DNA from: a virus
Length of the DNA: 64,000 bases
Reading direction: 5' to 3' (one strand)
IMG/VR virus record: IMGVR_UViG_3300032334_000315
Coordinates: 62,001-126,000 of that record
This document shows positions 1 through 64,000 of this stretch, piece after piece. Under the pieces are notes generated by a model. It searched no databases, was not told where the DNA came from, and saw only the letters and a program-made list of their open reading frames with translations. The position numbers were made by a program, and so were the translations under genes. Every line of letters starts with the position of its first letter. The stretch's first letter is position 1.

Positions 1-99
1 AGCAAAATAATTGACGTTAGGCAGACGCTTGATGGCAAACTGAAAGCCATTTTGCCCTAGCATATTAATGTTTTCAGGTTGATTTTGGTACGCTGTCAT
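1..99 (-). CDS. Virion structural protein, N-terminal 33 codons only (runs off left edge)
   Basis: This reading frame opens at an ATG at 99 and continues to the window edge. The visible N-terminus contains the stretch FQFAIKRLPNVNYF, which resembles the start of small virion structural proteins found next to capsid genes in T4-like environmental phages; that is recalled resemblance, not a search result. The gene lies directly downstream of gp23 and is separated from it by a terminator. A perfect TATAAATA box ends 5 nt before the ATG and there is no Shine-Dalgarno sequence, so the late mRNA may be leaderless. The function is not assignable from 33 residues. Confidence 0.7.
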   Translation of the reverse strand, partial: MTAYQNQPENINMLGQNGFQFAIKRLPNVNYFA

Positions 100-104
100 A
101 TAGC

Positions 105-112
105 TATTTATA
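105..112 (-). promoter_or_regulatory. T4-type late promoter box TATAAATA
   Basis: This is an exact match to the T4 late promoter -10 element on the minus strand. It is followed after 5 nt by the ATG of the leftmost gene. It sits just beyond the gp23 terminator and so restarts transcription there. Confidence 0.75.
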
Positions 113-114
113 AT

Positions 115-143
115 AAAAAAGGGAGAGCATTTCTGCCCTCCCA
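115..143 (-). terminator. Rho-independent terminator downstream of the capsid gene
   Basis: On the minus strand a 9-bp stem with one mismatch (GGGAGGGCA against TGCTCTCCC) closes a 4-nt loop and is followed by six T residues. It lies 57 nt after the gp23 stop codon and would end the abundant capsid transcript. Confidence 0.8.
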
Positions 144-171
144 GTTTGCGGCTTGAAACCGTCTTGTATTG

Positions 172-198
172 CCTCGCCTTTGAATCAGCGAGGTTTTT
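172..198 (+). terminator. Plus-strand-facing hairpin with T-run next to the gp23 stop
   Basis: CCTCGC at 172-177 pairs with GCGAGG at 188-193 and is followed by TTTTT on the plus strand. It therefore faces opposite to the neighbouring hairpin at 115-143. There is no plus-strand gene to its left in the window, so it would only stop antisense transcription coming from outside. Confidence 0.45.
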
Positions 199-199
199 A

Positions 200-1591
200 T
201 TACATAAGGTTTGTGACCTGCACAAAGCGGTAGTAAAGGTTTGCGCGGGCATCGCCGAACGCACCGATAGCACCAGTGGCATCGTTCGTTGCGAATGGGT
301 TTGCAACCATTCCGTAACGAGTCTTGAAGCCAATCTTTGGCTGGAAGGTGTTTTCACCAACTGCACGAACCATCTGAAGTGGTACGTATGGGCAATAGAA
401 CAGACCAGCGTCAAATGCTGAAGAGCCCTTATAGCCGATTGTGAAATACTGCTTACCAGATGCAGAAGAGAAGTATGGATCAATGTAAACCTTGATACGG
501 CCACCAAGAACACCAGCGAAGGTATTGCCTGTGTCGTCAACATTTAGATTGTTAGATAGAGCAGGTGTGTAATCAAGAACGCCTGCCATCTGAAGAGCCG
601 AAGCTACGTCAGAACCGCAGATGATTACGTTACCCTTACCACGACGAGTTGCCTTAGCAATCTGGTTCGCTTCGCGCTCAATCTGGAACAATAGACCCTT
701 GAACTTTTCTACCATCCAACGACCGTTAGAGTCAACGTCTAGGTTAAACGTACCTGTTGAAGTTACGTTTTCCTGAGCGCCGGCTGTAGCAGTATAGTTG
801 ATTGTACGAACAACTTCACGGTTGATTTCAGAAAGGATTTCAGCAGCAAGAATGTTTGATAGTTCCTGCTCAGCATCAAGACCGTGAATGGCCTTAAGAT
901 CCTGTGCAAGTTCCATTGTGTATTCTGCCTTGAGAGCGCGGCTAACTGCTGTTACAGCAACCTTCTCAATGCTGAATGCCATTTCCTGGAAATCGTTACC
1001 ACGTCCGTCACCAAGAGCTTCTGCGCGAGCAGTAGTCATACCTGTTGACATGTTATAGCCAGCAGCGCCAGCAGTTACACGACCAGTTGGATCAGAACCA
1101 GACTGAGAACGAACTGAAGTGTTAGCAACAACAAATGAAGACGCTGTATTGCCTTTAGCAGAACCAGAGAATGTGGTATTTGCTTCGTTGAATAGAGCTT
1201 CTGCACCTGTCTGGCTGTTATAACGTGAACGCATTGCGAAGATAAGGCCTGTTGGACCTGTCATTGGCTGTACGCCGCAGATATCATACGCAATTAGGTT
1301 AGGCATAGAACGACGAACCAATGAAATAAGTACTGGATCGAATGTGTCGATGGAACCAGCTGCGGCTGTAGATGACGATGCACCCATAGCGTTTGTTGGA
1401 GCTGTTTCACCTAGTAGTGATGGAGCCTGGTAACCACCAGATCCAAAACCTTGTTCGCGAGCTGACTTTTCCTGGTTTTCCAGAAGCTGTGCTACTACTG
1501 AGCGGCGGTGCGCATCCTTGATTGGAGATAGATCGCTATGCTCCAGGACTGGCTGCCACTTTTTCTGAACTTGTTCATTCAGAGATTGCAT
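200..1591 (-). CDS. 23: Major capsid protein gp23
   Basis: Major head protein of the T4 family, which forms the hexamers of the icosahedral head. The predicted product is 463 residues, against about 520 in T4. I chose the ATG at 1591 rather than the longer frame to 1615 because AAGGAG lies 7 nt upstream and the product then begins MQSLNEQVQKKW, as capsid proteins of this family do. LGE at residues 60-62 fits the gp21 prohead protease consensus (L/I-x-E), so about 62 residues would be removed during maturation, similar to the 65 removed in T4. It is the last gene of the 67-68-21-22-23 cluster and is followed by a strong terminator. Confidence 0.97.
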   Translation of the reverse strand: MQSLNEQVQKKWQPVLEHSDLSPIKDAHRRSVVAQLLENQEKSAREQGFGSGGYQAPSLLGETAPTNAMGASSSTAAAGSIDTFDPVLISLVRRSMPNLIAYDICGVQPMTGPTGLIFAMRSRYNSQTGAEALFNEANTTFSGSAKGNTASSFVVANTSVRSQSGSDPTGRVTAGAAGYNMSTGMTTARAEALGDGRGNDFQEMAFSIEKVAVTAVSRALKAEYTMELAQDLKAIHGLDAEQELSNILAAEILSEINREVVRTINYTATAGAQENVTSTGTFNLDVDSNGRWMVEKFKGLLFQIEREANQIAKATRRGKGNVIICGSDVASALQMAGVLDYTPALSNNLNVDDTGNTFAGVLGGRIKVYIDPYFSSASGKQYFTIGYKGSSAFDAGLFYCPYVPLQMVRAVGENTFQPKIGFKTRYGMVANPFATNDATGAIGAFGDARANLYYRFVQVTNLM

Positions 1592-1631
1592 GTTAGTTCT
1601 CCTTATTGATTTCAACTAATGTTATAAAAAC

Positions 1632-2723
1632 TTACTTTTTGATACCGCGACTAATCGCAGACATGTAAGCAGCCATTTCGCCCGGAACCTGCTTTTCAGC
1701 GATTTCTTCGCCCACTGGTTCCTCATCGAGTGTTACGCTTTCGTTCAAGGGGCCGGCCGAACCTCTTGTTGGGAAATAACTCTCACGAAGGGTAGCAATT
1801 TTCTTCTGATATGACTCAATGTCATCGAAGTCAACTGCTTCAGAAAGCGATTGTAGTTTTGCGTATTGCGTATCTGCAAGACCTTCTGAAACTTCATTGA
1901 ACGCAATTACGCGCTCAAATTCTTTGATTTGAGCTGTTAGCTCAATATTCTTTTCAATTTCTTCGTTGATAACGGACTCAAGAACTTCAACCTGATTAGC
2001 AAGTTCTTCGGTTACATCAACGGCTTCATCTGGAATGTCGATGTAGTGTTCTGTGAATAGATCCTTAAGACCCTTCATGAAACCTTCTACGATCTCAGCC
2101 TTTAGACCACGCTCTACAGCAACGGCATTGTTTTCCATCCAGCTCTCAACAACATAGTCGAGATATGTGTCTACGCGCTCAACTAGTGACTCGCCTAGGC
2201 TTTCTGTTTCTTCAGATAGAGCCAATTCAAATCTTTCATCAAGAACAGAAATCTGCTCATTGACCTTGGTTAGAACGGCTGCTTCAAATACTTCAGTTGC
2301 GCGAGCAATGAAATCAGCAGAAACGTCGGTGCCTTCAAAGATGGCCTTGATATCATCGGACACGTCGAGGTCTTCCTTTGTTAGACGGGCAATCTTGGAT
2401 TCAGCAACACGGCCCTTTGGATTAACAGAATTACCCTGCATTGGGTTTGTCTTATCGCCCTTGAATGAATCATAAGCTATTGATACTTCGGCCTTCTTCA
2501 TTCCAGAGAGTGCTTGAATCATAGAGTTAATCATACCAACCTTTGTGTATGGCTTAACGCTAGAACCCTGCATTGGGTTTGTTCTATCACCAGAATTCTG
2601 CGAACCACCGGGAGGTGATGCATTTGCTCCAGTAGGCTCAGGAACCTCAGCATTAACGCCGAAGCTCGCTCTCTTTGCTTCTTGTACGTCGAGCTTATCG
2701 ACATTTGTGTCCTGAACTGACAT
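1632..2723 (-). CDS. 22: Prohead core scaffolding protein gp22
   Basis: Major internal scaffold of the T4-type prohead, degraded by gp21 after assembly. The 363-residue product is acidic and mostly helical. Its middle part (YLDYVVESWMENNAVAVE, then a FMKGL segment) is the typical gp22 core region. ATG codons occur at 2729 and 2723; GAGGAG is 2 nt from the first and 8 nt from the second, so the second is preferred. The N-terminal 100 residues, which make it about 90 residues longer than T4 gp22, contain two copies of a TNPMQG(S/N)SV motif about 48 residues apart. A late promoter box lies at 2766-2773. Confidence 0.92.
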   Translation of the reverse strand: MSVQDTNVDKLDVQEAKRASFGVNAEVPEPTGANASPPGGSQNSGDRTNPMQGSSVKPYTKVGMINSMIQALSGMKKAEVSIAYDSFKGDKTNPMQGNSVNPKGRVAESKIARLTKEDLDVSDDIKAIFEGTDVSADFIARATEVFEAAVLTKVNEQISVLDERFELALSEETESLGESLVERVDTYLDYVVESWMENNAVAVERGLKAEIVEGFMKGLKDLFTEHYIDIPDEAVDVTEELANQVEVLESVINEEIEKNIELTAQIKEFERVIAFNEVSEGLADTQYAKLQSLSEAVDFDDIESYQKKIATLRESYFPTRGSAGPLNESVTLDEEPVGEEIAEKQVPGEMAAYMSAISRGIKK

Positions 2724-2765
2724 ATTCATTTCTCCTCAGGTGTTATCAAAAAATGTTTCTTATGT

Positions 2766-2773
2766 TATTTATA
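2766..2773 (-). promoter_or_regulatory. T4-type late promoter box TATAAATA (gp22)
   Basis: Exact late box on the minus strand in the gap between gp21 and gp22. It is followed by a leader of about 35 nt carrying GAGGAG. It gives gp22 and gp23 their own late transcript. Confidence 0.75.
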
Positions 2774-2776
2774 ATA

Positions 2777-3433
2777 TTAGAGTTTTGACAAGAACTTTTT
2801 AAAAGCCTCAATCATTACCTCTTCTTTGTTGCGAGTGGTTCCATAACCTTCTTCAATTTGATCGCGAATCTCAGCAACCTCGCGTTCATGTAGAACGCCA
2901 TTTTCCCAAACCCACTCTTTGCCTTCCATGATACCACGAACAAACGCTTGTGGTGCAGAAGGATCAGCAACGATATCAGCAGCGGTAGCAAGGTAGAAAT
3001 CACTACCTACTTCCATGATACCATTTCTCTTTGTTAGTGTTCCCATACCGCGTGAAGATACACCAAGGTTGGCACCTTCCTTCATAAGATCCTTGACGAT
3101 CTTACCGTATGGTGTGTCCATGATCTTTGCACGACCAATAGCATTAGAACCTTCCATGTGAAGATCCTTAATCATGTGTGATACGCGCTCTAGGTTAATG
3201 TTTGGACCTGCAGGATGGCCTAGTTCACCATATGCACGGTTGGTGTCGATATATGCACCACGGTACCTATCGACTTCGCGTGAGACAACATCAACGGGAT
3301 AAACACGACCGTTTTTGTTTTGAATACCAGCTTGCATGAAAATGCCTTCAATGAAGAAGTTCTTTTCACCAGACTCGGTAGCTTCGGTTACGATTTGAAT
3401 ATCGCTTTCGTTTAGTTCGCAGATTAGCTTCAT
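2777..3433 (-). CDS. 21: Prohead core protein protease gp21
   Basis: Serine protease of the prohead core that cleaves capsid and scaffold proteins at L/I-x-E sites. At 218 residues it is close to T4 gp21 (212). The catalytic histidine lies in GELGHP (H73) and the nucleophile serine in GVSSRG (S126/S127), the two signature motifs of the herpesvirus-assemblin-like fold. The ATG overlaps the stop of the upstream gene by one base (TAATG), indicating translational coupling. Order and strand match T4 68-21-22. Confidence 0.95.
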   Translation of the reverse strand: MKLICELNESDIQIVTEATESGEKNFFIEGIFMQAGIQNKNGRVYPVDVVSREVDRYRGAYIDTNRAYGELGHPAGPNINLERVSHMIKDLHMEGSNAIGRAKIMDTPYGKIVKDLMKEGANLGVSSRGMGTLTKRNGIMEVGSDFYLATAADIVADPSAPQAFVRGIMEGKEWVWENGVLHEREVAEIRDQIEEGYGTTRNKEEVMIEAFKKFLSKL

Positions 3434-3855
3434 TAGTAACGCGAACCTCCTGTGATGGCTACCGTCTTATGCAGCTTGAGAATAAGCGTTGCAGGACCAC
3501 TATTGACTTTTGTAATCGTTACGTTTGATGTTGACATTGCGGTGGTATTATCAATCAAACGGCTATCAGAAAGATCAACATAATCTGCACCAGATAGAAC
3601 AAGTGCCATACTTGCACCGCGCTTGATTTCAAAATGTACATTGTTTGCGCCACCGCAATTGACTTCGGCTGAAATAATGTTCATGCTGACAACGGTTTCA
3701 CCAGCAGAATTGGCACCCCACACAGGAACACCACCACCAGTGGTAGTATCAGCAGCATTCAATTTGATTCCACCGCTATTATGAAACTTAGCAATAATCC
3801 AACCACCTTTGGTTTGCTTATTCATAATGCCTTCGTTATTAGAAACAGCGGCCAT
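3433..3855 (-). CDS. Uncharacterised virion-associated protein, 140 aa
   Basis: I do not recognise a named family. The product is rich in Gly, Ala, Ser and Thr and looks all-beta, with alternating hydrophobic strands such as NVHFEIKRG and ATLILKLHK. GTGGAG lies 6 nt before the ATG, and the stop is coupled to gp21 by a TAATG overlap. T4 has no gene between 68 and 21, so this is an insertion in the prohead operon. A small head decoration or head-fibre-like protein is possible from position and beta composition, but that is inference. Confidence 0.75.
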   Translation of the reverse strand: MAAVSNNEGIMNKQTKGGWIIAKFHNSGGIKLNAADTTTGGGVPVWGANSAGETVVSMNIISAEVNCGGANNVHFEIKRGASMALVLSGADYVDLSDSRLIDNTTAMSTSNVTITKVNSGPATLILKLHKTVAITGGSRY

Positions 3856-3858
3856 GTG

Positions 3859-4443
3859 TTACTCCACTTCTGAATTTGCTACAACGAAATCCATAATCGT
3901 TGTGAATGAGTCTGCGTCTCTGTTAATCATGTCGCGGAATAACTCTTGGTTCTCACCAGTAAGCTTTGAATAAGTTTCACCAATGATATCAAGTGTCTCT
4001 TCGTTTACTTCTACAACATCACCATTTTCCAATTCAATTTCAAACGTCTCTTCGCTTGATTCTGTAATTGAAGAACGGTCATTGAAAACTTCTTCTGCAT
4101 ATGCAGCAACAGACGACTGGCTACGAACTGGTGTCAAATCACCTTGCTTGGATGCGTTTGCGCGTGTCTTTGATTGCTGACCTTTAAAACCAGACTTATC
4201 AGCAAGATCAGATGTGCCCTGCTTGATGATGCCACGATCACCGCTATTTGGCTGATGCTTTGCTTGACCCATTGATTTTGCATTCAATACATTATCTGTA
4301 TTCTTTGCTGGATAAGCGGTATCATGCTGAGTGTGTGCATCTGCAAAATCTGCTTCGCCCTTAGCTTTTGGCTTCAAAGCATCAGATTCGGCATCTTTCT
4401 TAGAGACCGATACAGCTTCACGGAGTTCTTTAAACGTCTTCAT
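3859..4443 (-). CDS. Prohead core protein, gp68-like by position
   Basis: This 194-residue protein starts MKTFKELREAV, an opening seen in T4-like core and scaffold proteins. It then has a long polar, probably disordered segment and an acidic helical C-terminus (residues about 125-194). It occupies the T4 gene 68 position between gp67 and gp21. The start overlaps the end of gp67 by 14 nt, with AGGAG 10 nt upstream. Direct sequence identity with T4 gp68 (141 aa) is not obvious to me, so the assignment rests on position, composition and N-terminus. Confidence 0.7.
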   Translation of the reverse strand: MKTFKELREAVSVSKKDAESDALKPKAKGEADFADAHTQHDTAYPAKNTDNVLNAKSMGQAKHQPNSGDRGIIKQGTSDLADKSGFKGQQSKTRANASKQGDLTPVRSQSSVAAYAEEVFNDRSSITESSEETFEIELENGDVVEVNEETLDIIGETYSKLTGENQELFRDMINRDADSFTTIMDFVVANSEVE

Positions 4444-4624
4444 CTGATACGATCTCCTGATCTTCGACTTCTTCCTGAGGAGTCAACATGTTTGATGCAA
4501 TTTCAATTCGTCTTAGATCAAGCGCATCTGAAATCTTTGCTGATAGCGCAGCACCAATATGCTCGCGAAATGCGTTAGCATCTGATGAAGCTGCTGCTTG
4601 AATTGCTAATTGAATCTCTTCCAT
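4430..4624 (-). CDS. 67: Prohead core protein gp67
   Basis: Small 64-residue protein with an N-terminal helix (MEEIQLAIQAA), a middle segment RRIEIASNML that resembles the KIEIAKTIL region of T4 gp67, and a very acidic tail (EEVEDQEIVSDEDV). T4 gp67 is 80 residues with the same acidic C-terminal character; it affects head shape and is processed to an internal peptide. AAAGG lies 8 nt before the ATG and a late box is at 4649-4656. Confidence 0.82.
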   Translation of the reverse strand: MEEIQLAIQAAASSDANAFREHIGAALSAKISDALDLRRIEIASNMLTPQEEVEDQEIVSDEDV

Positions 4625-4648
4625 ATTATATACCTTTCTGTGATAATC

Positions 4649-4656
4649 TATTTATA
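4649..4656 (-). promoter_or_regulatory. T4-type late promoter box TATAAATA (gp67 operon)
   Basis: Exact late box on the minus strand, 24 nt upstream of the gp67 ATG. It separates the prohead operon from the fibre module upstream. Confidence 0.75.
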
Positions 4657-4664
4657 AAAATGCG

Positions 4665-5405
4665 TTAGTATTCAATAATGATTAGTCCTGGCGCACCAGT
4701 TCCACCTGCGCGAGCGGTAGCGGCCGTGCCATTTCTTGCACCTGACCCACCAGCACCATATCCAGATCCTGGTTGTCCTGCTTGACCAGCAGCAGTTTCT
4801 GGCATAACACCACCTTGACCCCAACCTAATGGAGTGTGAGCACCAATACCGGCTATGTTAGTTGTTGCTGCCATAACACCACCTGCACCACCTGGATATC
4901 CTGTTAAACCCATTACGTTAGATGTACCAAATCCTGATGGACTTGGTGTACCACCAGCACCACCAGCAAGTACCGAAGTAGCGAGTGTTCCGCCTAGGCC
5001 ACCGCCTGCTGAATATGTTACGCTGTTATAGATAATAGAAGAAGGAGATCCAGCAGCACCAGCAGCACCAGAAGCACCTGCGGCTGTAGTACCAGCAACG
5101 GTATATGTTAATGTGTAAACACTAGATACTACAGTGATATAAGCAACAACAACAGATGAAGATCCACCACCACCTCCCATTTGACCAGCAGTAGCAGCGG
5201 TACCACCACCTGAACCACCAGCACCGATGATAGTCGCTTTAAACTTAGCACCAGCATATTGAAGTGCTGCTGGTAATGTGTATGTTACAGATGTTCCTGT
5301 TGTGAACGCAACAAGGTTCATAAATCCAGCACCAGCACCAGCAATCAAAGCAGCATCTACTGTTGCTGATCCGTATACTCTTGTTCCGCTAATCAACTTT
5401 GCCAT
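4665..5405 (-). CDS. Glycine-rich tail adhesin-like protein, 246 aa
   Basis: After a short N-terminal beta segment (MAKLISGTRVYGSATVD) the sequence is a Gly/Ala/Ser/Thr-rich domain from about residue 55 to the end. It closes with GAPGLIIIEY, the usual end of the glycine-rich adhesin domain found in environmental phage fibres. Such domains can form packed polyglycine helices, as in the receptor-binding tip gp38 of phage S16. The gene is the last of the adhesin module, 12 nt after the giant adhesin gene, with CGGAG upstream of the ATG. A fibre-tip adhesin is likely; the receptor is unknown. Confidence 0.8.
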   Translation of the reverse strand: MAKLISGTRVYGSATVDAALIAGAGAGFMNLVAFTTGTSVTYTLPAALQYAGAKFKATIIGAGGSGGGTAATAGQMGGGGGSSSVVVAYITVVSSVYTLTYTVAGTTAAGASGAAGAAGSPSSIIYNSVTYSAGGGLGGTLATSVLAGGAGGTPSPSGFGTSNVMGLTGYPGGAGGVMAATTNIAGIGAHTPLGWGQGGVMPETAAGQAGQPGSGYGAGGSGARNGTAATARAGGTGAPGLIIIEY

Positions 5406-5417
5406 ATTAATTCTCCG

Positions 5418-8400
5418 TTATTGTTGACCAGTTGGATTACCAACAGCAGCAGGATATCCAGAAACTCGGTCTGCGGTAAGCGTTGCTGGATATGCACGAC
5501 CAGTTCCCCATATGATTCTAACGCATCCAGGTCCACCATTCCCGCCTGGTTGATTATTACCATCCCCAGCGCCACCTCCACCTCCAAATCTCCCACCATG
5601 AGGAGGCTGATTTGCACCATTAGGATATGGTGTAGCAGTATATCCTCTTTCACCTAATTGCACACCAGAAGCTGTTGTTGTTGCAACACCTCCTGATCCA
5701 CCACCACCACGACCACAACTAGAACCAGCTCCTGCATAAGAAGTTCCTGCTATACTAGCAACTGCGACAGAACCAAATGGTGAAGTTCCACCACCTCCAC
5801 CACCAACAGCATAATATAGTCCAGCAGTTGCACTGCCTCCCCCGGATCCACCTGCACCTCCAGATGTAGATGCAACCCCTGAACCAGCAGTTAGTGTAGG
5901 AACAGTTCCGGTAACAGCACCACCAGCACCTCCAGCAACAGTGTATCCACCAGCTCCGCCACCACCACCACCAGCATATGTTCCGATTCCAGCGCCACCG
6001 GCACCACCAGCAAAACCAGTACCAGCACCAACTGTGCCACCAGCACCACCGGCAGGTGCTGCGTTTGTTCCTCCTGGTTGACCGCCGTTAGCGATAATTG
6101 TTGAAGCAAAAGAACTTGCTCCACCAGCAGTCGGAGTTCCGCCATATACTCCTGGAGCACCACATGTTATCGTATATGTTGTTCCACCTGTTACGGCAAT
6201 GCTTGCACTATATGCTAATGCGCCTCCTCCACCGCCGCCTCCTCCGTTTGGTCCACCGCCTCCGCCTGCACCAATAGCTACAGCAGAAACGGCTGTGTAT
6301 CCTTTCGGTGCTGTAAATGTGAATACGCCTGGAGTTCCTGTATAAACTAAGTTAGGCCCAGAAACATAATCTGGATAAGCACACCAACATTGACCACCAC
6401 CAGGTAATGCAAGTGGTTTTGAAGTATCAGCAACAAGTACAGTCGGCGCAGTTGCCAAGATAGTTCCTGATGTTGAATCAGAACGTAATTGCAATTGAAT
6501 ATCTTGAACACCTTCTTGCAATATGTCTTGACCAACTGTTAACGCGAGTGTTCCTGTTCCATTTGTGATAGGAATTGATCCTTTGTTATCTACAACAAAA
6601 GGATAATCAGGATAATTACGATTTACGATTGTGCTTGGTGGATAATAAAGTGCGGTGCCTTTGATGATACGAATGTTAGAAAGATATCCAACCCATCGCG
6701 CACCACCTGGATCTTGACCAATATTTAATACCGAACCATCATCATATATTGCTGTTGTATGAGCATATTGTCTAACCATTAGTCCGTTTATATAAAGATA
6801 GATAACTCCATTTGTTTTGGTAATCGCAAAATGATACCATGTGCTGATAGCAAATGTTCCTGCAGTGGCATCGTTAATAGTCCAAGCTGAACCGTCGGCA
6901 TTAGCAACTCTTAGATGGAATCTGCTTGCTGTTGTTGTTGATGTGCCAAAATTAACACCGCTGATATTGGATCCGGATCTCTTATAAATCAAACCTTTAT
7001 TGATAGTAGTCGCGCTCGTGTATAGATATCCTTCAATAGTGAAATCATCTGTTGAACCAAAAACAAAATTTTGACTGTGAGGAACATAAAGATATTGTGT
7101 TGTTCCGTTGAATTGATAACTATAAGTGCTGGCAAATGGAATAATAGTGCTACCTGCTGTAACAGTAGCAATGTTTGTTATAGTGTTTATGCCAGTAACA
7201 TCAGTGATAGTCGCTGATTGGGCCGTCAATAGTTTTGTATTAGTGACCGCTGTTAATGCGATTGTCGATGGTAAAAATCCATGTGGATAATTCCAAATCA
7301 TTCTAAGTGCACCAGCACCTCCAGCACCACCAGTAGGATTTCCTCCACCTCCTCCACCTCCATAGATAGCACCAGCACCACCTACAGTCGAGGTTGCGTT
7401 ACCGCCGTTAGAACCTCCAGAACCACCATATCCTCCTTGCCCTAAAATAGCGCCAGTTGAACCTGCAAGATTGACACCACCTAATCCTAGATTTGAAATA
7501 CCTAGAAGACCTACACCGCCACCACCACCACCGTTTCCGGTAGATGTATTAACTACGGTTCCTGTGCTGTCTAATATTCCGGCGCCGCCGCCAGTTGATC
7601 CACCACCACCACCGTTTAGGGAATTTTTTCCTGATTGCGATATATTACCACTCCAAACTCCGCCATTGCCGCCGGCGGCTGTATATCCACCAGCTCCACC
7701 ACCTCCATTTCCTAATGATCCTGATGCAGGCCATCCACCAGCTCCACCAGCAAAACCTGTACCAGCACCTACTATACCACCATATCCTCCATTAGTAGCA
7801 GCATTTCCACCGCTCGCATAAACAATAGTACCATCATTCCAGTAAGTAGGAGCTCCATTAGTACCAGCAGCGACACTAGTGCCACCTACTCCACCTATTC
7901 CAACTTGAATTGGATAAACAGTACCTGGAACAACAGCGACATCTTTAACATATGACAAAGCGCCACCACCGCCTCCGTGTGGACCAGCTGTATCACCACT
8001 TCCACCACCACCAACACAAACAACACTAATACGATACACACCATCAGGACATGTCCAGTTAGCAGCACCAGTTGTCATAGTACCAAGACCTGTGCCTGTT
8101 ACAGTAGATGGATATACACCTTGTGCAAACCAGTCAGAGCCAACTGTTATCGTTAGATTGTTTGTTGGTGTTGTTAATCCTAAGCTTGCACCAGGAATTG
8201 TTATCGTGTCACCAATTTGATATCCTGATCCAGGAGATGTCGGTATTACGGTAAGAACACCATGTGTAGCCATAGTGGTAGTCGCATTGTTTTTTCTAAT
8301 GCTGAATACTGCACCTGTTCCTGAACCACTCGTTGCTGATTGCGTAAGACCTGTGAATGACCAAAGCGTAGCAGTAGCAGTTCCAGACCATGTGAGCGGA

Positions 8401-10382
8401 GTAACGCCATACACAAGGCCGCCGCTAAAATCTGCTGCCGCCATTGAACCAGTATTTGTATAGTATAATATGCCAGACCTTGATAGTGGAGCATTTATTG
8501 TGTATGTTACCGTATCACCTTCATTCACTATTTTTTTATCTGGTGTTATTGTGTACGCGAGTGAAACTTCGTCAATTGAATCATAAACTTGATATGACGA
8601 AGATGTTTGTTTTCTTACAGTAGTACCAGATGTTGCGGTTAATCTTGATGGATTAAGAGTATATTCATCAAACGAACTTTTTATGAATAAGTTACCTCCG
8701 TTAGTCAAACGACTGTCTGACCATGTTATTGAGCTTGCAGTAGGAAAAACTGTTGCTGCTAGTGAATTCCATACGATTCTGATTGCTCCGGCGCCACCTG
8801 CTGCTGCACTAGATCCACCGCCACCACCGCCATATGCGCCGCCTACATCTGTTGCATATCCAGTTCCACCACTGGTACCACCAGAACCACCAGTACCTGC
8901 TACACCTAAACTGTTTCCTGCTGTACCATTACTCCCTAATCCATATAATCCAACGCCACCGCCGCCAGCAGCTCCAGCAGCTCCACCACCACCACCTCCT
9001 CCAGTAGACGATGTTGCGCTTGTATATGTTAGAGATGGATATGGTCCATTTACTGTGCTGCCGTTACCACCGGTGCCAGTATATCCACCAGCGCCGCCGC
9101 CGCCAGCTGATTCTAATGTACCTTGGCCATTACCACCAGTGCCTCCTGCAAATCCAGTTCCAGCTAATACGGTGCCACCAGCACCACCAACAGGGCTAGC
9201 GTAATTACCGCCTGTATAACCACCACCCGCTGCTACAGTAGAAGTATTATTGAAATAACTTGTTCCACCAGATCCTCCATTGTAATCGCTAGGAAATCCT
9301 GCAACTACGGTATATGTTGTACCAGGAGTAACCGAATAGTTATTAATATATGCAAGAGCAGCTCCACCGCCACCTCCACCACCATTATATCCACCAGTAC
9401 CACCTCCACCAACACAAACAACACTAACACTAGTAACACCAGCTGGACATGTCCATGTGAATGTTCCAGCAGTACCAGAGTATGCTAGTGTTCCTGCTCC
9501 TGATGTTGCTGATATAGTAGAAGGATAAACAGCTATTGCGTCTGTATAAACATTAGAACCGCTTGATGGACTATATTCATCAAATGTACCAGGTATCTGA
9601 AGCACACCACTATTAGTAAATCGTTGTGCTAGTGTGCCAACAGTCGCATCTGTAGTGTCGGATAAAGTTAATGTTTCTACTATAACATTGTCACCAAAAG
9701 GACCGTTATTTGTTACAGAAACTAATGATCCTGTGCCTGTTGCAGTATTAACGAAAGTTAAATGGTTTGGCCCATCATCGTATATAATAGGAGATACCGC
9801 TGTTAATAATACAGTTCCGCTAATAGCGGTTAATGTTGATGTGGGAACTGTGTATGTTGTACCGGTATATAAAGCAGTTCCAATAACTATGCGGTGATTT
9901 GATATATAATAATCGGCATATGAAATTGCTCCAGTGTTTTCTGAACCATTAACGTGCCAATTGGCTGCGCTTGTTATTGAGCCTGATATAGTAGTCGTTG
10001 CTATACGAGAACCATCAACATATAAAGATAATGCTGTGCCGGATCTAACATATGCGATATGATACCAACGATCCGGAATAAAATTATAAGTCGTAAGGCC
10101 TGTGGTAGCGGCGCTTCCACCAATAAGAACAGCAGCGTTGAGTGATACATCATTTGTAGATGGATAATTGAAAGTAGCAGCAAGAAATGTTGATGAACCA
10201 GTATTCCATACACCAAAAAGGGATGTATCTCTTTGGGCACCACCAAACATAGAAGAATTAAATCTCACGAATGCTTCTATGGTCCAGTTATTAGTACCAA
10301 AAGCAAGAGTTCCGGTAAATCTTAACTGACCACCATTATAATAATCAGTTCCTTGGCACTTATAAGCATAATCAATAGCCAT
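5418..10382 (-). CDS. Giant modular adhesin/tail fibre: LamG-like and three glycine-rich modules, 1654 aa
   Basis: The module order is: a LamG/concanavalin-like domain (residues 1 to about 220), glycine-rich module 1 (about 305-540), a Calx-beta-like segment with NEGDTVTYTI (about 605-660), glycine-rich module 2 (about 775-1030), a second LamG-like domain (about 1090-1250), and glycine-rich module 3 (about 1355-1625). Each glycine-rich module opens with a beta segment such as FTWTCPAGVTSVSVVCVG or a close variant, contains GTGFAGG and GGYT motifs, and closes with an R-(I/M)-I-W-like strand. LamG-like domains usually bind glycans. The gene overlaps the preceding fibre gene by one base (TAATG). 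It is probably a host-range determinant; whether it is on the distal fibre or the baseplate cannot be told. Confidence 0.85.
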   Translation of the reverse strand: MAIDYAYKCQGTDYYNGGQLRFTGTLAFGTNNWTIEAFVRFNSSMFGGAQRDTSLFGVWNTGSSTFLAATFNYPSTNDVSLNAAVLIGGSAATTGLTTYNFIPDRWYHIAYVRSGTALSLYVDGSRIATTTISGSITSAANWHVNGSENTGAISYADYYISNHRIVIGTALYTGTTYTVPTSTLTAISGTVLLTAVSPIIYDDGPNHLTFVNTATGTGSLVSVTNNGPFGDNVIVETLTLSDTTDATVGTLAQRFTNSGVLQIPGTFDEYSPSSGSNVYTDAIAVYPSTISATSGAGTLAYSGTAGTFTWTCPAGVTSVSVVCVGGGGTGGYNGGGGGGGAALAYINNYSVTPGTTYTVVAGFPSDYNGGSGGTSYFNNTSTVAAGGGYTGGNYASPVGGAGGTVLAGTGFAGGTGGNGQGTLESAGGGGAGGYTGTGGNGSTVNGPYPSLTYTSATSSTGGGGGGGAAGAAGGGGVGLYGLGSNGTAGNSLGVAGTGGSGGTSGGTGYATDVGGAYGGGGGGSSAAAGGAGAIRIVWNSLAATVFPTASSITWSDSRLTNGGNLFIKSSFDEYTLNPSRLTATSGTTVRKQTSSSYQVYDSIDEVSLAYTITPDKKIVNEGDTVTYTINAPLSRSGILYYTNTGSMAAADFSGGLVYGVTPLTWSGTATATLWSFTGLTQSATSGSGTGAVFSIRKNNATTTMATHGVLTVIPTSPGSGYQIGDTITIPGASLGLTTPTNNLTITVGSDWFAQGVYPSTVTGTGLGTMTTGAANWTCPDGVYRISVVCVGGGGSGDTAGPHGGGGGALSYVKDVAVVPGTVYPIQVGIGGVGGTSVAAGTNGAPTYWNDGTIVYASGGNAATNGGYGGIVGAGTGFAGGAGGWPASGSLGNGGGGAGGYTAAGGNGGVWSGNISQSGKNSLNGGGGGSTGGGAGILDSTGTVVNTSTGNGGGGGGVGLLGISNLGLGGVNLAGSTGAILGQGGYGGSGGSNGGNATSTVGGAGAIYGGGGGGGNPTGGAGGAGALRMIWNYPHGFLPSTIALTAVTNTKLLTAQSATITDVTGINTITNIATVTAGSTIIPFASTYSYQFNGTTQYLYVPHSQNFVFGSTDDFTIEGYLYTSATTINKGLIYKRSGSNISGVNFGTSTTTASRFHLRVANADGSAWTINDATAGTFAISTWYHFAITKTNGVIYLYINGLMVRQYAHTTAIYDDGSVLNIGQDPGGARWVGYLSNIRIIKGTALYYPPSTIVNRNYPDYPFVVDNKGSIPITNGTGTLALTVGQDILQEGVQDIQLQLRSDSTSGTILATAPTVLVADTSKPLALPGGGQCWCAYPDYVSGPNLVYTGTPGVFTFTAPKGYTAVSAVAIGAGGGGGPNGGGGGGGGALAYSASIAVTGGTTYTITCGAPGVYGGTPTAGGASSFASTIIANGGQPGGTNAAPAGGAGGTVGAGTGFAGGAGGAGIGTYAGGGGGGAGGYTVAGGAGGAVTGTVPTLTAGSGVASTSGGAGGSGGGSATAGLYYAVGGGGGGTSPFGSVAVASIAGTSYAGAGSSCGRGGGGSGGVATTTASGVQLGERGYTATPYPNGANQPPHGGRFGGGGGAGDGNNQPGGNGGPGCVRIIWGTGRAYPATLTADRVSGYPAAVGNPTGQQ

Positions 10383-12955
10383 TATCCAAACACCGTATCC
10401 AATGAGCTAGTCGTAGTGTTATAATATGTATAGGCCACACTTGTGCCACTTGTTGTGTTAGAAGCATATCCCACACGTCCAGCAGTATATATGTTGCCAG
10501 TAACACCAACACCGCCAGTCACTTTGAATGCACCGGTCAGATTAGATGTTGATGCTGTTGTATCTGTAACAGTAGTGGCACCAGAAATTGTTCCGCCAGT
10601 GAATGAACCACCACCACCTGTTGCGGTAAATGTTATAGTATCAGTCGTTGGATTAGCAGCGATAGTGATGCCTGACCCAGCAACAAGAGTAAGTCTATCG
10701 GTTGTTGAATCAGCAGAAACTACGTTTGCACCTACAAGAATTCCTGAGAATCCGTTAGCAGCAGAACCACCACCGCCTGCTACAGGAGACCAATAGATGC
10801 CTGTACCTGATGTGCGGAGATAATAACCAGCCGTACCAGCAACACCGTTAGCCGTTAGAGTGCCAGTGATTACTGGATTATTTTTAGTTAGATATAGCGT
10901 TGATGCGTTTGCAACCTGCAATCTATCACTGATAAGAGTTCTAAGCGCAGTGTTAGTGCCAGTAAGATTGGTGTTAATTAGATTGATGCGCAGGTTCGTG
11001 TTTGCGAGCGCAGCACGTTCAATTGCTTTTGTTTGGTAAACAGACGCAGCGTTAGCTACTTGAAGCCTATCGGATACCAATGTGCGAATAGCAGTGTTAG
11101 TACCAGTTAAACCAACCCAAGATGCTTTAGCTAATAATAACGTATTGACGTTTGCAACTTGGTATCTGTCACTGATAAGTGTACGGAGTGCAGTGTTAGT
11201 GCCCGTCAATCCTGCCCATGTAGCTTTTGCATTTAGTAGCGTATTGACGTTTGCAACCTGATACCTATCATTAATCAATAGACGAAGAGCAGTGTTAGTA
11301 CTAGTTAAATTGGTATTGATTAGGTTGATACGACTTGCTTGTGTGCCAATATAAGAATTTGTATTTGCGAGCGCAGCACGTTCAACTGCTTTTGTTTGAT
11401 AAATTAATGCAGCATTCGCTACCTGAAGTCTATCACTAATAAGTAAACGAAGCGCAGTATTGGTACCAGTTACCGACGCCCATGAAGCTTTGGTTGCAAT
11501 GTATGAATTGGTATTTGCAAGGTACACTTTTGTGTTAGCAACAGATATTTTAGTTGCAATAAGACTGGCCGTTGACGTAGCAAAGTTAGGGTCATTTGCT
11601 AAAGCAGCAGCAAGTTCATATAGTGTGTTTAGTGTGCCGGGCGCTGAATTGACAACAGCCGCAACAGATGTGTCCACATAATTACGAATGGCCGTATTTG
11701 TGCTTGTTAATGCAGACCATGATGCTTTTGTAGCAATATAAGAATTTGTATTTGCTAATGCTGCTCGTTCTACGGCTTTCGTTTGATAAGTTGCTACCGC
11801 ATTTGCAACCTGTAGTCTGTCACTGATAAGTGTTCTCAGTGCAGTGTTAGTTCCTGTAACGCTAGTCCAAGTGGCCTTAGCTGCTAACAATGTGTTGACA
11901 TTGGCTACTTGATATCTATCAGATACTAGAGTACGGATAGCTGTGTTAGTTCCAGTAAGCGCAGACCAAGATGCTTTAGTAGCAATGTAAGAATTGGTAT
12001 TAGCGAGTGCAGCACGTTCAACAGATTTGGTTTGATACGTTGCAACTGCGTTTGCTACTTGTAAATACTGAGTAGTAGAGCCTCCGCCACCAGTTAGAAG
12101 ATTAGTACCTACACCACCAGCCGCAGCAGTTAAATCAATATATACACCACGAGCAGATCCACCTTGTTCAAAAATTCTTAGTTTGTTTTGATATGCGTCA
12201 ATAGTTATGCCACCACTAGTTGTTGCATTTGGTGGTTTTGCTAGATTTATTTGGCCGCCTTCATCACCACTAGCGAGAGTTGAAGTCAATTCGGAACCAC
12301 TAACAATTCCAGTTGCTGTTATTGTGCCTGTAATTGACGGATTAGATAATGGTGCATATGTAGCAGCAGCATTGGCAACTTGTAGGCGATTATTGATTAA
12401 TGTACGAAGTGCGGTATTAGTTCCAGTTAAATTGGTATTGATTAGGTTGATACGAAGATTTGTATTGGCGAGTGCTGCTCTTTCTACTGCTTTTGTTTGA
12501 TAAATCGCTGATGCGTTCGCTACCTGAAGTCTATCGCTAATAAGTGTACGAAGTGATGTGTTAGTACCAGTAAGCGCAGACCAAGATGCTTTTGTTGCAC
12601 CAATAGCAGTAGCATTAGCAACTTGCATTCTGTCAGATATCAAAGATCTTAATGCGGTGTTAGTACCAGTGAGATTGGTATTGATTAGATTAACACGAAG
12701 ATTGGTATTTGCCAGCTGAGACTTGATAAACGAATTCGTATTTGCAAGATATGCTTTGGTATTAGCAACTTGCATACGGTCACTGATAAGTGTACGAATA
12801 GCAGTGTTGGTTGATGTAAGCGCAGACCATGATGCACCACCAGAAACTGGTGTTGACCAATATGCCGTATTGCTAGTCGTATTGGCCGTCAGCACCTGAC
12901 CATTTGTTGATCCTGTGACAGTTATTTGTTGTGGTAATATTTTTTGTACAGCCAT
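10382..12955 (-). CDS. Tail fibre protein with twelve TNTA(L/I)R repeats, 857 aa
   Basis: The N-terminal three quarters consist of a repeat of the type TGTNTALRTLISDRLQVANA, present twelve times (eleven end in an (M/L/Y)QVAN element), interleaved with ERAALANTN segments. These probably form a trimeric fibrous shaft. A VNSAPGTLNTLYELAAAL element, common in phage fibres, lies in the middle. The C-terminal part contains NNPVITGTLTANG followed by GTAGYYLR, also present in the 214-aa fibre at 14220, then a beta-rich tail. The stop overlaps the next ATG by one base. An AATAAATA late-like box lies 7 nt upstream of the ATG. Confidence 0.85.
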   Translation of the reverse strand: MAVQKILPQQITVTGSTNGQVLTANTTSNTAYWSTPVSGGASWSALTSTNTAIRTLISDRMQVANTKAYLANTNSFIKSQLANTNLRVNLINTNLTGTNTALRSLISDRMQVANATAIGATKASWSALTGTNTSLRTLISDRLQVANASAIYQTKAVERAALANTNLRINLINTNLTGTNTALRTLINNRLQVANAAATYAPLSNPSITGTITATGIVSGSELTSTLASGDEGGQINLAKPPNATTSGGITIDAYQNKLRIFEQGGSARGVYIDLTAAAGGVGTNLLTGGGGSTTQYLQVANAVATYQTKSVERAALANTNSYIATKASWSALTGTNTAIRTLVSDRYQVANVNTLLAAKATWTSVTGTNTALRTLISDRLQVANAVATYQTKAVERAALANTNSYIATKASWSALTSTNTAIRNYVDTSVAAVVNSAPGTLNTLYELAAALANDPNFATSTASLIATKISVANTKVYLANTNSYIATKASWASVTGTNTALRLLISDRLQVANAALIYQTKAVERAALANTNSYIGTQASRINLINTNLTSTNTALRLLINDRYQVANVNTLLNAKATWAGLTGTNTALRTLISDRYQVANVNTLLLAKASWVGLTGTNTAIRTLVSDRLQVANAASVYQTKAIERAALANTNLRINLINTNLTGTNTALRTLISDRLQVANASTLYLTKNNPVITGTLTANGVAGTAGYYLRTSGTGIYWSPVAGGGGSAANGFSGILVGANVVSADSTTDRLTLVAGSGITIAANPTTDTITFTATGGGGSFTGGTISGATTVTDTTASTSNLTGAFKVTGGVGVTGNIYTAGRVGYASNTTSGTSVAYTYYNTTTSSLDTVFG
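10890..12860 (-). repeat. Coding repeat array, 12 imperfect copies (TNTALR...QVANA)
   Basis: In-frame degenerate repeats inside the fibre gene. Copies share long similar DNA stretches such as cactgataagtgt and gcagtgttagt but drift at third positions. Such arrays can expand or contract by recombination and so change fibre length. Confidence 0.8.
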
Positions 12956-12962
12956 CTACACC

Positions 12963-12970
12963 TATTTATT
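12963..12970 (-). promoter_or_regulatory. Late-promoter-like box AATAAATA
   Basis: One base away from the T4 late consensus, and 7 nt upstream of the ATG of the repeat fibre gene. The AGGTG next to it is the likely ribosome binding site, so the box may be coincidental within the fibre operon. Confidence 0.35.
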
Positions 12971-13887
12971 CAAAAAGTTATTGACCAAGTACCCGATAAG
13001 CTCCACTTGTATGTTCTATATCCACCCGCAACAGTAATAGTCGGTGATCCTGTTGTTGTTACAGCAGCAGGATATGTGTCTGGATAACGAATGATAACAT
13101 TTCCAAATGTTCCAGCTTGACCACCATATCCACTAGCTCCACCAGCTCCGCCGTGTCCTGGTATTGTTGTAGTTGGCGAAAGATCCGTAGTGGCAGTTCC
13201 AGCTAATCCGCCGCTACAGTATGTGACACTTGATCCAGAAATAGTACTTACAATTCCAGCGCCAGCCAAGAAGTTTCCTGGGCCCCCAGCACCTCCACCA
13301 GCTCTAGGAGTATTAAGACTACCAGTTATTAGTGTTCCGCCACCTGCGCCACCATCATATCCCTGTCTCGGAGCATTTAAATAAGTTGATCCTGGATAAA
13401 CACCTCTTCCTGGACCCGCAGCGATACTATTTGATCCGTTCCACCAGAATGCAGCCGCTGAACCACCGCCAGAACCTCCACTTAAACCAGAAACGCCGCT
13501 ACTCTGTGTATATGCACCACCTCCCCCTCCTCCTTTGCAAGTTATTGATAAGGATGTTCCAGTAAGAGAGCTATCTGCGCCACTGTTTCCGCGGCCAAAT
13601 GTGCTTGTGCTGACACCACCATAACCAACTACAATCGCATATGTTAATCCCGACATAGATCCCGTAATAGATTGTGTGCCGATTAATAATCCACCAGCGC
13701 CACCTCCAGCACCTTTGCCACCATACGCGCCTCCGTCACCACCTCCACCAGAACCACCTCCAGCAGCAACAAGATACTCTAAAGCTATTGTGCTTATCGT
13801 TTGCAGATTTGCTCTTTTTGAAGATATTTTTTTTAAACTAATTTTTCGCAAAGACGCAAAACTTTTTGATAATATCTTAATACTCAT
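12970..13887 (-). CDS. Glycine-rich adhesin-like protein, 305 aa
   Basis: The N-terminus is unusual: about 35 residues rich in Lys and Ser (MSIKILSKSFASLRKISLKK), unlike the other fibres. From about residue 40 it is a glycine-rich module (GGGSGGGGDGG onward) ending in FGNVIIRYPD near residue 265, followed by a short beta-rich tail (YRTYKWSLSGTWSITF). The ATG overlaps the stop of the upstream 109-aa gene (TAATG). A receptor-binding tip protein is likely by analogy to other glycine-rich adhesins; the basic N-terminus may be its docking segment. Confidence 0.78.
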   Translation of the reverse strand: MSIKILSKSFASLRKISLKKISSKRANLQTISTIALEYLVAAGGGSGGGGDGGAYGGKGAGGGAGGLLIGTQSITGSMSGLTYAIVVGYGGVSTSTFGRGNSGADSSLTGTSLSITCKGGGGGGAYTQSSGVSGLSGGSGGGSAAAFWWNGSNSIAAGPGRGVYPGSTYLNAPRQGYDGGAGGGTLITGSLNTPRAGGGAGGPGNFLAGAGIVSTISGSSVTYCSGGLAGTATTDLSPTTTIPGHGGAGGASGYGGQAGTFGNVIIRYPDTYPAAVTTTGSPTITVAGGYRTYKWSLSGTWSITF

Positions 13888-14216
13888 TAAGTTATCTCGG
13901 TACCAAATGCTAAAAACGACATGGTTGCCGAACTGGAATAAACAGTAATTACATCGGTTGTGCCTAATGTTATTCCAAGAGTTAAATATATGGAATCATT
14001 TGCCGGCAAAGCAGCATCATAAGCAATATATTGTGTCGCAGCTAATGCAGCTCCAGCTGGTCTAATTGCTACCCTATAAGTGCCAGAACTAGCAGCCTGG
14101 TTGCAAATAACAATGGTAGATATGATTGCGCTTGTTGCGCTAGGTACTGTGTACAAAGTTGTTGCTGTCGTAGCTGATGGATTTACGTTTCCTAAAACTT
14201 TATATGCTGACGCCAT
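13887..14216 (-). CDS. Small beta-sandwich tail protein, 109 aa
   Basis: The product is compact and beta-rich, with the pattern TTLYTVPSATSAIISTIVICNQ near the N-terminus and DVITVYSSSATMSFLAFG at the end. This matches a small family often seen beside phage fibre genes, built like a jelly-roll decoration or fibre-tip domain; the family memory is not verified by search. AGGAGG precedes the ATG inside the end of the upstream gene, and the stop overlaps the next start by one base, so it is tightly coupled in the fibre operon. Confidence 0.72.
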   Translation of the reverse strand: MASAYKVLGNVNPSATTATTLYTVPSATSAIISTIVICNQAASSGTYRVAIRPAGAALAATQYIAYDAALPANDSIYLTLGITLGTTDVITVYSSSATMSFLAFGTEIT

Positions 14217-14219
14217 TTT

Positions 14220-14864
14220 TCACATTCCTCCTAATAATAACCAACCTATATATGGATCACCTGCTGGTCCTGCTGGCCCAGTTGCACCAGTCGCTCCATT
14301 TGTTCCTGCCGCACCAGTTAATCCAGCAACAACAACACCTTCCATACTTCTCGCTTCAATAACAGCAGTGTTGTATGGCGCAGATGTAAATGCTAATGTG
14401 GTTCCTGAAATGGTATAGTGTGTTGTTGGTATTTGCAAAATTCCATTTATCGTAACGATAACATTTTTCTGCTGAACCACCGATGTGCTGAGAGTGAAAT
14501 TTGTTTGTGATCCATTACCAGTAAAAGTTTGAGATGTTGCATCTACAGCCGCGCCTGCCGCCCCACCAGCAGCTGGACTCCAATAGATTCCTGAGCCAGA
14601 TGCGCGTAGATAATAACCAGCCGTACCAACAGATCCATTAGCTGTTAGTGTGCCAGTTATTACGGGATTATTTTTTGTGAGATATGTAGAAGCTGCGTTG
14701 GCTACTTCAAGATACGGAGCTACGAAATCAAAGACAACCGTGCCGTTGGAAGAATATATCTTCTTGTCTTTGGTATTGATAGCAAGTTCACCAGTAGCAA
14801 TATCTGAGGTTGTCGGCACTTTCCCGGCAACGCTACTGCGTTTTATTTTAATCTGTGAAGCCAC
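14220..14864 (-). CDS. Short tail fibre with Mtd_N-like N-terminus and collagen-like tail, 214 aa
   Basis: The N-terminus KIKRSSVAGKVPTTSDIATG leading to ELAINTKDKKIY is the fibre-attachment type found in many phage fibres (Mtd N-terminal-like). It is followed by a VANAASTYLTKNN shaft, the GTAGYYLR cassette shared with the fibre at 10382, a segment TFTGNGSQTNFTLS typical of fibre tips, and a short G-x-y tract (GPAGPAG). I place the start at GTG 14864, because TAGGAG lies 6 nt upstream and the product then begins MASQIKIKRSS like its paralogue at 16516. The TTG at 14870 directly abuts the Shine-Dalgarno and is unlikely. Confidence 0.82.
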   Translation of the reverse strand: MASQIKIKRSSVAGKVPTTSDIATGELAINTKDKKIYSSNGTVVFDFVAPYLEVANAASTYLTKNNPVITGTLTANGSVGTAGYYLRASGSGIYWSPAAGGAAGAAVDATSQTFTGNGSQTNFTLSTSVVQQKNVIVTINGILQIPTTHYTISGTTLAFTSAPYNTAVIEARSMEGVVVAGLTGAAGTNGATGATGPAGPAGDPYIGWLLLGGM

Positions 14865-14883
14865 ACCCAACTCCTAGAGAGGA

Positions 14884-14913
14884 AGGCCAAGGGAAACACT
14901 TGTCCCTTGGCCT
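14884..14913 (-). terminator. Perfect 11-bp inverted repeat, putative terminator between fibre genes
   Basis: AGGCCAAGGGA at 14884-14894 and its exact complement at 14903-14913 flank an 8-nt loop, 17 nt downstream of the 528-aa fibre stop. The following minus-strand tract TTCCTCTC is T-rich but not a true U-run, so it may instead be an attenuator or an mRNA 3' end stabiliser. Confidence 0.6.
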
Positions 14914-14929
14914 GAGTGATTATATTTAG

Positions 14930-16516
14930 TTAGTAAGTTCCGCCGTCTATGATTGCGTCAAGCTGAGCAAGACCGTAACCAGCGCCAGAGATGTTAACAG
15001 TAGATGTTGGTTCTACAGATAGGCCTGTATATACCTTGAACACGCCATCTGTAGCATCTCTGAAGAGACCAGCATACTTAGTGCCGCTTGATGTGTACAT
15101 GCCGTAGAAACCGGTGTCAACTGCGTCTGTTGAGTTATTAGCAGCCAACTTAATCATTGAGTCATCGACGTTTAGTGTCGATGATGAGATATAAGTAACT
15201 GCACCTTCAACTGTCAAGTCACCATCAATGATTGCAGAACCAGTAATACGAGTATTACCAGAAACAGCAAGATTGGTGCTGATTGTCATACGGCCTGTAT
15301 GAGCTAACAGACCAGATGTAGTTGGATTAGACTTAGTTGCATATGTCGCAACAGCATTCGCTACCTCAAGGTAGATATTCTGTCTTGGCATCGCATCCCA
15401 GTAAGCATTTGTACCGTTCGTGCGAAGAAGATAACCAGCTGATCCAAGCGAGTTATTAGCCTTAAGACCAGTGACGCTGGTGTTTCCAGAAACCTCAAGG
15501 TTTGTGCTGATAGTAGCACGTCCTGTATGCGCTAGAATTCCAGATGTTGTTGGATTAGAAGAACTAGCCTTTGTTGCAATATACGAGTTGGTGTTAGCCA
15601 ATACCGTATTGAATGTGGTTGTGCTTACCTTAGTGCCAATATAGCTGTTGGTATTAGCAAGAGCCGAATTGAAGGTAGTTGAATTGACCTTAGTTGCAAT
15701 GTAGGTATTGGTATTAGCAAGATCAAGTCTAGCCTGGCTCTTTGTCTGATACGTCACAGCCGCATTAGACATCTGAAGTCTGTCAGCAATCAATAAACGA
15801 AGCGCAGTGTTTGTGCCTGTTAGATTTGTATTAACAAGCGTGATACGCTGACCTTGCGTAGAAATATATGCATTAGTATTTGCGAGGTCGGTATTGTGTG
15901 TGGTTGTGTTAAGCTTAGTCGCAATATAGCTGTTGGTATTCGCAAGATGCTGACGCTCAACTAACGCATTCGCTGCAATATACGAATTGGTATTCGCAAG
16001 GTCAGTGTTATGTGTAGTTGTGCTTACTTTTGTGCCAATGTAGGTATTGGTATTAGCAAGTGCAGAGTTGAAAGTGGTACTGCTTACTTTAGTTGCAATG
16101 TAGCTGTTTGTGTTAGCAAGGGCCAGCTTGAAGGTAGTGTTACTTACCTTAGTTGCGATGTAGGCATTTGTGTTAGCAAGCTGTGACTTGATGTATGAGT
16201 TGGTATTAGCAAGCGCACTATTGAAGGTCGTAGAATTGACCTTAGTTGCGATGTACGAATTGGTATTCGCAAGAGCAGACTGGAATGTTGCATTGGAAGC
16301 TGCATAAGCTTTCGTAGCAAACTTAGCGTTAGCATTAGCTACCGTAATATATGCGCCAATGTTGAACGAAGCAGAACCACCGATTTCGAATACAGCAGAA
16401 CCATTCGATGTATAGATTTTCTTATCTACTAAGTTAACCGCTAGTTCGCCTGCATATAGACTACCTGGCGCTGAACCAGGCGTACTACTGCGTTTGATTT
16501 TGATAATTGAAGCCAT
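14930..16516 (-). CDS. Tail fibre with ALANTNSYIATKV repeats, 528 aa
   Basis: It begins MASIIKIKRSSTPGSAPG and ELAVNLVDKKIYTSNG, the same attachment type as the 214-aa fibre. The shaft (residues about 60-330) repeats ALANTNSYIATKVS with a TTF(N/K) linker many times. Two copies of a block TSGxLAHTGR(A/M)TISTNL(E/A)VSGN follow, and the C-terminal 90 residues (VDDSMIKLAANN...GFYG...GLFRDATDGVFK) are a domain common to T4-like environmental phage fibres. AAGGA lies 8 nt before the ATG and a strong hairpin follows the stop. Confidence 0.87.
   Translation of the reverse strand: MASIIKIKRSSTPGSAPGSLYAGELAVNLVDKKIYTSNGSAVFEIGGSASFNIGAYITVANANAKFATKAYAASNATFQSALANTNSYIATKVNSTTFNSALANTNSYIKSQLANTNAYIATKVSNTTFKLALANTNSYIATKVSSTTFNSALANTNTYIGTKVSTTTHNTDLANTNSYIAANALVERQHLANTNSYIATKLNTTTHNTDLANTNAYISTQGQRITLVNTNLTGTNTALRLLIADRLQMSNAAVTYQTKSQARLDLANTNTYIATKVNSTTFNSALANTNSYIGTKVSTTTFNTVLANTNSYIATKASSSNPTTSGILAHTGRATISTNLEVSGNTSVTGLKANNSLGSAGYLLRTNGTNAYWDAMPRQNIYLEVANAVATYATKSNPTTSGLLAHTGRMTISTNLAVSGNTRITGSAIIDGDLTVEGAVTYISSSTLNVDDSMIKLAANNSTDAVDTGFYGMYTSSGTKYAGLFRDATDGVFKVYTGLSVEPTSTVNISGAGYGLAQLDAIIDGGTY
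15560..16310 (-). repeat. Coding repeat array of the 528-aa fibre
   Basis: Imperfect in-frame copies of a unit of about 20 codons whose DNA alternates gtattagcaag and cttagttgcaatgta. The array encodes the fibre shaft and is a likely site for copy-number change. Confidence 0.75.
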
Positions 16517-16519
16517 TTC

Positions 16520-17212
16520 TTAATTCCTTTTTAGCTTTGAACCTTTTGATAAGCCGGTTCTGACTGGGGTTACAACGACGGGTTCCTCTTTAGGCTCTAA
16601 TATAGTTGTCTTTCGAACTCTGTCTGAAACGACACCAGTTGGTCTGGCACTTTTTCTAACCGGAGCTTTAACATTCTCAAGAATTTTATCTATAAGATCA
16701 TTATTGTGTTTGACACTTTTTGAGTTTTCAGCATGTATGATGCCTTTACGCCTATTTTTTTCAGCTTTTGCTAAATTATTGGCCATCAAATCAAAACCAG
16801 AACTAACTGTTGTGGTTTGCTCTGCGAGTACATCGCGCACCAAACCCTTACGTTTCTTGTTCTTTCTCGGATCATGCTCACCTTTAATGTCAAATCCAGT
16901 AACAATTTTTGCAGTCTTAGCCTTAGTACCCGTTGACCCTTTCTTATTGCTCAGAGTAGGACGTGGGCTTAGCATCATCAATTCATCTTTATATTGTCTA
17001 TTTATATCTTTGAGATTTTCAATCTCTGCTTCGTAGTCTTCCTTTAGGAACGCCACTTCATCCGCATGTTTGGTGTCTATCTTACTCATCTCATTTTCTA
17101 GATAAGCAACCTTGGTCTCAAGCATGACGATTGATGACATGAGATTGCTGATTTTATTCTGCTGTTGCTCAATATAAAGATTGAGTGTTTCCGATTCTTT
17201 ATCTGTTTCCAT
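16520..17212 (-). CDS. Coiled-coil, basic protein of unknown function, 230 aa
   Basis: I do not recognise a family. Residues about 10-85 form a heptad-patterned coiled coil (LETKVAYLENEMSKID and following). The rest is highly basic and probably disordered (DPRKNKKRKGLVRDVL, KNRRKGIIHA), with two related short motifs, VTGFDIKG and SSGFDLMA. It is embedded in the fibre operon, with AAAGG 6 nt before the ATG. A non-fibrous, basic coiled-coil protein here could be a fibre assembly chaperone or an internal structural protein; this is inference from position only. Confidence 0.7.
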   Translation of the reverse strand: METDKESETLNLYIEQQQNKISNLMSSIVMLETKVAYLENEMSKIDTKHADEVAFLKEDYEAEIENLKDINRQYKDELMMLSPRPTLSNKKGSTGTKAKTAKIVTGFDIKGEHDPRKNKKRKGLVRDVLAEQTTTVSSGFDLMANNLAKAEKNRRKGIIHAENSKSVKHNNDLIDKILENVKAPVRKSARPTGVVSDRVRKTTILEPKEEPVVVTPVRTGLSKGSKLKRN

Positions 17213-17221
17213 GGCGCGCCT

Positions 17222-18208
17222 TTAAAAAGAACCTCCGTCTAGGTCGGTAAAAGCTGGTGTTCCGTTAGATGTTATTTGCATTACAGATCCGCTGCTACCG
17301 GTTATGAATCCTATCACAGAACTATTGGCTCCAAACATCACACCATTCTTAGTGAATGAAGATAGGCCTGTGCCACCATACTTTGTTCCTAATACAGTCT
17401 GCAAGACTAACTCTGATATGCTTGTCTTACCCGTGGTACTGGAAGACGTAACGATTGTCTGCGTCAGGTTGTTAGCTTGTGTGACTTGGAAAACACCAGC
17501 ACCTGAAACGCCAAGCGATACTCTACCAATATATATCGTATTTGAAGCCACATATAGGCTTTTGAAACGTCTTCCAGGAGAACCTAACGAATAAGTATTG
17601 TTAGCAGCTGGAATTATATCGCGAACTGATATGGTTGTCGCTACGGTATTTGATATTTTTGTTGCCAGCGCATTGTTTACGTTTGCAGCAAAATTGGCAT
17701 TGTTGCCCATTGCCATCGCGATTTCGCGAAGCGTATTTAATACCTCAGGAGCTGAGTTAACCAGCTGTGAAATTTGATTAGCCACATACAGACGAAGTGC
17801 GGTATTGTTGGCTGTAAATGTTAGTGTCTTATTACCACTAGACGTATTGCTAGTGGTAATCTTAATGCCTTGACCACCAATAATTTTAATCGTGTCTTCG
17901 CCTACGGCCACGAGAGCCGCTTGTCCCGGCACATTCCATGTTTTGAACGAACTGCCTAGACTGACCTTGACTGTATTATTACCCCAACTTGCAACAGAAA
18001 ATCCAGTGTCTTTATCAAAACGGATTGCTGATATACCAGAGAACGAATTGGTAATTGTGTTGGCGGTATTGATTTCACTGACAACGATACCGGTTACGAC
18101 ATTAGCAACCTTCTGGTCAACATATCTCTTAGTAGTCGCGTCCGTATTAGCGGTAGGCGTATCTAAGTTTCTGAATACTGTTGGTGTTGGAAACGAAAGT
18201 ACAGCCAT
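17222..18208 (-). CDS. Tail fibre protein, 328 aa
   Basis: The N-terminus MAVLSFPTPTVFRNLDTPTA followed by TTKRYVDQKVAN resembles the pattern of phage fibre repeats that end in YVDxKVA. The middle carries LVNSAPEVLNTLREIAMAMG, homologous to the VNSAP element of the 857-aa fibre, then LGSPGRRFKSLYVASNTIYIG, a motif frequent in phage fibre C-terminal regions. It is a probable trimeric fibre component. The start lies 3 nt after the upstream stop, in a tight operon. Confidence 0.82.
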   Translation of the reverse strand: MAVLSFPTPTVFRNLDTPTANTDATTKRYVDQKVANVVTGIVVSEINTANTITNSFSGISAIRFDKDTGFSVASWGNNTVKVSLGSSFKTWNVPGQAALVAVGEDTIKIIGGQGIKITTSNTSSGNKTLTFTANNTALRLYVANQISQLVNSAPEVLNTLREIAMAMGNNANFAANVNNALATKISNTVATTISVRDIIPAANNTYSLGSPGRRFKSLYVASNTIYIGRVSLGVSGAGVFQVTQANNLTQTIVTSSSTTGKTSISELVLQTVLGTKYGGTGLSSFTKNGVMFGANSSVIGFITGSSGSVMQITSNGTPAFTDLDGGSF

Positions 18209-18211
18209 TTC

Positions 18212-19387
18212 TTATGTTACCACATATATTGTTGTTGCAGCGGAGAAGTTCGTGAAGCCATAAACATTATATGTATAACCAGAGATTGACTGGTTTGTGT
18301 AAGAAACAGTTGGCGTAAGCACAACGTCGCTTCCCAAGAAGATATATTTAAAAGTTCTAGCGGCAGAGGTTGGTGTTGCGATCCATGTATAATCAGCAGG
18401 AGTAGCAGTTGTCATTACAGTTTGACCTACAGCAAATGCTGAATTATTATGACTATCACTTGTTGAGATAGATGGGTTTGAACCCGATTGTGTGATTTTC
18501 CAGAACAGTGGATAGTACACGCTCGCTGGGCCGCGCGTGACTGTTCTATTAGCAGATGTTGCGGTACCAGCACCATTGAGACCAGTTCCGCTATAGTCTT
18601 GAGTGGATAGCGTATAGCTCAACGTGCTGTCTATTGCTGCGCTGGAACCAGCTGTTGAACCGCTAGTGGTTAGCGTTGCCGTGCCTCCTCCAGTATATGA
18701 TGTGGTACCAGCAACGCTTGAACCTGTGACAGCCAAAGACCAGTTGAATGCTTGACTTGTAAGCCAAAACTTAACTGGATTTGTTGCCCAATTTGCTGTG
18801 ATAGATGATACATTGAAAACAGTAGGTGCAGTGCCGGATAGAGTTGTGCCAGATCCAGTTCTTACCGAACGATTCGTCGTCAAGCTATATGTTATGGCCG
18901 TTGAGCTTCTTATCTGAATTGCGGATGAAAAATGTGTAGACGATAGTGTGTATGTTCCGCCTGTTCCAGAAAGACCAAGAGTGTTTCTTAGGAATGTTCC
19001 GCTTAGATTCGTAACACCAGCGATGTTGATATAGTCGCCGTCCTGTATATTAAACGTAGAATTTGTCAAACTAATAGTAAATACGATATTCTGTGTGTTC
19101 ACTGTACCATTAGCATAGTCGGTATATTGATTCTTGGTAGAACCGCCAGATGCCCATGTGTTTGTGAAAGAAGATGCTTCTGCGCCTAGCTTTTGAATCG
19201 TGAATACACCACCAGGAAACTGATTGTTTGCAGTCAACACAACAGACAACGAATCACCGGCAGTGATATTAGTCACTGTGCTGGTTATAAACGTGTTCCC
19301 AAGCGTGTTTACTTTACCAATGACCTCATTGATCTTGGTTCTCACATCTTTGAATTTTATGGAAGAGTTTGCAGTTGTGATGGCCAT
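18212..19387 (-). CDS. Beta-rich fibre or structural protein, 391 aa
   Basis: An N-terminal helical segment (SSIKFKDVRTKINEVIGKVN) is followed by repeated Ser/Thr/Gly-rich beta segments with no catalytic motif. The opening resembles that of the 342-aa fibre at 41902 (both begin with a short helix before beta repeats). The ATG overlaps the stop of the collagen-like gene by one base. Lying between collagen-like and VNSAP-type fibres, it is probably a connector or shaft protein; I cannot name a family. Confidence 0.72.
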   Translation of the reverse strand: MAITTANSSIKFKDVRTKINEVIGKVNTLGNTFITSTVTNITAGDSLSVVLTANNQFPGGVFTIQKLGAEASSFTNTWASGGSTKNQYTDYANGTVNTQNIVFTISLTNSTFNIQDGDYINIAGVTNLSGTFLRNTLGLSGTGGTYTLSSTHFSSAIQIRSSTAITYSLTTNRSVRTGSGTTLSGTAPTVFNVSSITANWATNPVKFWLTSQAFNWSLAVTGSSVAGTTSYTGGGTATLTTSGSTAGSSAAIDSTLSYTLSTQDYSGTGLNGAGTATSANRTVTRGPASVYYPLFWKITQSGSNPSISTSDSHNNSAFAVGQTVMTTATPADYTWIATPTSAARTFKYIFLGSDVVLTPTVSYTNQSISGYTYNVYGFTNFSAATTIYVVT

Positions 19388-20520
19388 TATCCACCCAACG
19401 CTACTATACGAGCCTCTAGTGCTGATATTTGCGCCAACGCATTATTCAATGCCGTCGTTAAAATACCAACTGTGTTTGATGTAACAACACCGCCTGTGAC
19501 ATTGACGACAATCAAATCGTTTTCTCTTAGTTCACCAAGTGTTGTTGTTGATACAGTTGCTATGTTATTTGCTGCACCAGATGCTACTGTTCCTGCTTGC
19601 CACTTACGAGTTGTTGCGTTATAGACAAGGGCTTGGCCTTCGGTAGCTGTTTTCAAGCTTGCGTAGTCAACGTCATCCAACTTGTGTAGATTAACTTCAC
19701 CAGAACCAGGTGAGCGTGATATTCCCATCGTTGCTGAATATGCGATTCTTGATAAGCGATTTTCCGCAGCCGTCAAGAATACTTCTACTTGTCTTTTTAG
19801 TGGGGCTATATCGGGAGCAGGTCCAACTGGTCCTATAGGCCCAGCTTCACCCGTTAACCCCTGGGCGCCGTCTTTGCCAGGTAACCCTTGAGGGCCCCTC
19901 TCACCGGGACTGCCGGGATTACCGGGTCTTCCATCAGCACCTCTAGCTCCGTCGGCACCTCGTTCTCCGCGTTCACCAGCAACACCTGGGAGTCCTTGCT
20001 CTCCACGCTCTCCACGTTGACCAGCAACTCCTGGTTCTCCGCGCTCGCCTCGTTCTCCACGTTCTCCACGTTCTCCTCGCTCTCCAGGAATACCTGTAAT
20101 TCCTTGTTCGCCGCGGTTGCCTTTTTCGCCCTTTTCGCCATGCTCTCCCTTTTCTCCGCGTTCTCCGCGTTCTCCAATAGGACCCTGTATTCCTTCAGGA
20201 CCAGTTTCACCACGTTCTCCTTGGTCACCACGAAACCCGCGAGGGCCTGTTGGACCAATTTCTCCTTGTATGCCTTGCTGCCCTTGTAATCCTGGGACAA
20301 AATATTCTCTATGGAACTTATCTTCTATATGTTGGATAAGTTCTTCTCTAACTTGATTGGCTTCTGATTTCGCAAATTTTGAAGCGACAGATAGAATCTT
20401 TGCTTTCTCTAATTCGGTGTTGGAATTTTCCGCAACAAAGCGGCGGCGCAACTCGTCGGTTTCCGCTTTAGCAAACTTAGAAGCTATCGAAAGGATTTGT
20501 GCTTGCTCTAGTCCCTTCAT
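19387..20520 (-). CDS. Collagen-like fibre protein, 377 aa
   Basis: Residues 5-27 and 38-60 are a tandem duplication of one amphipathic helix (ILSIASKFAK and ILSVASKFAK), likely a trimerising coiled coil. Residues 77-234 are about 52 uninterrupted Gly-x-y triplets (GERGERGE and similar), giving a collagen triple helix of roughly 45 nm by the usual rise per residue. The C-terminal 140 residues contain VNLHKLDDVDYASLK and a globular end with a terminal helix (LTTALNNALAQISALEARI). It sits 2 nt after the portal stop. Collagen-like phage fibres are known; the duplicated trimerisation helix is less usual. Confidence 0.85.
   Translation of the reverse strand: MKGLEQAQILSIASKFAKAETDELRRRFVAENSNTELEKAKILSVASKFAKSEANQVREELIQHIEDKFHREYFVPGLQGQQGIQGEIGPTGPRGFRGDQGERGETGPEGIQGPIGERGERGEKGEHGEKGEKGNRGEQGITGIPGERGERGERGERGERGEPGVAGQRGERGEQGLPGVAGERGERGADGARGADGRPGNPGSPGERGPQGLPGKDGAQGLTGEAGPIGPVGPAPDIAPLKRQVEVFLTAAENRLSRIAYSATMGISRSPGSGEVNLHKLDDVDYASLKTATEGQALVYNATTRKWQAGTVASGAANNIATVSTTTLGELRENDLIVVNVTGGVVTSNTVGILTTALNNALAQISALEARIVALGG
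19819..20292 (-). repeat. Gly-x-y collagen codon repeat tract
   Basis: This tract of about 474 bp encodes continuous G-x-y triplets, with runs of GERGER. The low-complexity DNA (ctccacgttctcc repeats) produces long spurious frames on the other strand and is prone to slippage. Confidence 0.85.
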
Positions 20521-20522
20521 CT

Positions 20523-22394
20523 CTATAGTGCATCCTTGATCTCTTCCATGTCCTCTATATCTTCTTTAGACACCTTTTCAATTGCGCGAGTCATATTCTC
20601 AATAAGGCGTTTATCTTCTTCGCTAAGAGGTTTTGGCACAAATGGTTCGTACTCTTCCTTCTTTACCGAAGCTTTCTTCTTAGTATCTCCAGAGACTTTG
20701 ATCTCTACCTTCTGTGTCTTAGGTGCAGCAGCCGCAGCAGGTTTTGCAACGGCCTTTGCTTTATCAGCTGGTCCATTCTTAGAACCTAATGCAGCAGCTT
20801 TAGCATCCAACTCTTTGCCTTTGATTTCCATGTCTTTCATGTCCATCTGTTGCTGAGTTTTCTGCATTTCTTGTTCGTGGTCTTGTTTCTGCATCTCTAG
20901 TTCATTGCCCATTGGATCCGGCTCAGAAGCAATCTGCTTGTCCATTTCTTCAATTTCTTCCTCAGTCTGACGAAGAACATGCTTGCGAATCCATTCAACC
21001 GAATAATACTTACCAACATATTGATCCACAACCTGTAGAGTTGCAAGACGTTGGTTAAGAACTTCCTGTTCCTTCATTTCAGAATAATAGTTGTCGCGTT
21101 GGAAATCATAGCGAATATCATTCTTCATTTCTTTCCACTCTTCACGGGTCATTACACCCTTGAGAACGAGCTGGATTTCTAGGAGATGGTCAAAGATGTG
21201 TGCAAATCTATGGCGCAGACGGTCAATGAATTTTGCGAACTTGATTTCATCGCGTGAGATTTCACCTTGACGACCCATAGAGAATGTGCCTTCTGGCTCA
21301 AGACGAGACACGGGAACAGAAAGGGCCTTGTATAGTTTCTTTTTGAAATACTCAACATCGTCCATCTGCCCAAGGTTTTCACCACCTGGCAGTGTAGTGA
21401 TTTCAGTACCACGGCCACCTTCACGACGCGGAAGCCAATAGTCTTCCAACATAGTCATGAACTTACGGGTATCTTGTACATCACCAGTTTCAGCATTATA
21501 GACAAGGCGGTTCTTATGACGAACCATCATATCACGAACATACTGCTCGGCTTTTGCCTTAGGCAAGTTACCAACGTCAATATAGAAAATACGACGCTCA
21601 GGTGCGCGAGCGAGACGATAGATAACTACCGCGTCTTCCAGCATACGCAACTGATTGACTGGCTTGATTGCCTTATGAAGATGGGAAAGAACCATACGAT
21701 TACGATGATCCATGATGCTACTGTGTGTGTAGCAGATGGAATCCTTAGCAATCTTTACGCCCTGTGTGGCTGTACCTGATTGAAGACCTGCTACATTGTA
21801 AAGGAAATATTCTTCATATGGTGGTACGATAAGCTTCGCATTGGTACCAACGATTGGTGTACGTTTGATTGGCTGACGGACTTTGCGAATGCGTCTTGGG
21901 TCAATATAGCGAAGCTCTTGGATACCTGCGCGGGGGTTCTTGATATCTACCATGATATGATAGAACATACGGCCATCAACGTACCAACGACGAAAAATGT
22001 CGTAAGCTAGATTGGAAAAATCCAATAGCTCAAGGACAGTTTTAAATTCTTCTTCAATTTTCTTTTTGATTGATGCTGGTTGTTTTAGATCATCCATATC
22101 CAGCGATACGGGTTCAGCATTATCATCTGTAATGATTGCTTCATTTACGATATCATCAATGGCTGCTTCTACTTCCGGATACAACGCCATTTCGCGATAG
22201 CGGGTTACTAGATCCGCTTCGCTTTTTGCAGTACCTTCGAAATCGACGTAAGTGCCGTAAGCACCGCCTGGCGCAACTTCAATTGCGCCATCGGTATTTG
22301 GTGGAGGGGCAAACGATGGTATCTGTTCGGCCTGTCTGACCTCAGATGTATCGTCCACCTTTCCAATACGGAATCCAAAAAGTTCAATCGCCAT
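20523..22394 (-). CDS. 20: Portal vertex protein gp20
   Basis: The dodecameric portal through which DNA enters and leaves the head. The core (residues about 40-500) shows the conserved T4 gp20 features: YREMALYPEVEAAIDDIVNE, YIDPRRIRKVR, a YRLARAPERRIFYIDVGNLP strand-helix, the LPRREGGRGTEI loop and a FSMGRQGEISRDEIKF segment. At 623 residues it exceeds T4 gp20 (524) by an extra Gln/Lys/Ala-rich C-terminal region (about 510-623). AAGGA lies 6 nt before the ATG. In T4 gene 67 follows directly; here a 16-kb fibre module intervenes. Confidence 0.97.
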   Translation of the reverse strand: MAIELFGFRIGKVDDTSEVRQAEQIPSFAPPPNTDGAIEVAPGGAYGTYVDFEGTAKSEADLVTRYREMALYPEVEAAIDDIVNEAIITDDNAEPVSLDMDDLKQPASIKKKIEEEFKTVLELLDFSNLAYDIFRRWYVDGRMFYHIMVDIKNPRAGIQELRYIDPRRIRKVRQPIKRTPIVGTNAKLIVPPYEEYFLYNVAGLQSGTATQGVKIAKDSICYTHSSIMDHRNRMVLSHLHKAIKPVNQLRMLEDAVVIYRLARAPERRIFYIDVGNLPKAKAEQYVRDMMVRHKNRLVYNAETGDVQDTRKFMTMLEDYWLPRREGGRGTEITTLPGGENLGQMDDVEYFKKKLYKALSVPVSRLEPEGTFSMGRQGEISRDEIKFAKFIDRLRHRFAHIFDHLLEIQLVLKGVMTREEWKEMKNDIRYDFQRDNYYSEMKEQEVLNQRLATLQVVDQYVGKYYSVEWIRKHVLRQTEEEIEEMDKQIASEPDPMGNELEMQKQDHEQEMQKTQQQMDMKDMEIKGKELDAKAAALGSKNGPADKAKAVAKPAAAAAPKTQKVEIKVSGDTKKKASVKKEEYEPFVPKPLSEEDKRLIENMTRAIEKVSKEDIEDMEEIKDAL

Positions 22395-22443
22395 TTATTT
22401 TCCTTCAAGGTCTAATCAATTATATAGGAAAACTAAAGCGATC

Positions 22444-23052
22444 TTAATCGTCAATCAAGTTGCCGAGTAGGTCGGCTTCAACTGACCAGTAATCGTATGC
22501 GAACTCCACGGTAAATTCTTCAATCGCGTCTGTTGTTTCCCAGTTTAGATCAATGTTTGAAATGTTTAGAGGGAAGATGTTGTTAAAAGTATATATGCGT
22601 GTAGGAATAGCCGCATCACCAGCCGCTGTACCAGAACCATATACACCTGTCTTTGCGTAGTGGCGAACAGTAGCGCGTGAGCGATATGCTGCTTGACCAG
22701 ACTCAAAGATAAGACCAGGGTCACGAAGGTTATTTTCGTGGCTGTTAATTGCTGCTGACCAATCTTCGAACGCATGACGGATTGAGAAATCTTCGTCGTT
22801 CATAATAGTTACGGTCCAATTGTCAAATGTTCTGTTACCAGCCATCTTGACCTTGCGACCGAAATAGGGCACTTCAATTTGCCCTACTGTTGATTGTGGA
22901 ATCGACGAGGCTTTACAGACGAATCGAAACTGTGCTTCTGCTGTAGGATTTGCTAGTCCAGCTGGGAGTGTCAAGAACACCTCAAAAAGAGATGCCCTTG
23001 CGCCACCGTATGGAAGTCCTAGAGAAGCGAAAGTTGTTACATTAAAGGGCAT
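22444..23052 (-). CDS. 19: Tail tube protein gp19
   Basis: Hexameric ring protein of the inner tail tube. The 202-residue product is a little longer than T4 gp19 (163). It shows the tube signature: an N-terminal strand (ARASLFEVFLTLP), CKASSIPQSTVGQIEVPYFGRKVKMAG, FDNWTVTIMNDEDFSIRHAFEDW, and a C-terminal EFTVEFAYDYWSVE strand. It lies between gp18 and gp20 as in T4. GGGAG lies upstream of the ATG and an AATAAATA box precedes it. Confidence 0.95.
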   Translation of the reverse strand: MPFNVTTFASLGLPYGGARASLFEVFLTLPAGLANPTAEAQFRFVCKASSIPQSTVGQIEVPYFGRKVKMAGNRTFDNWTVTIMNDEDFSIRHAFEDWSAAINSHENNLRDPGLIFESGQAAYRSRATVRHYAKTGVYGSGTAAGDAAIPTRIYTFNNIFPLNISNIDLNWETTDAIEEFTVEFAYDYWSVEADLLGNLIDD

Positions 23053-23079
23053 ATTATTTGTCTCCCTACCTTTTCTCTT

Positions 23080-23087
23080 TATTTATT
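23080..23087 (-). promoter_or_regulatory. Late-promoter-like box AATAAATA (gp19)
   Basis: A single mismatch to TATAAATA, located in the 43-nt gap between gp18 and gp19 and 27 nt upstream of the gp19 ATG. Position and leader length fit a real late promoter. Confidence 0.55.
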
Positions 23088-23095
23088 CGCCAAAA

Positions 23096-25051
23096 TTAGA
23101 ACTTTCCTACCACTTCAGTGAAATCTACGCCTGTGCGTACAGCCACGAAGTTAAGCTGGATAAAGTTAATTGAACGAGCTGGCTTAATGTAGATATCACC
23201 AATGAACTCGTTACGGTCGATAACTTCGCCTGTGTTGTTTGTTTCGTCGCAAACTACACGGAAGTCTGTGATACCACGACGACCCTGAACGTCACGAAGG
23301 AAAGGTTCTACCATGGCCTTGAACTGTGCGCGTGTGAATGCATCGTTAAATTCAAACAATGTGAACTTAGCCGCAGTTGCGATTGCCTTTTCAAGCACAA
23401 TGAATAGGCGACGAACATTGATACGATCAAAAGCTGATGGCTTAGAAAGCAATGTCTTGTCACCGAATAGGATTGTACCCTGACCCGGGAATGTCACAAT
23501 TGGATTGATGCCATTCTTGTATAGTTGGTCACGATCGGCCTTACCTGGATTGTAGGACATCTTGATAACATTCTTGATGCCTCCACGGTTATAACCGGCT
23601 GGTGACCACCAAGGATCGCGATCATTGTCTGTACGAACCATTAGACCAGCGGTATCACCATTCGAAGGAATGTAGCGATACAAGTCGTTATACTTATCGT
23701 ATTGATACTTCCAACCGGAATCCATAATTGCATATGAAGTTGAAGGTAGAAGATTACGATACGCAATAATGTCGTTCTGTTCTTTACCAGAATAGCTATT
23801 GTTGTTTACGCAATCGCTATAACGAGGAGAAAATATAGCTACGCAATCCTTACGATATTCAACAATGTTATTGATGATGTGAATGGCACGTGTCTGAGTG
23901 GATGCACCAGAAATAAGTAGTGAAACATCAACATCTTCGGCATTACGGAAAAGATTATATCCATTAATATAATCTGCTTCGCGCGGCTGAGAACCATCGC
24001 GACCTTTACCTAGTGACGCATTCTGTGGACGAGAAGCCGCACTTCCTGTAGTATTGTTAAAATTGATAGATGATGCAATCTTAAAGCCAGTTCTAAATCC
24101 ATTAGGATGACCAGACCACCAAAGCCATCTAGAATTCTGATTGATATAGTCTTTATAGTAGATATTTGTGCCGTTTTCGCTACGAGCATCAATGGCCTTT
24201 GATAGGCCTTCGTGAATTTCAAGAACTGTATTGGCAAATCCACTAATACCACCATCCTCGTCAGCTATAACGATATGCATTTCGTCGTTAGTTGCGCCGT
24301 GGCGAGAAGCATCAGCGGATGTTCCTGGTGAATTGCTGACTCTGTTATAGAATTCCCAACGACGCACAACTGATGACTGCGTAATATTGTTGCCAATATA
24401 ACGATCTTTTAGTGTGATGGTTTTACCAGCTGCGTTAAGACCGGATACTACCACTTCAATTTTATCGGGGCCCGCAAGAAGAATATCGCCTGGTGTCAAC
24501 ACCAAAGCTTGGTTAGCTGATGCTGTTGCTGTTGTTGAACCGTTAGCAAAAGCAATTGTACCAGAAAGTGTTGACTGGTATGCGTTTGCAGATCCACACA
24601 TAGAAACTCTGATGTTGTTGCCTATAACACCGGGATACTTAGCAATCCAACCACCAGTTGATGCAACGCCGGTAGAATAATTTAGCCCGTAGTCTTCTTC
24701 ATTCTTGATGATGACGTTTGTATTGTTATTTGCGTTAGCATGTGCATTTCTTGCAACTGTAGTATCGGATGAGCGGGTTGATGCGTTTGCATCACGAACC
24801 ACGCGAGTTACATACAATGCATTGCCATAAGACAAAAAGTTTGCTGCTGTGAAGAAATCTACCGCTGTGTTTGAACCAGGCTTAGTAAAATTAGCAACAA
24901 GCGTATTTTCCGAGTCTGTAAGAACACGAATGCCTATTGGACCCCAAGAAAAGTGTCCCGCAAATGCTCCTGTTGTACTGCTGACTGCCGGAATAATCGT
25001 AGTAAGATCAATCTCACTTACGTTAACTCCGGGAGAGATTTGAAATGGCAT
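23096..25051 (-). CDS. 18: Contractile tail sheath protein gp18
   Basis: Tail sheath, 651 residues against 659 in T4 gp18. It begins MPFQISPGVNVSEIDLTTII, the typical sheath N-terminus (PGV-x-v-E-D/E), and the C-terminal domain contains FTRAQFKAMVEPFLRDVQGR and a YIKPARSINFIQLNFVAVRT strand, as in all sheath proteins. GAGGAG lies 8 nt before the ATG and an exact late box is at 25104-25111. It polymerises around gp19 and contracts at infection. Confidence 0.97.
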   Translation of the reverse strand: MPFQISPGVNVSEIDLTTIIPAVSSTTGAFAGHFSWGPIGIRVLTDSENTLVANFTKPGSNTAVDFFTAANFLSYGNALYVTRVVRDANASTRSSDTTVARNAHANANNNTNVIIKNEEDYGLNYSTGVASTGGWIAKYPGVIGNNIRVSMCGSANAYQSTLSGTIAFANGSTTATASANQALVLTPGDILLAGPDKIEVVVSGLNAAGKTITLKDRYIGNNITQSSVVRRWEFYNRVSNSPGTSADASRHGATNDEMHIVIADEDGGISGFANTVLEIHEGLSKAIDARSENGTNIYYKDYINQNSRWLWWSGHPNGFRTGFKIASSINFNNTTGSAASRPQNASLGKGRDGSQPREADYINGYNLFRNAEDVDVSLLISGASTQTRAIHIINNIVEYRKDCVAIFSPRYSDCVNNNSYSGKEQNDIIAYRNLLPSTSYAIMDSGWKYQYDKYNDLYRYIPSNGDTAGLMVRTDNDRDPWWSPAGYNRGGIKNVIKMSYNPGKADRDQLYKNGINPIVTFPGQGTILFGDKTLLSKPSAFDRINVRRLFIVLEKAIATAAKFTLFEFNDAFTRAQFKAMVEPFLRDVQGRRGITDFRVVCDETNNTGEVIDRNEFIGDIYIKPARSINFIQLNFVAVRTGVDFTEVVGKF

Positions 25052-25103
25052 AGACTTATCTCCTCTATAGACGAAGGTATTCTTCGATTTATTCTTGTTC
25101 TTT

Positions 25104-25111
25104 TATTTATA
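25104..25111 (-). promoter_or_regulatory. T4-type late promoter box TATAAATA (gp18)
   Basis: Exact late box on the minus strand in the 75-nt gap between gp17 and gp18, with a leader of about 50 nt carrying GAGGAG. It separates sheath expression from terminase expression. Confidence 0.78.
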
Positions 25112-25126
25112 AAAACGAGGCTTTTG

Positions 25127-26746
25127 TTACCCAAAGCGAAAGTCGCCAAAACCCATTCCAGTTGGTATTGGATCGTCAATTGCCTCTATTTCCTGTCTAC
25201 CATCGTCTATAAATCCTACCGGAAGTAAGTCGTCATGCACATCCTTCATAGTTTCACGAGCTAAATTTTGCCTAATGTCACTGTTCATTAAGTCTTTAAA
25301 ATATGCCTGAGTTATGAGCCACCCAAAAAGAACCAGAGTCATAGCCAAATCATCGTGGCAACCTTCTTCGGCTTTGTAGGTGTCTTTATCCTCTACGAAT
25401 GTCGTCAGTTCCTCAATCGTATCAAAATCGGTTATCAGGAGTTTATTACTCTCAATAATCGTCTTCAGATTTGAACAGCCAATTTTCTTGACCTGTTTCG
25501 TAGTACGCACACCGAAGGCCGACTTAGCTGAGAATCCACCACCAACTTTGATAGCTTTTCCCTTAGAGAACGACGCTATCACATTCTCATATTCAAGATC
25601 CATGAACAGAGAATTCACTACCTGTTGACCAATATTGTTGGTTTCACCTAGAACATATGCGTTATTGTACCAGCGAGCAAACCGATAAACCACATCTGGA
25701 AACAGAAGTGGCGAGACGTTTTTGTCCCTATATTTGGCTACCTGTCGGTACGGCACCTGTGATACATCAAAGACGGACAGGGCTGAGTAGTCGCCGCCGA
25801 CACCTTCGGACACATCAAAGACCATAATATAGGATTTGTTTGGATTTGGTAGCTCATAATAGTCTAACCCAAACTTATCTTTTTGAGGGCGAACGTGCGT
25901 CAGTTCGCGGAGCTTTACTGGGTTAATAAGAGTGCTGGATGAACCGATGAACTCGCATTCAAATTCCTGACGGAACTGTTCTTCACTGGTGTTGGCAATC
26001 GTCTGCTTCTTCCATTCTTCGTCGCGGCCGGGCACGTCAGCCCAATGGATCTCAACAGGTGCATATTCACTATTGCCTTCAATAGCATCTGTCCACATAC
26101 GGTAGAAATGATTCATACCGAGAGGTGTGGAAACGATTATAATCTTAGTCGTCTTACCAGATGAAATTGTAGGATAAGTAGACGCAAAGAACGCATCCGC
26201 TAGATTGCGCTGGACGTGCGCGAACTCGTCAAGGAAAATCAGGTTGAATGAGCCACCGCGGATAGCACTGGATGACGTAGCAGCAGCGAGAACCTTTGAT
26301 CCATTTTCCAGTTCGATGTTACCTTTGTTCCAGACGACAACACCCTGCTGAAGCCAGATCGGAAGATATTCATATGCAAGCTGAAGTTTGGCTAATAGGT
26401 CACGCGCAAGCGCGCCCTTGTTCGCGAGAATAGCCACATTCTGTTGGTCTGTGAATAGAATAAGCCAGAGGATATATGCGATAGATGTGGTAGATTTGCC
26501 TACCTGACGAGGAAGTTTGCAGATAGAGAAACGGTTGTCCGCAAACGTGTGGAGCATCTTCGCTTGGAAGTCCCACATTTTGAACGGCATAAGACCGTGA
26601 TCTACGTTGACGATCTTGACATAAGTACGAGCGAAATATTCAACGTCTTTCGCGCATTTTATATACTCTTCAACCTGCTCTTTGGTATACTGAATAGGCA
26701 CTCCATATCGTTTAAGATTTGGATTGCCGAGATACGTCTTGCTCAT
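25127..26746 (-). CDS. 17: Terminase large subunit gp17
   Basis: ATP-driven DNA packaging motor and headful nuclease, 539 residues (T4 gp17 is 610). Walker A is PRQVGKST at about 79-86 and Walker B LIFLDE at about 169-174; the coupling motif is in IIIVSTP. The C-terminal RNase H-like nuclease carries VFDVSEGVGGDYSALSVFD, a GETNN segment and CHDDLAMTLV with the conserved acidic residues. There is no intein. The ATG overlaps the stop of a 46-codon gene (ATGA), so translation is coupled. Confidence 0.97.
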   Translation of the reverse strand: MSKTYLGNPNLKRYGVPIQYTKEQVEEYIKCAKDVEYFARTYVKIVNVDHGLMPFKMWDFQAKMLHTFADNRFSICKLPRQVGKSTTSIAYILWLILFTDQQNVAILANKGALARDLLAKLQLAYEYLPIWLQQGVVVWNKGNIELENGSKVLAAATSSSAIRGGSFNLIFLDEFAHVQRNLADAFFASTYPTISSGKTTKIIIVSTPLGMNHFYRMWTDAIEGNSEYAPVEIHWADVPGRDEEWKKQTIANTSEEQFRQEFECEFIGSSSTLINPVKLRELTHVRPQKDKFGLDYYELPNPNKSYIMVFDVSEGVGGDYSALSVFDVSQVPYRQVAKYRDKNVSPLLFPDVVYRFARWYNNAYVLGETNNIGQQVVNSLFMDLEYENVIASFSKGKAIKVGGGFSAKSAFGVRTTKQVKKIGCSNLKTIIESNKLLITDFDTIEELTTFVEDKDTYKAEEGCHDDLAMTLVLFGWLITQAYFKDLMNSDIRQNLARETMKDVHDDLLPVGFIDDGRQEIEAIDDPIPTGMGFGDFRFG

Positions 26747-26883
26747 TTTTTATTTTTCTTAGGATTAGCAGCCGCTTTGGCTACAAGTTCTTCAACTGTT
26801 GGTTCTCTTTTAACTTTTTGCGACGGCATTGGAAGAACCAAGTTTGGATTTTTCATTGTATCGTCTAGGATCTTTTTTAGCAT
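26743..26883 (-). CDS. 46-residue basic protein between terminase subunit genes
   Basis: A short frame bounded by a TGATG overlap with the end of gp16 and an ATGA overlap with the start of gp17. GGGAG lies 6 nt before its ATG, which is the best ribosome binding site of the three genes. The product starts MLKKILDDTMKNPNLVLPMP and ends in a KNKK basic tail. Double overlap and a good Shine-Dalgarno argue for a real gene. I do not know a family; it could be a small packaging accessory, or mainly serve to couple gp17 translation, since gp17 has no good ribosome binding site of its own. Confidence 0.75.
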   Translation of the reverse strand: MLKKILDDTMKNPNLVLPMPSQKVKREPTVEELVAKAAANPKKNKK

Positions 26884-27290
26884 CACTTTCTCCCGTTGAT
26901 TAATTGTTGCAACTCGGATGTGCTGCCAACAAAAATCGAATTATTAATTGTCTGTGGTGTTGGATCTTTTTCGTCAATCCGCTTTAACTCTTTTAGTTTC
27001 TTCTGAATGTCCAGAAGATCCTTATTGGCATCCACCAGTGTTTTAATTAACTGGCCTACCACTTCAAACGCTCGAGGATGCTCGGATGTTTTGGCTACAA
27101 TAAGAGCTTCTTCCAGAGCATCGCTACCCTGGTTAATAATCTGGTGTAGGTTATTTCTTGCTGTAGCAAAATCGCTATCCAAATCGGAATCAACGTCAAC
27201 CCGCTTTAATGGTTGTACCATTGCAGGAGATTCTGTAGGCAAATTTAATGCCTGTTCGATGCTTTTCTCAAATATTGTTTTGTCACTCAT
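26883..27290 (-). CDS. 16: Terminase small subunit gp16
   Basis: DNA-recognition subunit of the packaging motor, 135 residues (T4 gp16 is 164). The central part is two helices with the ALEEALIVAKTSEHPRAFEV motif, then TLVDANKDLLDIQKKLKEL, typical of the T4 gp16 coiled-coil ring. The longer frame to 27401 is rejected, because the ATG at 27290 has CAGGT close upstream, lies at the end of gp15, and yields the usual MSDKTIFEKSIEQAL N-terminus. It overlaps gp15 by 8 nt. Confidence 0.9.
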   Translation of the reverse strand: MSDKTIFEKSIEQALNLPTESPAMVQPLKRVDVDSDLDSDFATARNNLHQIINQGSDALEEALIVAKTSEHPRAFEVVGQLIKTLVDANKDLLDIQKKLKELKRIDEKDPTPQTINNSIFVGSTSELQQLINGRK

Positions 27291-28155
27291 CGTTACCTGT
27301 TCTTGGGTTATATTTAAATCCATCTGTGAAGAAGAATGTGTTTGACGCAAATCCATAATTTGAATTTGCTGAAATTTGTGAATACGGAATAGACGCAGCA
27401 CTGTTTGTTGTTGGTGATCCGTTTGCTAATAGTCCTGGCGTTACTACCACACGAGAACTGCGAGCGGTACGAGCAACATCTTGAAGCGTAATTTTGCCAG
27501 AAGAATTTGCAACCACACCAAAGTCCACCTGTGCGCGCTTGATAACACCCTGGCGACGAACTGGTCCGTAGAAGTATCCTTTAACTGTGAAATCCAATGT
27601 GTATATGATAGCACGACGATTTTCAAAGCTACCATCATATGTATCTTCAATTGAAACCGTATTGAGAACGGTAGGAATATCCATGTTGATATTCATGCCA
27701 GGAATTAGCTTTACGGTGTTTGTCCACTCTGGCCCAAAATAAGGCACAATTTGCTCTAGGACTTGTGCGCCATCATCAGCGTTACGCACATACGCATAGA
27801 GATTGAATGTCATATCATATGGCACTGGCATATGCTGGTAATCAGCCTTGTTGTTGTCGGATACCACCACTATGTTTTTACCTTTGGTATTAAGACGACG
27901 AGTACCATCATAGTTGAGTGTGGTCATTTCAAATGCAAGACGAGGTAGCTGAATTGAGATTTGTTGATCCAAGTTAGGATCTTGTTCCGTACGAGTCAAG
28001 AACTTTTCTTTTGGACCATATGCGATAGGCACCGCAACCGCTGACGCAGTGGTGCCATCTTTATTATATTGCTTGACCACGATATCGTTGAACATGTTAC
28101 CAAACATGATAACATATTTTCGCAGTGACTGGTGGTAAAACTGTGATCCGAACAT
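27283..28155 (-). CDS. 15: Tail sheath stabiliser / tail terminator gp15
   Basis: Hexameric protein that caps the tail tube and sheath and joins the tail to the neck, 290 residues (T4 272). The N-terminus MFGSQFYHQSLRKYVIMFGN closely follows T4 gp15 (MFGYFYNSSFRRY). Further conserved segments are VPIAYGPKEKFL, QLPRLAFEMTTLNYD and VLEQIVPYFGPEW. The ATG overlaps the gp14 stop by one base. Confidence 0.94.
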   Translation of the reverse strand: MFGSQFYHQSLRKYVIMFGNMFNDIVVKQYNKDGTTASAVAVPIAYGPKEKFLTRTEQDPNLDQQISIQLPRLAFEMTTLNYDGTRRLNTKGKNIVVVSDNNKADYQHMPVPYDMTFNLYAYVRNADDGAQVLEQIVPYFGPEWTNTVKLIPGMNINMDIPTVLNTVSIEDTYDGSFENRRAIIYTLDFTVKGYFYGPVRRQGVIKRAQVDFGVVANSSGKITLQDVARTARSSRVVVTPGLLANGSPTTNSAASIPYSQISANSNYGFASNTFFFTDGFKYNPRTGNDE

Positions 28156-28988
28156 TAGTACCTATCAACCTCTGAGAATGGATTGCGTTCACTGAAGTCA
28201 ATAAACTCCAGTGATTTCTGCGTGAAGTATTCATTATTGGCTGTTAGTGTCTGTACCTCTATGCGATATTCATTCAACATGAATCCGCCATCTTCGTTCA
28301 TCAGATATGTGCCATCTTCCAGCATTGTCTGATAGATGAGGATATTCTGGTCATAGCGCGTACCAATCGCGTCAATATCAGTGTTGCCAGTAGCAATAGC
28401 ATCTGGGCCAATACGATCCACGAGTTCGCAATTCAAATCGTATGTGTATAGTTTACCGTGCTGGTAGAAGATAGCCTCGTGTTCAACAAACTTGATTTCG
28501 TATAGCTTCTTATTCAGTGGAAAATAGATCCAGTCACCTTCAAATGGACGAGGTGTCGTAATGCTATAGTTATTACCGTTGCCGGATTCTAACATGATAC
28601 ACTGTGTATTGCCCCATGAGTTGGTATCAGCAGTTTCTACCTGATAATTATAGCCAACTTCCGTTATGAGTTTCTCAGTTGTGATTTGATTCCAACGCTT
28701 ACGAGCCATCGTAAACGTGATGGAGTCATTGATCTGGAGATTGAACTTGGATAGAAAATCACCTTCGCCCTCAAAGCCTTGAACATTTTTAATATAGACT
28801 TCAATATCAACCGCATCATCAAATGTGGATGTTGGATCTTCACCAAGAAGTGGATCCACATTTTGAAGTGTGCGCGGCAAATACTTTACGTCCAGACCAT
28901 AAATCTTAATCGCTTGCACGATAAGATCCTCAGCAAGATCCTGCTGGCGCCCGTATGTGAATGGTCGGAAGTATTTGTTTGTTGTCAT
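28155..28988 (-). CDS. 14: Neck protein gp14
   Basis: Neck protein needed to join head and tail, 277 residues (T4 256). The N-terminus KYFRPFTYGRQQDLAEDLIV followed by IKIYGLDVKYLPR is the gp14 signature, and the C-terminus ends with a FIDFSERNPFSEVDRY segment as in other T4-like gp14 proteins. It starts 2 nt after the gp13 stop. Confidence 0.93.
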   Translation of the reverse strand: MTTNKYFRPFTYGRQQDLAEDLIVQAIKIYGLDVKYLPRTLQNVDPLLGEDPTSTFDDAVDIEVYIKNVQGFEGEGDFLSKFNLQINDSITFTMARKRWNQITTEKLITEVGYNYQVETADTNSWGNTQCIMLESGNGNNYSITTPRPFEGDWIYFPLNKKLYEIKFVEHEAIFYQHGKLYTYDLNCELVDRIGPDAIATGNTDIDAIGTRYDQNILIYQTMLEDGTYLMNEDGGFMLNEYRIEVQTLTANNEYFTQKSLEFIDFSERNPFSEVDRY

Positions 28989-28990
28989 TC

Positions 28991-29734
28991 TTAGCCGATC
29001 ATATCCGTAACAGGCAAGCTATAGTCATTAATGAGCGATGCTTCCATCGTTGTTATCATATCGTTTGCTTCTTCCCAAATCTTCTGTCCATTAAATGCAA
29101 TACCACCAGGAAGCTGCATGCCTTCATATAGCTTTAGATTCTCGCCCCACTGGCGCTTCACGAGCGCGGTCGCGTACTGTTTTAACCATGAATCGTTCCA
29201 TACATCCGTATATGTGTTCGGATCCAAACTTGCATATCCATCCACGATAATACTATATCCTGGCTGTACGTCGGTGGACCATGCCATGTCAATGTGTAGG
29301 GTATTAGTGTGGCGATTGAAACGGATAGGTTTTTTACCGACAAAGATTTCTTCCAGCGTCTCGATGTGGCGCATAGCCATAACATATGGTGCCACAGAAA
29401 CGCTGGTAATATTGAATAGCTCGTTTAGATGAAGCTGATAGCGAACATTGAACATACTGGTCGTGCTATAGCTATCGCCGAGATCAAAGATACGGGTAAC
29501 GCCAATGATGCTTTCCGGAAGAGTAATGTAACGATTGGTAATGTCGGTAGGAGTAACCACATGCCTATAGAGAACATGTTCGGTGCCATCATAGTGGTAA
29601 TCGCGGTACTTTGCAATAGCGTCGTCGATACGATCTTCGACCTGCTCGTCATCCACATTGATATCAATAACTGGCGCTCCGAGGCGGCGCAGGATATAGT
29701 CTTTGAATTCCTGTCTTGATGCTGGAATAGCCAT
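28991..29734 (-). CDS. 13: Neck protein gp13
   Basis: Head completion/neck protein, 247 residues (T4 309). The N-terminus MAIPASRQEFKDYILRRLGAP with VIDINVDDEQVEDRIDDAI and KYRDYHYDG is highly typical of gp13. GGAG lies 7 nt before the ATG. It is the first gene of the minus-strand 13-14-15-16-17 run and borders the accessory island; a CATAAATA late-like box lies 23 nt upstream. Confidence 0.93.
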   Translation of the reverse strand: MAIPASRQEFKDYILRRLGAPVIDINVDDEQVEDRIDDAIAKYRDYHYDGTEHVLYRHVVTPTDITNRYITLPESIIGVTRIFDLGDSYSTTSMFNVRYQLHLNELFNITSVSVAPYVMAMRHIETLEEIFVGKKPIRFNRHTNTLHIDMAWSTDVQPGYSIIVDGYASLDPNTYTDVWNDSWLKQYATALVKRQWGENLKLYEGMQLPGGIAFNGQKIWEEANDMITTMEASLINDYSLPVTDMIG

Positions 29735-29757
29735 TTATCACTCCGAGTTAGTTCTGC

Positions 29758-29765
29758 TATTTATG
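29758..29765 (-). promoter_or_regulatory. Late-promoter-like box CATAAATA (gp13 operon)
   Basis: One mismatch to the T4 late box on the minus strand, placed 23 nt before the gp13 ATG in the divergent gap to the island. It is the only candidate promoter visible for the gp13-gp17 operon. Confidence 0.55.
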
Positions 29766-29780
29766 TTCTTGACTATTTAG

Positions 29781-29788
29781 TCTATATA
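29781..29788 (+). promoter_or_regulatory. Degenerate late-type box TCTATATA before the first island gene
   Basis: It ends exactly 5 nt before the ATG at 29794, the same spacing as the TATAAATA box at 105-112, and there is no Shine-Dalgarno. Overlapping on its left is a 12-nt palindrome, GACTATTTAGTC (29771-29782). Assignment as a leaderless late promoter is inference. Confidence 0.4.
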
Positions 29789-29793
29789 GTGCT

Positions 29794-30756
29794 ATGATTC
29801 GTTTGATCGTAATGCTCTTTATTGGCTTCATCTCGCTTGCGGCTGCGGCGGCTGAGCTAAAAATAATCACTCCATCCAATGACGATAGCTATAATATCAA
29901 CGCCAGGATTCTATCCAGGCATCTCGGTAAATACTTACCAGACAATCCTACTATAACTATCCAATCCATGCCAGGCGCTGCGAGCTTAGTTGCAGCCAAT
30001 TACATATACAATATTGCGCCGAGAGATGGTAGCGTTATCGGCATTGTCTATAAAGAGATTCCGTTTGTCGGGCTATTAGGCGGTGACGGAGTCCAGTTTG
30101 ATCCTAATCATTTCAACTGGATTGGGTCGGTAGCAGACGGCCGCAAGGATGCTGTTATTCTATGGGCCAATGAACCGAAGTTTCGGTCAGACTTCGTTGT
30201 AGGTGCTGAGGGTGCCACATCAGGCAACATGGCTTTGTTTGTCAACAAAATGCTTGGCACCAATTTCAAGATTGTCGGTGGTTATCCAACGACCGGTGCT
30301 AACCGTCTCGCGCTTGAGCGCAAGGAAGTGGATGCGGTTATCTATAGTTTGATTGGTATCAAAACGCAAAAGCCCAACTGGTTACAGTCAGGCAGCGGCA
30401 TCTATCCAACGCTTCAGTTTGGCAACGGTACGGCCCGTCTACCAGAATATAAAGAAGTTCCAGCACTGGCTGAATATGTAACAGACGACAAAGACAGAAA
30501 GCTCCTTCATGCTTTTGAATCCCAGTTCATAATGTTGCGCCCATTCGTAGCACCGCCTGGCGTGCCAAAAGCTCGCATAGATGAACTACGCAATGCGTTC
30601 TCAAAAGCAATGGTGGATGCTGAGTATGTTGAAGATGCGCGCCGTGCAAACATAGATATTAATGCTATCAGCGGTGCTGATATGGAAACCATGATAAAGA
30701 CTCCAGTAAATATCGAAACGCTCGATAGTCTCAAACAGATTTATAAGGTAAAGTGA
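29794..30756 (+). CDS. Tripartite tricarboxylate transporter (TctC/Bug family) substrate-binding protein
   Basis: Predicted periplasmic binding protein of 320 residues. A signal peptide (MIRLIVMLFIGFISLAAAAA) ends in an AAA site. The mature part follows the Bug fold: a first loop with ARILSRHLGKYLPDNP, the signature TIQSMPGAASLVAANYIYNI with APRDGSVIG at about residues 55-85, and the C-terminal FVAPPGVPKARIDELRNAFS segment. This is the version close to the MPGAGSLxAANYLYN subfamily of tricarboxylate transporters. No TctA/TctB permease genes are in the window. It is first in a plus-strand run with two oxygenase genes. Chromosomal origin by transfer is likely; the ligand is unknown. Confidence 0.88.
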   Translation: MIRLIVMLFIGFISLAAAAAELKIITPSNDDSYNINARILSRHLGKYLPDNPTITIQSMPGAASLVAANYIYNIAPRDGSVIGIVYKEIPFVGLLGGDGVQFDPNHFNWIGSVADGRKDAVILWANEPKFRSDFVVGAEGATSGNMALFVNKMLGTNFKIVGGYPTTGANRLALERKEVDAVIYSLIGIKTQKPNWLQSGSGIYPTLQFGNGTARLPEYKEVPALAEYVTDDKDRKLLHAFESQFIMLRPFVAPPGVPKARIDELRNAFSKAMVDAEYVEDARRANIDINAISGADMETMIKTPVNIETLDSLKQIYKVK

Positions 30757-30757
30757 A

Positions 30758-31438
30758 ATGTTCGAACATGCTCTATTTCCTACACTGTTAACCGAATTTG
30801 AATATCCAGAAAAAGATGCGTTCAAAAATGCTTTTTACCAGGGCATCTTCAAGTATATGTCACCCGAAGGATACTCAAGCGAGTTCACTGGCCATGTGAA
30901 TATCCACCATGAACCATCGTTTGAGCCATTCTTCAAGTTTGCTTCAGATTGCGTCAAGCAATATATCGCAAGACTTCACTTGGATCCAAACCTGTTTGAG
31001 TACAATGTGGTCAAAACATGGATGAACATTACTAAAAATCGTATGACACCTATGCACAATCATGCGGACGCGCACATGTCATTTACCTACTACATTAACA
31101 TTCCAAAAGAGTTCTCAAAGCCTATTCGTTTCTTCAACTACAATATGAGACATGAACCGTTCCCAGGTTGTATCAAGTTTAATGATCCATCAAAATGGGA
31201 CGACTTCAATGCATACACATGGCAGATTGAACCACAAGAAGGCAGACTGTTTGTTTTCCCAGCAAATTTGACGCATGACACCGTAGGCCATGAAGAAGAG
31301 AAAGAACCAGGATGCTTCACTCCAGACGATCTGGATCAGATGCGCGTCTGTCTTGCGTGTGATATTCTTCTAACATATAAAAATAAAGCAGCGAAACCAT
31401 TGGGTGTCCAACCTGTGAGTAACTGGAGAATTTTCTGA
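30758..31438 (+). CDS. 2-oxoglutarate/Fe(II)-dependent oxygenase, type 1
   Basis: 226 residues. The metal ligands fit HxD...H with H102 and D104 in MHNHADAHMSFTYYINIP and the distal H173 in LFVFPANLTHDTVG; R196 in MRVCLACDILL is the candidate 2-oxoglutarate anchor. The pattern is closest to the putative 2OG-Fe(II) oxygenases found in T4-like marine phages. The ATG is 1 nt after the binding-protein stop, and it is coupled by a TGATG overlap to a second oxygenase. The substrate is not predictable; hydroxylation of a protein, lipid or small molecule are all possible. Confidence 0.85.
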   Translation: MFEHALFPTLLTEFEYPEKDAFKNAFYQGIFKYMSPEGYSSEFTGHVNIHHEPSFEPFFKFASDCVKQYIARLHLDPNLFEYNVVKTWMNITKNRMTPMHNHADAHMSFTYYINIPKEFSKPIRFFNYNMRHEPFPGCIKFNDPSKWDDFNAYTWQIEPQEGRLFVFPANLTHDTVGHEEEKEPGCFTPDDLDQMRVCLACDILLTYKNKAAKPLGVQPVSNWRIF

Positions 31439-32058
31439 TGGCAAAGTATACAACAATTTATAATGATCCATACCGTCGCGCTAAGATTACTTTGCCGTTT
31501 GCATTTTGGGATGGAGCATTCTCAGACGAAGAACTAAAAGCGGTTATTGAGTATTGCGATTCATTCGGTGTCGAACAGAGTACGCTTACTGGCACCACAG
31601 ACATTGAAGAAATTAAAAAGTACCGCGAATCAAAGATTAAGTTTCATGAGCGTAATCAGGACAACGGCTGGATCTTTGACAAACTAAACTTCATCATTCA
31701 GTCTATCAACGAGATGTATTATGGCTTTGATTTGAATGGATATAATGTGTTCCAGTATACCACATATGACGCTGAAGACGAAGGCCGATATGATTGGCAC
31801 ATGGATATGGCAATGGGCCATGAGCAACCTGGTGTGGCTGAAATTCGCAAGCTATCACTCACTCTCCTATTGGACGATGAGTTTGAGGGTGGTGAGTTCC
31901 AGATCAATGGTAGCAATGCACATGAACCTATCATTGCAGAATTGAAAAAAGGACGGGCTATTTTGTTCCCGTCCTTTATGATTCACCGTGTTACGCCAGT
32001 CACAAAAGGCAAGAGGCGATCAATCGTTGTCTGGGTAGTAGGACCAAAGTTCCAGTAA
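31438..32058 (+). CDS. 2-oxoglutarate/Fe(II)-dependent oxygenase, PiuC/prolyl-4-hydroxylase type
   Basis: 206 residues with H121 and D123 in YDWHMDMAM, distal H183 in FPSFMIHRVTPV and R193/R194 for 2-oxoglutarate. The spacing and the LSLTLLLDDEFEGGEFQI strand match the P4Hc/PiuC-like group, which is common in T4-like phages. GGAG lies before the ATG inside the end of the previous gene, and the start overlaps its stop by one base. It ends back to back with the minus-strand binding-protein gene with no gap. It may act with the preceding oxygenase, but this is inferred only from linkage. Confidence 0.88.
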   Translation: MAKYTTIYNDPYRRAKITLPFAFWDGAFSDEELKAVIEYCDSFGVEQSTLTGTTDIEEIKKYRESKIKFHERNQDNGWIFDKLNFIIQSINEMYYGFDLNGYNVFQYTTYDAEDEGRYDWHMDMAMGHEQPGVAEIRKLSLTLLLDDEFEGGEFQINGSNAHEPIIAELKKGRAILFPSFMIHRVTPVTKGKRRSIVVWVVGPKFQ

Positions 32059-32970
32059 CTACTTCAACACAATGTCTTTTTCATACTTATCGACAATTTT
32101 ATTTATTTTATCAATTTCTTGTTGAATTTTTTCTCGTTCAAAACATCTGAGTTCATGACCAATCTTCTCAAGTAGTTTTATAAAATCAGTCGATCCACAT
32201 ATTTTTGGCAAAAAAATATCAAACGTCTTTACAAATTCAACTCTTTCTTTCGGTACAGAAAATCCGACAGTTGATACAAAATTAAAATCTGGAACACCAA
32301 CATGTTTTCCATTAGGAATATTTGATGCTTCTAAACTAGATGATAAGATTGGTCTCAAGCCTATGATGTCTTGTGGCGAAAATATTGTATAGTCAGCTTC
32401 GTTTACCAATATGCTTTTTGTTATTTCATATGGTGATGTGTAATTTAAATCTTTAGATTTAAAGCCAATCGACTTTAATAAAACAACATTAAGATACGGT
32501 GTTATTGCATTTGTTGTTGTATTCCCAAAGTATACAGTTTTTCCTGAGCTAAAAAGATTTTTTAAATCATTAAACGATTTGATATTTGATTTCGGGTTAA
32601 CGGCAAGATGAAAAGGTGTTCCAGAAAAAGATTGTACTTGAACAACATCACTATTTCGATTATAGGCATTTATATTTGGGCTGGTATATCTACCTAAAGT
32701 GACACCGGATATACCAGACCAAATCAGAACGTCTTCGCCGGCTCTGGCCGCAGATATAGCTCTAAGGGTAGCATTATCTCCACCAGCTCCTGGTATTGAA
32801 GTAAGCCGAAATTGAACATCATTCTGAATAATATTGAGTTGAGATATTACTTCTGTCCCTACAAGCATTCCAACACTGCCTGGGGTAAACATCGAGTAAA
32901 CATTTACTTCTTTTGCCATAGCACAATTTGACAATAGTAAAAAAAATAATGCAAACATTTTATTAAACAT
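32059..32970 (-). CDS. TctC/Bug-family substrate-binding protein, second copy
   Basis: 303 residues with a signal peptide (MFNKMFALFFLLLSNCAMA, cleavage after AMA likely). The family signature is present as SIPGAGGDNATLRAISAA. It shares with the copy at 35859 the motifs KSILVNEADYTIF, GVPDFNFVS and FSVPKERVEFV, so the two are paralogues; both are more distant from the copy at 29794. It is translated from AAGGA, 13 nt after the PP-loop gene. The DNA is visibly more A/T-rich than the surrounding structural genes. The ligand is unknown and there is no permease. Confidence 0.82.
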   Translation of the reverse strand: MFNKMFALFFLLLSNCAMAKEVNVYSMFTPGSVGMLVGTEVISQLNIIQNDVQFRLTSIPGAGGDNATLRAISAARAGEDVLIWSGISGVTLGRYTSPNINAYNRNSDVVQVQSFSGTPFHLAVNPKSNIKSFNDLKNLFSSGKTVYFGNTTTNAITPYLNVVLLKSIGFKSKDLNYTSPYEITKSILVNEADYTIFSPQDIIGLRPILSSSLEASNIPNGKHVGVPDFNFVSTVGFSVPKERVEFVKTFDIFLPKICGSTDFIKLLEKIGHELRCFEREKIQQEIDKINKIVDKYEKDIVLK

Positions 32971-32982
32971 AATAAAATTTCC

Positions 32983-34185
32983 TTAAAATTCTGGCTTAAA
33001 TTGTCCGAGATAATAAAGTCTAGAAAATAGAGTCTTATTCAAGTTTGATTTGTTTGCTATTTTATCATATTTTTTCCATTTGTGCGATTGATAATCAGCA
33101 TAAAAATCATGCGCCGTATGAGATATACCAATAGTTTCTACCAACTTTATATCGGGACTTATTTTTGTTGGTTTAGAGCCAACAAAAATATTTGGATCCC
33201 AATCCGGATAAATGATTGTATTATACCATCTATCTAAAATAAAACCTGGTGGACATTTTATTTTTGGATCAGACAATGCGTTTTTTACCACATTTCGTAT
33301 GTACATCCACTCATTATATAATTTTTTACTTTTTGCCAATTTATCAATAATTACTTGACACTGTTTTACCGGTATCATTGGAAAATCTGGTGACCAGTAA
33401 AAATCTTCGACTGTATATGGAGCACCTTCTTTTTGAAGAGATACTCCGATATTTGCGAGAGTGATATCGGAAAACAAAAAGAAAATTTTACCATCGTCGG
33501 TAATGTCAATAATGGGTTTTTCGAGGCCTCTGATAACAGCTACATTTTCTTTTGTTATAGACTGTCTTTCGTGTTTAATTAAAAGTGGTGACCAATTTTT
33601 TCCTACACCTCCTGTAACCCATCTAAGTGACCTAGGTTCATCGTTATGACCAAGATACTCATATTTTTTTCCACCTATTTGCGTGATTAAATTTTCCGAC
33701 GAATCAATCAATGTAATTTTAGTGTTTGGACTATATTTTTTAATTTTATTTAACTGTGGTATAACGGCCATCTCAAATTCCATAAACTCGGTGAGATCCT
33801 CGTCATTAAGCAATATGCTACGATCCAATCTATTAATCGCTCTCTGGTGATGAACAATAACGATCTCATCTAAAAAAATATTATTTTTAAGAAAAGTTTC
33901 CAAAACTTGTGTTGAATCGCTACCTCCGGAATATCTTAAAATTAGATATCGGTATTTATCACGCAACTGTTGGGCGCGATCTCTATACAGGACCGATATG
34001 TCAAGGTGTATGGTTTTTTCCCAGTTGATGTTTGAAAAAATATGGTCGTTGTAATAGAATTGAATCTTACCGCCATAATCTTTCTTTAATAGCATAAGAT
34101 CCAATGCATCTTCTCGCATTACAAAAGTTTGGTTATCATAAACATAATAACCCAGGTGTGGGTACTTTATATCAAAAGTTAACAT
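32983..34185 (-). CDS. PP-loop ATP-pyrophosphatase-like protein A, 400 aa
   Basis: The ATP-binding PP-loop is SGGSDS at residues 86-91 after the strand YLILRY, as in adenylating enzymes (asparagine synthetase, QueC, TilS, PAPS reductase families). Upstream are a small N-terminal domain (YYVYDNQTFVMREDALDLML, then FYYNDHIFSNINW) and the linker LYRDRAQQLRDKY, shared with the proteins at 34667 and 39068. The C-terminal half contains PDFPMIPVKQCQVIIDKLAK. No cysteine pair typical of QueC or TtcA is evident. It follows a 144-aa gene and precedes a binding-protein gene. Substrate adenylation or thiolation/amidation is a family-based inference. Confidence 0.8.
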   Translation of the reverse strand: MLTFDIKYPHLGYYVYDNQTFVMREDALDLMLLKKDYGGKIQFYYNDHIFSNINWEKTIHLDISVLYRDRAQQLRDKYRYLILRYSGGSDSTQVLETFLKNNIFLDEIVIVHHQRAINRLDRSILLNDEDLTEFMEFEMAVIPQLNKIKKYSPNTKITLIDSSENLITQIGGKKYEYLGHNDEPRSLRWVTGGVGKNWSPLLIKHERQSITKENVAVIRGLEKPIIDITDDGKIFFLFSDITLANIGVSLQKEGAPYTVEDFYWSPDFPMIPVKQCQVIIDKLAKSKKLYNEWMYIRNVVKNALSDPKIKCPPGFILDRWYNTIIYPDWDPNIFVGSKPTKISPDIKLVETIGISHTAHDFYADYQSHKWKKYDKIANKSNLNKTLFSRLYYLGQFKPEF

Positions 34186-34620
34186 TTATTTGTTTTCATA
34201 AAATGGATACAGCTCGCCTGTCTTTCTATTGCGGTATGAATAGTAAAATTGAAAATTTACGTCTCTTAAATTTGACTTTGGATTCAAATCTAGCATTTTC
34301 TGTTTGATATCAACAATCGCTGTATTGTAAGCTCTTGCTAGAGCGATATTTGAAAAGTAATATTCAATAATCAATGTGGTGTCATCTTCTGTATATCTGC
34401 GCGTCCAACCTTCAAATCCTTCAAATAGTTCTGGAGCCATTTGATCTCTAAGATTCTTCGTTGCTCTAAAATGAGCGGTATTTTTTATAGTGACGTTATC
34501 TCTAACATCAAACAAAACATCGACAGCCTTTGGTGAATTGATAGGAACATAGATGTCCGCCCAATTACCGCCCTCAGATTTGACAGTGATTATACTGAAT
34601 ATGATTGGTGCGTCGGTCAT
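34186..34620 (-). CDS. Uncharacterised 144-residue protein at the head of the PP-loop/binding-protein cassette
   Basis: I do not recognise a family. The product is a mixed alpha/beta protein with strands such as PIIFSIITVKS and DTTLIIEYYFSNIALARAY, and ends in FYYSYRNRKTGELYPFYENK. The ATG at 34620 has GAGGAG 6 nt upstream, so the 12 residues before it in the longer frame are not used. Its stop codon is immediately followed by the ATG of PP-loop protein A. The divergent cassette on the other strand has no counterpart. Confidence 0.75.
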   Translation of the reverse strand: MTDAPIIFSIITVKSEGGNWADIYVPINSPKAVDVLFDVRDNVTIKNTAHFRATKNLRDQMAPELFEGFEGWTRRYTEDDTTLIIEYYFSNIALARAYNTAIVDIKQKMLDLNPKSNLRDVNFQFYYSYRNRKTGELYPFYENK

Positions 34621-34645
34621 AAAATTCTCCTCGTTTGATTCTGGT

Positions 34646-34661
34646 CTATTTAGCATATATA
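34646..34661. promoter_or_regulatory. Abutting divergent late-type boxes between the two cassettes
   Basis: On the minus strand CTAAATAG (34646-34653) could serve the 144-aa gene, with a leader carrying GAGGAG. On the plus strand CATATATA (34654-34661) ends exactly 5 nt before the ATG of PP-loop protein B, which has no Shine-Dalgarno. Both are degenerate relative to TATAAATA, so the assignment is tentative. Confidence 0.4.
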
Positions 34662-34666
34662 AACAT

Positions 34667-35857
34667 ATGAAATTGCATAATGGATATTACACCTATAACG
34701 GAAAAATGTTTTTTGCTCGTGAGGACGCATTTGATGCGATGCTATTGAATAATGATCTCAGCGGTCAAATTTTATTCAATTACAATGATCCTATCTTCGC
34801 GAACATCAATTGGACTAAAGATCCAAAGATAAACATTTCTAGTCTATATCGTATGCGCGCTCAACAAATCCGAGATAAGTATAAGTATGTCATACTTTCG
34901 TTTTCTGGTGGTAGCGATTCAACTCAAGTTCTTCAAACTTTTTTGAATAATGACATATTCATAGACGAAATCCAAGTATCAACTTTGGACAAAATGACGC
35001 ACCGATTTAATAAACAAGAATTGGCTAAAGATCGAGATTTGGGATATATCATGGAATACGAGTATGCTGTAAAACCTATGTTAAAGATCGTCAAAGAAAA
35101 ATCACCAGATACCAAAATTACGATTCATGATGCTTCTGATTATCTACACGATCAGTTGTCTGAGAAGAAATTTTTTCCATTAGGAAATGATGCACGAACG
35201 AGAGTCGGTTCTCCTAGAATGTCACCTGGTGTAGGTCCATCATTCATATGGTGGTATATGTACAATACAATTAATTCAGATAAGTCAACAGACAGAGATG
35301 GTGTATGTATTGTTAGAGGCTTTGAAAAACCGTCAATTATGATTGACGATGACAACAAGATGTATTTTCATTTCTATGACCATACTATGATTTCAACGGC
35401 CGCAATCAATAAAGGTGAAGTTGTTGAAAATTATACCACTGAAGATTTTTTTTGGTCTCCAGATATGCCTTTTATTCCGGTCAAACAGTGTCATATGATT
35501 CTGAATAAGTTCAGAAGTGACAAAAAATTTCTAAACAAATATAAAGATGGATTGAAAGCTATCGACGAATTTGCTAAATTAAATTACAAACCTGTGTATT
35601 CGCCAGCAATTCATATCGAACGAATGTTGTGTGAGATTATATATCCAAATTGGAATCCTAATACGTTTGTGGCACCTAAGCCAACAAACATAAGTCCAGA
35701 GTTCAAGATATATGAGCTGGCTGTTGGAAAACACTTCGGTAATGATTTCAAAAAAGAAATCCAAAACTATAAAGAATCCAAATATGACGCAATATTAGAC
35801 AAAAGACAATTTTATAGAATGATTCCATCGAAAAAATATTATGTAGGAGACATATAG
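34667..35857 (+). CDS. PP-loop ATP-pyrophosphatase-like protein B, 396 aa
   Basis: A paralogue of protein A over its whole length: N-terminal GYYTYNGKMFFAREDAFDAM, FNYNDPIFANINW, then LYRMRAQQIRDKYKYVILSF, the PP-loop SGGSDS at residues 80-85, and PDMPFIPVKQCHMILNKF in the C-terminal half. I start it at the ATG at 34667, because the longer frame to 34553 would run through the divergent gene. It is followed after 1 nt by a TctC/Bug gene, mirroring the A cassette. Conserved residues suggest an active nucleotidyl-transfer site; the substrate is unknown. Confidence 0.82.
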   Translation: MKLHNGYYTYNGKMFFAREDAFDAMLLNNDLSGQILFNYNDPIFANINWTKDPKINISSLYRMRAQQIRDKYKYVILSFSGGSDSTQVLQTFLNNDIFIDEIQVSTLDKMTHRFNKQELAKDRDLGYIMEYEYAVKPMLKIVKEKSPDTKITIHDASDYLHDQLSEKKFFPLGNDARTRVGSPRMSPGVGPSFIWWYMYNTINSDKSTDRDGVCIVRGFEKPSIMIDDDNKMYFHFYDHTMISTAAINKGEVVENYTTEDFFWSPDMPFIPVKQCHMILNKFRSDKKFLNKYKDGLKAIDEFAKLNYKPVYSPAIHIERMLCEIIYPNWNPNTFVAPKPTNISPEFKIYELAVGKHFGNDFKKEIQNYKESKYDAILDKRQFYRMIPSKKYYVGDI

Positions 35858-35858
35858 A

Positions 35859-36791
35859 ATGTGGATGCGAATTTTATCTTTCTTGCTCGGCACGTCATTT
35901 ATGATAACCAGTGCGTTTGCTTTGGAAGAGCGAGTCAATATTTACACCAGATTTGCAGCTGGTGACAACACTATCATTATGGTTAACATGATGATTAAGC
36001 AGTTGAATAAGAAATATGAAGGTGTTTACGATTTTAGGGTCAACATTATTCCTGGATCAGGTGGAGAATCTGCCGACCAGAGAGCTATATTGGATGCCAA
36101 TGCAGGAATAAACACACTTGTCGTAGGCAGCATTTCAAATTTTGCTATCAATCCAATTGTCTACGATTCAAAAATCAATCGCGATATCGAATTTATTCCA
36201 GTTGAGTTGGCCCATAGATTACCAAACGCAATCATGGTAAATCCAGACTTAAATATCAATACGGTCGACGATCTGGTAAAGCATATTAGAAACAAGAATA
36301 AAGCTTACAGCGGAAACACTCTGCAAGCAACTTCTCCGATTCTGTTAGACTCAATATTCAGAACTCATTATGGATTGAATAATGTTGAGAGTGTAAAATA
36401 TAAAGCACCACCTGAAGTTGCGAAGAGCGTTCTTATTAATGAAGTCGATTATTCAATTTTAAATCCCATCGACACCACAGGGTTAAAGCTTTTAGCAATT
36501 TCGTTTCCTCAAAGAGATGCTTATTTTCCAAATATTCCTACGGGAATTGAATCTGGCATGCCAGATTTTAATTATGCTTCAAGCATGATGTTCTATGTGC
36601 CAAAAGCAAGTCTGAAATTTGTCGCTACTATCAGACAGGAACTCCATCAAGCATGCCTTGATAGCTATGGTATTGATATGGTAAAAACTCTTAAAATTAC
36701 ACCAATATGCAATAACGATGAGACATTTCTTTGGAAAGAAATTACTAGAGAAAGATTGCTAGCCCTAAAACATAAAGACTCACTCAAATAA
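35859..36791 (+). CDS. TctC/Bug-family substrate-binding protein, third copy
   Basis: 310 residues with a signal peptide (MWMRILSFLLGTSFMITSAFA). The signature NIIPGSGGESADQRAILDA and motifs KYKAPPEVAKSVLINEVDYS, GMPDFNYASSMMFYVPK make it the closest relative of the copy at 32059. TAGGAG lies 9 nt upstream of the ATG, inside the end of PP-loop gene B, so the pair is cotranscribed. Its 3' end overlaps the convergent PP-loop gene D by 12 nt. The role is probably binding of a carboxylate in the periplasm, by family; the partner permease would have to come from the host. Confidence 0.82.
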   Translation: MWMRILSFLLGTSFMITSAFALEERVNIYTRFAAGDNTIIMVNMMIKQLNKKYEGVYDFRVNIIPGSGGESADQRAILDANAGINTLVVGSISNFAINPIVYDSKINRDIEFIPVELAHRLPNAIMVNPDLNINTVDDLVKHIRNKNKAYSGNTLQATSPILLDSIFRTHYGLNNVESVKYKAPPEVAKSVLINEVDYSILNPIDTTGLKLLAISFPQRDAYFPNIPTGIESGMPDFNYASSMMFYVPKASLKFVATIRQELHQACLDSYGIDMVKTLKITPICNNDETFLWKEITRERLLALKHKDSLK

Positions 36792-37580
36792 TGCTAAAAA
36801 CTGTTCTTTGGTACCAAAAGTGTGATTAGGATCAGGCGTATGTACTCTATGCTGCCTGATACGGACAAATACTAGATCATATCCTGATCCATAATCATAC
36901 GAGAATTTTGGTCTCCATGGAATGTTATAGATCCTTGATTTGAAATCTTGAACCGTTTCATTACCCATTTCTTTTACCATAGCACAACACAGTTCTGGCG
37001 TGTATGTGAAAAAGTAATGGGTATTATCATTGTGAATTAAAACGTCATTGTAGAAATCCCACTCATTAGCACCAACATACATTTGTCCATCATTGTCGTC
37101 AATGATGTGTTCGCTCATAATCATAATCCCGCCATGATCTTCTGCGTATCTACCGACTATAAGGCCTGGTACAGAATTGTGACCATATCCACTTAATTTT
37201 TTAAATATGTCATCAACAAAGATCGTCAATAGTTCAGACGGTGTTTTGTCGATAACTATAGGATCTATTCCGTACTCCTTGCAAGTACGAAAAGCATAAG
37301 CCGATTCATATTTGTTTATTGGCGTATTGACAATAACGGGAATTACGTTATGATCGCGTTCGACCATACGTCTAAACACGAACTCTGAATCCATACCGCC
37401 ACTAAAACCAATAAACAACTTTTCTGATTTATCAGCAATTAAATCGGCAGTGTAATCTGTAGCTGCATCAAAAGACATTATATTGTATGGCTTTGTATTC
37501 AGATGCACAGAAAAATTTGTCGAATTGTTTATTAATCTTTTGGATAGATTACTTCGAAGCCAATTGTTTTCCGTTGCCAT
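36780..37580 (-). CDS. PP-loop ATP-pyrophosphatase-like protein D, 266 aa
   Basis: This is the shortest and most divergent of the four PP-loop proteins. The PP-loop SGGMDS is at residues 60-65 after KLFIGF, followed by EFVFRRMVERDHNVIPVIVN, which looks like the classic N-type ATP pyrophosphatase layout. It lacks the REDA/NINW N-terminal domain of A and B. It overlaps the end of the hydroxylase gene by 32 nt, with GGAAAGG just before the ATG. It contains C-terminal His residues (RQHRVHTPDPNH). It belongs to a minus-strand operon with protein C and the membrane hydroxylase. Confidence 0.8.
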   Translation of the reverse strand: MATENNWLRSNLSKRLINNSTNFSVHLNTKPYNIMSFDAATDYTADLIADKSEKLFIGFSGGMDSEFVFRRMVERDHNVIPVIVNTPINKYESAYAFRTCKEYGIDPIVIDKTPSELLTIFVDDIFKKLSGYGHNSVPGLIVGRYAEDHGGIMIMSEHIIDDNDGQMYVGANEWDFYNDVLIHNDNTHYFFTYTPELCCAMVKEMGNETVQDFKSRIYNIPWRPKFSYDYGSGYDLVFVRIRQHRVHTPDPNHTFGTKEQFLALFE

Positions 37581-38016
37581 CTAAGCCTTTCCATGTACCA
37601 AATATCAAGTCCCAAATGGGAATGAACACGCCATAATTTTTGGTGGCATAATCATGGTGAATGAGATGCCACTTGCCACTGGTTAGGAATGGATAGAGAT
37701 TGATGCGCTTGTTATGTTCGACCGCCTCTTGGATAAAGCCAGCCCAAATGTAGTACGCAACTAAAAGCCACCAATGACCAGTGATTGCAGATATTATAAT
37801 CGTTGGAATCACTTCTGTCAACCACTGATCTATGGTGCTATTCCAGGTATCGAAAAAAAGAAATGCGTTTTTCCAGTTTAGACCTTGGATTGTTTGGTCT
37901 GTTACCTGCGCGTGATGATCCATGTGAAATTTACGGACAATCGGAATCACATGGGCCGCACGATGCGCCCAATAGACGACAAAAGTCCATAAAAGAAACA
38001 CAAGGAAGTAGCTCAT
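37549..38016 (-). CDS. Fatty acid hydroxylase / sterol desaturase superfamily membrane protein, 155 aa
   Basis: A compact di-iron membrane enzyme candidate. All histidine clusters are visible: HRAAH (18-22), HMDHH (31-35), a further EHN (100-102) and HLIHH (117-121). Hydrophobic segments lie at about 1-16 and 68-95. The superfamily hydroxylates or desaturates fatty acids, sterols or carotenoids (the CrtZ-like members are of similar small size). I start at ATG 38016, overlapping the stop of PP-loop gene C by 4 nt (ATGA); a longer TTG-initiated frame to 38046 has no ribosome binding site. Substrate unknown. Confidence 0.85.
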   Translation of the reverse strand: MSYFLVFLLWTFVVYWAHRAAHVIPIVRKFHMDHHAQVTDQTIQGLNWKNAFLFFDTWNSTIDQWLTEVIPTIIISAITGHWWLLVAYYIWAGFIQEAVEHNKRINLYPFLTSGKWHLIHHDYATKNYGVFIPIWDLIFGTWKGLDGNGKQLASK

Positions 38017-39068
38017 TTTAGATAGTATGGTTGCGAAAAGAAGCAATGCTTTCTATTTATCGCTGTATGCTTTGATATAGTTCTCATGCCTTCCAGCGTC
38101 ATTCTATACATAGCACTATCGGTTTTTGATAGCATGAACATATCTCTGGCGCTGAGCGAGCTATACATGGATTTGGTCGATTCAAATTGAAGTGGTGTTC
38201 TGAGGTTATATATGATGCTATTCATCCGTTTCATGCGGTCCATATATGCGACTTCTCTTTGCCAACCATGAGGTAATGTTTTACCCTGCATTATCATATC
38301 AACAAAAAGCGTTTCAAACCTCATGACAACGTGGGCCTGCTTTACCATGATCTTTATTACGATGTCATCTGTACCGTTGTAGAAATTGATGCGCTTGAAG
38401 TTTTCATCTTCATAGTTTGCACCATAGTCATTGACGGATAGATCATTAAATCGGACGCAGTTATCGAGGGCTTCATATCCTGGCTTGTCGGAACCCATAA
38501 TATAGCATGTCTTTTTGTTATTGTCTTTGCCAATAAACTTCTTCAGGTCATACCAGAATAGATTATGAACGCTTTTAAATGCACCGATATGATCGGTCCA
38601 TTCATTACCATATTTTTTAATGAGTGTGAAATTGTTTGGATCGGTAAAGTGTTCGGTATAGTCAGATACCGTAATCTTTGTGTTCGGTAGATGCATACCG
38701 TTTAGAGTCGGAAACGCATTGAGATATATGTCGCCGTTATGATTTTCGTCGGTGCCTTTTTGTTTATCTTGAGAGAATGCGCCGACTAAAAGTATCTCGT
38801 CTATCAAAATATTATTGTAGTAGAATGTTTCCAATATGTTGGTAGAGTCGTAGCCTCCAGAATAGCATAGGATCACGTGGTCATATTGATCGCGAATCTG
38901 CTGTGCGCGTTCGCGATACAATACATCTAGAGTTTCAGTTGGCTCTGTTTTCCAATCGACTTTTTTAAAAACGTCATCGTAAAAATAAAAAGAACAATGT
39001 CTGTTTGAAGCAACAGCCGCAGCGTGTGTTGGATAGACATTTCTATCCTCATCATAATAAAACATCAT
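38013..39068 (-). CDS. PP-loop ATP-pyrophosphatase-like protein C, 351 aa
   Basis: Related to A and B: a shorter N-terminal domain (MMFYYDEDRN, FYFYDDVFKKVDW), the linker LYRERAQQIRDQYDHVILCY and PP-loop SGGYDS at residues 70-75, followed by TNILETFYYNNILIDEI, which matches A's TQVLETFLKNNIFLDEI. The C-terminal half retains VKQAHVVMRFETLF but otherwise diverges. It is the first gene of the C-hydroxylase-D operon, starting 9 nt after the 143-aa gene. Like its paralogues it is probably an adenylating enzyme on an unknown substrate. Confidence 0.82.
   Translation of the reverse strand: MMFYYDEDRNVYPTHAAAVASNRHCSFYFYDDVFKKVDWKTEPTETLDVLYRERAQQIRDQYDHVILCYSGGYDSTNILETFYYNNILIDEILLVGAFSQDKQKGTDENHNGDIYLNAFPTLNGMHLPNTKITVSDYTEHFTDPNNFTLIKKYGNEWTDHIGAFKSVHNLFWYDLKKFIGKDNNKKTCYIMGSDKPGYEALDNCVRFNDLSVNDYGANYEDENFKRINFYNGTDDIVIKIMVKQAHVVMRFETLFVDMIMQGKTLPHGWQREVAYMDRMKRMNSIIYNLRTPLQFESTKSMYSSLSARDMFMLSKTDSAMYRMTLEGMRTISKHTAINRKHCFFSQPYYLK
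38054..38061 (-). promoter_or_regulatory. Late-promoter-like box GATAAATA inside the 3' end of PP-loop gene C
   Basis: One mismatch to the late consensus on the minus strand, about 37 nt upstream of the hydroxylase ATG. It could add a separate late start for the hydroxylase and PP-loop D genes, but it is within coding sequence and unproven. Confidence 0.3.
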
Positions 39069-39077
39069 TGAATGTGT

Positions 39078-39509
39078 TTACCCTGCTGTTTTGTTGGTAA
39101 AATTATCCTTTGATAGCGAATCAATCAAACTCTTAATATCATCATCTGTTAGAACATCGGCCTTCTTAGCAAGAAGTTCATCAGTATTTTTAATAACGGT
39201 TTTACCAAGCATTGCTTTTACATTTGTTAAAGATGTATCTATATCTGGATTATTTACAGCTTCCATTTTACGAAGCCATGCCATTGGTGCGTTCATAAGG
39301 ATAAAATCTTCAAGCACTTGCCCTTCTAGTGGTGGAATTGGCATGTCTAAAGATACATCCGTGCGGCAGCGCATAGGAGTACTGTCTGGGCGACGATTAA
39401 CATCGTTTGCCACTTTTAGCATTTCTTCGGTTATTTTATCAGTTGTATATCTGACAACAAACAAATGGTCATCAGGCCATACTTCAATGATTCTGTAATG
39501 AATGTTCAT
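39078..39509 (-). CDS. Uncharacterised protein after the glycine-rich fibre, possible fibre assembly protein, 143 aa
   Basis: I do not recognise a family. The N-terminus NIHYRIIEVWPDDHLFVVRY is a beta hairpin pattern; the middle includes DMPIPPLEGQVLEDFILMNAP, and the C-terminal 60 residues are helical and polar. It overlaps the fibre stop by 4 nt (ATGA), the usual arrangement of a tail-fibre assembly chaperone directly after its fibre. That role is inference from position. It is the last structural-module gene before the accessory island. Confidence 0.72.
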   Translation of the reverse strand: MNIHYRIIEVWPDDHLFVVRYTTDKITEEMLKVANDVNRRPDSTPMRCRTDVSLDMPIPPLEGQVLEDFILMNAPMAWLRKMEAVNNPDIDTSLTNVKAMLGKTVIKNTDELLAKKADVLTDDDIKSLIDSLSKDNFTNKTAG

Positions 39510-40870
39510 CCTACTGGTCCCGTTCTAGTTCCTGTGTTAATCCAACTTGTCACATATGCATTACCAGTTACGGCATTTCCTTGCGAACCTGTAGCACCAG
39601 TCGCACCTGTGGCTCCTGTGTCTCCAACTGCGCCTGTGGCTCCTGTGTTTCCTGGTGTTCCTGTTCCTCCAACATTTCCTACAGCACCAGCATTACCTGC
39701 AGGCCCATAACCACCTGCACCGCCGCCACCTTGAACGACACCCCAACCGCCTGGTGAACCATAAGGAGGATTATAACTTGCAGCACCACCAGCTCCTATA
39801 TTACCGCCGGGTCCGCCTGATGCGTAACCAGACCAACCAATAGTACCACCACCGCCACCACCATTAGCACCACCACCACCGCCAGCGTTTCCTGAAGTCA
39901 CGCCAGGATAATAGCCTCCGCCACCTCCTCCACCATAACTACCACCACCGCCGCCGCCTCCACCGGCACCGTCCGGATCGGCCTTAGCGTTATAAGCATA
40001 ACCACCTCCGCCTCCTCCACCACCGCCTCCGGTAGCTGCTCCACCACCATTGCCCGGTGAACCTCCAGCGCCCCCAGGTGCACCAGCGCCACCGGGCCCA
40101 CCTGGGCCTCCTGGTCCGCCAGGGCCACCGACTCCGCCGGGCCCTCCTGTTCCACCGGCACCGCCGATAAATGATGTTGTGTTTTCAATAACCGTTATTA
40201 GACCAGTAACGGAGTCAACCTGAAATGCGATACCGCCGGTACCACCAGCGTTACCAGTCACACCAGTGCCGCCTGTATTTCCTTTGCCGCCTGCGTTGCC
40301 TTGCCCACCACCATTACCGGGTGAGCCGTTATTTCCCGGTGCACCGTTATTACCTGGATTAGCAGGTGAACCGCCGCCGCCTCCATTACCAGATACTTGC
40401 CAATAAGCAGGCGAGTTATAACCAGCGGGCACACCCTTAGATGCAGGATAATAACCTGTAGCAGGAAAATAAATTGGTGATCCTGCACCGCCACCACCAC
40501 CGACACCATTTGAACCTGGATTACCTGGTGTCCCAGTATTACCTGGTGTGCCTGGGTTTCCCGCAAGGCCTGTAGTGCCGGAGTTTCCTGTAGTGCCTGG
40601 ATTACCTGTAGCACCTTGATTACCAGAAGTGCCTGTGCCGCCTGTGATGGTAGAAGTATTCTTCACATACACAAACGAACCAGCTTTCCAACCAGTTCCA
40701 GTCTTAAATGCTGGTGTGTTAGGTGATGATGATCCGATGTTATTATTGATAAAGCATAGCAAGTTCAACGGATATGTAGGTGCAGCCGATGTGTTATATA
40801 GGTCTACGTTATTCGTAGAGCTATCAATACTAACAACCTTAGTTGGTCTTGCCATTAAAAATGTGAACAT
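39506..40870 (-). CDS. Glycine-rich/collagen-like tail fibre protein, 454 aa
   Basis: The N-terminal domain (ARPTKVVSIDSSTNNVDLYN, CFINNNIG) is followed by GNxG and Gly-x-y runs (GNPGTTGNSGTTG, GGPGGPGGPGG), then a long polyglycine-rich module and a short G-x-y tail (TGATGATGATG). A second in-frame ATG at 40855 gives MARPTKVV, which resembles the starts of other fibres here; neither ATG has a clear Shine-Dalgarno. It is the fourth glycine-rich adhesin of the window and lies in a different locus from the other three, next to the baseplate block. It is probably a receptor-binding fibre. Confidence 0.82.
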   Translation of the reverse strand: MFTFLMARPTKVVSIDSSTNNVDLYNTSAAPTYPLNLLCFINNNIGSSSPNTPAFKTGTGWKAGSFVYVKNTSTITGGTGTSGNQGATGNPGTTGNSGTTGLAGNPGTPGNTGTPGNPGSNGVGGGGGAGSPIYFPATGYYPASKGVPAGYNSPAYWQVSGNGGGGGSPANPGNNGAPGNNGSPGNGGGQGNAGGKGNTGGTGVTGNAGGTGGIAFQVDSVTGLITVIENTTSFIGGAGGTGGPGGVGGPGGPGGPGGPGGAGAPGGAGGSPGNGGGAATGGGGGGGGGGYAYNAKADPDGAGGGGGGGGSYGGGGGGGYYPGVTSGNAGGGGGANGGGGGGTIGWSGYASGGPGGNIGAGGAASYNPPYGSPGGWGVVQGGGGAGGYGPAGNAGAVGNVGGTGTPGNTGATGAVGDTGATGATGATGSQGNAVTGNAYVTSWINTGTRTGPVG

Positions 40871-40873
40871 GTG

Positions 40874-41902
40874 TTATCTTACATCCGGCATGAATGAACC
40901 ATAGAGATATGTACCATCAGAAACGAACGAAAATACGTCATGCGCGCCCGCAGCAGTAGATAGAGGAGGTGCAACACCAGCAGTCCACTTAAAGATTGCA
41001 TTCCATGTTGCTGTACGACCACCGGTACCGTCTTGATAAATGTGGAGAATATATGTACCGACTTTTAGATTTGATGGTGCACCGATTGTGCGATTACCAC
41101 CAATCGTCACAGTAGCAATCTGACCTAATGCTGTGTTCCACGCTACTGTGGCCGCATCTGAAAGTGTTTGCTGTAGAATGTTTGCGGTTGCGGTGCTTAC
41201 TGTTCCATTGAATGTGGAGTTACCAGAAACTGTGAGATTCTGAGTGACATTTAGTGATCTATTTACAGTAACAAGACCAGAAGATGCAATGGTAAATCTA
41301 TCAGCCAGACCGAGCTGAACACCCCAACCCGAAGTGTTAGCTGTAATCTTTGCGACTTCAACACCATTGATGGTATAGAAGTCATATGTGTTATAACCCG
41401 TCGGCGCTTTTCTTTGGAATGCTGCCGTTGCACCTGTCGATTCGGCCAGAACCGCTTGACTGGCTGCTCTAGAAACCGTAAGAACACCACCAATATTAGT
41501 ATTACCACCAACAAAAAGATTTGTGGAAACAGTCGCACGACCAACAACATTTGCTGTGCCTGTAATAAAAGTTGTTTTGTTTGCTCCACCTAAAAACGTA
41601 TTACCAGATACGTTTAGATTCGTGCCGACTGTAAGGCGACCAGACGCGGTTGTTAGGCCTGTAAATGTGGAGTTGCCTGTAACGCCTAGATTGGTACCAA
41701 CTACGGCTCTACCTGATGCAGTGAATAGACCCGTGACAGTTGCAGTACCTTTTGCAGTGAACGCTACGTTAGATGTCAGAGTGTTAGCATAAAGAGAAGA
41801 GTTGTTGATAGCAAACTGGCTCATACGATCCAACACAGTGTTGGTTCGCGTTCTCCACGTATTAAATGTATCCGTAAGGGCGACGTTAGCTATCTTAGCC
41901 AT
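40874..41902 (-). CDS. Tail fibre protein, 342 aa
   Basis: An N-terminal helix (LTDTFNTWRTRTNTVLDRMSQ) is followed by repeated beta units VxGNTxFxG and TASGRxxVGTNLxVxGN (residues about 45-150), which form a fibre shaft. The C-terminal 95 residues (ATVTIGGNRTIGAPSNLKVG, then WNAIFKWTAGVAPPLSTAAG) are a domain common at the ends of phage fibres. AGGA lies 6 nt before the ATG. Confidence 0.85.
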   Translation of the reverse strand: MAKIANVALTDTFNTWRTRTNTVLDRMSQFAINNSSLYANTLTSNVAFTAKGTATVTGLFTASGRAVVGTNLGVTGNSTFTGLTTASGRLTVGTNLNVSGNTFLGGANKTTFITGTANVVGRATVSTNLFVGGNTNIGGVLTVSRAASQAVLAESTGATAAFQRKAPTGYNTYDFYTINGVEVAKITANTSGWGVQLGLADRFTIASSGLVTVNRSLNVTQNLTVSGNSTFNGTVSTATANILQQTLSDAATVAWNTALGQIATVTIGGNRTIGAPSNLKVGTYILHIYQDGTGGRTATWNAIFKWTAGVAPPLSTAAGAHDVFSFVSDGTYLYGSFMPDVR

Positions 41903-41905
41903 CTA

Positions 41906-42121
41906 TTATCCTATCTTGTCTAAAAGTCGCTGCATCAGCGATTTTATTTGATCTATATCAGACTTCATATTATTTATATCTGAAAGAGCAGCGTCCAATT
42001 CCTGTTGCTTATTTCTCTTACGTCTATAAGCTTCAAGGCCATCAATATCGGTACTCAGAACAGCCTGGTTAGTAACATCTCTGACTAACCCAGGCGCGTC
42101 TTTTACTTTTGCTACTTGCAT
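41906..42121 (-). CDS. Small conserved T4-like structural protein, 71 aa
   Basis: It has the pattern LVRDVTNQAVLSTDIDGLEAYRRKR, which recurs in small proteins of T4-like environmental phages next to baseplate or fibre genes, followed by a coiled coil (LSDINNMKSDIDQIKSLMQRLL). AGAGG lies 6 nt before the ATG. Its role is unknown; the coiled coil suggests oligomerisation with a neighbouring fibre or baseplate protein. The internal TATAAATA match at about 41970 is probably fortuitous. Confidence 0.8.
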   Translation of the reverse strand: MQVAKVKDAPGLVRDVTNQAVLSTDIDGLEAYRRKRNKQQELDAALSDINNMKSDIDQIKSLMQRLLDKIG

Positions 42122-42124
42122 TTC

Positions 42125-45100
42125 TTACCTCTGTAGTGCAATTGCTCTAAGTTCATGGACTGTTGGTGGATTCGTGCTGGTATCAGCAGTCAATACGACT
42201 TTAACAGCAAAGAACTTGAATCGCACATAACGAGCTTTTGTTGAGTTGCGATATTCAACATAACCAGTTGTGTTATTTGCACCATACTGATTGATAGCAC
42301 GACCAGATGTGTCGGTAATAGCAGTTGTTGGGAAGTTTGGCATATTGTATGTTAGCTCAATATAATCTTCCTTATTGATGCTGCTTGAATATCTAGTTGT
42401 TCCAGTGTAACCCTGAGATGTGTCACGACTCATAGGAATCCAACGTGCATCTTCAAACAAATCATTGTCGTCCGCATTTAGGATCTTAGCATATACCTTA
42501 ACATCGGATCCCGGTGGAATGTATGCTGCTAGATACACACGAAGGTCTTCTGCATCTTGACCATCTGCGAGTGTCACGCGACGAGTGACATAACGAGTTT
42601 TAGAATTGCCACCGGACTTTACCCAATCTTCTGATGATCCAATTTCTGTGTTAGAACTAATCAGATTGCGAGTTGCGACCAATGAAATTCTGCGAAGATC
42701 AATAGCTGGTGAAGCAACAGCATTTCGGCCATTAAGAATGTACTGTATTTCAGCGGACTTATTTCTAGCCATTGTTGAGCTTGAAGCTGAAGTGTTTGCT
42801 TCAATGCTGCGACTCAAAATATAATGAGGAGATGAGAGTTCAGCCACATCATTAATTATAATTTCTCCGAATGATGAATCGCGTGTGCTTGTGCTTGAAG
42901 CAAACTTAGCATATGCTCCTACAGATGTATTTGATGGTTGAATCAAATTGGTAATCAAGCTGACATTGTCCATTGATACGCTATCAATTGTTACGATACA
43001 AGCTGTGTACGCATTTGTTTGACCTGTGATGTACATACCGGGGAAGAACATACGGTTTGCACTGTTTGCTGGTCCACTGTTTGCATATGCTGTGTTGGCA
43101 ATATGTAGTTTGGTGTTTGCGTAATTCACAACATCATAATAAACTGTTCTACCAACTGGATATGTTGCAGACTTTAGCGCAGTACATGTACCAATTTGTA
43201 CGCCCGTTGTTGGATTAGTGTTACGAATCGTAATTGTTTCACCACCCTTGAATGCTGCACCAATTGAATTACCTTTAATGCGAATTGCACTAGTGCTCCA
43301 AGATGTGATTGTGCCGGTTGCTCCTGATGTTTGGCCCTGTGCATAGCAAAGGATTGAGCCAGCCGTATTAACTGATTTCGTATTAGAGAACGTACCTACT
43401 AGAAGCTGTTCGCCATAAACAAGTTCACCAATCTTATTGAATGCACCTGTTGTGTTAGCGATAGTGAAGTAGTCGCGATTCTCATTCTTTAGAACCAAAG
43501 TGCCTGTAGAGCTAGAAGCAAATTTTGCGTAGTACGCAGTAAACTTCAAATCTTCATTTTCTACCGGCACCCATGTGCGCTGATTTGCTGAAGTGAATAG
43601 GAATCCTGCAGCTGGCTGCTCAGAAACACGAGACTTTGTTATAATATCTTTTTCACCAAGAACGGCTGTAAATGCATTGTAGTTTGGATTTGTACCTGCT
43701 GGAATGAGAACAATCGCATATTCTTTGCCGTCACCCACATAAACTGGTGATGGGAAATATACCGGTGTTACCGCAGATCCGTCATCGCTGATATTGATAT
43801 CGGCCGACGGAACAACAACACGAGAGAATGGCACAACGCGAGTTGTAATGTACGCTGTAGCTGGATCCACTTCACGCAATTCAATAATAATTGGAAGTGT
43901 TGCATCTTTAGTTGCAAAATATAAATCCAACTTAGTTAGATACATTCCACTTGTTTGAATTCGGTTTGACAATAGTGCTGTAATAAGCATGGTCTGTGCG
44001 ATAGGATCATCTGATCCTCCACAACCACCATCGCCTCCACCACCACCGTCTCCACCGCCTCCACCGTCGCCGGGAGCTGGGCCAGCATCACCTGCATCAC
44101 CAGGAATAACACCAACGAGACGTTGCCCACCAACTTCATTTGTCGTTGTTTGATTGACGTTTTTAATTTCAGTCAACAATTGTTGTGAAATTGTTGCTCT
44201 TTTTGTTGAAAGAGTTAAGTCTGAAATGCCTGCCATCAAACCTTCAGATGAATAATCCGTTTCGGCTGATGTTGTAAACTGACCAAAAACAAGACTATTT
44301 GTTGAATTATCAACAAAACGTAGACGCTTAGTTCCTGTACGGAAACGAAGTGATGAATCGCTAGGTAGACGGAATATACCATATGCAGACCCATCAGCGC
44401 CAGTATTTAAAGATGCTCCTTCAACAGCGGTTGGTTTTGTCGGAACACCGTTTACCTTAAGACCAGAGTTATATTCATCGGCTGTTAGTGGTGTGATGTA
44501 TCTATTAACATCTACTCCGTCAAAAAAACCATAGATACGGCTACTAGACTTCATTCCAACAATTTTGAAGATAATCATGCGCGAGCGCATGAATGGTTGA
44601 ATATTTACGTCTTTAACAAAATTACCTAAAGTCTGTTTATTATTTGTTACTGTAGCTATAGTTTGACTACCAGTTCTTCCTTCAATTGTAGGTGTTGTAA
44701 AGATATTTTGCGTGATGAAATTCTGCATCACGTTTGTGGAACCGTCAGCTTGAGGTACAAGAGTTTGATCCGTATCTCTATTATTTGACGAGCTTAAAAC
44801 TGGTGTACCAACAAATGTTTGTTGCCATCCATTCCATGATGTTGGCCATGCATTAGCTAACCAAATCCAGTTATCTGTGTTCAAATCAATATTGATATCA
44901 ACATCTGGTCGCTGCGTTGTGTCCATCCAATAATCACTATCAGGTGTGATTGTGATTGTGCCTCTCCACAAGAACGCTGTACCAACACAATTACGAGTTG
45001 TCGTTGCATAAGGTTGTGTTACCAAAACATCGTGACTATATGGTAAAGTTACAAGATCGCCAGGAACAGCATTAGATACCGAAACGATAGAAACTGACGC

Positions 45101-48100
45101 GCCACTTAATGTCGAGTCTGATATTGATACAGAGCCACCAGCAGTAAAATTACCAGTAGCATTTTCAACATATAGTTTAATACCATAGCCACGGCCACCA
45201 GTAATTTGTTGGTATGCCATATTTCTAATTGTTGCTGTAACAGAACCTGAAGTTATTGTTGCGCCTGCTAGATTACCAGAAACGCCGTTTTCTGGGCGAG
45301 TTGATACATATTCACTCGGAAGCAAATCTATGATAACTGTCTGGTCTTTAGATATACCGGCTGGTGTTACGTTGGTACGTACAACACCAGATGAGTTTGC
45401 AGTATAAGTCAGAGCAACATTGTCCAGCGTCATCAATGGACGCATTTTGCCCTTTTCGGAGTCAACAGTCCACTTCGTATCATTATCAAATGGATTGGCT
45501 ACTCCATATCCTTTAAACGAATCTACAAGAATGCCATTTTTAAATCTGTCTAATCCACTTGCATCTGGAATCAATAGATCCGTGGTATTCTTTTCCAATA
45601 GATTCAAGGATGTATAATACTCTAGACGATCTATACGATCACGAATGTTACCAATATCGCGCATCGTATAACGCTCATTGCGGATCTTACGAACATTGTT
45701 AGACAAGTCCGCACGATTTACACGGCGCGCAATTTCAACTGGAAGAGAAGGATACGGAGCAAGAGATATTGTGGCTAGTGCCATCATATCTTCCGGCACT
45801 GCTGGTGCAGCAGGTCTGCTATCAGGAACACCTCTTACAATGTTAAAAATACCGGCCTTAGTGACAGCAACAGTGTCTATACGCTTTAGATAATAATCAG
45901 CATCTGTTGTGAAATCTTGACCTGTCGGTGGAAATTTTAAGCAACCAGTTGGATTATAAAATGTCGTAGAGGTAAGCGGATTAATTGAAATATTTGTCAA
46001 TGCCGTCACGCTATTTGCGGTATCGGCAATACGAGGACGAACATCAACACAGTCGCGAAGATCAAATGCTATACCTGATGTCGGAGAAACATACACAGGA
46101 ATGTCATATGTGTACATTTTTGATGTGTCAGTTCCAGCAGTTGAGTCATTTACTGGATAAGAATCGACTGAAAAATATCCTACACCAGACGAATGGCTGT
46201 GTGTAAAATGGTCAAATGTTACAAGCAATCTATCTCCAGAAGAGATAGACAAACTGCTTGATGATTTCTTCTTCAAGCGAGCATGATCGTAATAGTTGTC
46301 TCCCATACCGGTGTCAAGAATGAAATCGTTTGTTACATCTGTACCTTCAGTGGTAGTACTAAAATTTGAACTTGACTTCTTACGAACGGATACAAGTTTG
46401 AATCCATCAGACATACCAAGAGGCCATGGACCTGTGGTATTGGCTGTATATGAAGTGCCGCCTCCGGCGCCGATACGAATTTGAACCAGACGGTTACGAG
46501 CAATTACCTTAGCCGCTTCTTGTCCATCAATTTGATTGACATGTGCTACAATATTAAGTGGAACACCTGTCGTGTTAAATGTCTCGTTTAGATTGATTGT
46601 TGCTCCGCGCGCAGGTGAAGAAGAAATCTGAACTGTACGAGCGCCATTACCACCATATCCACCTAGATCAACAACTTGACCTGAGATAAATTTCTTGTAG
46701 TACTTACCACTTGTTACTGTAGCTGCTGCTGTACCCAGTACATTCAATGATGTATCGCTGTTTACTGCACTAACAATAAGATCACCAGCAAGACCGATAT
46801 GGAGAACATCGCCCACATTGATCTTAGTTGTGAAACCAGAACCGCCAGCACCGGTTACAGTATTAGCACCAGAAGTTATGCTTACGGAACCAACCGCAAC
46901 AGTGTTAGCTGCGCTTGTCACTACAGCATGAAAATCTGTACGGCGTGCTGACTGACTTAGATATGATCCGCCACCATCAAATGTCTGATTGTCGTCACCT
47001 GTGTTTAGTGTAGCAACACCAGATGTATCGGTTGTCTGAGTAAATGTTTTGTAGAATTCAAAATCATTATTGACTACACCTGTTGCATCACGAAGCTTTT
47101 TAGTAGCGATTGTTGGCAATCTAAAAATTGCACGATCTGTAGCAGAGTCTACAGTATTGGCTGATAGATAACGAACATCGGCTTTACCTGGTGTATTTGC
47201 CGAATATGCAACACCCTGAACTTGGGTAAAAGATTTACCAGCAGCCATTTTAATGTCGGTTAGATACATTTTATAAAGAGCATTTGGAGCTCCTGGTGTA
47301 CCACTAAGATATTCAAGACCTCTCACACGCGCGGTACCGATCGTAGCACCTTTAGCGCCTCCTGATGGCCATGTTGTTGAGTATTCAAGTCTAGTTACAG
47401 AATTCGACTGGTTGTCTTTTAGATTTACTAATGACAATCCATTGAGATCCCATTTGCCGGCTACGCAGTCAACAATTAAATAATTACCGTAATCAATAAG
47501 TGCTTTTGCAGACTGAACAGAACTATAGTCAGTGGCTTTATTGAAAGAGATGCGTGTGGATACAATATTTTCATTATCATATCCTTTGACATACGCTTTG
47601 CCAGGTTCAACAATAGCAACAAGTTTTGTAGAAAGGCCACCTTCAGAAGATGTGTATACTCCTTGATTATTACCAACTTTCAAATGCTCTTTAATCGTTA
47701 CGCCCATACCAGAAACAACATAATCGCCAGACTCATCGACTGTACGCTGAGCAAGATAATCGCGGATCTTTGAATACTGAGTGCGATTTGAAATTGACTG
47801 AACGATACCATTTTTTACCTGCATCAACTCAATGAAAGTATTTGACACGGTTGCATCAATATCCACTTTCTTCAAATCAACAACAAGCTTTAAGCGGTTG
47901 GCGCCAGGCGCAGCGTAGTTATAAGATCCAGATGCTGGATCCAATAGCGTTGAGTCATCTACTTCTGAGATAATTGATTCAACGATGTCAAAACCAACGC
48001 GAACGCTAGGTGTCTTATCATATTTACTTAAAACCAAAGTCTGAGCAGGAACACGAATGAAGTGGTCTTTAGCATAAACAATACCAGCATTAAAATTGGC

Positions 48101-48646
48101 TGCAATACCATATCCTTCAGCTGGATATTGTGCAGTTCCTACAATCGTATTTGCGACAAGGCCGCTGCCGTCTGTAGCGATAAGAATTTCGTTGTTGGTA
48201 AAATACTTTCTACCGCTGCTATTAGCTGATTGATATTTCAAAAATAATGTTTTTGTGTGTGGTGTGTTAGCTTCGGAACCATCATTACTATTTACAACCA
48301 ACGCGGTAACACCGGATGTGGAACCACGGAGTGTTTTACCAATAAATAAAGATGGTGTAATTGAAACACCTGTGCTAGTTTTATCACGAAGGCGGACATA
48401 AGTATACATTACGTCAAAGTTCATTTCGAACCCACGCACCGTAGAACCTTCTCTAAAAATATGTTCAGCAAAACGATCAATCTGATTTTGTAGGATCGTT
48501 TGCATTTGAGTCAGTTCACGGGCCTGAACTGCTAGTCCTGGACGAAAAAGGATTCTATGATAGTTCTTTGCCTCATCAAAATCATCGTAGAATGGATCTA
48601 CGTTAAAGTTTGTTGAGAGCGTGACGGAATTTGCTTCTCCAGCCAT
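42125..48646 (-). CDS. Giant baseplate/fibre structural protein with DUF4815-like N-terminus, 2173 aa
   Basis: Residues about 5-100 (LSTNFNVDPFYDDFDEAKNY, HRILFRPGLAVQARELTQMQ) are the DUF4815-type N-terminus of large structural proteins in T4-like cyanophages and relatives. Around residues 1525-1550 lies a Gly/Asp linker (GGGGGDGG) followed by DPIAQTMLI and LTKLDLYFATKD, also typical. The rest is beta-rich. It is directly downstream of gp8, where T4 has gp9, gp10 and gp11, and probably replaces some of these as fibre connector and baseplate periphery. GGAAGG lies 4 nt before the ATG. Confidence 0.87.
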   Translation of the reverse strand: MAGEANSVTLSTNFNVDPFYDDFDEAKNYHRILFRPGLAVQARELTQMQTILQNQIDRFAEHIFREGSTVRGFEMNFDVMYTYVRLRDKTSTGVSITPSLFIGKTLRGSTSGVTALVVNSNDGSEANTPHTKTLFLKYQSANSSGRKYFTNNEILIATDGSGLVANTIVGTAQYPAEGYGIAANFNAGIVYAKDHFIRVPAQTLVLSKYDKTPSVRVGFDIVESIISEVDDSTLLDPASGSYNYAAPGANRLKLVVDLKKVDIDATVSNTFIELMQVKNGIVQSISNRTQYSKIRDYLAQRTVDESGDYVVSGMGVTIKEHLKVGNNQGVYTSSEGGLSTKLVAIVEPGKAYVKGYDNENIVSTRISFNKATDYSSVQSAKALIDYGNYLIVDCVAGKWDLNGLSLVNLKDNQSNSVTRLEYSTTWPSGGAKGATIGTARVRGLEYLSGTPGAPNALYKMYLTDIKMAAGKSFTQVQGVAYSANTPGKADVRYLSANTVDSATDRAIFRLPTIATKKLRDATGVVNNDFEFYKTFTQTTDTSGVATLNTGDDNQTFDGGGSYLSQSARRTDFHAVVTSAANTVAVGSVSITSGANTVTGAGGSGFTTKINVGDVLHIGLAGDLIVSAVNSDTSLNVLGTAAATVTSGKYYKKFISGQVVDLGGYGGNGARTVQISSSPARGATINLNETFNTTGVPLNIVAHVNQIDGQEAAKVIARNRLVQIRIGAGGGTSYTANTTGPWPLGMSDGFKLVSVRKKSSSNFSTTTEGTDVTNDFILDTGMGDNYYDHARLKKKSSSSLSISSGDRLLVTFDHFTHSHSSGVGYFSVDSYPVNDSTAGTDTSKMYTYDIPVYVSPTSGIAFDLRDCVDVRPRIADTANSVTALTNISINPLTSTTFYNPTGCLKFPPTGQDFTTDADYYLKRIDTVAVTKAGIFNIVRGVPDSRPAAPAVPEDMMALATISLAPYPSLPVEIARRVNRADLSNNVRKIRNERYTMRDIGNIRDRIDRLEYYTSLNLLEKNTTDLLIPDASGLDRFKNGILVDSFKGYGVANPFDNDTKWTVDSEKGKMRPLMTLDNVALTYTANSSGVVRTNVTPAGISKDQTVIIDLLPSEYVSTRPENGVSGNLAGATITSGSVTATIRNMAYQQITGGRGYGIKLYVENATGNFTAGGSVSISDSTLSGASVSIVSVSNAVPGDLVTLPYSHDVLVTQPYATTTRNCVGTAFLWRGTITITPDSDYWMDTTQRPDVDINIDLNTDNWIWLANAWPTSWNGWQQTFVGTPVLSSSNNRDTDQTLVPQADGSTNVMQNFITQNIFTTPTIEGRTGSQTIATVTNNKQTLGNFVKDVNIQPFMRSRMIIFKIVGMKSSSRIYGFFDGVDVNRYITPLTADEYNSGLKVNGVPTKPTAVEGASLNTGADGSAYGIFRLPSDSSLRFRTGTKRLRFVDNSTNSLVFGQFTTSAETDYSSEGLMAGISDLTLSTKRATISQQLLTEIKNVNQTTTNEVGGQRLVGVIPGDAGDAGPAPGDGGGGGDGGGGGDGGCGGSDDPIAQTMLITALLSNRIQTSGMYLTKLDLYFATKDATLPIIIELREVDPATAYITTRVVPFSRVVVPSADINISDDGSAVTPVYFPSPVYVGDGKEYAIVLIPAGTNPNYNAFTAVLGEKDIITKSRVSEQPAAGFLFTSANQRTWVPVENEDLKFTAYYAKFASSSTGTLVLKNENRDYFTIANTTGAFNKIGELVYGEQLLVGTFSNTKSVNTAGSILCYAQGQTSGATGTITSWSTSAIRIKGNSIGAAFKGGETITIRNTNPTTGVQIGTCTALKSATYPVGRTVYYDVVNYANTKLHIANTAYANSGPANSANRMFFPGMYITGQTNAYTACIVTIDSVSMDNVSLITNLIQPSNTSVGAYAKFASSTSTRDSSFGEIIINDVAELSSPHYILSRSIEANTSASSSTMARNKSAEIQYILNGRNAVASPAIDLRRISLVATRNLISSNTEIGSSEDWVKSGGNSKTRYVTRRVTLADGQDAEDLRVYLAAYIPPGSDVKVYAKILNADDNDLFEDARWIPMSRDTSQGYTGTTRYSSSINKEDYIELTYNMPNFPTTAITDTSGRAINQYGANNTTGYVEYRNSTKARYVRFKFFAVKVVLTADTSTNPPTVHELRAIALQR

Positions 48647-48658
48647 GATACCTTCCGA

Positions 48659-50251
48659 TTAAAATTTGAGTACTAGCTTAATGTTTTCTGTTTGGTCACC
48701 AGCGCGTTCAACTTTTTCTCTATACTCAGTATATAGTATAAAGCCAGTGTTGCGCTGTAGAGCTGGTCCGATACGCGAGACTACGGTAGCAGTGACACCG
48801 GTGGTACCACCTGTAACAGTTTCGCCTGCTAAGAATGTACCACCTGTACCATTTGTCGTCTCGCGGATCACGCGCACGATGCCTTTAGTTCTTGATGCGT
48901 TTGTATTTGCAAAATACACATTTCTAGCTTTAGCACCTGTCGATAGGCCCGTAATAATCTCGTCTGCTTGAAAATCGCCATTGACGCCAGAGACAACAAT
49001 TCGTGTGCATTGGTCAATGACAGATGCGTTAGCAGTTCTACCATCAGCAAGCAATGGATCACGCATTAGTCCGATGATACGGAAATCATTGTTTGATGCA
49101 AACGTGTTAGCTTCCGATCCAATTAGATTCACGTTAATCATTACATTATAACCGCGCAACTCATCAACGGGATCTGATCCGTGACCACCGATTGGAGGAA
49201 TAATCGCATACGCACTTGCGCCTGAGCCATACAATGGATTACTACCGAATGATACGTTAGCTTGCGAGTAGTCTTCACCATTTTGAATTACCGTGATTTT
49301 ATTGATAAACCCACCAGCACAATTTGACACATAGGCCGATACTCTGGTTCCAACTGATCTACCACTATCACCGCGAACAATCACACGAGGAGAAATATAG
49401 TATTCGCTTGTAGTGTCTGGTATTGTGGTAAACGCATTATTTACAGTCAGAATTCTAGTTGCGCCTCTGTAATTCGTAATCGTTCTAATTTGACCAGAAC
49501 CAGTTCCAGCTCTAATGAATAAAGAAGAACCTGCATATGCGCCATCAAGATTTGTAGCACTATCTTTCAACACAAACGATGTTGCATTAGTCACAGTGAG
49601 AAAAGTATTTGAATTGCATAGATAATTGCTGCCGGTATTACTCACAAGGATGGTATGAATCGCACCATTAGCCGCATTATCCTGAACTGTCCACTGTGCG
49701 CTGCTATCTTGACTCTGTAACGTCTTAACTGGCATCCACGCAGGAGTCAAAAACTTTAGTGCTTCGCCAGCTGAAATGGTATACAGATATTTCCAACGAT
49801 AACCATCGGCCGTTGATATAATTGTAGTACCAGTTCCAGTTGGCTTAACTGTTGACGGACCATACTTATTATTGTCGATGACTTTATATACGTTATTTTC
49901 ATTTGTTAACACATAGTAATTGTGTTCTTGGATCGTATGATTTATATAAAGTTGTAAATTCTCTTGGTCATCCCACTCATCATAAACTGTACCTGATGTC
50001 CAATCGTAGCGCGGCACCACATGCGAAACATCCGATGGTTGAATACGCTTGACCGACATAATGTCGCGCCACTGATTATAGTATGTTTCTTGATATGTAT
50101 CCGTTGGATTTGGTGGATCAACTTCATTATTCCATGCAAAACTTTTTCCGATAAAGAAAAAGTAATGCGTAGGAGATGCTTCACCAAACGATTCAAAAAA
50201 TTGAATCGCGTTGTGAATCCTGAAATGTGAAGTAATTAATCCACCAGCCAT
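48659..50251 (-). CDS. 8: Baseplate wedge protein gp8
   Basis: The N-terminus resembles T4 gp8 (KFRTEKMLNFYNSIG): here SHFRIHNAIQFFESFGEASP, then FFIGKSFAW and VVPRYDW. The middle has NNVYKVIDNNKYGPSTVKPT and DGYRWKYLYTI, and the end DQTENIKLVLKF matches DQTEEINILFTF. At 530 residues it is about 200 longer than T4 gp8; the extra part (about 205-420) is Thr/Ser-rich beta sequence. It forms part of the baseplate wedge between gp7 and the peripheral proteins. It starts 1 nt after the 188-aa gene. Confidence 0.9.
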   Translation of the reverse strand: MAGGLITSHFRIHNAIQFFESFGEASPTHYFFFIGKSFAWNNEVDPPNPTDTYQETYYNQWRDIMSVKRIQPSDVSHVVPRYDWTSGTVYDEWDDQENLQLYINHTIQEHNYYVLTNENNVYKVIDNNKYGPSTVKPTGTGTTIISTADGYRWKYLYTISAGEALKFLTPAWMPVKTLQSQDSSAQWTVQDNAANGAIHTILVSNTGSNYLCNSNTFLTVTNATSFVLKDSATNLDGAYAGSSLFIRAGTGSGQIRTITNYRGATRILTVNNAFTTIPDTTSEYYISPRVIVRGDSGRSVGTRVSAYVSNCAGGFINKITVIQNGEDYSQANVSFGSNPLYGSGASAYAIIPPIGGHGSDPVDELRGYNVMINVNLIGSEANTFASNNDFRIIGLMRDPLLADGRTANASVIDQCTRIVVSGVNGDFQADEIITGLSTGAKARNVYFANTNASRTKGIVRVIRETTNGTGGTFLAGETVTGGTTGVTATVVSRIGPALQRNTGFILYTEYREKVERAGDQTENIKLVLKF

Positions 50252-50252
50252 A

Positions 50253-50819
50253 TTAGGCGCTTGCTGTATAAGTTACGTTTACAGTGTCGCCGCTTGAAAC
50301 GACCTTATCGCCACCAGTGAATAGACCTACTGAGTAAAGAACGCCAGTTGTGCCATCCTTGGTTGATACCGAGTTCAAGAATGCGCCCTTGACAGTACCA
50401 GAAGAAGTGATAGAGAAAGAAACCGCAGCCGATGTGGCCTTAGATCCAGACGATGCGGCTGACCATGATGGAGTTGGGCGCGCAGCCTGTGAATATGTTG
50501 GGTTATAGGTAGCGCCAGCTTCCAACCAACCTGTGTGTGATGACATTGTGTCACCAGCAGCCACGGCTGTGTAAGATGTGGAGCTGATTAGGCCCATGTA
50601 CCAAGCAGCGGTATAAGCGGAACCAGCTAGATACTTGTCTAGGAGGTCATTCTTACCAACTGTGGTTACGAGATTTGAAAACTCATCTGACCACTTTACA
50701 TTACCATCTTCGTCAACGCATGAGACCATGTAGAAACCGGTTACGTTTACGTCTTCGTTCATACCGCCGCCACGAATAACGGAAGCGTCTGTCATAATAT
50801 TTGCATCAATCTTTTCCAT
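50253..50819 (-). CDS. Conserved phage structural protein between gp7 and gp8, 188 aa
   Basis: The sequence [20 protein letters not shown] with [38 protein letters not shown] and a [20 protein letters not shown] end is a recurrent small structural protein seen in phages of many morphologies. Its exact virion location is not known to me. T4 has no gene between 7 and 8, so it is an insertion with its own exact late promoter and a GAGGAG site 6 nt before the ATG, suggesting high expression (for example a decoration protein). Confidence 0.82.
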
Positions 50820-50849
50820 CTTTTTCTCCTCTGATTAATGGAATTTGTC

Positions 50850-50865
50850 TAAGCTATTTAGCTTA
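50850..50865 (-). promoter_or_regulatory. Perfect inverted repeat at the predicted 5' end of a late mRNA
   Basis: TAAGCTA at 50850-50856 and its exact complement TAGCTTA at 50859-50865 flank 2 nt. The repeat begins 2 nt downstream of the late box, so the predicted transcript would start with or just before a small stem-loop. A 5'-terminal hairpin can protect mRNA from RNase E-dependent decay. Confidence 0.5.
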
Positions 50866-50867
50866 CC

Positions 50868-50875
50868 TATTTATA
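50868..50875 (-). promoter_or_regulatory. T4-type late promoter box TATAAATA (188-aa structural gene)
   Basis: Exact late box on the minus strand, in the 58-nt gap after gp7 and 48 nt before the ATG of the 188-aa gene. Confidence 0.78.
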
Positions 50876-50877
50876 TA

Positions 50878-53800
50878 TTATCCCACGCTGTAAGCAAATG
50901 TCGCGTTGGATGTGACTGGAACATAATTTGTGCGAAGCGTCAAGAAGGTATTTGAGAATATCGCATTGACTTGATATGTAGTCGTGCTGCCGCTGCCTAT
51001 GGCCGCTGCTATTACTGTTGTTCCTACGCCACCAACTTGAATGTTTCCTGTGTTTGCTCTAAGCGCATTGTTCGCAAACCACGGAATACCTTTTGCGATA
51101 CGTACCAGGCGTGGTGTACCATTGAGTGCGTCGATAACAAATGGGTCGTAAGCTGATATTGTAGCTGAGTCGTAGAAGGATGCGATATTGTTGGCCATAG
51201 TAACCTGAACATAAGTTCCGTTGACCAAAATAATTTTGATGGCCGATGGTGCGTCTGAAACTGCGGTATTTGCTGTGCCGTCTGCTGGATATGTGCCGAT
51301 CGCAGTCTGTATATGTGTGGTCGTAACAGGTTCGGTTGTTGATCCTGGATATGTGCCGATAGCAGACTGCTCATCACTGGTTGCAATGCTTTCATCAGAC
51401 GTGCCTGGATAGATACCGGTACCACCAAACGAATCAGTTGTGGCAACATTAGCTGTACCGAGACCAAGGAATCTGACAGTGACAGACGGATTACCATTTG
51501 CTGTAGCCACTTCTGGACCAACAGCAACGTCCTTAGACACGAATGCGGCAAGAATTTCATTAGGATTAATCTCATTACCCAATGATGAATCGGTCGTAAT
51601 CTTAGTGCCAGAAACAATTTCAGTTGCATATACTGGTTCAAGATTTCTGACATTGTGGATGTTAGAACTGGACTGTGCGAGCGTGAATGGCAATGAAGCA
51701 CCAGAACGAATGGTATAAGTACCAAACATTTTTGTGCCAGCTGGATGCACCAAGTTTTTGATAATCTCACGGTACTTATTAACAAGCTCATTTATCTGTA
51801 CAACGTATGAGAATTCTTGATAATAATAGTTGTCTTGGATCTTATTGTTCCAAGACAAAAATCCTTTGGTATCTGTGTAGCGACCAGGCAGATTCTTAAC
51901 ACCAGATACTAGTGGTGCACCAGCGCCATTGAATGTTGTCTTTAATTTACGGTATGTGGTACCACGATTGCCTGGTGTGGCCTGAATGATGACACTATTG
52001 CCTTGCGTTACGTTTTGAATTGTAGCAAGTTCGTTTCTATTGAAGTTGGCGCCAGTAGATGTGAGAGCAATACTCACAATTGAACCAGGAGCATAGTCGG
52101 TACTTACGGTAGCATTTCTACCAATAAATCCGCCAAAACCGTCGTCGATGTTTAGAATTGATGTGGTATCATCAACAATACGAATCGTTGGTAATGTCTC
52201 ATAGTTATATCCAGGATTGATAATAGAGATAGAGTTGACTGAATATGTTCCTGTTGTAGAGAATGCAAATGCTGTCTGTAGCGTTGAATCTACATTAGCC
52301 GCAGCAAGACGAATATATGCATCAGCGCCAGGAGCAACAAAACTACCACCAGGTCTAAACACAGACACAAAACTCGTATCACTTATAACCGTATGAACAC
52401 GAAGCGTATTTGCTTGCCCAGGAATACGCACCAACAATCCTGGCTGTAGTTGTGTGCTAAACGATGTACCTATACCAAAAACTGTATTTGATGTGGACGA
52501 AAATGTCAATCTACCAGTTAATTTAGATGAGACGGTAGCTGTGTTTGATCCCATCGACACAAAATAGTTTGGTGCACCAATCATAACTTCGGCCATAGGA
52601 CCGATAGGATCACTATTAACCGCAGTGCTTACGGGTGTGAGTGTCCATGAAGCAATACGAACATCTAGACCTTCACCAGATCCACCTTCAACGATAATTT
52701 CAGTATGTTCTTTGGTATATCCAGAACCACCGTCTGTCAATACGACTTCAACGGCACTCTTATTGCTTACTTGCTCGATGATACCATATGCTGGCTCAGT
52801 TGACGCGGCACCGTTGATTTCAACAAGGTCACCTTTTTCGTGATACGAACCACCGGAAGAGTGATAAGCACCACCCTGTAGAACATTAATACCTGTCAAC
52901 GAACCGAGCTGATTATTAATCGTAGCTGTATTGCCGTATTGATCCGCAACAACCTCACCATCGACAAATAATCCTGATATGGCTTGAATTGTTAGGTCGT
53001 ACACCAAAATACCAGATGCTTCAATGACTTGAATATTTTCTACGCGAGCGACTGCGCGAGATGTTAAACCTGTTATTGTAGTGCCAGTCATAACTGTTGG
53101 TACGTTATTATATGGCGTACCAACACGAACAACAGTTTCTCTTACCCAACGGCCATCAGATGCGCGAAGGACGTCTTGACCAGGATAATAAAACTCAATT
53201 TCTTTGTTGAACATTGCACGGAAAATTGTACGAAAAGAATCGTCAGAACCGCGTGTTCTATAAAACTCTCTGATATATTTTGTCATCAAACGTTGGTCAG
53301 CCATAACATATTTTGGTATGTTTGGCATAAATTCGCGTCTAAAATATGCGATGAACGTATCAAGCGAACGATCTACGTCTTGATTATCAGGCAATCCACG
53401 AATAGCATCAATTGCCATTCCTTGCTGCTCAGCAAACTGGTAGTAACCCTTTAGAAATGAAACAAACTGTGGACCATCTTCACGAATGAACCCAGGGAAT
53501 TGCATTTCAATCTTAGGTGAAATTTTACGATATACGTTTTCAGCACCAGATATTACATGGTTTTCATATACAGGATAATCAACCAGATTGACAGATTCAA
53601 ATATGTCAACAGGAATAACACGAACGAATAAGTCTGTGGCAGTTACGCTTTCGGATATGTTTGCTGGGTATATACCTGCACCAACTTGCGTTACCGCAGC
53701 CGTCATCGTTTCAACAATGTTGGTTATAACCCTAGGTGTATCGGTGAGAGAGACGTTTGCCGTACCAGCAGCAAGTGCAGTTACTAGAACAGACTGAACA

Positions 53801-53964
53801 CTGTTGGCAACCGCACGTTCTGAAACGCTTAGATTCCAAACAGGTCCGCCCTGTACGGCCGAAAGCGCGACATTTGCTGTGATTTGAACGCCAGCAGTCC
53901 ATGTTGCAAATGGATCTGCTGAAAGTGTTAAAAATTCTCCGACACTTACTGTATATGTTGCCAT
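50878..53964 (-). CDS. 7: Baseplate wedge protein gp7-like, 1028 aa
   Basis: The length (1028, T4 gp7 is 1032) and the position between gp6 and gp8 fit gp7. The conserved part (residues about 150-275) contains FPGFIREDGPQFVSFLKGYY, a LPDNQDVDRSLDTFIAYFRR segment, REFYRTRGSDDSFRTIFRAM and FYYPGQDVLRASDGRW, which recurs in baseplate proteins of T4-like environmental phages. The N-terminal 130 residues and the C-terminal 250 contain repeats of the type ATTDSFGGTGIYPGTSDES, YPGSTTEPVTT and YPADGTANTAV. It starts 1 nt after the gp6 stop. Confidence 0.82.
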   Translation of the reverse strand: MATYTVSVGEFLTLSADPFATWTAGVQITANVALSAVQGGPVWNLSVSERAVANSVQSVLVTALAAGTANVSLTDTPRVITNIVETMTAAVTQVGAGIYPANISESVTATDLFVRVIPVDIFESVNLVDYPVYENHVISGAENVYRKISPKIEMQFPGFIREDGPQFVSFLKGYYQFAEQQGMAIDAIRGLPDNQDVDRSLDTFIAYFRREFMPNIPKYVMADQRLMTKYIREFYRTRGSDDSFRTIFRAMFNKEIEFYYPGQDVLRASDGRWVRETVVRVGTPYNNVPTVMTGTTITGLTSRAVARVENIQVIEASGILVYDLTIQAISGLFVDGEVVADQYGNTATINNQLGSLTGINVLQGGAYHSSGGSYHEKGDLVEINGAASTEPAYGIIEQVSNKSAVEVVLTDGGSGYTKEHTEIIVEGGSGEGLDVRIASWTLTPVSTAVNSDPIGPMAEVMIGAPNYFVSMGSNTATVSSKLTGRLTFSSTSNTVFGIGTSFSTQLQPGLLVRIPGQANTLRVHTVISDTSFVSVFRPGGSFVAPGADAYIRLAAANVDSTLQTAFAFSTTGTYSVNSISIINPGYNYETLPTIRIVDDTTSILNIDDGFGGFIGRNATVSTDYAPGSIVSIALTSTGANFNRNELATIQNVTQGNSVIIQATPGNRGTTYRKLKTTFNGAGAPLVSGVKNLPGRYTDTKGFLSWNNKIQDNYYYQEFSYVVQINELVNKYREIIKNLVHPAGTKMFGTYTIRSGASLPFTLAQSSSNIHNVRNLEPVYATEIVSGTKITTDSSLGNEINPNEILAAFVSKDVAVGPEVATANGNPSVTVRFLGLGTANVATTDSFGGTGIYPGTSDESIATSDEQSAIGTYPGSTTEPVTTTHIQTAIGTYPADGTANTAVSDAPSAIKIILVNGTYVQVTMANNIASFYDSATISAYDPFVIDALNGTPRLVRIAKGIPWFANNALRANTGNIQVGGVGTTVIAAAIGSGSTTTYQVNAIFSNTFLTLRTNYVPVTSNATFAYSVG

Positions 53965-53965
53965 C

Positions 53966-55867
53966 TTAGAAGTTATTTAACCTTCCGCCTGGAATTACAG
54001 ATGATTGTGTTTGACCAATCGTTTCGATGCTCGTCACGTTAGCTACTACATTTCCAGAAAGATCATCAATAACTTGCACTTTTGATTGTGCCATTAGCAG
54101 AATTTGATTTCGAATAGGAACAATGTTTGTTGTTGTTGGCGCAGCAACAATTGAAATTGTATCACCAATAAAATCTTGTGGTAAAAACGATATTAGAGTT
54201 ACTATACCTTTTTCATAATTAACTGTTCCAGCATTATACGATAGATAATTTCGCGACAAAACTTCAGCGGTTGTGTTTTCAGCAATCGGATAATAAATTT
54301 GAAGTGTGCCATATCCATTATCGTCAAAATAGCAATTTGGATATCCTTTGAAGGTAAATGGTGATGATGTGATGGTGCCCAAACTTATGTTATTTGGAAT
54401 ACCGTCAATATAACCACCAAGGCCTTGAATGGGATGATTGAATCTTAGTGTGTATGTGCTTGGTGTTGTCAATGATGGTATGAACATTTTTTTGGTACGG
54501 ATTGTGGCATCTGATGTTGTTATGGCGTCATCTGCACTGTCAATCATTTCCAAAAATTTAGAGAAACGAAAACGCTTACCGAACGTATTTAATTGTGTAG
54601 TTTCATAGCTTTTAATTTTTCTCGCAATTTTATCAGCAAGTTCGCCTGGTGTGAGTGTGGTTCCGCGCAGGTCCACGCGAGAGATCACGCTCGGTATCAC
54701 ATAGAGATATGTTGGGTCTACCATTTCAACGTCGATTGATTGTACGTTATATTTTTTAAGATTCAATCTAATCGTATCTTTGCGATTTGTTGAAAAAATA
54801 TTACCAATTTTTGGTTTCGCGCACACAAAAACTTTACCATATATTGGTGGACTATTGTCTTCACCACCCCATGTGCTAATAGCTTGAATGTCTGGATTAT
54901 CGCGCAAAAGGATACGCTCATAATCGTTATTGATAACGGCACGATTTTGTGTTTCATATGCTAGTGGCGCATTACGACGCACCGACTCAATATTTTCTAA
55001 TGCTGCTCCACCAGACGCACGGCCTATCGGTGAAATATAGATGCTTGATTGACCAGCAATCGTTGAATCAATCAAACTAAAATTCTTAACACCATTGCAC
55101 GTTTCACCATTACAGACTCGGTATGATATTTGCACAACGCTTGATGTATCTGGATAATAACCAAACACGCCGTCACCAAATGCTACCTTATATTTGTATC
55201 CGCGATCCGCTTCGACATAATAAATTTTTGAACTTGAATTAACTGTTAGAATGTCGTCTGCGCGTGTGTACGTTTGCGTATTGCCTGACATAGTTACAGA
55301 TACGGTTATGCTTGATGTATCAACATTTTCGTTTGGCAAAACAAATGAGGTATTTGATGCGCGATTGAAAAGGAATCTATGCGTCAGTGGTTCACCTTCT
55401 GTGATATTAATATATCCAGAAAAACCACCAACAGAGTTGGCAGTGATTGTGTACGTCTGTGGTGTCACGAATTTAAATGCTGTGCCATTGACGGATGTAG
55501 TGAATCTGGTATTCTTAGGAATTGTTATTGAGCGGAATGTCGCATTGGAAAAACTGTTGGTAAAAATAATTTGCAGATTGGCTGTAGCACCACGCGCAGA
55601 CGACGGAACATATCCTATTGCTTTAGCTCGTGATACCACGCTATCGTAAATTTGTGCGCTATCAAGAAAACCTTCAGTTGTGGCCATATTCGCATAGAAA
55701 GCCTGATAATATGTGTTGTACGCAAGAAGATCAATCAGTGTACCAATAGCCGAATCTTGGAAATCGTAGTCGGTAAATTCTGGCTTTGCGGCCATAAAAT
55801 TGCGTAGATTAGCGCGAATTGACGCGAAGTCTAATCCTGTTACAATGAGATCAGTATTAGCAGCCAT
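53966..55867 (-). CDS. 6: Baseplate wedge protein gp6
   Basis: Forms the inner iris of the baseplate with gp25 and gp7; 633 residues against 660 in T4. The N-terminus TGLDFASIRANLRNFMAAKP followed by DYDFQDSAIGTLIDLLAYNT and YYQAFYANMATTEGFLDSAQ is the highly conserved gp6 (GpJ-like) region. The ATG overlaps the gp25 stop by one base. Confidence 0.95.
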   Translation of the reverse strand: MAANTDLIVTGLDFASIRANLRNFMAAKPEFTDYDFQDSAIGTLIDLLAYNTYYQAFYANMATTEGFLDSAQIYDSVVSRAKAIGYVPSSARGATANLQIIFTNSFSNATFRSITIPKNTRFTTSVNGTAFKFVTPQTYTITANSVGGFSGYINITEGEPLTHRFLFNRASNTSFVLPNENVDTSSITVSVTMSGNTQTYTRADDILTVNSSSKIYYVEADRGYKYKVAFGDGVFGYYPDTSSVVQISYRVCNGETCNGVKNFSLIDSTIAGQSSIYISPIGRASGGAALENIESVRRNAPLAYETQNRAVINNDYERILLRDNPDIQAISTWGGEDNSPPIYGKVFVCAKPKIGNIFSTNRKDTIRLNLKKYNVQSIDVEMVDPTYLYVIPSVISRVDLRGTTLTPGELADKIARKIKSYETTQLNTFGKRFRFSKFLEMIDSADDAITTSDATIRTKKMFIPSLTTPSTYTLRFNHPIQGLGGYIDGIPNNISLGTITSSPFTFKGYPNCYFDDNGYGTLQIYYPIAENTTAEVLSRNYLSYNAGTVNYEKGIVTLISFLPQDFIGDTISIVAAPTTTNIVPIRNQILLMAQSKVQVIDDLSGNVVANVTSIETIGQTQSSVIPGGRLNNF

Positions 55868-56295
55868 TAGCGAACCCTATTTAAATTGATATCTAGCGAA
55901 ATGTCGCTTAATGAAGCAATTACTTTGAACCGAATCGTAACATTCATGCCGTTGAGGTCTGGGTATGGTAAAACGCTAACAGTATCAACGCCAATATCAT
56001 CCATAATTTTTACACGAGGCTCAAAGTTTTTGAGTGTGGTATTGATTCTGTTTTCCATGTTGGATTGAATAAACGGCGAAAAATTTTCAAACAGTTGTGA
56101 TCTAACATCTCCACCAAATTCTGGTTGAAATGGTCTCTCATACTTGTTTGTTAGAACTAAATTTCTAACAGCCTGCTTTACCGCCTCATCATCCTTCTTC
56201 ATCAAGAGCTTTCCTGTGACTGGATGCTTTCTAAAAGACAGGTCAAAGTCTCTGTAAGATGTTTTATTGAGCGACGATGGTAACTTTTTAGCCAT
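55867..56295 (-). CDS. 25: Baseplate wedge protein gp25
   Basis: Lysozyme-like wedge component conserved in contractile injection systems, 142 residues (T4 132). It shows YRDFDLSFRKHPVTGKLL, AVKQAVRNLVLTNKYERPFQ and PEFGGDVRSQLFENFSP, the gp25 EPR-region signature (ERPF). AAAAGG lies 8 nt before the ATG and an AATAAATA box is 21 nt upstream. Confidence 0.95.
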   Translation of the reverse strand: MAKKLPSSLNKTSYRDFDLSFRKHPVTGKLLMKKDDEAVKQAVRNLVLTNKYERPFQPEFGGDVRSQLFENFSPFIQSNMENRINTTLKNFEPRVKIMDDIGVDTVSVLPYPDLNGMNVTIRFKVIASLSDISLDINLNRVR

Positions 56296-56316
56296 TGAGT
56301 TTTTCCTTTTATCTGT

Positions 56317-56324
56317 TATTTATT
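56317..56324 (-). promoter_or_regulatory. Late-promoter-like box AATAAATA (gp25)
   Basis: One mismatch to the late consensus, 21 nt before the gp25 ATG in a 97-nt gap. It would start the 25-6-7 transcript. Confidence 0.55.
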
Positions 56325-56336
56325 ACAAAAAAACTC

Positions 56337-56365
56337 TTGACATCCAGTTATTTTTGCGGTATAAT
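56337..56365 (+). promoter_or_regulatory. Perfect sigma70 consensus promoter on the plus strand, antisense to late genes
   Basis: TTGACA at 56337-56342 and TATAAT at 56360-56365 are both exact consensus hexamers with the optimal 17-nt spacer. Transcription would start near 56372 and run antisense into the 622-aa gene. There is no plus-strand gene downstream for several kilobases. The gap between gp25 and the 622-aa gene otherwise holds only the late box on the other strand. Confidence 0.6.
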
Positions 56366-56392
56366 AAGGATGTTATAACCGGTCAGATACTA

Positions 56393-58261
56393 TTACCCAT
56401 AATCACTACCCACATCAAGACTACCCTGTTGGTCGTAATCGTATCCACCTTCAGATCCTGTATAACTATCATACCCGTCAACAGCAGACATTGGTTCTCT
56501 AGTAACTTGCTCTGTTAGTTTTTGTTCAAGCTGACTATTCCAATCTTGTGGGTCATTAAAGTTATCACCTAATTGATACGGATCAGATCCTCTATCAATA
56601 GTTTTGTTTATTGATGCATAATTTGATTCGTTACCAAATTCACCATCAAGATATTTGTATGCTGACGCGCTAGAATCAAACGGTACCTTAGTGTCAGCCA
56701 TTACTGCGCCGCCTCTATCTGGTCTAGTTGGTTGTGGTATATTTCCAGCAGCATCGGTTGGTGTTCTTAGCTCTTTATATGCATCGTCAAGCAAAACAGT
56801 GGTGCTTGTCGAAGATGTGGCCGCACCACTATCTATGATACCACCAGACTCAAAGTTTCGATTTGAAAATATATTTGAGACTGAATCGGCTAATGCTAAA
56901 CCAGCACTAACGCCAGCAATAATCTGTAGAGCGTTGGCTACCGGTGTATTTGGTCTTATTGCAGGATATCTTCGAACTAACTCAGAATAAGGCATAGAAT
57001 AAAGTATATCATATGGAGTAGCACACATCAAGTCTAATTCTTTGGTGTGTCTTTCAATCTGTGTGCTTAGCATCATACGACGAAGTTCAGCCAATTTTGC
57101 AGTATTTGGTCGACTGCTATTACTGCCCCAATTAATAGTGTTGGCATTTCTTGTCAATTTTTGAGTGCCGTATGAAGTCGCAGCTGGACTTGATGTGACC
57201 ATCTTTGCGATACTGGCAGCACTAGCTATTGTTGAAGCTATATTCATGGCTTGCGATAACGGCTTCATAAGATCGGACACGCTGCCAGCGGCTGCACCTT
57301 CAGCAAATAAATTTTTCAGTTCAACAGGTTTAACTGGTTTTGGCGGCGCCGCAGTTTTAATTGGCGGTTTTGCGTCTTTGGTAGGCAGTTTGCCAGGAAT
57401 TGGCATCATCTTCATAATGCCATCAGGCGATAGACTTAGGTTTGGAAGCTTAGAAGCGATATCAAATCCAGCGCCTGTTAAAGCACCAGCCACCATTTGA
57501 GTAGCGATTGCATTTGGATTAATCATAGGAAATTTTGATGCCATACCAGCGGCCGCGGCCGCGATAGCAACAGGATTACCAGAACTCATAGCTTTAGCCA
57601 TACCAGCAGCTTGCCCAGCTAAGCTAACTGCACCACCAACAGCACCGGCTGCGGCACCGGCTGCACCGGCTACAGCTCCGAGAGCGCCTGATGCTGCACC
57701 TAGTGCAGCTTTTGCTGCATCTGCGGCTTTAGCAACATCGGCTAATAACCCACCTTTCATTGCCATTGCTATGGCCGATGTTGGTCCTTTTAGTGCTGCA
57801 TCCATAGCAGCTTTGACGGCTGTAATTTGCCCTGGAATAGCAATGCTACCTGGACCTAACATCTTTATTGGAAGTTTATCTGTAATTCCACTGGCAAGAC
57901 CTTTCAATCCTTCCATAGCCGCACTTAGGCCTGGCGCAAGCTTACTTACAGCATCGCCCATGCCAGCAAGATCAGCCAATTTACCAGCTGCGGCTGCGGC
58001 TGCAACGCCAGCAACAACAGTAGGAGATAACTGGAATAGAGGCGGTCTATATCCAAGAGGATCACGCATCATAGCTAATGCTATCTGCGGATTAAACAAT
58101 TCAGGATGGTCGCGCTGCAAAAGCATAGATTGCTTATGAATTAAGTCTGTACCCATATACTTATATTTTTGTCCGTATAGGGTGTATTCAACACCAGCAA
58201 CGATATCCTGCACATCAGCAAGAACCGCTCTAAGTTGGTAATCTATCTGTAACTGATCCAT
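56393..58261 (-). CDS. Alanine-rich baseplate-associated structural protein, 622 aa
   Basis: The N-terminal 85 residues (MDQLQIDYQLRAVLADVQDI, GVEYTLYGQKYKYMG, HPELFNPQIALAMMRDPLGY) are globular. Residues about 85-270 are a long Ala/Gly-rich helical stretch (AAAAAAGKLADLAG, GAVAGAAGAAAGAVGG). A Pro/Lys hinge (KPPIKTAAPPKPVKPVELKN) and a polar C-terminus follow. I do not recognise a T4 counterpart. It lies between the spike and gp25, so it may be a hub-associated or tape-like protein; the Ala-rich region could be membrane-active on ejection. That function is inference. Confidence 0.75.
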   Translation of the reverse strand: MDQLQIDYQLRAVLADVQDIVAGVEYTLYGQKYKYMGTDLIHKQSMLLQRDHPELFNPQIALAMMRDPLGYRPPLFQLSPTVVAGVAAAAAAGKLADLAGMGDAVSKLAPGLSAAMEGLKGLASGITDKLPIKMLGPGSIAIPGQITAVKAAMDAALKGPTSAIAMAMKGGLLADVAKAADAAKAALGAASGALGAVAGAAGAAAGAVGGAVSLAGQAAGMAKAMSSGNPVAIAAAAAGMASKFPMINPNAIATQMVAGALTGAGFDIASKLPNLSLSPDGIMKMMPIPGKLPTKDAKPPIKTAAPPKPVKPVELKNLFAEGAAAGSVSDLMKPLSQAMNIASTIASAASIAKMVTSSPAATSYGTQKLTRNANTINWGSNSSRPNTAKLAELRRMMLSTQIERHTKELDLMCATPYDILYSMPYSELVRRYPAIRPNTPVANALQIIAGVSAGLALADSVSNIFSNRNFESGGIIDSGAATSSTSTTVLLDDAYKELRTPTDAAGNIPQPTRPDRGGAVMADTKVPFDSSASAYKYLDGEFGNESNYASINKTIDRGSDPYQLGDNFNDPQDWNSQLEQKLTEQVTREPMSAVDGYDSYTGSEGGYDYDQQGSLDVGSDYG

Positions 58262-58276
58262 GGATATGAAAACCTA

Positions 58277-59083
58277 TTATGGTGAATGGAATGGTGGAGA
58301 TGCAGGACCAGTGCGGCCGTCAAGTGATGGTTGTCCGATATATGTCGTCTTTGTTGTTGTGACAGTTGACGAATCAATCTTAATGCCTGTAGATCCAACT
58401 TTGCTTGTGATATTTGTTCCTGCCAAAACTGTTGTTGCAGCTTCACTATTAATTGTAAGATTGCCAACCGAACTCATACCAAGAGCATCACCAGATGCTA
58501 TGTCCATACCACCGCCGTACAGATAGAACAATCCGCCTACCATTTCATATTTGTCTCCTGCCACGCTGTTGGTATAGTTACCGACAGTTGTTGACATGTG
58601 GTTACCCATTGTGCTGACAGTATTATCACCACCTGTAATAAGATCACGGTTCTTTGATGTTCGGTGTGATGTGTGGCCATTGACTTGAACTCTCTGGTCA
58701 CCACCGTGTTCCTGAAGCGTATTACCATCAGATTTCAAATTAATGTCCTTATGGCTCACTAGTTCAAAATCACCAGCTTCAATCTTCATTTTACCAGTGA
58801 CATTGATTTCGTAGTCACCATCAATCGTAAGACTAAAACGGCCATGCACCACAGTTTCTTTTATGCCATCGACGTACTCTTGGTCATATTTTTGAATCTT
58901 TGTGATACGCGCACCATCATCTTGGATTTCAATGAATGTTCCGCTCGCGTGATACACGTGGATGCGTCTGTCACCCGGTGAGTTATCAATTTCAATCTTG
59001 TGCCCAGCCTCTGTTGTCCAGACGTGGTTGCCAAGATACTTTGATTTTTTGCCACCAGGTGGTATTTCTTTGGCTACTGCCAT
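58277..59083 (-). CDS. Baseplate central spike protein (gp5 C-terminal/VgrG beta-helix-like), 268 aa
   Basis: It has a strand-turn pattern: residues about 15-60 (GNHVWTTEAGHKIEIDNSPG, RRIHVYHASGTFIEIQDDG), then short beta repeats (GRFSLTIDGDYEINVTGKMK) and a helix-like array of short strands (GDNTVSTMGNHMSTTVGNYT). This is the layout of gp5/VgrG triple-stranded beta-helix needles. In T4 this domain is fused to the OB-fold and lysozyme domains; here it is a separate gene. It ends in a Pro-rich tail (GPASPPFHSP). AAGGA precedes the ATG. Confidence 0.82.
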   Translation of the reverse strand: MAVAKEIPPGGKKSKYLGNHVWTTEAGHKIEIDNSPGDRRIHVYHASGTFIEIQDDGARITKIQKYDQEYVDGIKETVVHGRFSLTIDGDYEINVTGKMKIEAGDFELVSHKDINLKSDGNTLQEHGGDQRVQVNGHTSHRTSKNRDLITGGDNTVSTMGNHMSTTVGNYTNSVAGDKYEMVGGLFYLYGGGMDIASGDALGMSSVGNLTINSEAATTVLAGTNITSKVGSTGIKIDSSTVTTTKTTYIGQPSLDGRTGPASPPFHSP

Positions 59084-59094
59084 AAATCATTTCC

Positions 59095-60138
59095 TTAAGA
59101 TTGAAATGCAAGGTCGATGCCTATATTAGGATTATATACCGTTGCATTTGGATTTACTGGTTGTTCAGTTTGGAAGCTGGATTCCAAACCTATGTTTGGA
59201 TCAAATGATCCTGCTTTAATTGAACCAGAAAGCATCGACAAATTATCAGAACTTTTAGCTGCTTCTGTTGCGGCGGTAGATGCCGCTTCGCCGAGTTTAC
59301 CTGTTGCTTCATCCATACTAGGAAAAGTAGAACCGCCGGTCGCTGCACTAGCTAAATCTGCAAGCGAACTTGGTGCACCAGAAGTGAGAGACGATAGCAC
59401 ACCACCTAAAGCGCCACCTGCTAATGCGCCACCGAGCGCGCCTAGAACACCACCTTTTGCAGCACCAAGCGCAGCACCGATTAGACCACCTAAAGCACCT
59501 AATCCATCACCACCAGCACCTACTACGCCAAACGGATGCTTGATAGGTGGTCTTGGTATACTATTTGCTTTTTGTCTAGCATCTTTACTAGTTACTCGCG
59601 GATCTGTATCTCTTTCTTTATCAGCACGACCAGGTAAACCGGTTGAACCATCATCATCTTCTGTTGGATGTACAGATGGATTGCCACCAACACCAGAATT
59701 GCCACCTCCACCTGGTATTTTTGATACTGCATCCAATAGGCCTGCAACAAGCGCAACCTTCTGTGGTATCGTCATGCTTTTTTGTTTATATTGCATTGAC
59801 GCTGTTGTCGGTCTTTTGATTACCAACTCACCATATACGTTATCCGAAACTATAATGATATTATTGGTCACATCAATTACACTGGCTTCAACATCATATT
59901 GCCCAGGATATAAAGGCGATGAAAAGTGAAGTTTCCAAACATTTGGTATGACCGATTCATCAATACCAAGATTACCATCAAACAGTTTATATGTGATATA
60001 ATTTACTGTTATGTGGATTGTTTGGTTTTTCTGACGTTCAAAATTGACCTTTCCTGTGAGAATAGGCGTAGGTGTAGTCGTTGACAGTGGGTTTACGTTG
60101 ATAAAGTAATCCGCATATGGTGACTGTGTTATTGCCAT
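59095..60138 (-). CDS. Hub-associated structural protein with Ig-like N-terminus, 347 aa
   Basis: The N-terminal 115 residues are beta-rich and Ig-like (TPILTGKVNFERQKNQTIHI, WKLHFSSPLYPGQYDVEASV). The C-terminal 200 residues are Gly/Ala/Ser-rich (LGGLIGAALGAAKGGVLGAL) and end with two near-identical segments, FDPNIGLESSFQ and YNPNIGIDLAFQ. It lies between the gp5 OB-fold and spike genes, with a one-base overlap with the former. No T4 homologue is recognised; it may adapt the split spike to the hub. Confidence 0.75.
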   Translation of the reverse strand: MAITQSPYADYFINVNPLSTTTPTPILTGKVNFERQKNQTIHITVNYITYKLFDGNLGIDESVIPNVWKLHFSSPLYPGQYDVEASVIDVTNNIIIVSDNVYGELVIKRPTTASMQYKQKSMTIPQKVALVAGLLDAVSKIPGGGGNSGVGGNPSVHPTEDDDGSTGLPGRADKERDTDPRVTSKDARQKANSIPRPPIKHPFGVVGAGGDGLGALGGLIGAALGAAKGGVLGALGGALAGGALGGVLSSLTSGAPSSLADLASAATGGSTFPSMDEATGKLGEAASTAATEAAKSSDNLSMLSGSIKAGSFDPNIGLESSFQTEQPVNPNATVYNPNIGIDLAFQS

Positions 60139-60524
60139 TATTTTTTAGGTCCTGATCCTGGCGATTGTTTACCTGAACCGCCTTTCTGCTGAACATGTGG
60201 GAATGAACCGACTGCTACAGGATACTGTGCGCCTTCACTGTCCCAAAAAAATCCATATACCTTTGATCCTTCTGTAATGCCTGTCGGCGAACGACCAACG
60301 CCACTGATGGATGCGGATGTCATCGGTGTTGCAACATCACACCATGGCAATTCTTTAGTTGGTAAAACACTTTTGTCTTCCGTGTGATGCCCATGGATTC
60401 TAACTTTCAAACGGCCGAGCTTCAACTCATCTTTTTTACCAGAGAATTGCCCAGTACCACGATCTTCAACAGTGCCAACCCACCACAAAAGATTTTTACC
60501 AAACATGCTTGCTTGTTCTGCCAT
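60138..60524 (-). CDS. 5: Baseplate hub gp5 OB-fold domain protein, 128 aa
   Basis: It corresponds to the N-terminal OB-fold of T4 gp5: LLWWVGTVEDRGTGQF, LKLGRLKVRIHGHHTEDKS, KELPWCDVATPMTSASISGV and GITEGSKVYGFFWDSEGAQY align with T4 NLNWFVGVVEDR, KLGRVRVRVVG, KLPWMSVIQPITSAAMSG and VEGTRVYGHFLD. The lysozyme domain of T4 gp5 is absent. AAAGGAG lies 7 nt before the ATG. It probably links gp27 to the spike. Confidence 0.93.
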   Translation of the reverse strand: MAEQASMFGKNLLWWVGTVEDRGTGQFSGKKDELKLGRLKVRIHGHHTEDKSVLPTKELPWCDVATPMTSASISGVGRSPTGITEGSKVYGFFWDSEGAQYPVAVGSFPHVQQKGGSGKQSPGSGPKK

Positions 60525-60536
60525 GACTAAACTCCT

Positions 60537-61799
60537 TTATTTACTATGCGAATCAGATTTGCATTCCAAAACACAGTTGTATTTGAAATCTTTGTCATCT
60601 TTATATATGATATGGCGAACACTTGTCACTAAAAATACACCAGAGCGATTGTCAAGTTCATTGTTTTCTTGGTTAGATGGAATTTGAAGCTTCACTTTTA
60701 TGCCGGGTTTAATTGTTGTGTTGCCTGGAACAAGGACGTTCATCACTAAATTTTCTAGTTGGTTTGCAATTGCAGATTGTGCACCATGCTCACCAATTGT
60801 TCTTTTGTTTTCCGCATCTTTTGGTGAGCGAGAATCAATATATTTGCTTTTTTCACCAGCACCTTTACCAACACCGCCATGTGCAATGTTGAAGCGGATA
60901 ACTTTTGTGCCAATAGATCCTTCTGTACCTTTAGATTCGTCTTTTTCTACGATTGCGTTTTTATTCAGTGTTTTTGAATCTTGGCCCTGTCGTTTGCCAC
61001 CTGGTACAGAATCCACTTTTCCTGTTAATGGATCATAGATATACTGGTGGTCCGATTCTGCGCCACTATCACTAGCATCTAGGCCATGAAAATCTTGTTT
61101 CTGTTCAAACGAAATTATACGTTTTGATGCGTCACCACCAGAGCCAGTGTTTTGCAAAGCATATGAGAATGTCATAGCTTCAGAACCTTCAAGCATAGAT
61201 GCTATCGTTTTGAAGTGGTATCCATCTCTGTCTTGGTAGTAAACATAATTTGAAGCTTTAGCTTTTGCTGATTTAGCTTCTTTGCCAGCCCAACGAAATA
61301 CTGTTGTGGGATTACGACCAGTGCCAACGTAGTTCTGTTTACCTTCGCTCTCTTCATTAGTAATCAAGTCTTTTTTGATTGTCTTTGAATCTTTGGTGTA
61401 TATCTCATGGACTTGCTTGACCATGTCAGATAGCTTCATGTCTTTATATGGCTTATCAATTGCCTTTGCGTTGTCGGATGCCATCTCTGACGACACGGCT
61501 GTGAGCGTGTACATGTCCTGTTTGTCTTTCACGCGCATACGATCACCAACAATAGCCACTTCAAATTTCATTTTGATTTGAGCGCCTGATCTGCCACCAA
61601 ATCCAATCTCAACGTCTTCGCCATTCTTTAAATTGGCGTTTTGACTGAATCCGCTTCCGTCGTTGATAACGATATTACAAGACGCGCTGGTTGTGTATAT
61701 GCTTTCAAAATAATCAAGTTGATTTACAATAGCACGAACATCGGTGCCTTTAATTGTGCATGTTGAAAGTAAACCAGCACCAGTTGTTTGGTCGCTCAT
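60537..61799 (-). CDS. 27: Baseplate hub protein gp27-like, 420 aa
   Basis: It is located before the gp5 OB-fold gene. The N-terminal tube-like domain (VRAIVNQLDYFESIYTTSAS, CNIVINDGSGFSQ, GEDVEIGFGG), the segment YKDMKLSDMVKQVHEIYTKD and the C-terminal IKPGIKVKLQIPSNQ and FLVTSVRHIIYKDDKDFKYN strands fit hub proteins of the gp27/GpD type (T4 gp27 is 391 aa). Identity with T4 itself is low, so the name rests on architecture and context. It overlaps gp53 by 4 nt. Confidence 0.82.
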   Translation of the reverse strand: MSDQTTGAGLLSTCTIKGTDVRAIVNQLDYFESIYTTSASCNIVINDGSGFSQNANLKNGEDVEIGFGGRSGAQIKMKFEVAIVGDRMRVKDKQDMYTLTAVSSEMASDNAKAIDKPYKDMKLSDMVKQVHEIYTKDSKTIKKDLITNEESEGKQNYVGTGRNPTTVFRWAGKEAKSAKAKASNYVYYQDRDGYHFKTIASMLEGSEAMTFSYALQNTGSGGDASKRIISFEQKQDFHGLDASDSGAESDHQYIYDPLTGKVDSVPGGKRQGQDSKTLNKNAIVEKDESKGTEGSIGTKVIRFNIAHGGVGKGAGEKSKYIDSRSPKDAENKRTIGEHGAQSAIANQLENLVMNVLVPGNTTIKPGIKVKLQIPSNQENNELDNRSGVFLVTSVRHIIYKDDKDFKYNCVLECKSDSHSK

Positions 61800-62383
61800 C
61801 GAACGGTAACTCCATCAAAAATATTTGGATGTTGATCTTTAATGAGCAACAAATAGTTCAAATCAAGTAGAAATATCTTTCTACGGTCTTCATTTAATTC
61901 TACTTCGTATTCATATATTGTTTTTGTTTTTCTTTCAAATGCAGCAAGAGATAGATATGTGGTTTCGTCAACAATTAATATTTTTTCTGGAACAATCCGC
62001 TGTGTGCCATTGTCATTCTGAATATACTGCTGCTGGATAATTTTTTCATAGTGGTGGATTGTTATCTGTGTGTATTCAACCGAACCATATTTGTCTCTTA
62101 GATATGAATCCATTTCTTCATATGATAGAGGCCATTGGAAATATGGATCATGGATTTCATTGACAAGTAAGATTAACCAATCCATAGTCACATCACCATA
62201 ATAATCATATGCAACAGAATCCGCTCGTTCACCATCTTGAACAAAATATGTATCAAATGCAACGCTGCTATTTTTTAAAAAATCAGCAGCAGAAAACCTA
62301 CGAGTGATATCCGTAACAGGAATCGACTTCGTGCTATTTGGTATTTTGTACTGAATCGTAGGAAATGGTGTGAAATAAAGCAT
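61796..62383 (-). CDS. 53: Baseplate wedge protein gp53
   Basis: 195 residues, T4 gp53 is 196. Conserved features are YFTPFPTIQYKIPN, TDITRRFSAADFLKNSSVAF, VQDGERADSVAYDYYGDVTM with DWLILLVNEIHDPYFQWPLS (a LysM-like fold in gp53), and ILLVDE-type C-terminal strands. The Shine-Dalgarno AAGG is inside the end of gp48, 2 nt before the gp48 stop. Confidence 0.94.
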   Translation of the reverse strand: MLYFTPFPTIQYKIPNSTKSIPVTDITRRFSAADFLKNSSVAFDTYFVQDGERADSVAYDYYGDVTMDWLILLVNEIHDPYFQWPLSYEEMDSYLRDKYGSVEYTQITIHHYEKIIQQQYIQNDNGTQRIVPEKILIVDETTYLSLAAFERKTKTIYEYEVELNEDRRKIFLLDLNYLLLIKDQHPNIFDGVTVR

Positions 62384-62386
62384 TGA

Positions 62387-63517
62387 TTACCTTGGTGGTT
62401 GATTTAACATCTGTTCTCTTAGTCTGTTTATACGATCAGAATTAATTGACCCCGGTACATCTCCAAAAACAGCATCTCTCTCGGTTCGAACTCTAACCGC
62501 TTCTGGATCATTATCAGACCTAAGGTCCGGCTCTCTTATAGCGGAAACTGGACTGCCAGGATTTAAGAATTGCTTTGAGATGATCTCGGTTTCTTTAAAT
62601 GTTAGAGACAAAGATACTTCGGCTGGTGCCGGTTCACCACTGCCATCCGCATTTCTGATATAGGCTGCATAAGCTTGTGGATGGTAATCCACTTTGATGT
62701 CAGTGCAAACAGAAGGCCTCATTTTGAAAAGATATGCATCTCTTGCAAATTTAATTTCAAAAAATTCAGGATATTTAAAAAACAAACCACCAGCAACGAA
62801 TTCTGGATGAGAATAATAAGTAAACATGGCTATGATACGGCGGATAATGTCGGACTCTCTTCTATTGCGTGGAGATAGTTTCCAGCTAAATGAATGGTCA
62901 CGAAAATCAACACCGGTAAATAGCACAATCTTATGTGGGTTTTGAGCAATACCACCACCAACTTTTAGTGCAGCACCTAAAGCGTCGCCCGTTACACCCA
63001 TGCCGGCTAATCCTGCTTGTGCAATTTTAGCAGCTCCAGTTGTTGCTGCTAAAGCGCCTATACCAGCTAAACCAGCACCAGCAAGTCCTGCGCCAACCGC
63101 AGCTTGCCCAGGTATATCGTTATTGCCATATATTGCTCTATCAAAAGGTTTAAGCGCAGATCCGGCGGCCATATGTAAATCTGGTGTGCTATATGTTGGA
63201 TTATAATCAGTTGAAAGATTTGCTGGAAGAGGCAAACGAACTACTCCGCCTGCACCTTCTACGGCACTGCCAAACCCTGTTAGTCCTAACGCCGAAAGAG
63301 TAGCACCTTCCAATACACCTTTTGTAGGCTTAGCAACAAATTCCATCCAGTTATTATTCATTGCAAGATCACTAGGAAATGAGTTATCATCTCCTTTAAA
63401 AGGATCACCACCTGTACCACCAATTAAAGACGGATTGGAAACATTATTAGTATTGATTCCTGGCGGTGGACCTGCATTTGCTCTTGATGCTGCCAAGTCT
63501 CTTGCTGTATCTGCCAT
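62387..63517 (-). CDS. 48: Baseplate tail-tube cap/initiator protein gp48
   Basis: 376 residues (T4 gp48 364). The N-terminal half is low complexity and includes a Gly/Ala-rich segment (AAVGAGLAGAGLAGIGALAA). The C-terminal half is the tube-like domain: FTGVDFRDHSFSWKLSPRNR, IIRRIIAMFTYYSHPEFVAG, KYPEFFEIKFARDAYLFKMR and PAEVSLSLTFKETEI. This domain seeds gp19 tube polymerisation on the hub. A late box is at 63542-63549. gp54 is an alternative, but length and N-terminus favour gp48. Confidence 0.87.
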   Translation of the reverse strand: MADTARDLAASRANAGPPPGINTNNVSNPSLIGGTGGDPFKGDDNSFPSDLAMNNNWMEFVAKPTKGVLEGATLSALGLTGFGSAVEGAGGVVRLPLPANLSTDYNPTYSTPDLHMAAGSALKPFDRAIYGNNDIPGQAAVGAGLAGAGLAGIGALAATTGAAKIAQAGLAGMGVTGDALGAALKVGGGIAQNPHKIVLFTGVDFRDHSFSWKLSPRNRRESDIIRRIIAMFTYYSHPEFVAGGLFFKYPEFFEIKFARDAYLFKMRPSVCTDIKVDYHPQAYAAYIRNADGSGEPAPAEVSLSLTFKETEIISKQFLNPGSPVSAIREPDLRSDNDPEAVRVRTERDAVFGDVPGSINSDRINRLREQMLNQPPR

Positions 63518-63541
63518 ATTTTGGTATCTCCCTAACCAATC

Positions 63542-63549
63542 TATTTATA
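63542..63549 (-). promoter_or_regulatory. T4-type late promoter box TATAAATA (gp48 operon)
   Basis: Exact late box on the minus strand, 24 nt upstream of the gp48 ATG in the divergent gap to gp4. Confidence 0.77.
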
Positions 63550-63566
63550 CGCAATACATAGAGTGC

Positions 63567-64000
63567 ATGAAAGCATATACTGGTCGGTTTGTACCGAAAA
63601 ATCCACAGAAATATAAAGGTGATCCTACGAAGATTGTTTACCGATCGTCGTGGGAACTGCGCGTCATGGGATATCTGGACAACAATATCAACGTCATTCA
63701 ATGGGCCTCGGAAGAGCTTGCGATTCCGTACAAGTCACCGATAGATGGCAAATGGCACCGATACTTTCCAGACTTCGTGGTTAAGATGCGTGACAGAGAT
63801 GGCAAAGTCACAGTGAAGATGCTGGAAGTTAAACCAAAAGCGCAGTCTGTACCGCCTACCATCAAGAAAGGTGTATCAAAGCCAAGTAAGAAATACTTGA
63901 AAGAAGTGATGACTTGGGGCATAAATAGTAGTAAATGGGAAGCTGCAAAGGAATATTGTGCTGACCGCAACTGGCAATTCGTAGTGCTTACGGAAAAGGA
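63567..64000 (+). CDS. 4: Head completion protein gp4 (runs off right edge)
   Basis: The visible 144 codons start MKAYTGRFVPKNPQKYKGDP, then KIVYRSSWELRVMGYLDNN, IQWASEELAIPYKSPIDGKW and HRYFPDFVVKMRDRDG, LEVKPKAQSVPPT. This follows T4 gp4 (head completion, tail attachment) nearly throughout. The PD-(E/D)xK-like arrangement (PDF, then LEVKPK) is that of the Tn7 TnsA-like nuclease fold. T4 gp4 is 150 residues, so only a few codons are missing. It is divergent from gp48. The start lacks a strong Shine-Dalgarno. Confidence 0.95.
   Translation, partial: MKAYTGRFVPKNPQKYKGDPTKIVYRSSWELRVMGYLDNNINVIQWASEELAIPYKSPIDGKWHRYFPDFVVKMRDRDGKVTVKMLEVKPKAQSVPPTIKKGVSKPSKKYLKEVMTWGINSSKWEAAKEYCADRNWQFVVLTEK

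Follow-up and report, generated by a model that had tools for sequence, protein, structure and literature searches.

Recurrent pairing of a PP-loop-type protein gene with a TctC/Bug-type solute-binding protein gene in uncultivated phages

The DNA stretch analysed here, hereafter the window, comprises 64,000 nucleotides (bases 62001-126000) of the 154.7 kb record of an uncultivated T4-like phage. This record carries terminase, portal, sheath and neck genes, and its terminase is 56-58% identical to the nearest named ones, from pelagiphage HTVC008M and cyanophages. Two cassettes are found in the window, each with a gene for a PP-loop protein followed by a gene for a TctC/Bug-type periplasmic solute-binding protein (Bug). 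The first one, on the minus strand, encodes PP-loop protein A (32983..34185, 400 aa, with an SGGSDS motif) and, after a gap of 12 nt, Bug2 (32059..32970), which has a signal-peptide-like start. The second one, on the plus strand, encodes PP-loop protein B (34667..35857, 396 aa) and, 1 nt after its stop, Bug3 (35859..36791); the start of B was set by homology at the ATG in 34667, where the list of open reading frames has 34553. A first-pass annotation had located these four genes in the same places and in the same order, and had described A and B as lying back to back. The strands are indeed opposed; however, the two genes are not in direct contact, since a gene for a conserved 156-aa protein of an unnamed family (34186..34656) intervenes. 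This gene is on the same strand as A; its end abuts the start of A and its start is 10 nt away from that of B.

The segment containing the cassettes is A+T-rich, with a GC content of 33-34% versus about 43% in the surroundings, and no T4 late-promoter motif was found near the cassettes. On the Bug2 side, the plus strand carries Bug1 (29794..30756), a third, divergent TctC-like exported protein with no adjoining PP-loop gene in the window, and two 2OG-Fe(II) oxygenases (30758..31438, phrog_81; 31438..32058, phrog_61). On the Bug3 side, the minus strand encodes PP-loop protein D (36780..37580), a distant protein with an SGGMDS motif and a weak match to LarE, a protein of the fatty-acid-hydroxylase superfamily (37549..38046, Pfam 4e-16) and PP-loop protein C (38013..39068), which belongs to the same family as A and B, is about 29% identical to A and is found here without a Bug partner. 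A glycine-rich collagen-like protein is encoded at 39506-40870, adjoining tail-fibre genes, in the island with the two 2OG-Fe oxygenases. The same record has a further PP-loop gene of the A/B family (G000:C1:8936-9871), at a distance of about 86 kb from the two cassettes, and similar distant copies are found in the records of loci L002, L030 and L013. In T4-like loci the cassettes are located between the neck and the tail-fibre/baseplate genes, and the two oxygenases, the fatty-acid hydroxylase and PP-loop proteins C and D are conserved neighbours; some of these loci also contain radical SAM, SPASM or amidoligase genes. Such an enzyme-rich neighbourhood suggests that further chemistry takes place.

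The small gene between the cassettes also has counterparts elsewhere. Its relatives adjoin cassettes in L003, L013 and L018 and fall in clusters c16, c17 and c20 (L002-L041), whose proteins of 125-160 aa, with no known match, flank many PP-loop/Bug cassettes; hhalign gave 97.7% for the 156-aa family against c17 and 92.7% for c16 against c17. The c21 family, found near some cassettes, was considered as another relative and proved unrelated. The 125-160 aa family may represent a third component of the cassette.

A and B are paralogs over their full length (43.4% identity on 392 residues, E 2e-103), and Bug2 and Bug3 are also related (34% on 276 residues, E 9e-37); both relationships had been proposed from the first reading, and the motifs then quoted for the PP-loop and the binding proteins are present. 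The PP-loop proteins have no Pfam or NCBIfam family, and no informative match was obtained when their profile was run against PDB sequences. In the AlphaFold2 model of B (pLDDT 92), a strand (74-78) and a helix (83-94) surround the SGGxDS loop; this arrangement, within a predicted HUP fold, is the one that defines the PP-loop ATP pyrophosphatase superfamily. The residues S80, G81, G82 and D84 of the loop, together with K221, D238 and Q274, are invariant in the family. The best solved matches of the model in Foldseek are LarE, GMP synthetase, carbapenam and beta-lactam synthetases and ArtA; the probability is 1.00, but E values are around 2e-3 and TM-scores are low, thus these matches fix the class of fold and not the reaction, and carboxylate adenylation can be suggested from the fold class only. 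Folds related to that of the PP-loop protein adenylate carboxylates, while tRNA and nucleotides are commonly modified by PP-loop enzymes.

Like LarE, GMP synthetase, the asparagine-synthetase-like beta-lactam and carbapenam synthetases and the nitrile synthetase ArtA, the phage protein has the SGGxDS motif between a strand and the helix that follows; it differs from them in the lack of a Pfam or NCBIfam family and in a long, family-specific C-terminal part. Sulfur transferases have an invariant cysteine, whereas none was found in 58 members of the phage family; a LarE-type sulfur transferase is also not supported, as neither A nor B matches that family. PAPS reductase (phrog_2302) is not supported either, as it was matched by B only, with E 0.0055 over 66 residues. 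On present evidence, the phage protein belongs to none of the LarE, GMP synthetase, beta-lactam/carbapenam synthetase or ArtA subfamilies, and it is a member of an unnamed family with a predicted PP-loop-type fold.

The identity of the partner is clearer. The phage Bugs are Bug/TctC proteins by Pfam, profile and fold: Pfam TctC is matched by 46 of 51 family members (2e-11 for Bug3), and TBP/TphC, BugD and Bug27 are all matched by the family profile, at E values around or below 1e-52. Bug2 alone is below the Pfam threshold (0.15), yet it is 34% identical to Bug3. The Bug3 model (pLDDT 93.5) has Foldseek TM-scores of 0.7-0.8 to TphC, BugD and MatC. A signal-peptide-like start, defined by a simple home-made rule and not by a trained predictor, is present in all 46 cassette Bugs examined. 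In these features the phage proteins resemble the cellular BugD, Bug27, TphC and MatC; they differ in that they are carried by phages, their identity to cellular TctC is only about 25%, their partner is a PP-loop protein and TctAB is usually not encoded alongside. The ligand is probably a small solute, and probably a carboxylate.

The A/B-type protein profile, when used against IMG/VR, identified 208 relatives, from which 80 loci were kept. Among the PP-loop genes of the A/B clade, all on uncultivated phage contigs, 25 of 26 adjoin a Bug gene, and the only exception is truncated by the end of the contig. In the wider family a Bug gene is the immediate neighbour of 46 of 105 PP-loop genes, where 5000 within-locus gene shuffles gave 11.7 +/- 3.0, with a maximum of 22; conversely, more than half of these genes have no adjoining Bug, indicating that the enzyme can act without it. 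Within a pair, the two genes either share up to a few tens of bases or have a short gap between them. The PP-loop gene comes first in some pairs (PP-Bug) and the Bug gene in others (Bug-PP); the PP-loop tree requires this order to have changed at least six times, with adjacency kept. Two cassettes in a single phage are found in L002, L028, L030 and L055, as well as in the window.

Pairwise distances of PP-loop and Bug proteins are strongly correlated in 41 cassettes (Mantel r 0.85, 0/2000 permutations) and also in the A/B clade alone (r 0.65, 0/5000); in genomes with two cassettes, every swap of partners lowered r. The correlation survives correction for the phage backbone: given the distances of four other genes in the same phages, the partial r is 0.59-0.79 (0/5000 each), whereas PP-loop or Bug distances against those four genes give r of only 0.11-0.34. 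Therefore, cassettes travel largely as units. The two trees disagree on some branches, such as L020, L029/L031 and L028/L030, indicating that partners have occasionally been exchanged. An ancestral two-gene cassette, as the first-pass annotation had supposed, is thus supported by its recurrence in many phages and by largely congruent trees; incongruent trees and the lack of any other genome with adjacent genes, which had been indicated as arguments against it, were not what was found. The cassettes do lie in a variable cargo island, a recombination hot spot that carries other enzymes, and the genes could have hitch-hiked there as neighbours by chance or through a common insertion site. Nevertheless, adjacency is far above that of the shuffles, and neither the genomic site of the pair nor its gene order is constant; this explanation is largely refuted and we regard it as very improbable, while neighbourhood by mere chance is ruled out by the shuffles together with the partial correlation given the backbone.

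A search for the pair in other phages and in host genomes had been suggested at the first reading; it was found in other phages, but two scans of genome contigs revealed no Bug-paired cellular copy. They yielded a short contig in a Methylococcaceae bin, which is probably viral, and a single Bacteriovoracaceae homolog (29%) without an adjoining Bug. This last PP-loop homolog (L100:8004-9083) is located in a genome bin beside chromosomal-looking genes. In a collection of 50,697 cultured-phage records, no match was found for A/B-type, C-type or freshwater-type PP-loop proteins, nor for Bug3; the matches of TctA, the permease discussed below, and the single match of the L055 Bug are short records, unannotated or bacterial-looking.

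As for the origin of the two copies in the window, the first reading had left a choice between inverted duplication and double acquisition. The head-to-head arrangement is what an inverted duplication in this phage lineage would produce. However, A and Bug2 group with L003 and L002 in both trees (100/100), and B and Bug3 with L013 (96/70 for PP-loop, 100/99 for Bug); A is closest to its L003 and L002 relatives (66% and 62% identity) and B to that of L013 (48%), so that the 43% identity between A and B is well below that between A and L003. At the DNA level the flanks resemble either L003 (81-88% identity) or L013 (84%), with a mosaic segment in between: identity to L013 is 84% as far as 32054 and 75% from 36423 onwards, while identity to L003 is 88% over 30682-32088, 73% over 32985-34631 and 81% from 37549 on. 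This alternation indicates a mosaic of both cassette types and not a recent inverted duplication, which is rejected; such a duplication at any stage in this lineage appears scarcely credible. Thus, acquisition on two occasions is the better option, and the best explanation of all these data is that the pair is a phage-specific, mobile two-gene unit and that both window cassettes were acquired separately.

Further information on the role of the pair comes from phages that also carry transport genes. TctA, Bug and PP-loop genes form one operon in four phage contigs (L104, L105, L108 and L109, the last two added by a wider TctA search), with a porin gene in front in three of them; TctA of L105, L108 and L109 is 74%, 39% and 30% identical to that of L104. 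The gene order is porin, TctA, Bug-like, PP-loop, 2OG-oxygenase-like and a further small gene in G008 and L105; porin, TctA, Bug, one extra gene and PP-loop in L108; TctA, Bug and PP-loop in L109. Bug sequences have diverged in the phages with these operons; the one in G008 has no Pfam match and was recognized by an iterated profile (3e-9). Among the records of cassette loci, TctA is present in G008, G009, G037 and G063; since G063, the record of L105, entered through the TctA search and is not independent, the count among records chosen by PP-loop is 3 of 63. In G009 a TctB-TctA pair is located about 20 kb or more from the Bug and PP-loop genes, and in G037 TctA is in the same record as the cassettes.

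Phage origin is supported by terminase, sheath and portal genes in G008 and by a portal gene in G065 (L109). Terminase, sheath and portal models gave no match in G063, G009 and G037, nor did sheath and portal in G064; these records are taken as phage because of their presence in IMG/VR and of the neighbouring genes that they share. The porin of G008 is similar to those of Burkholderiales, which hints at the host of that phage and not at the host of the window phage. Other genes were observed in these records. In G009 a tryptophan halogenase (L102:6100-7674, Pfam 1e-84) is found beside TctB-TctA and a long tail-fibre-like gene, and two consecutive ORFs (L103:13896-14874), which together read like a putative TRAP/DctP solute-binding protein and are possibly one frameshifted gene, are flanked by a PP-loop gene on one side and a Bug-PP pair on the other. 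In G037, a 56 kb viral contig (L043 and L106), several PP-loop genes, TctA and two Bugs are found within about 25 kb, with genes that by sequence reading are radical SAM/SPASM-like, enolase-superfamily-like, fatty-acid-desaturase-like and QueC-like; this cluster looks like a biosynthetic island.

The first-pass annotation had considered the binding protein as a possible sensor. No support was obtained for this role, and uptake is favoured over sensing because TctA is in the same operon in four phage contigs and porin in three. A Bug without a transport role, secreted instead for exclusion, for sensing or for a surface function while the PP-loop enzyme makes a signal or a surface change, would agree with the divergence of the phage Bugs (about 25% identity to cellular TctC) and with the absence of TctA from most phages; conversely, the Bug fold is kept and, in the contigs mentioned above, TctA adjoins Bug, so that we consider a role of this kind quite improbable. 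Rather, we judge it somewhat probable that the cassette serves, as a module carried by the phage, to import a carboxylate and then to activate it with ATP. The Bug would be exported to the host periplasm, where it would bind a small, probably carboxylate, solute. Entry would occur through a tripartite tricarboxylate transporter. Most phages would use the host TctAB for this step, and the others a TctA of their own, which in some is accompanied by a porin. TctA was not found in the record of the window nor in most cassette phages, whose records may be incomplete; a host transporter must then be assumed, and the window phage presumably relies on host TctAB. In the cytoplasm the PP-loop protein would activate the solute with ATP, most likely forming an acyl-adenylate with release of PPi, and the adjoining phage tailoring enzymes, 2OG-Fe oxygenases and others, may act afterwards. 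Gene linkage and the related folds that adenylate carboxylates suggest that the imported compound is the substrate of the PP-loop enzyme, and the two window cassettes would take different solutes.

The uptake half of the module is better supported than the activation half. The Bug could simply feed the host, as phage PstS does, while the enzyme modifies tRNA, DNA, the virion or a small protein, for example the 156-aa one encoded next to it, co-regulation being the sole link. This is consistent with the usual targets of PP-loop enzymes, tRNA and nucleotides, with the members of the wider family that exist without a Bug and with the small-protein genes that often flank the cassette; however, the pairing persists through at least six order changes, the partners co-inherit independently of the backbone and the PP-loop gene comes after the transporter genes in the TctA operons, and uptake alone seems somewhat unlikely. 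A broader extension of the import-and-activation module, which we regard as speculative and rather unlikely, is that uncultivated phages of aquatic habitats have an import-and-biosynthesis line of their own: phage porin, TctA and Bug would import organic acids, PP-loop ligases would activate them, neighbouring enzymes (2OG-Fe oxygenases, radical SAM, amidoligase, halogenase, fatty-acid hydroxylase) would make a phage-specific small molecule or modification, and swaps of cassettes between phages would change the substrate.

The first reading had called the pairing undescribed, and our searches agree, as no description of a PP-loop/Bug pair was found in the open-access papers and databases searched. 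The closest precedents are of two kinds. Cyanophage PstS is a periplasmic binding protein supplied by the phage for uptake (reviewed in PMC6359870); here, the binder is of the organic-acid type and has an enzyme that uses ATP as its partner, and some phages add a permease and a porin. Moreover, TctA, and TctB in one case, occur in some cassette phages as in the cellular tripartite tricarboxylate transporters, and a SUP05 viral contig has a single tctA-like domain match, whose role was called unknown (PMC4164917); a gene of this transporter type is thus present on a viral contig also there, but no Bug or PP-loop cassette was reported. What is new here is the coupling of phage auxiliary uptake, which is known, to an unnamed enzyme family.

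Phages are known for single nutrient-uptake genes, such as pstS; in the present case the binder is coupled to a large family of PP-loop enzymes across many phages, some of which have consecutive genes for binder, permease and outer-membrane pore. If uptake and activation are both true, phages choose specific nutrients and process them chemically. Screening for the ligands of the Bugs would then give the substrate of the partner enzyme, making an unnamed phage enzyme family directly testable.
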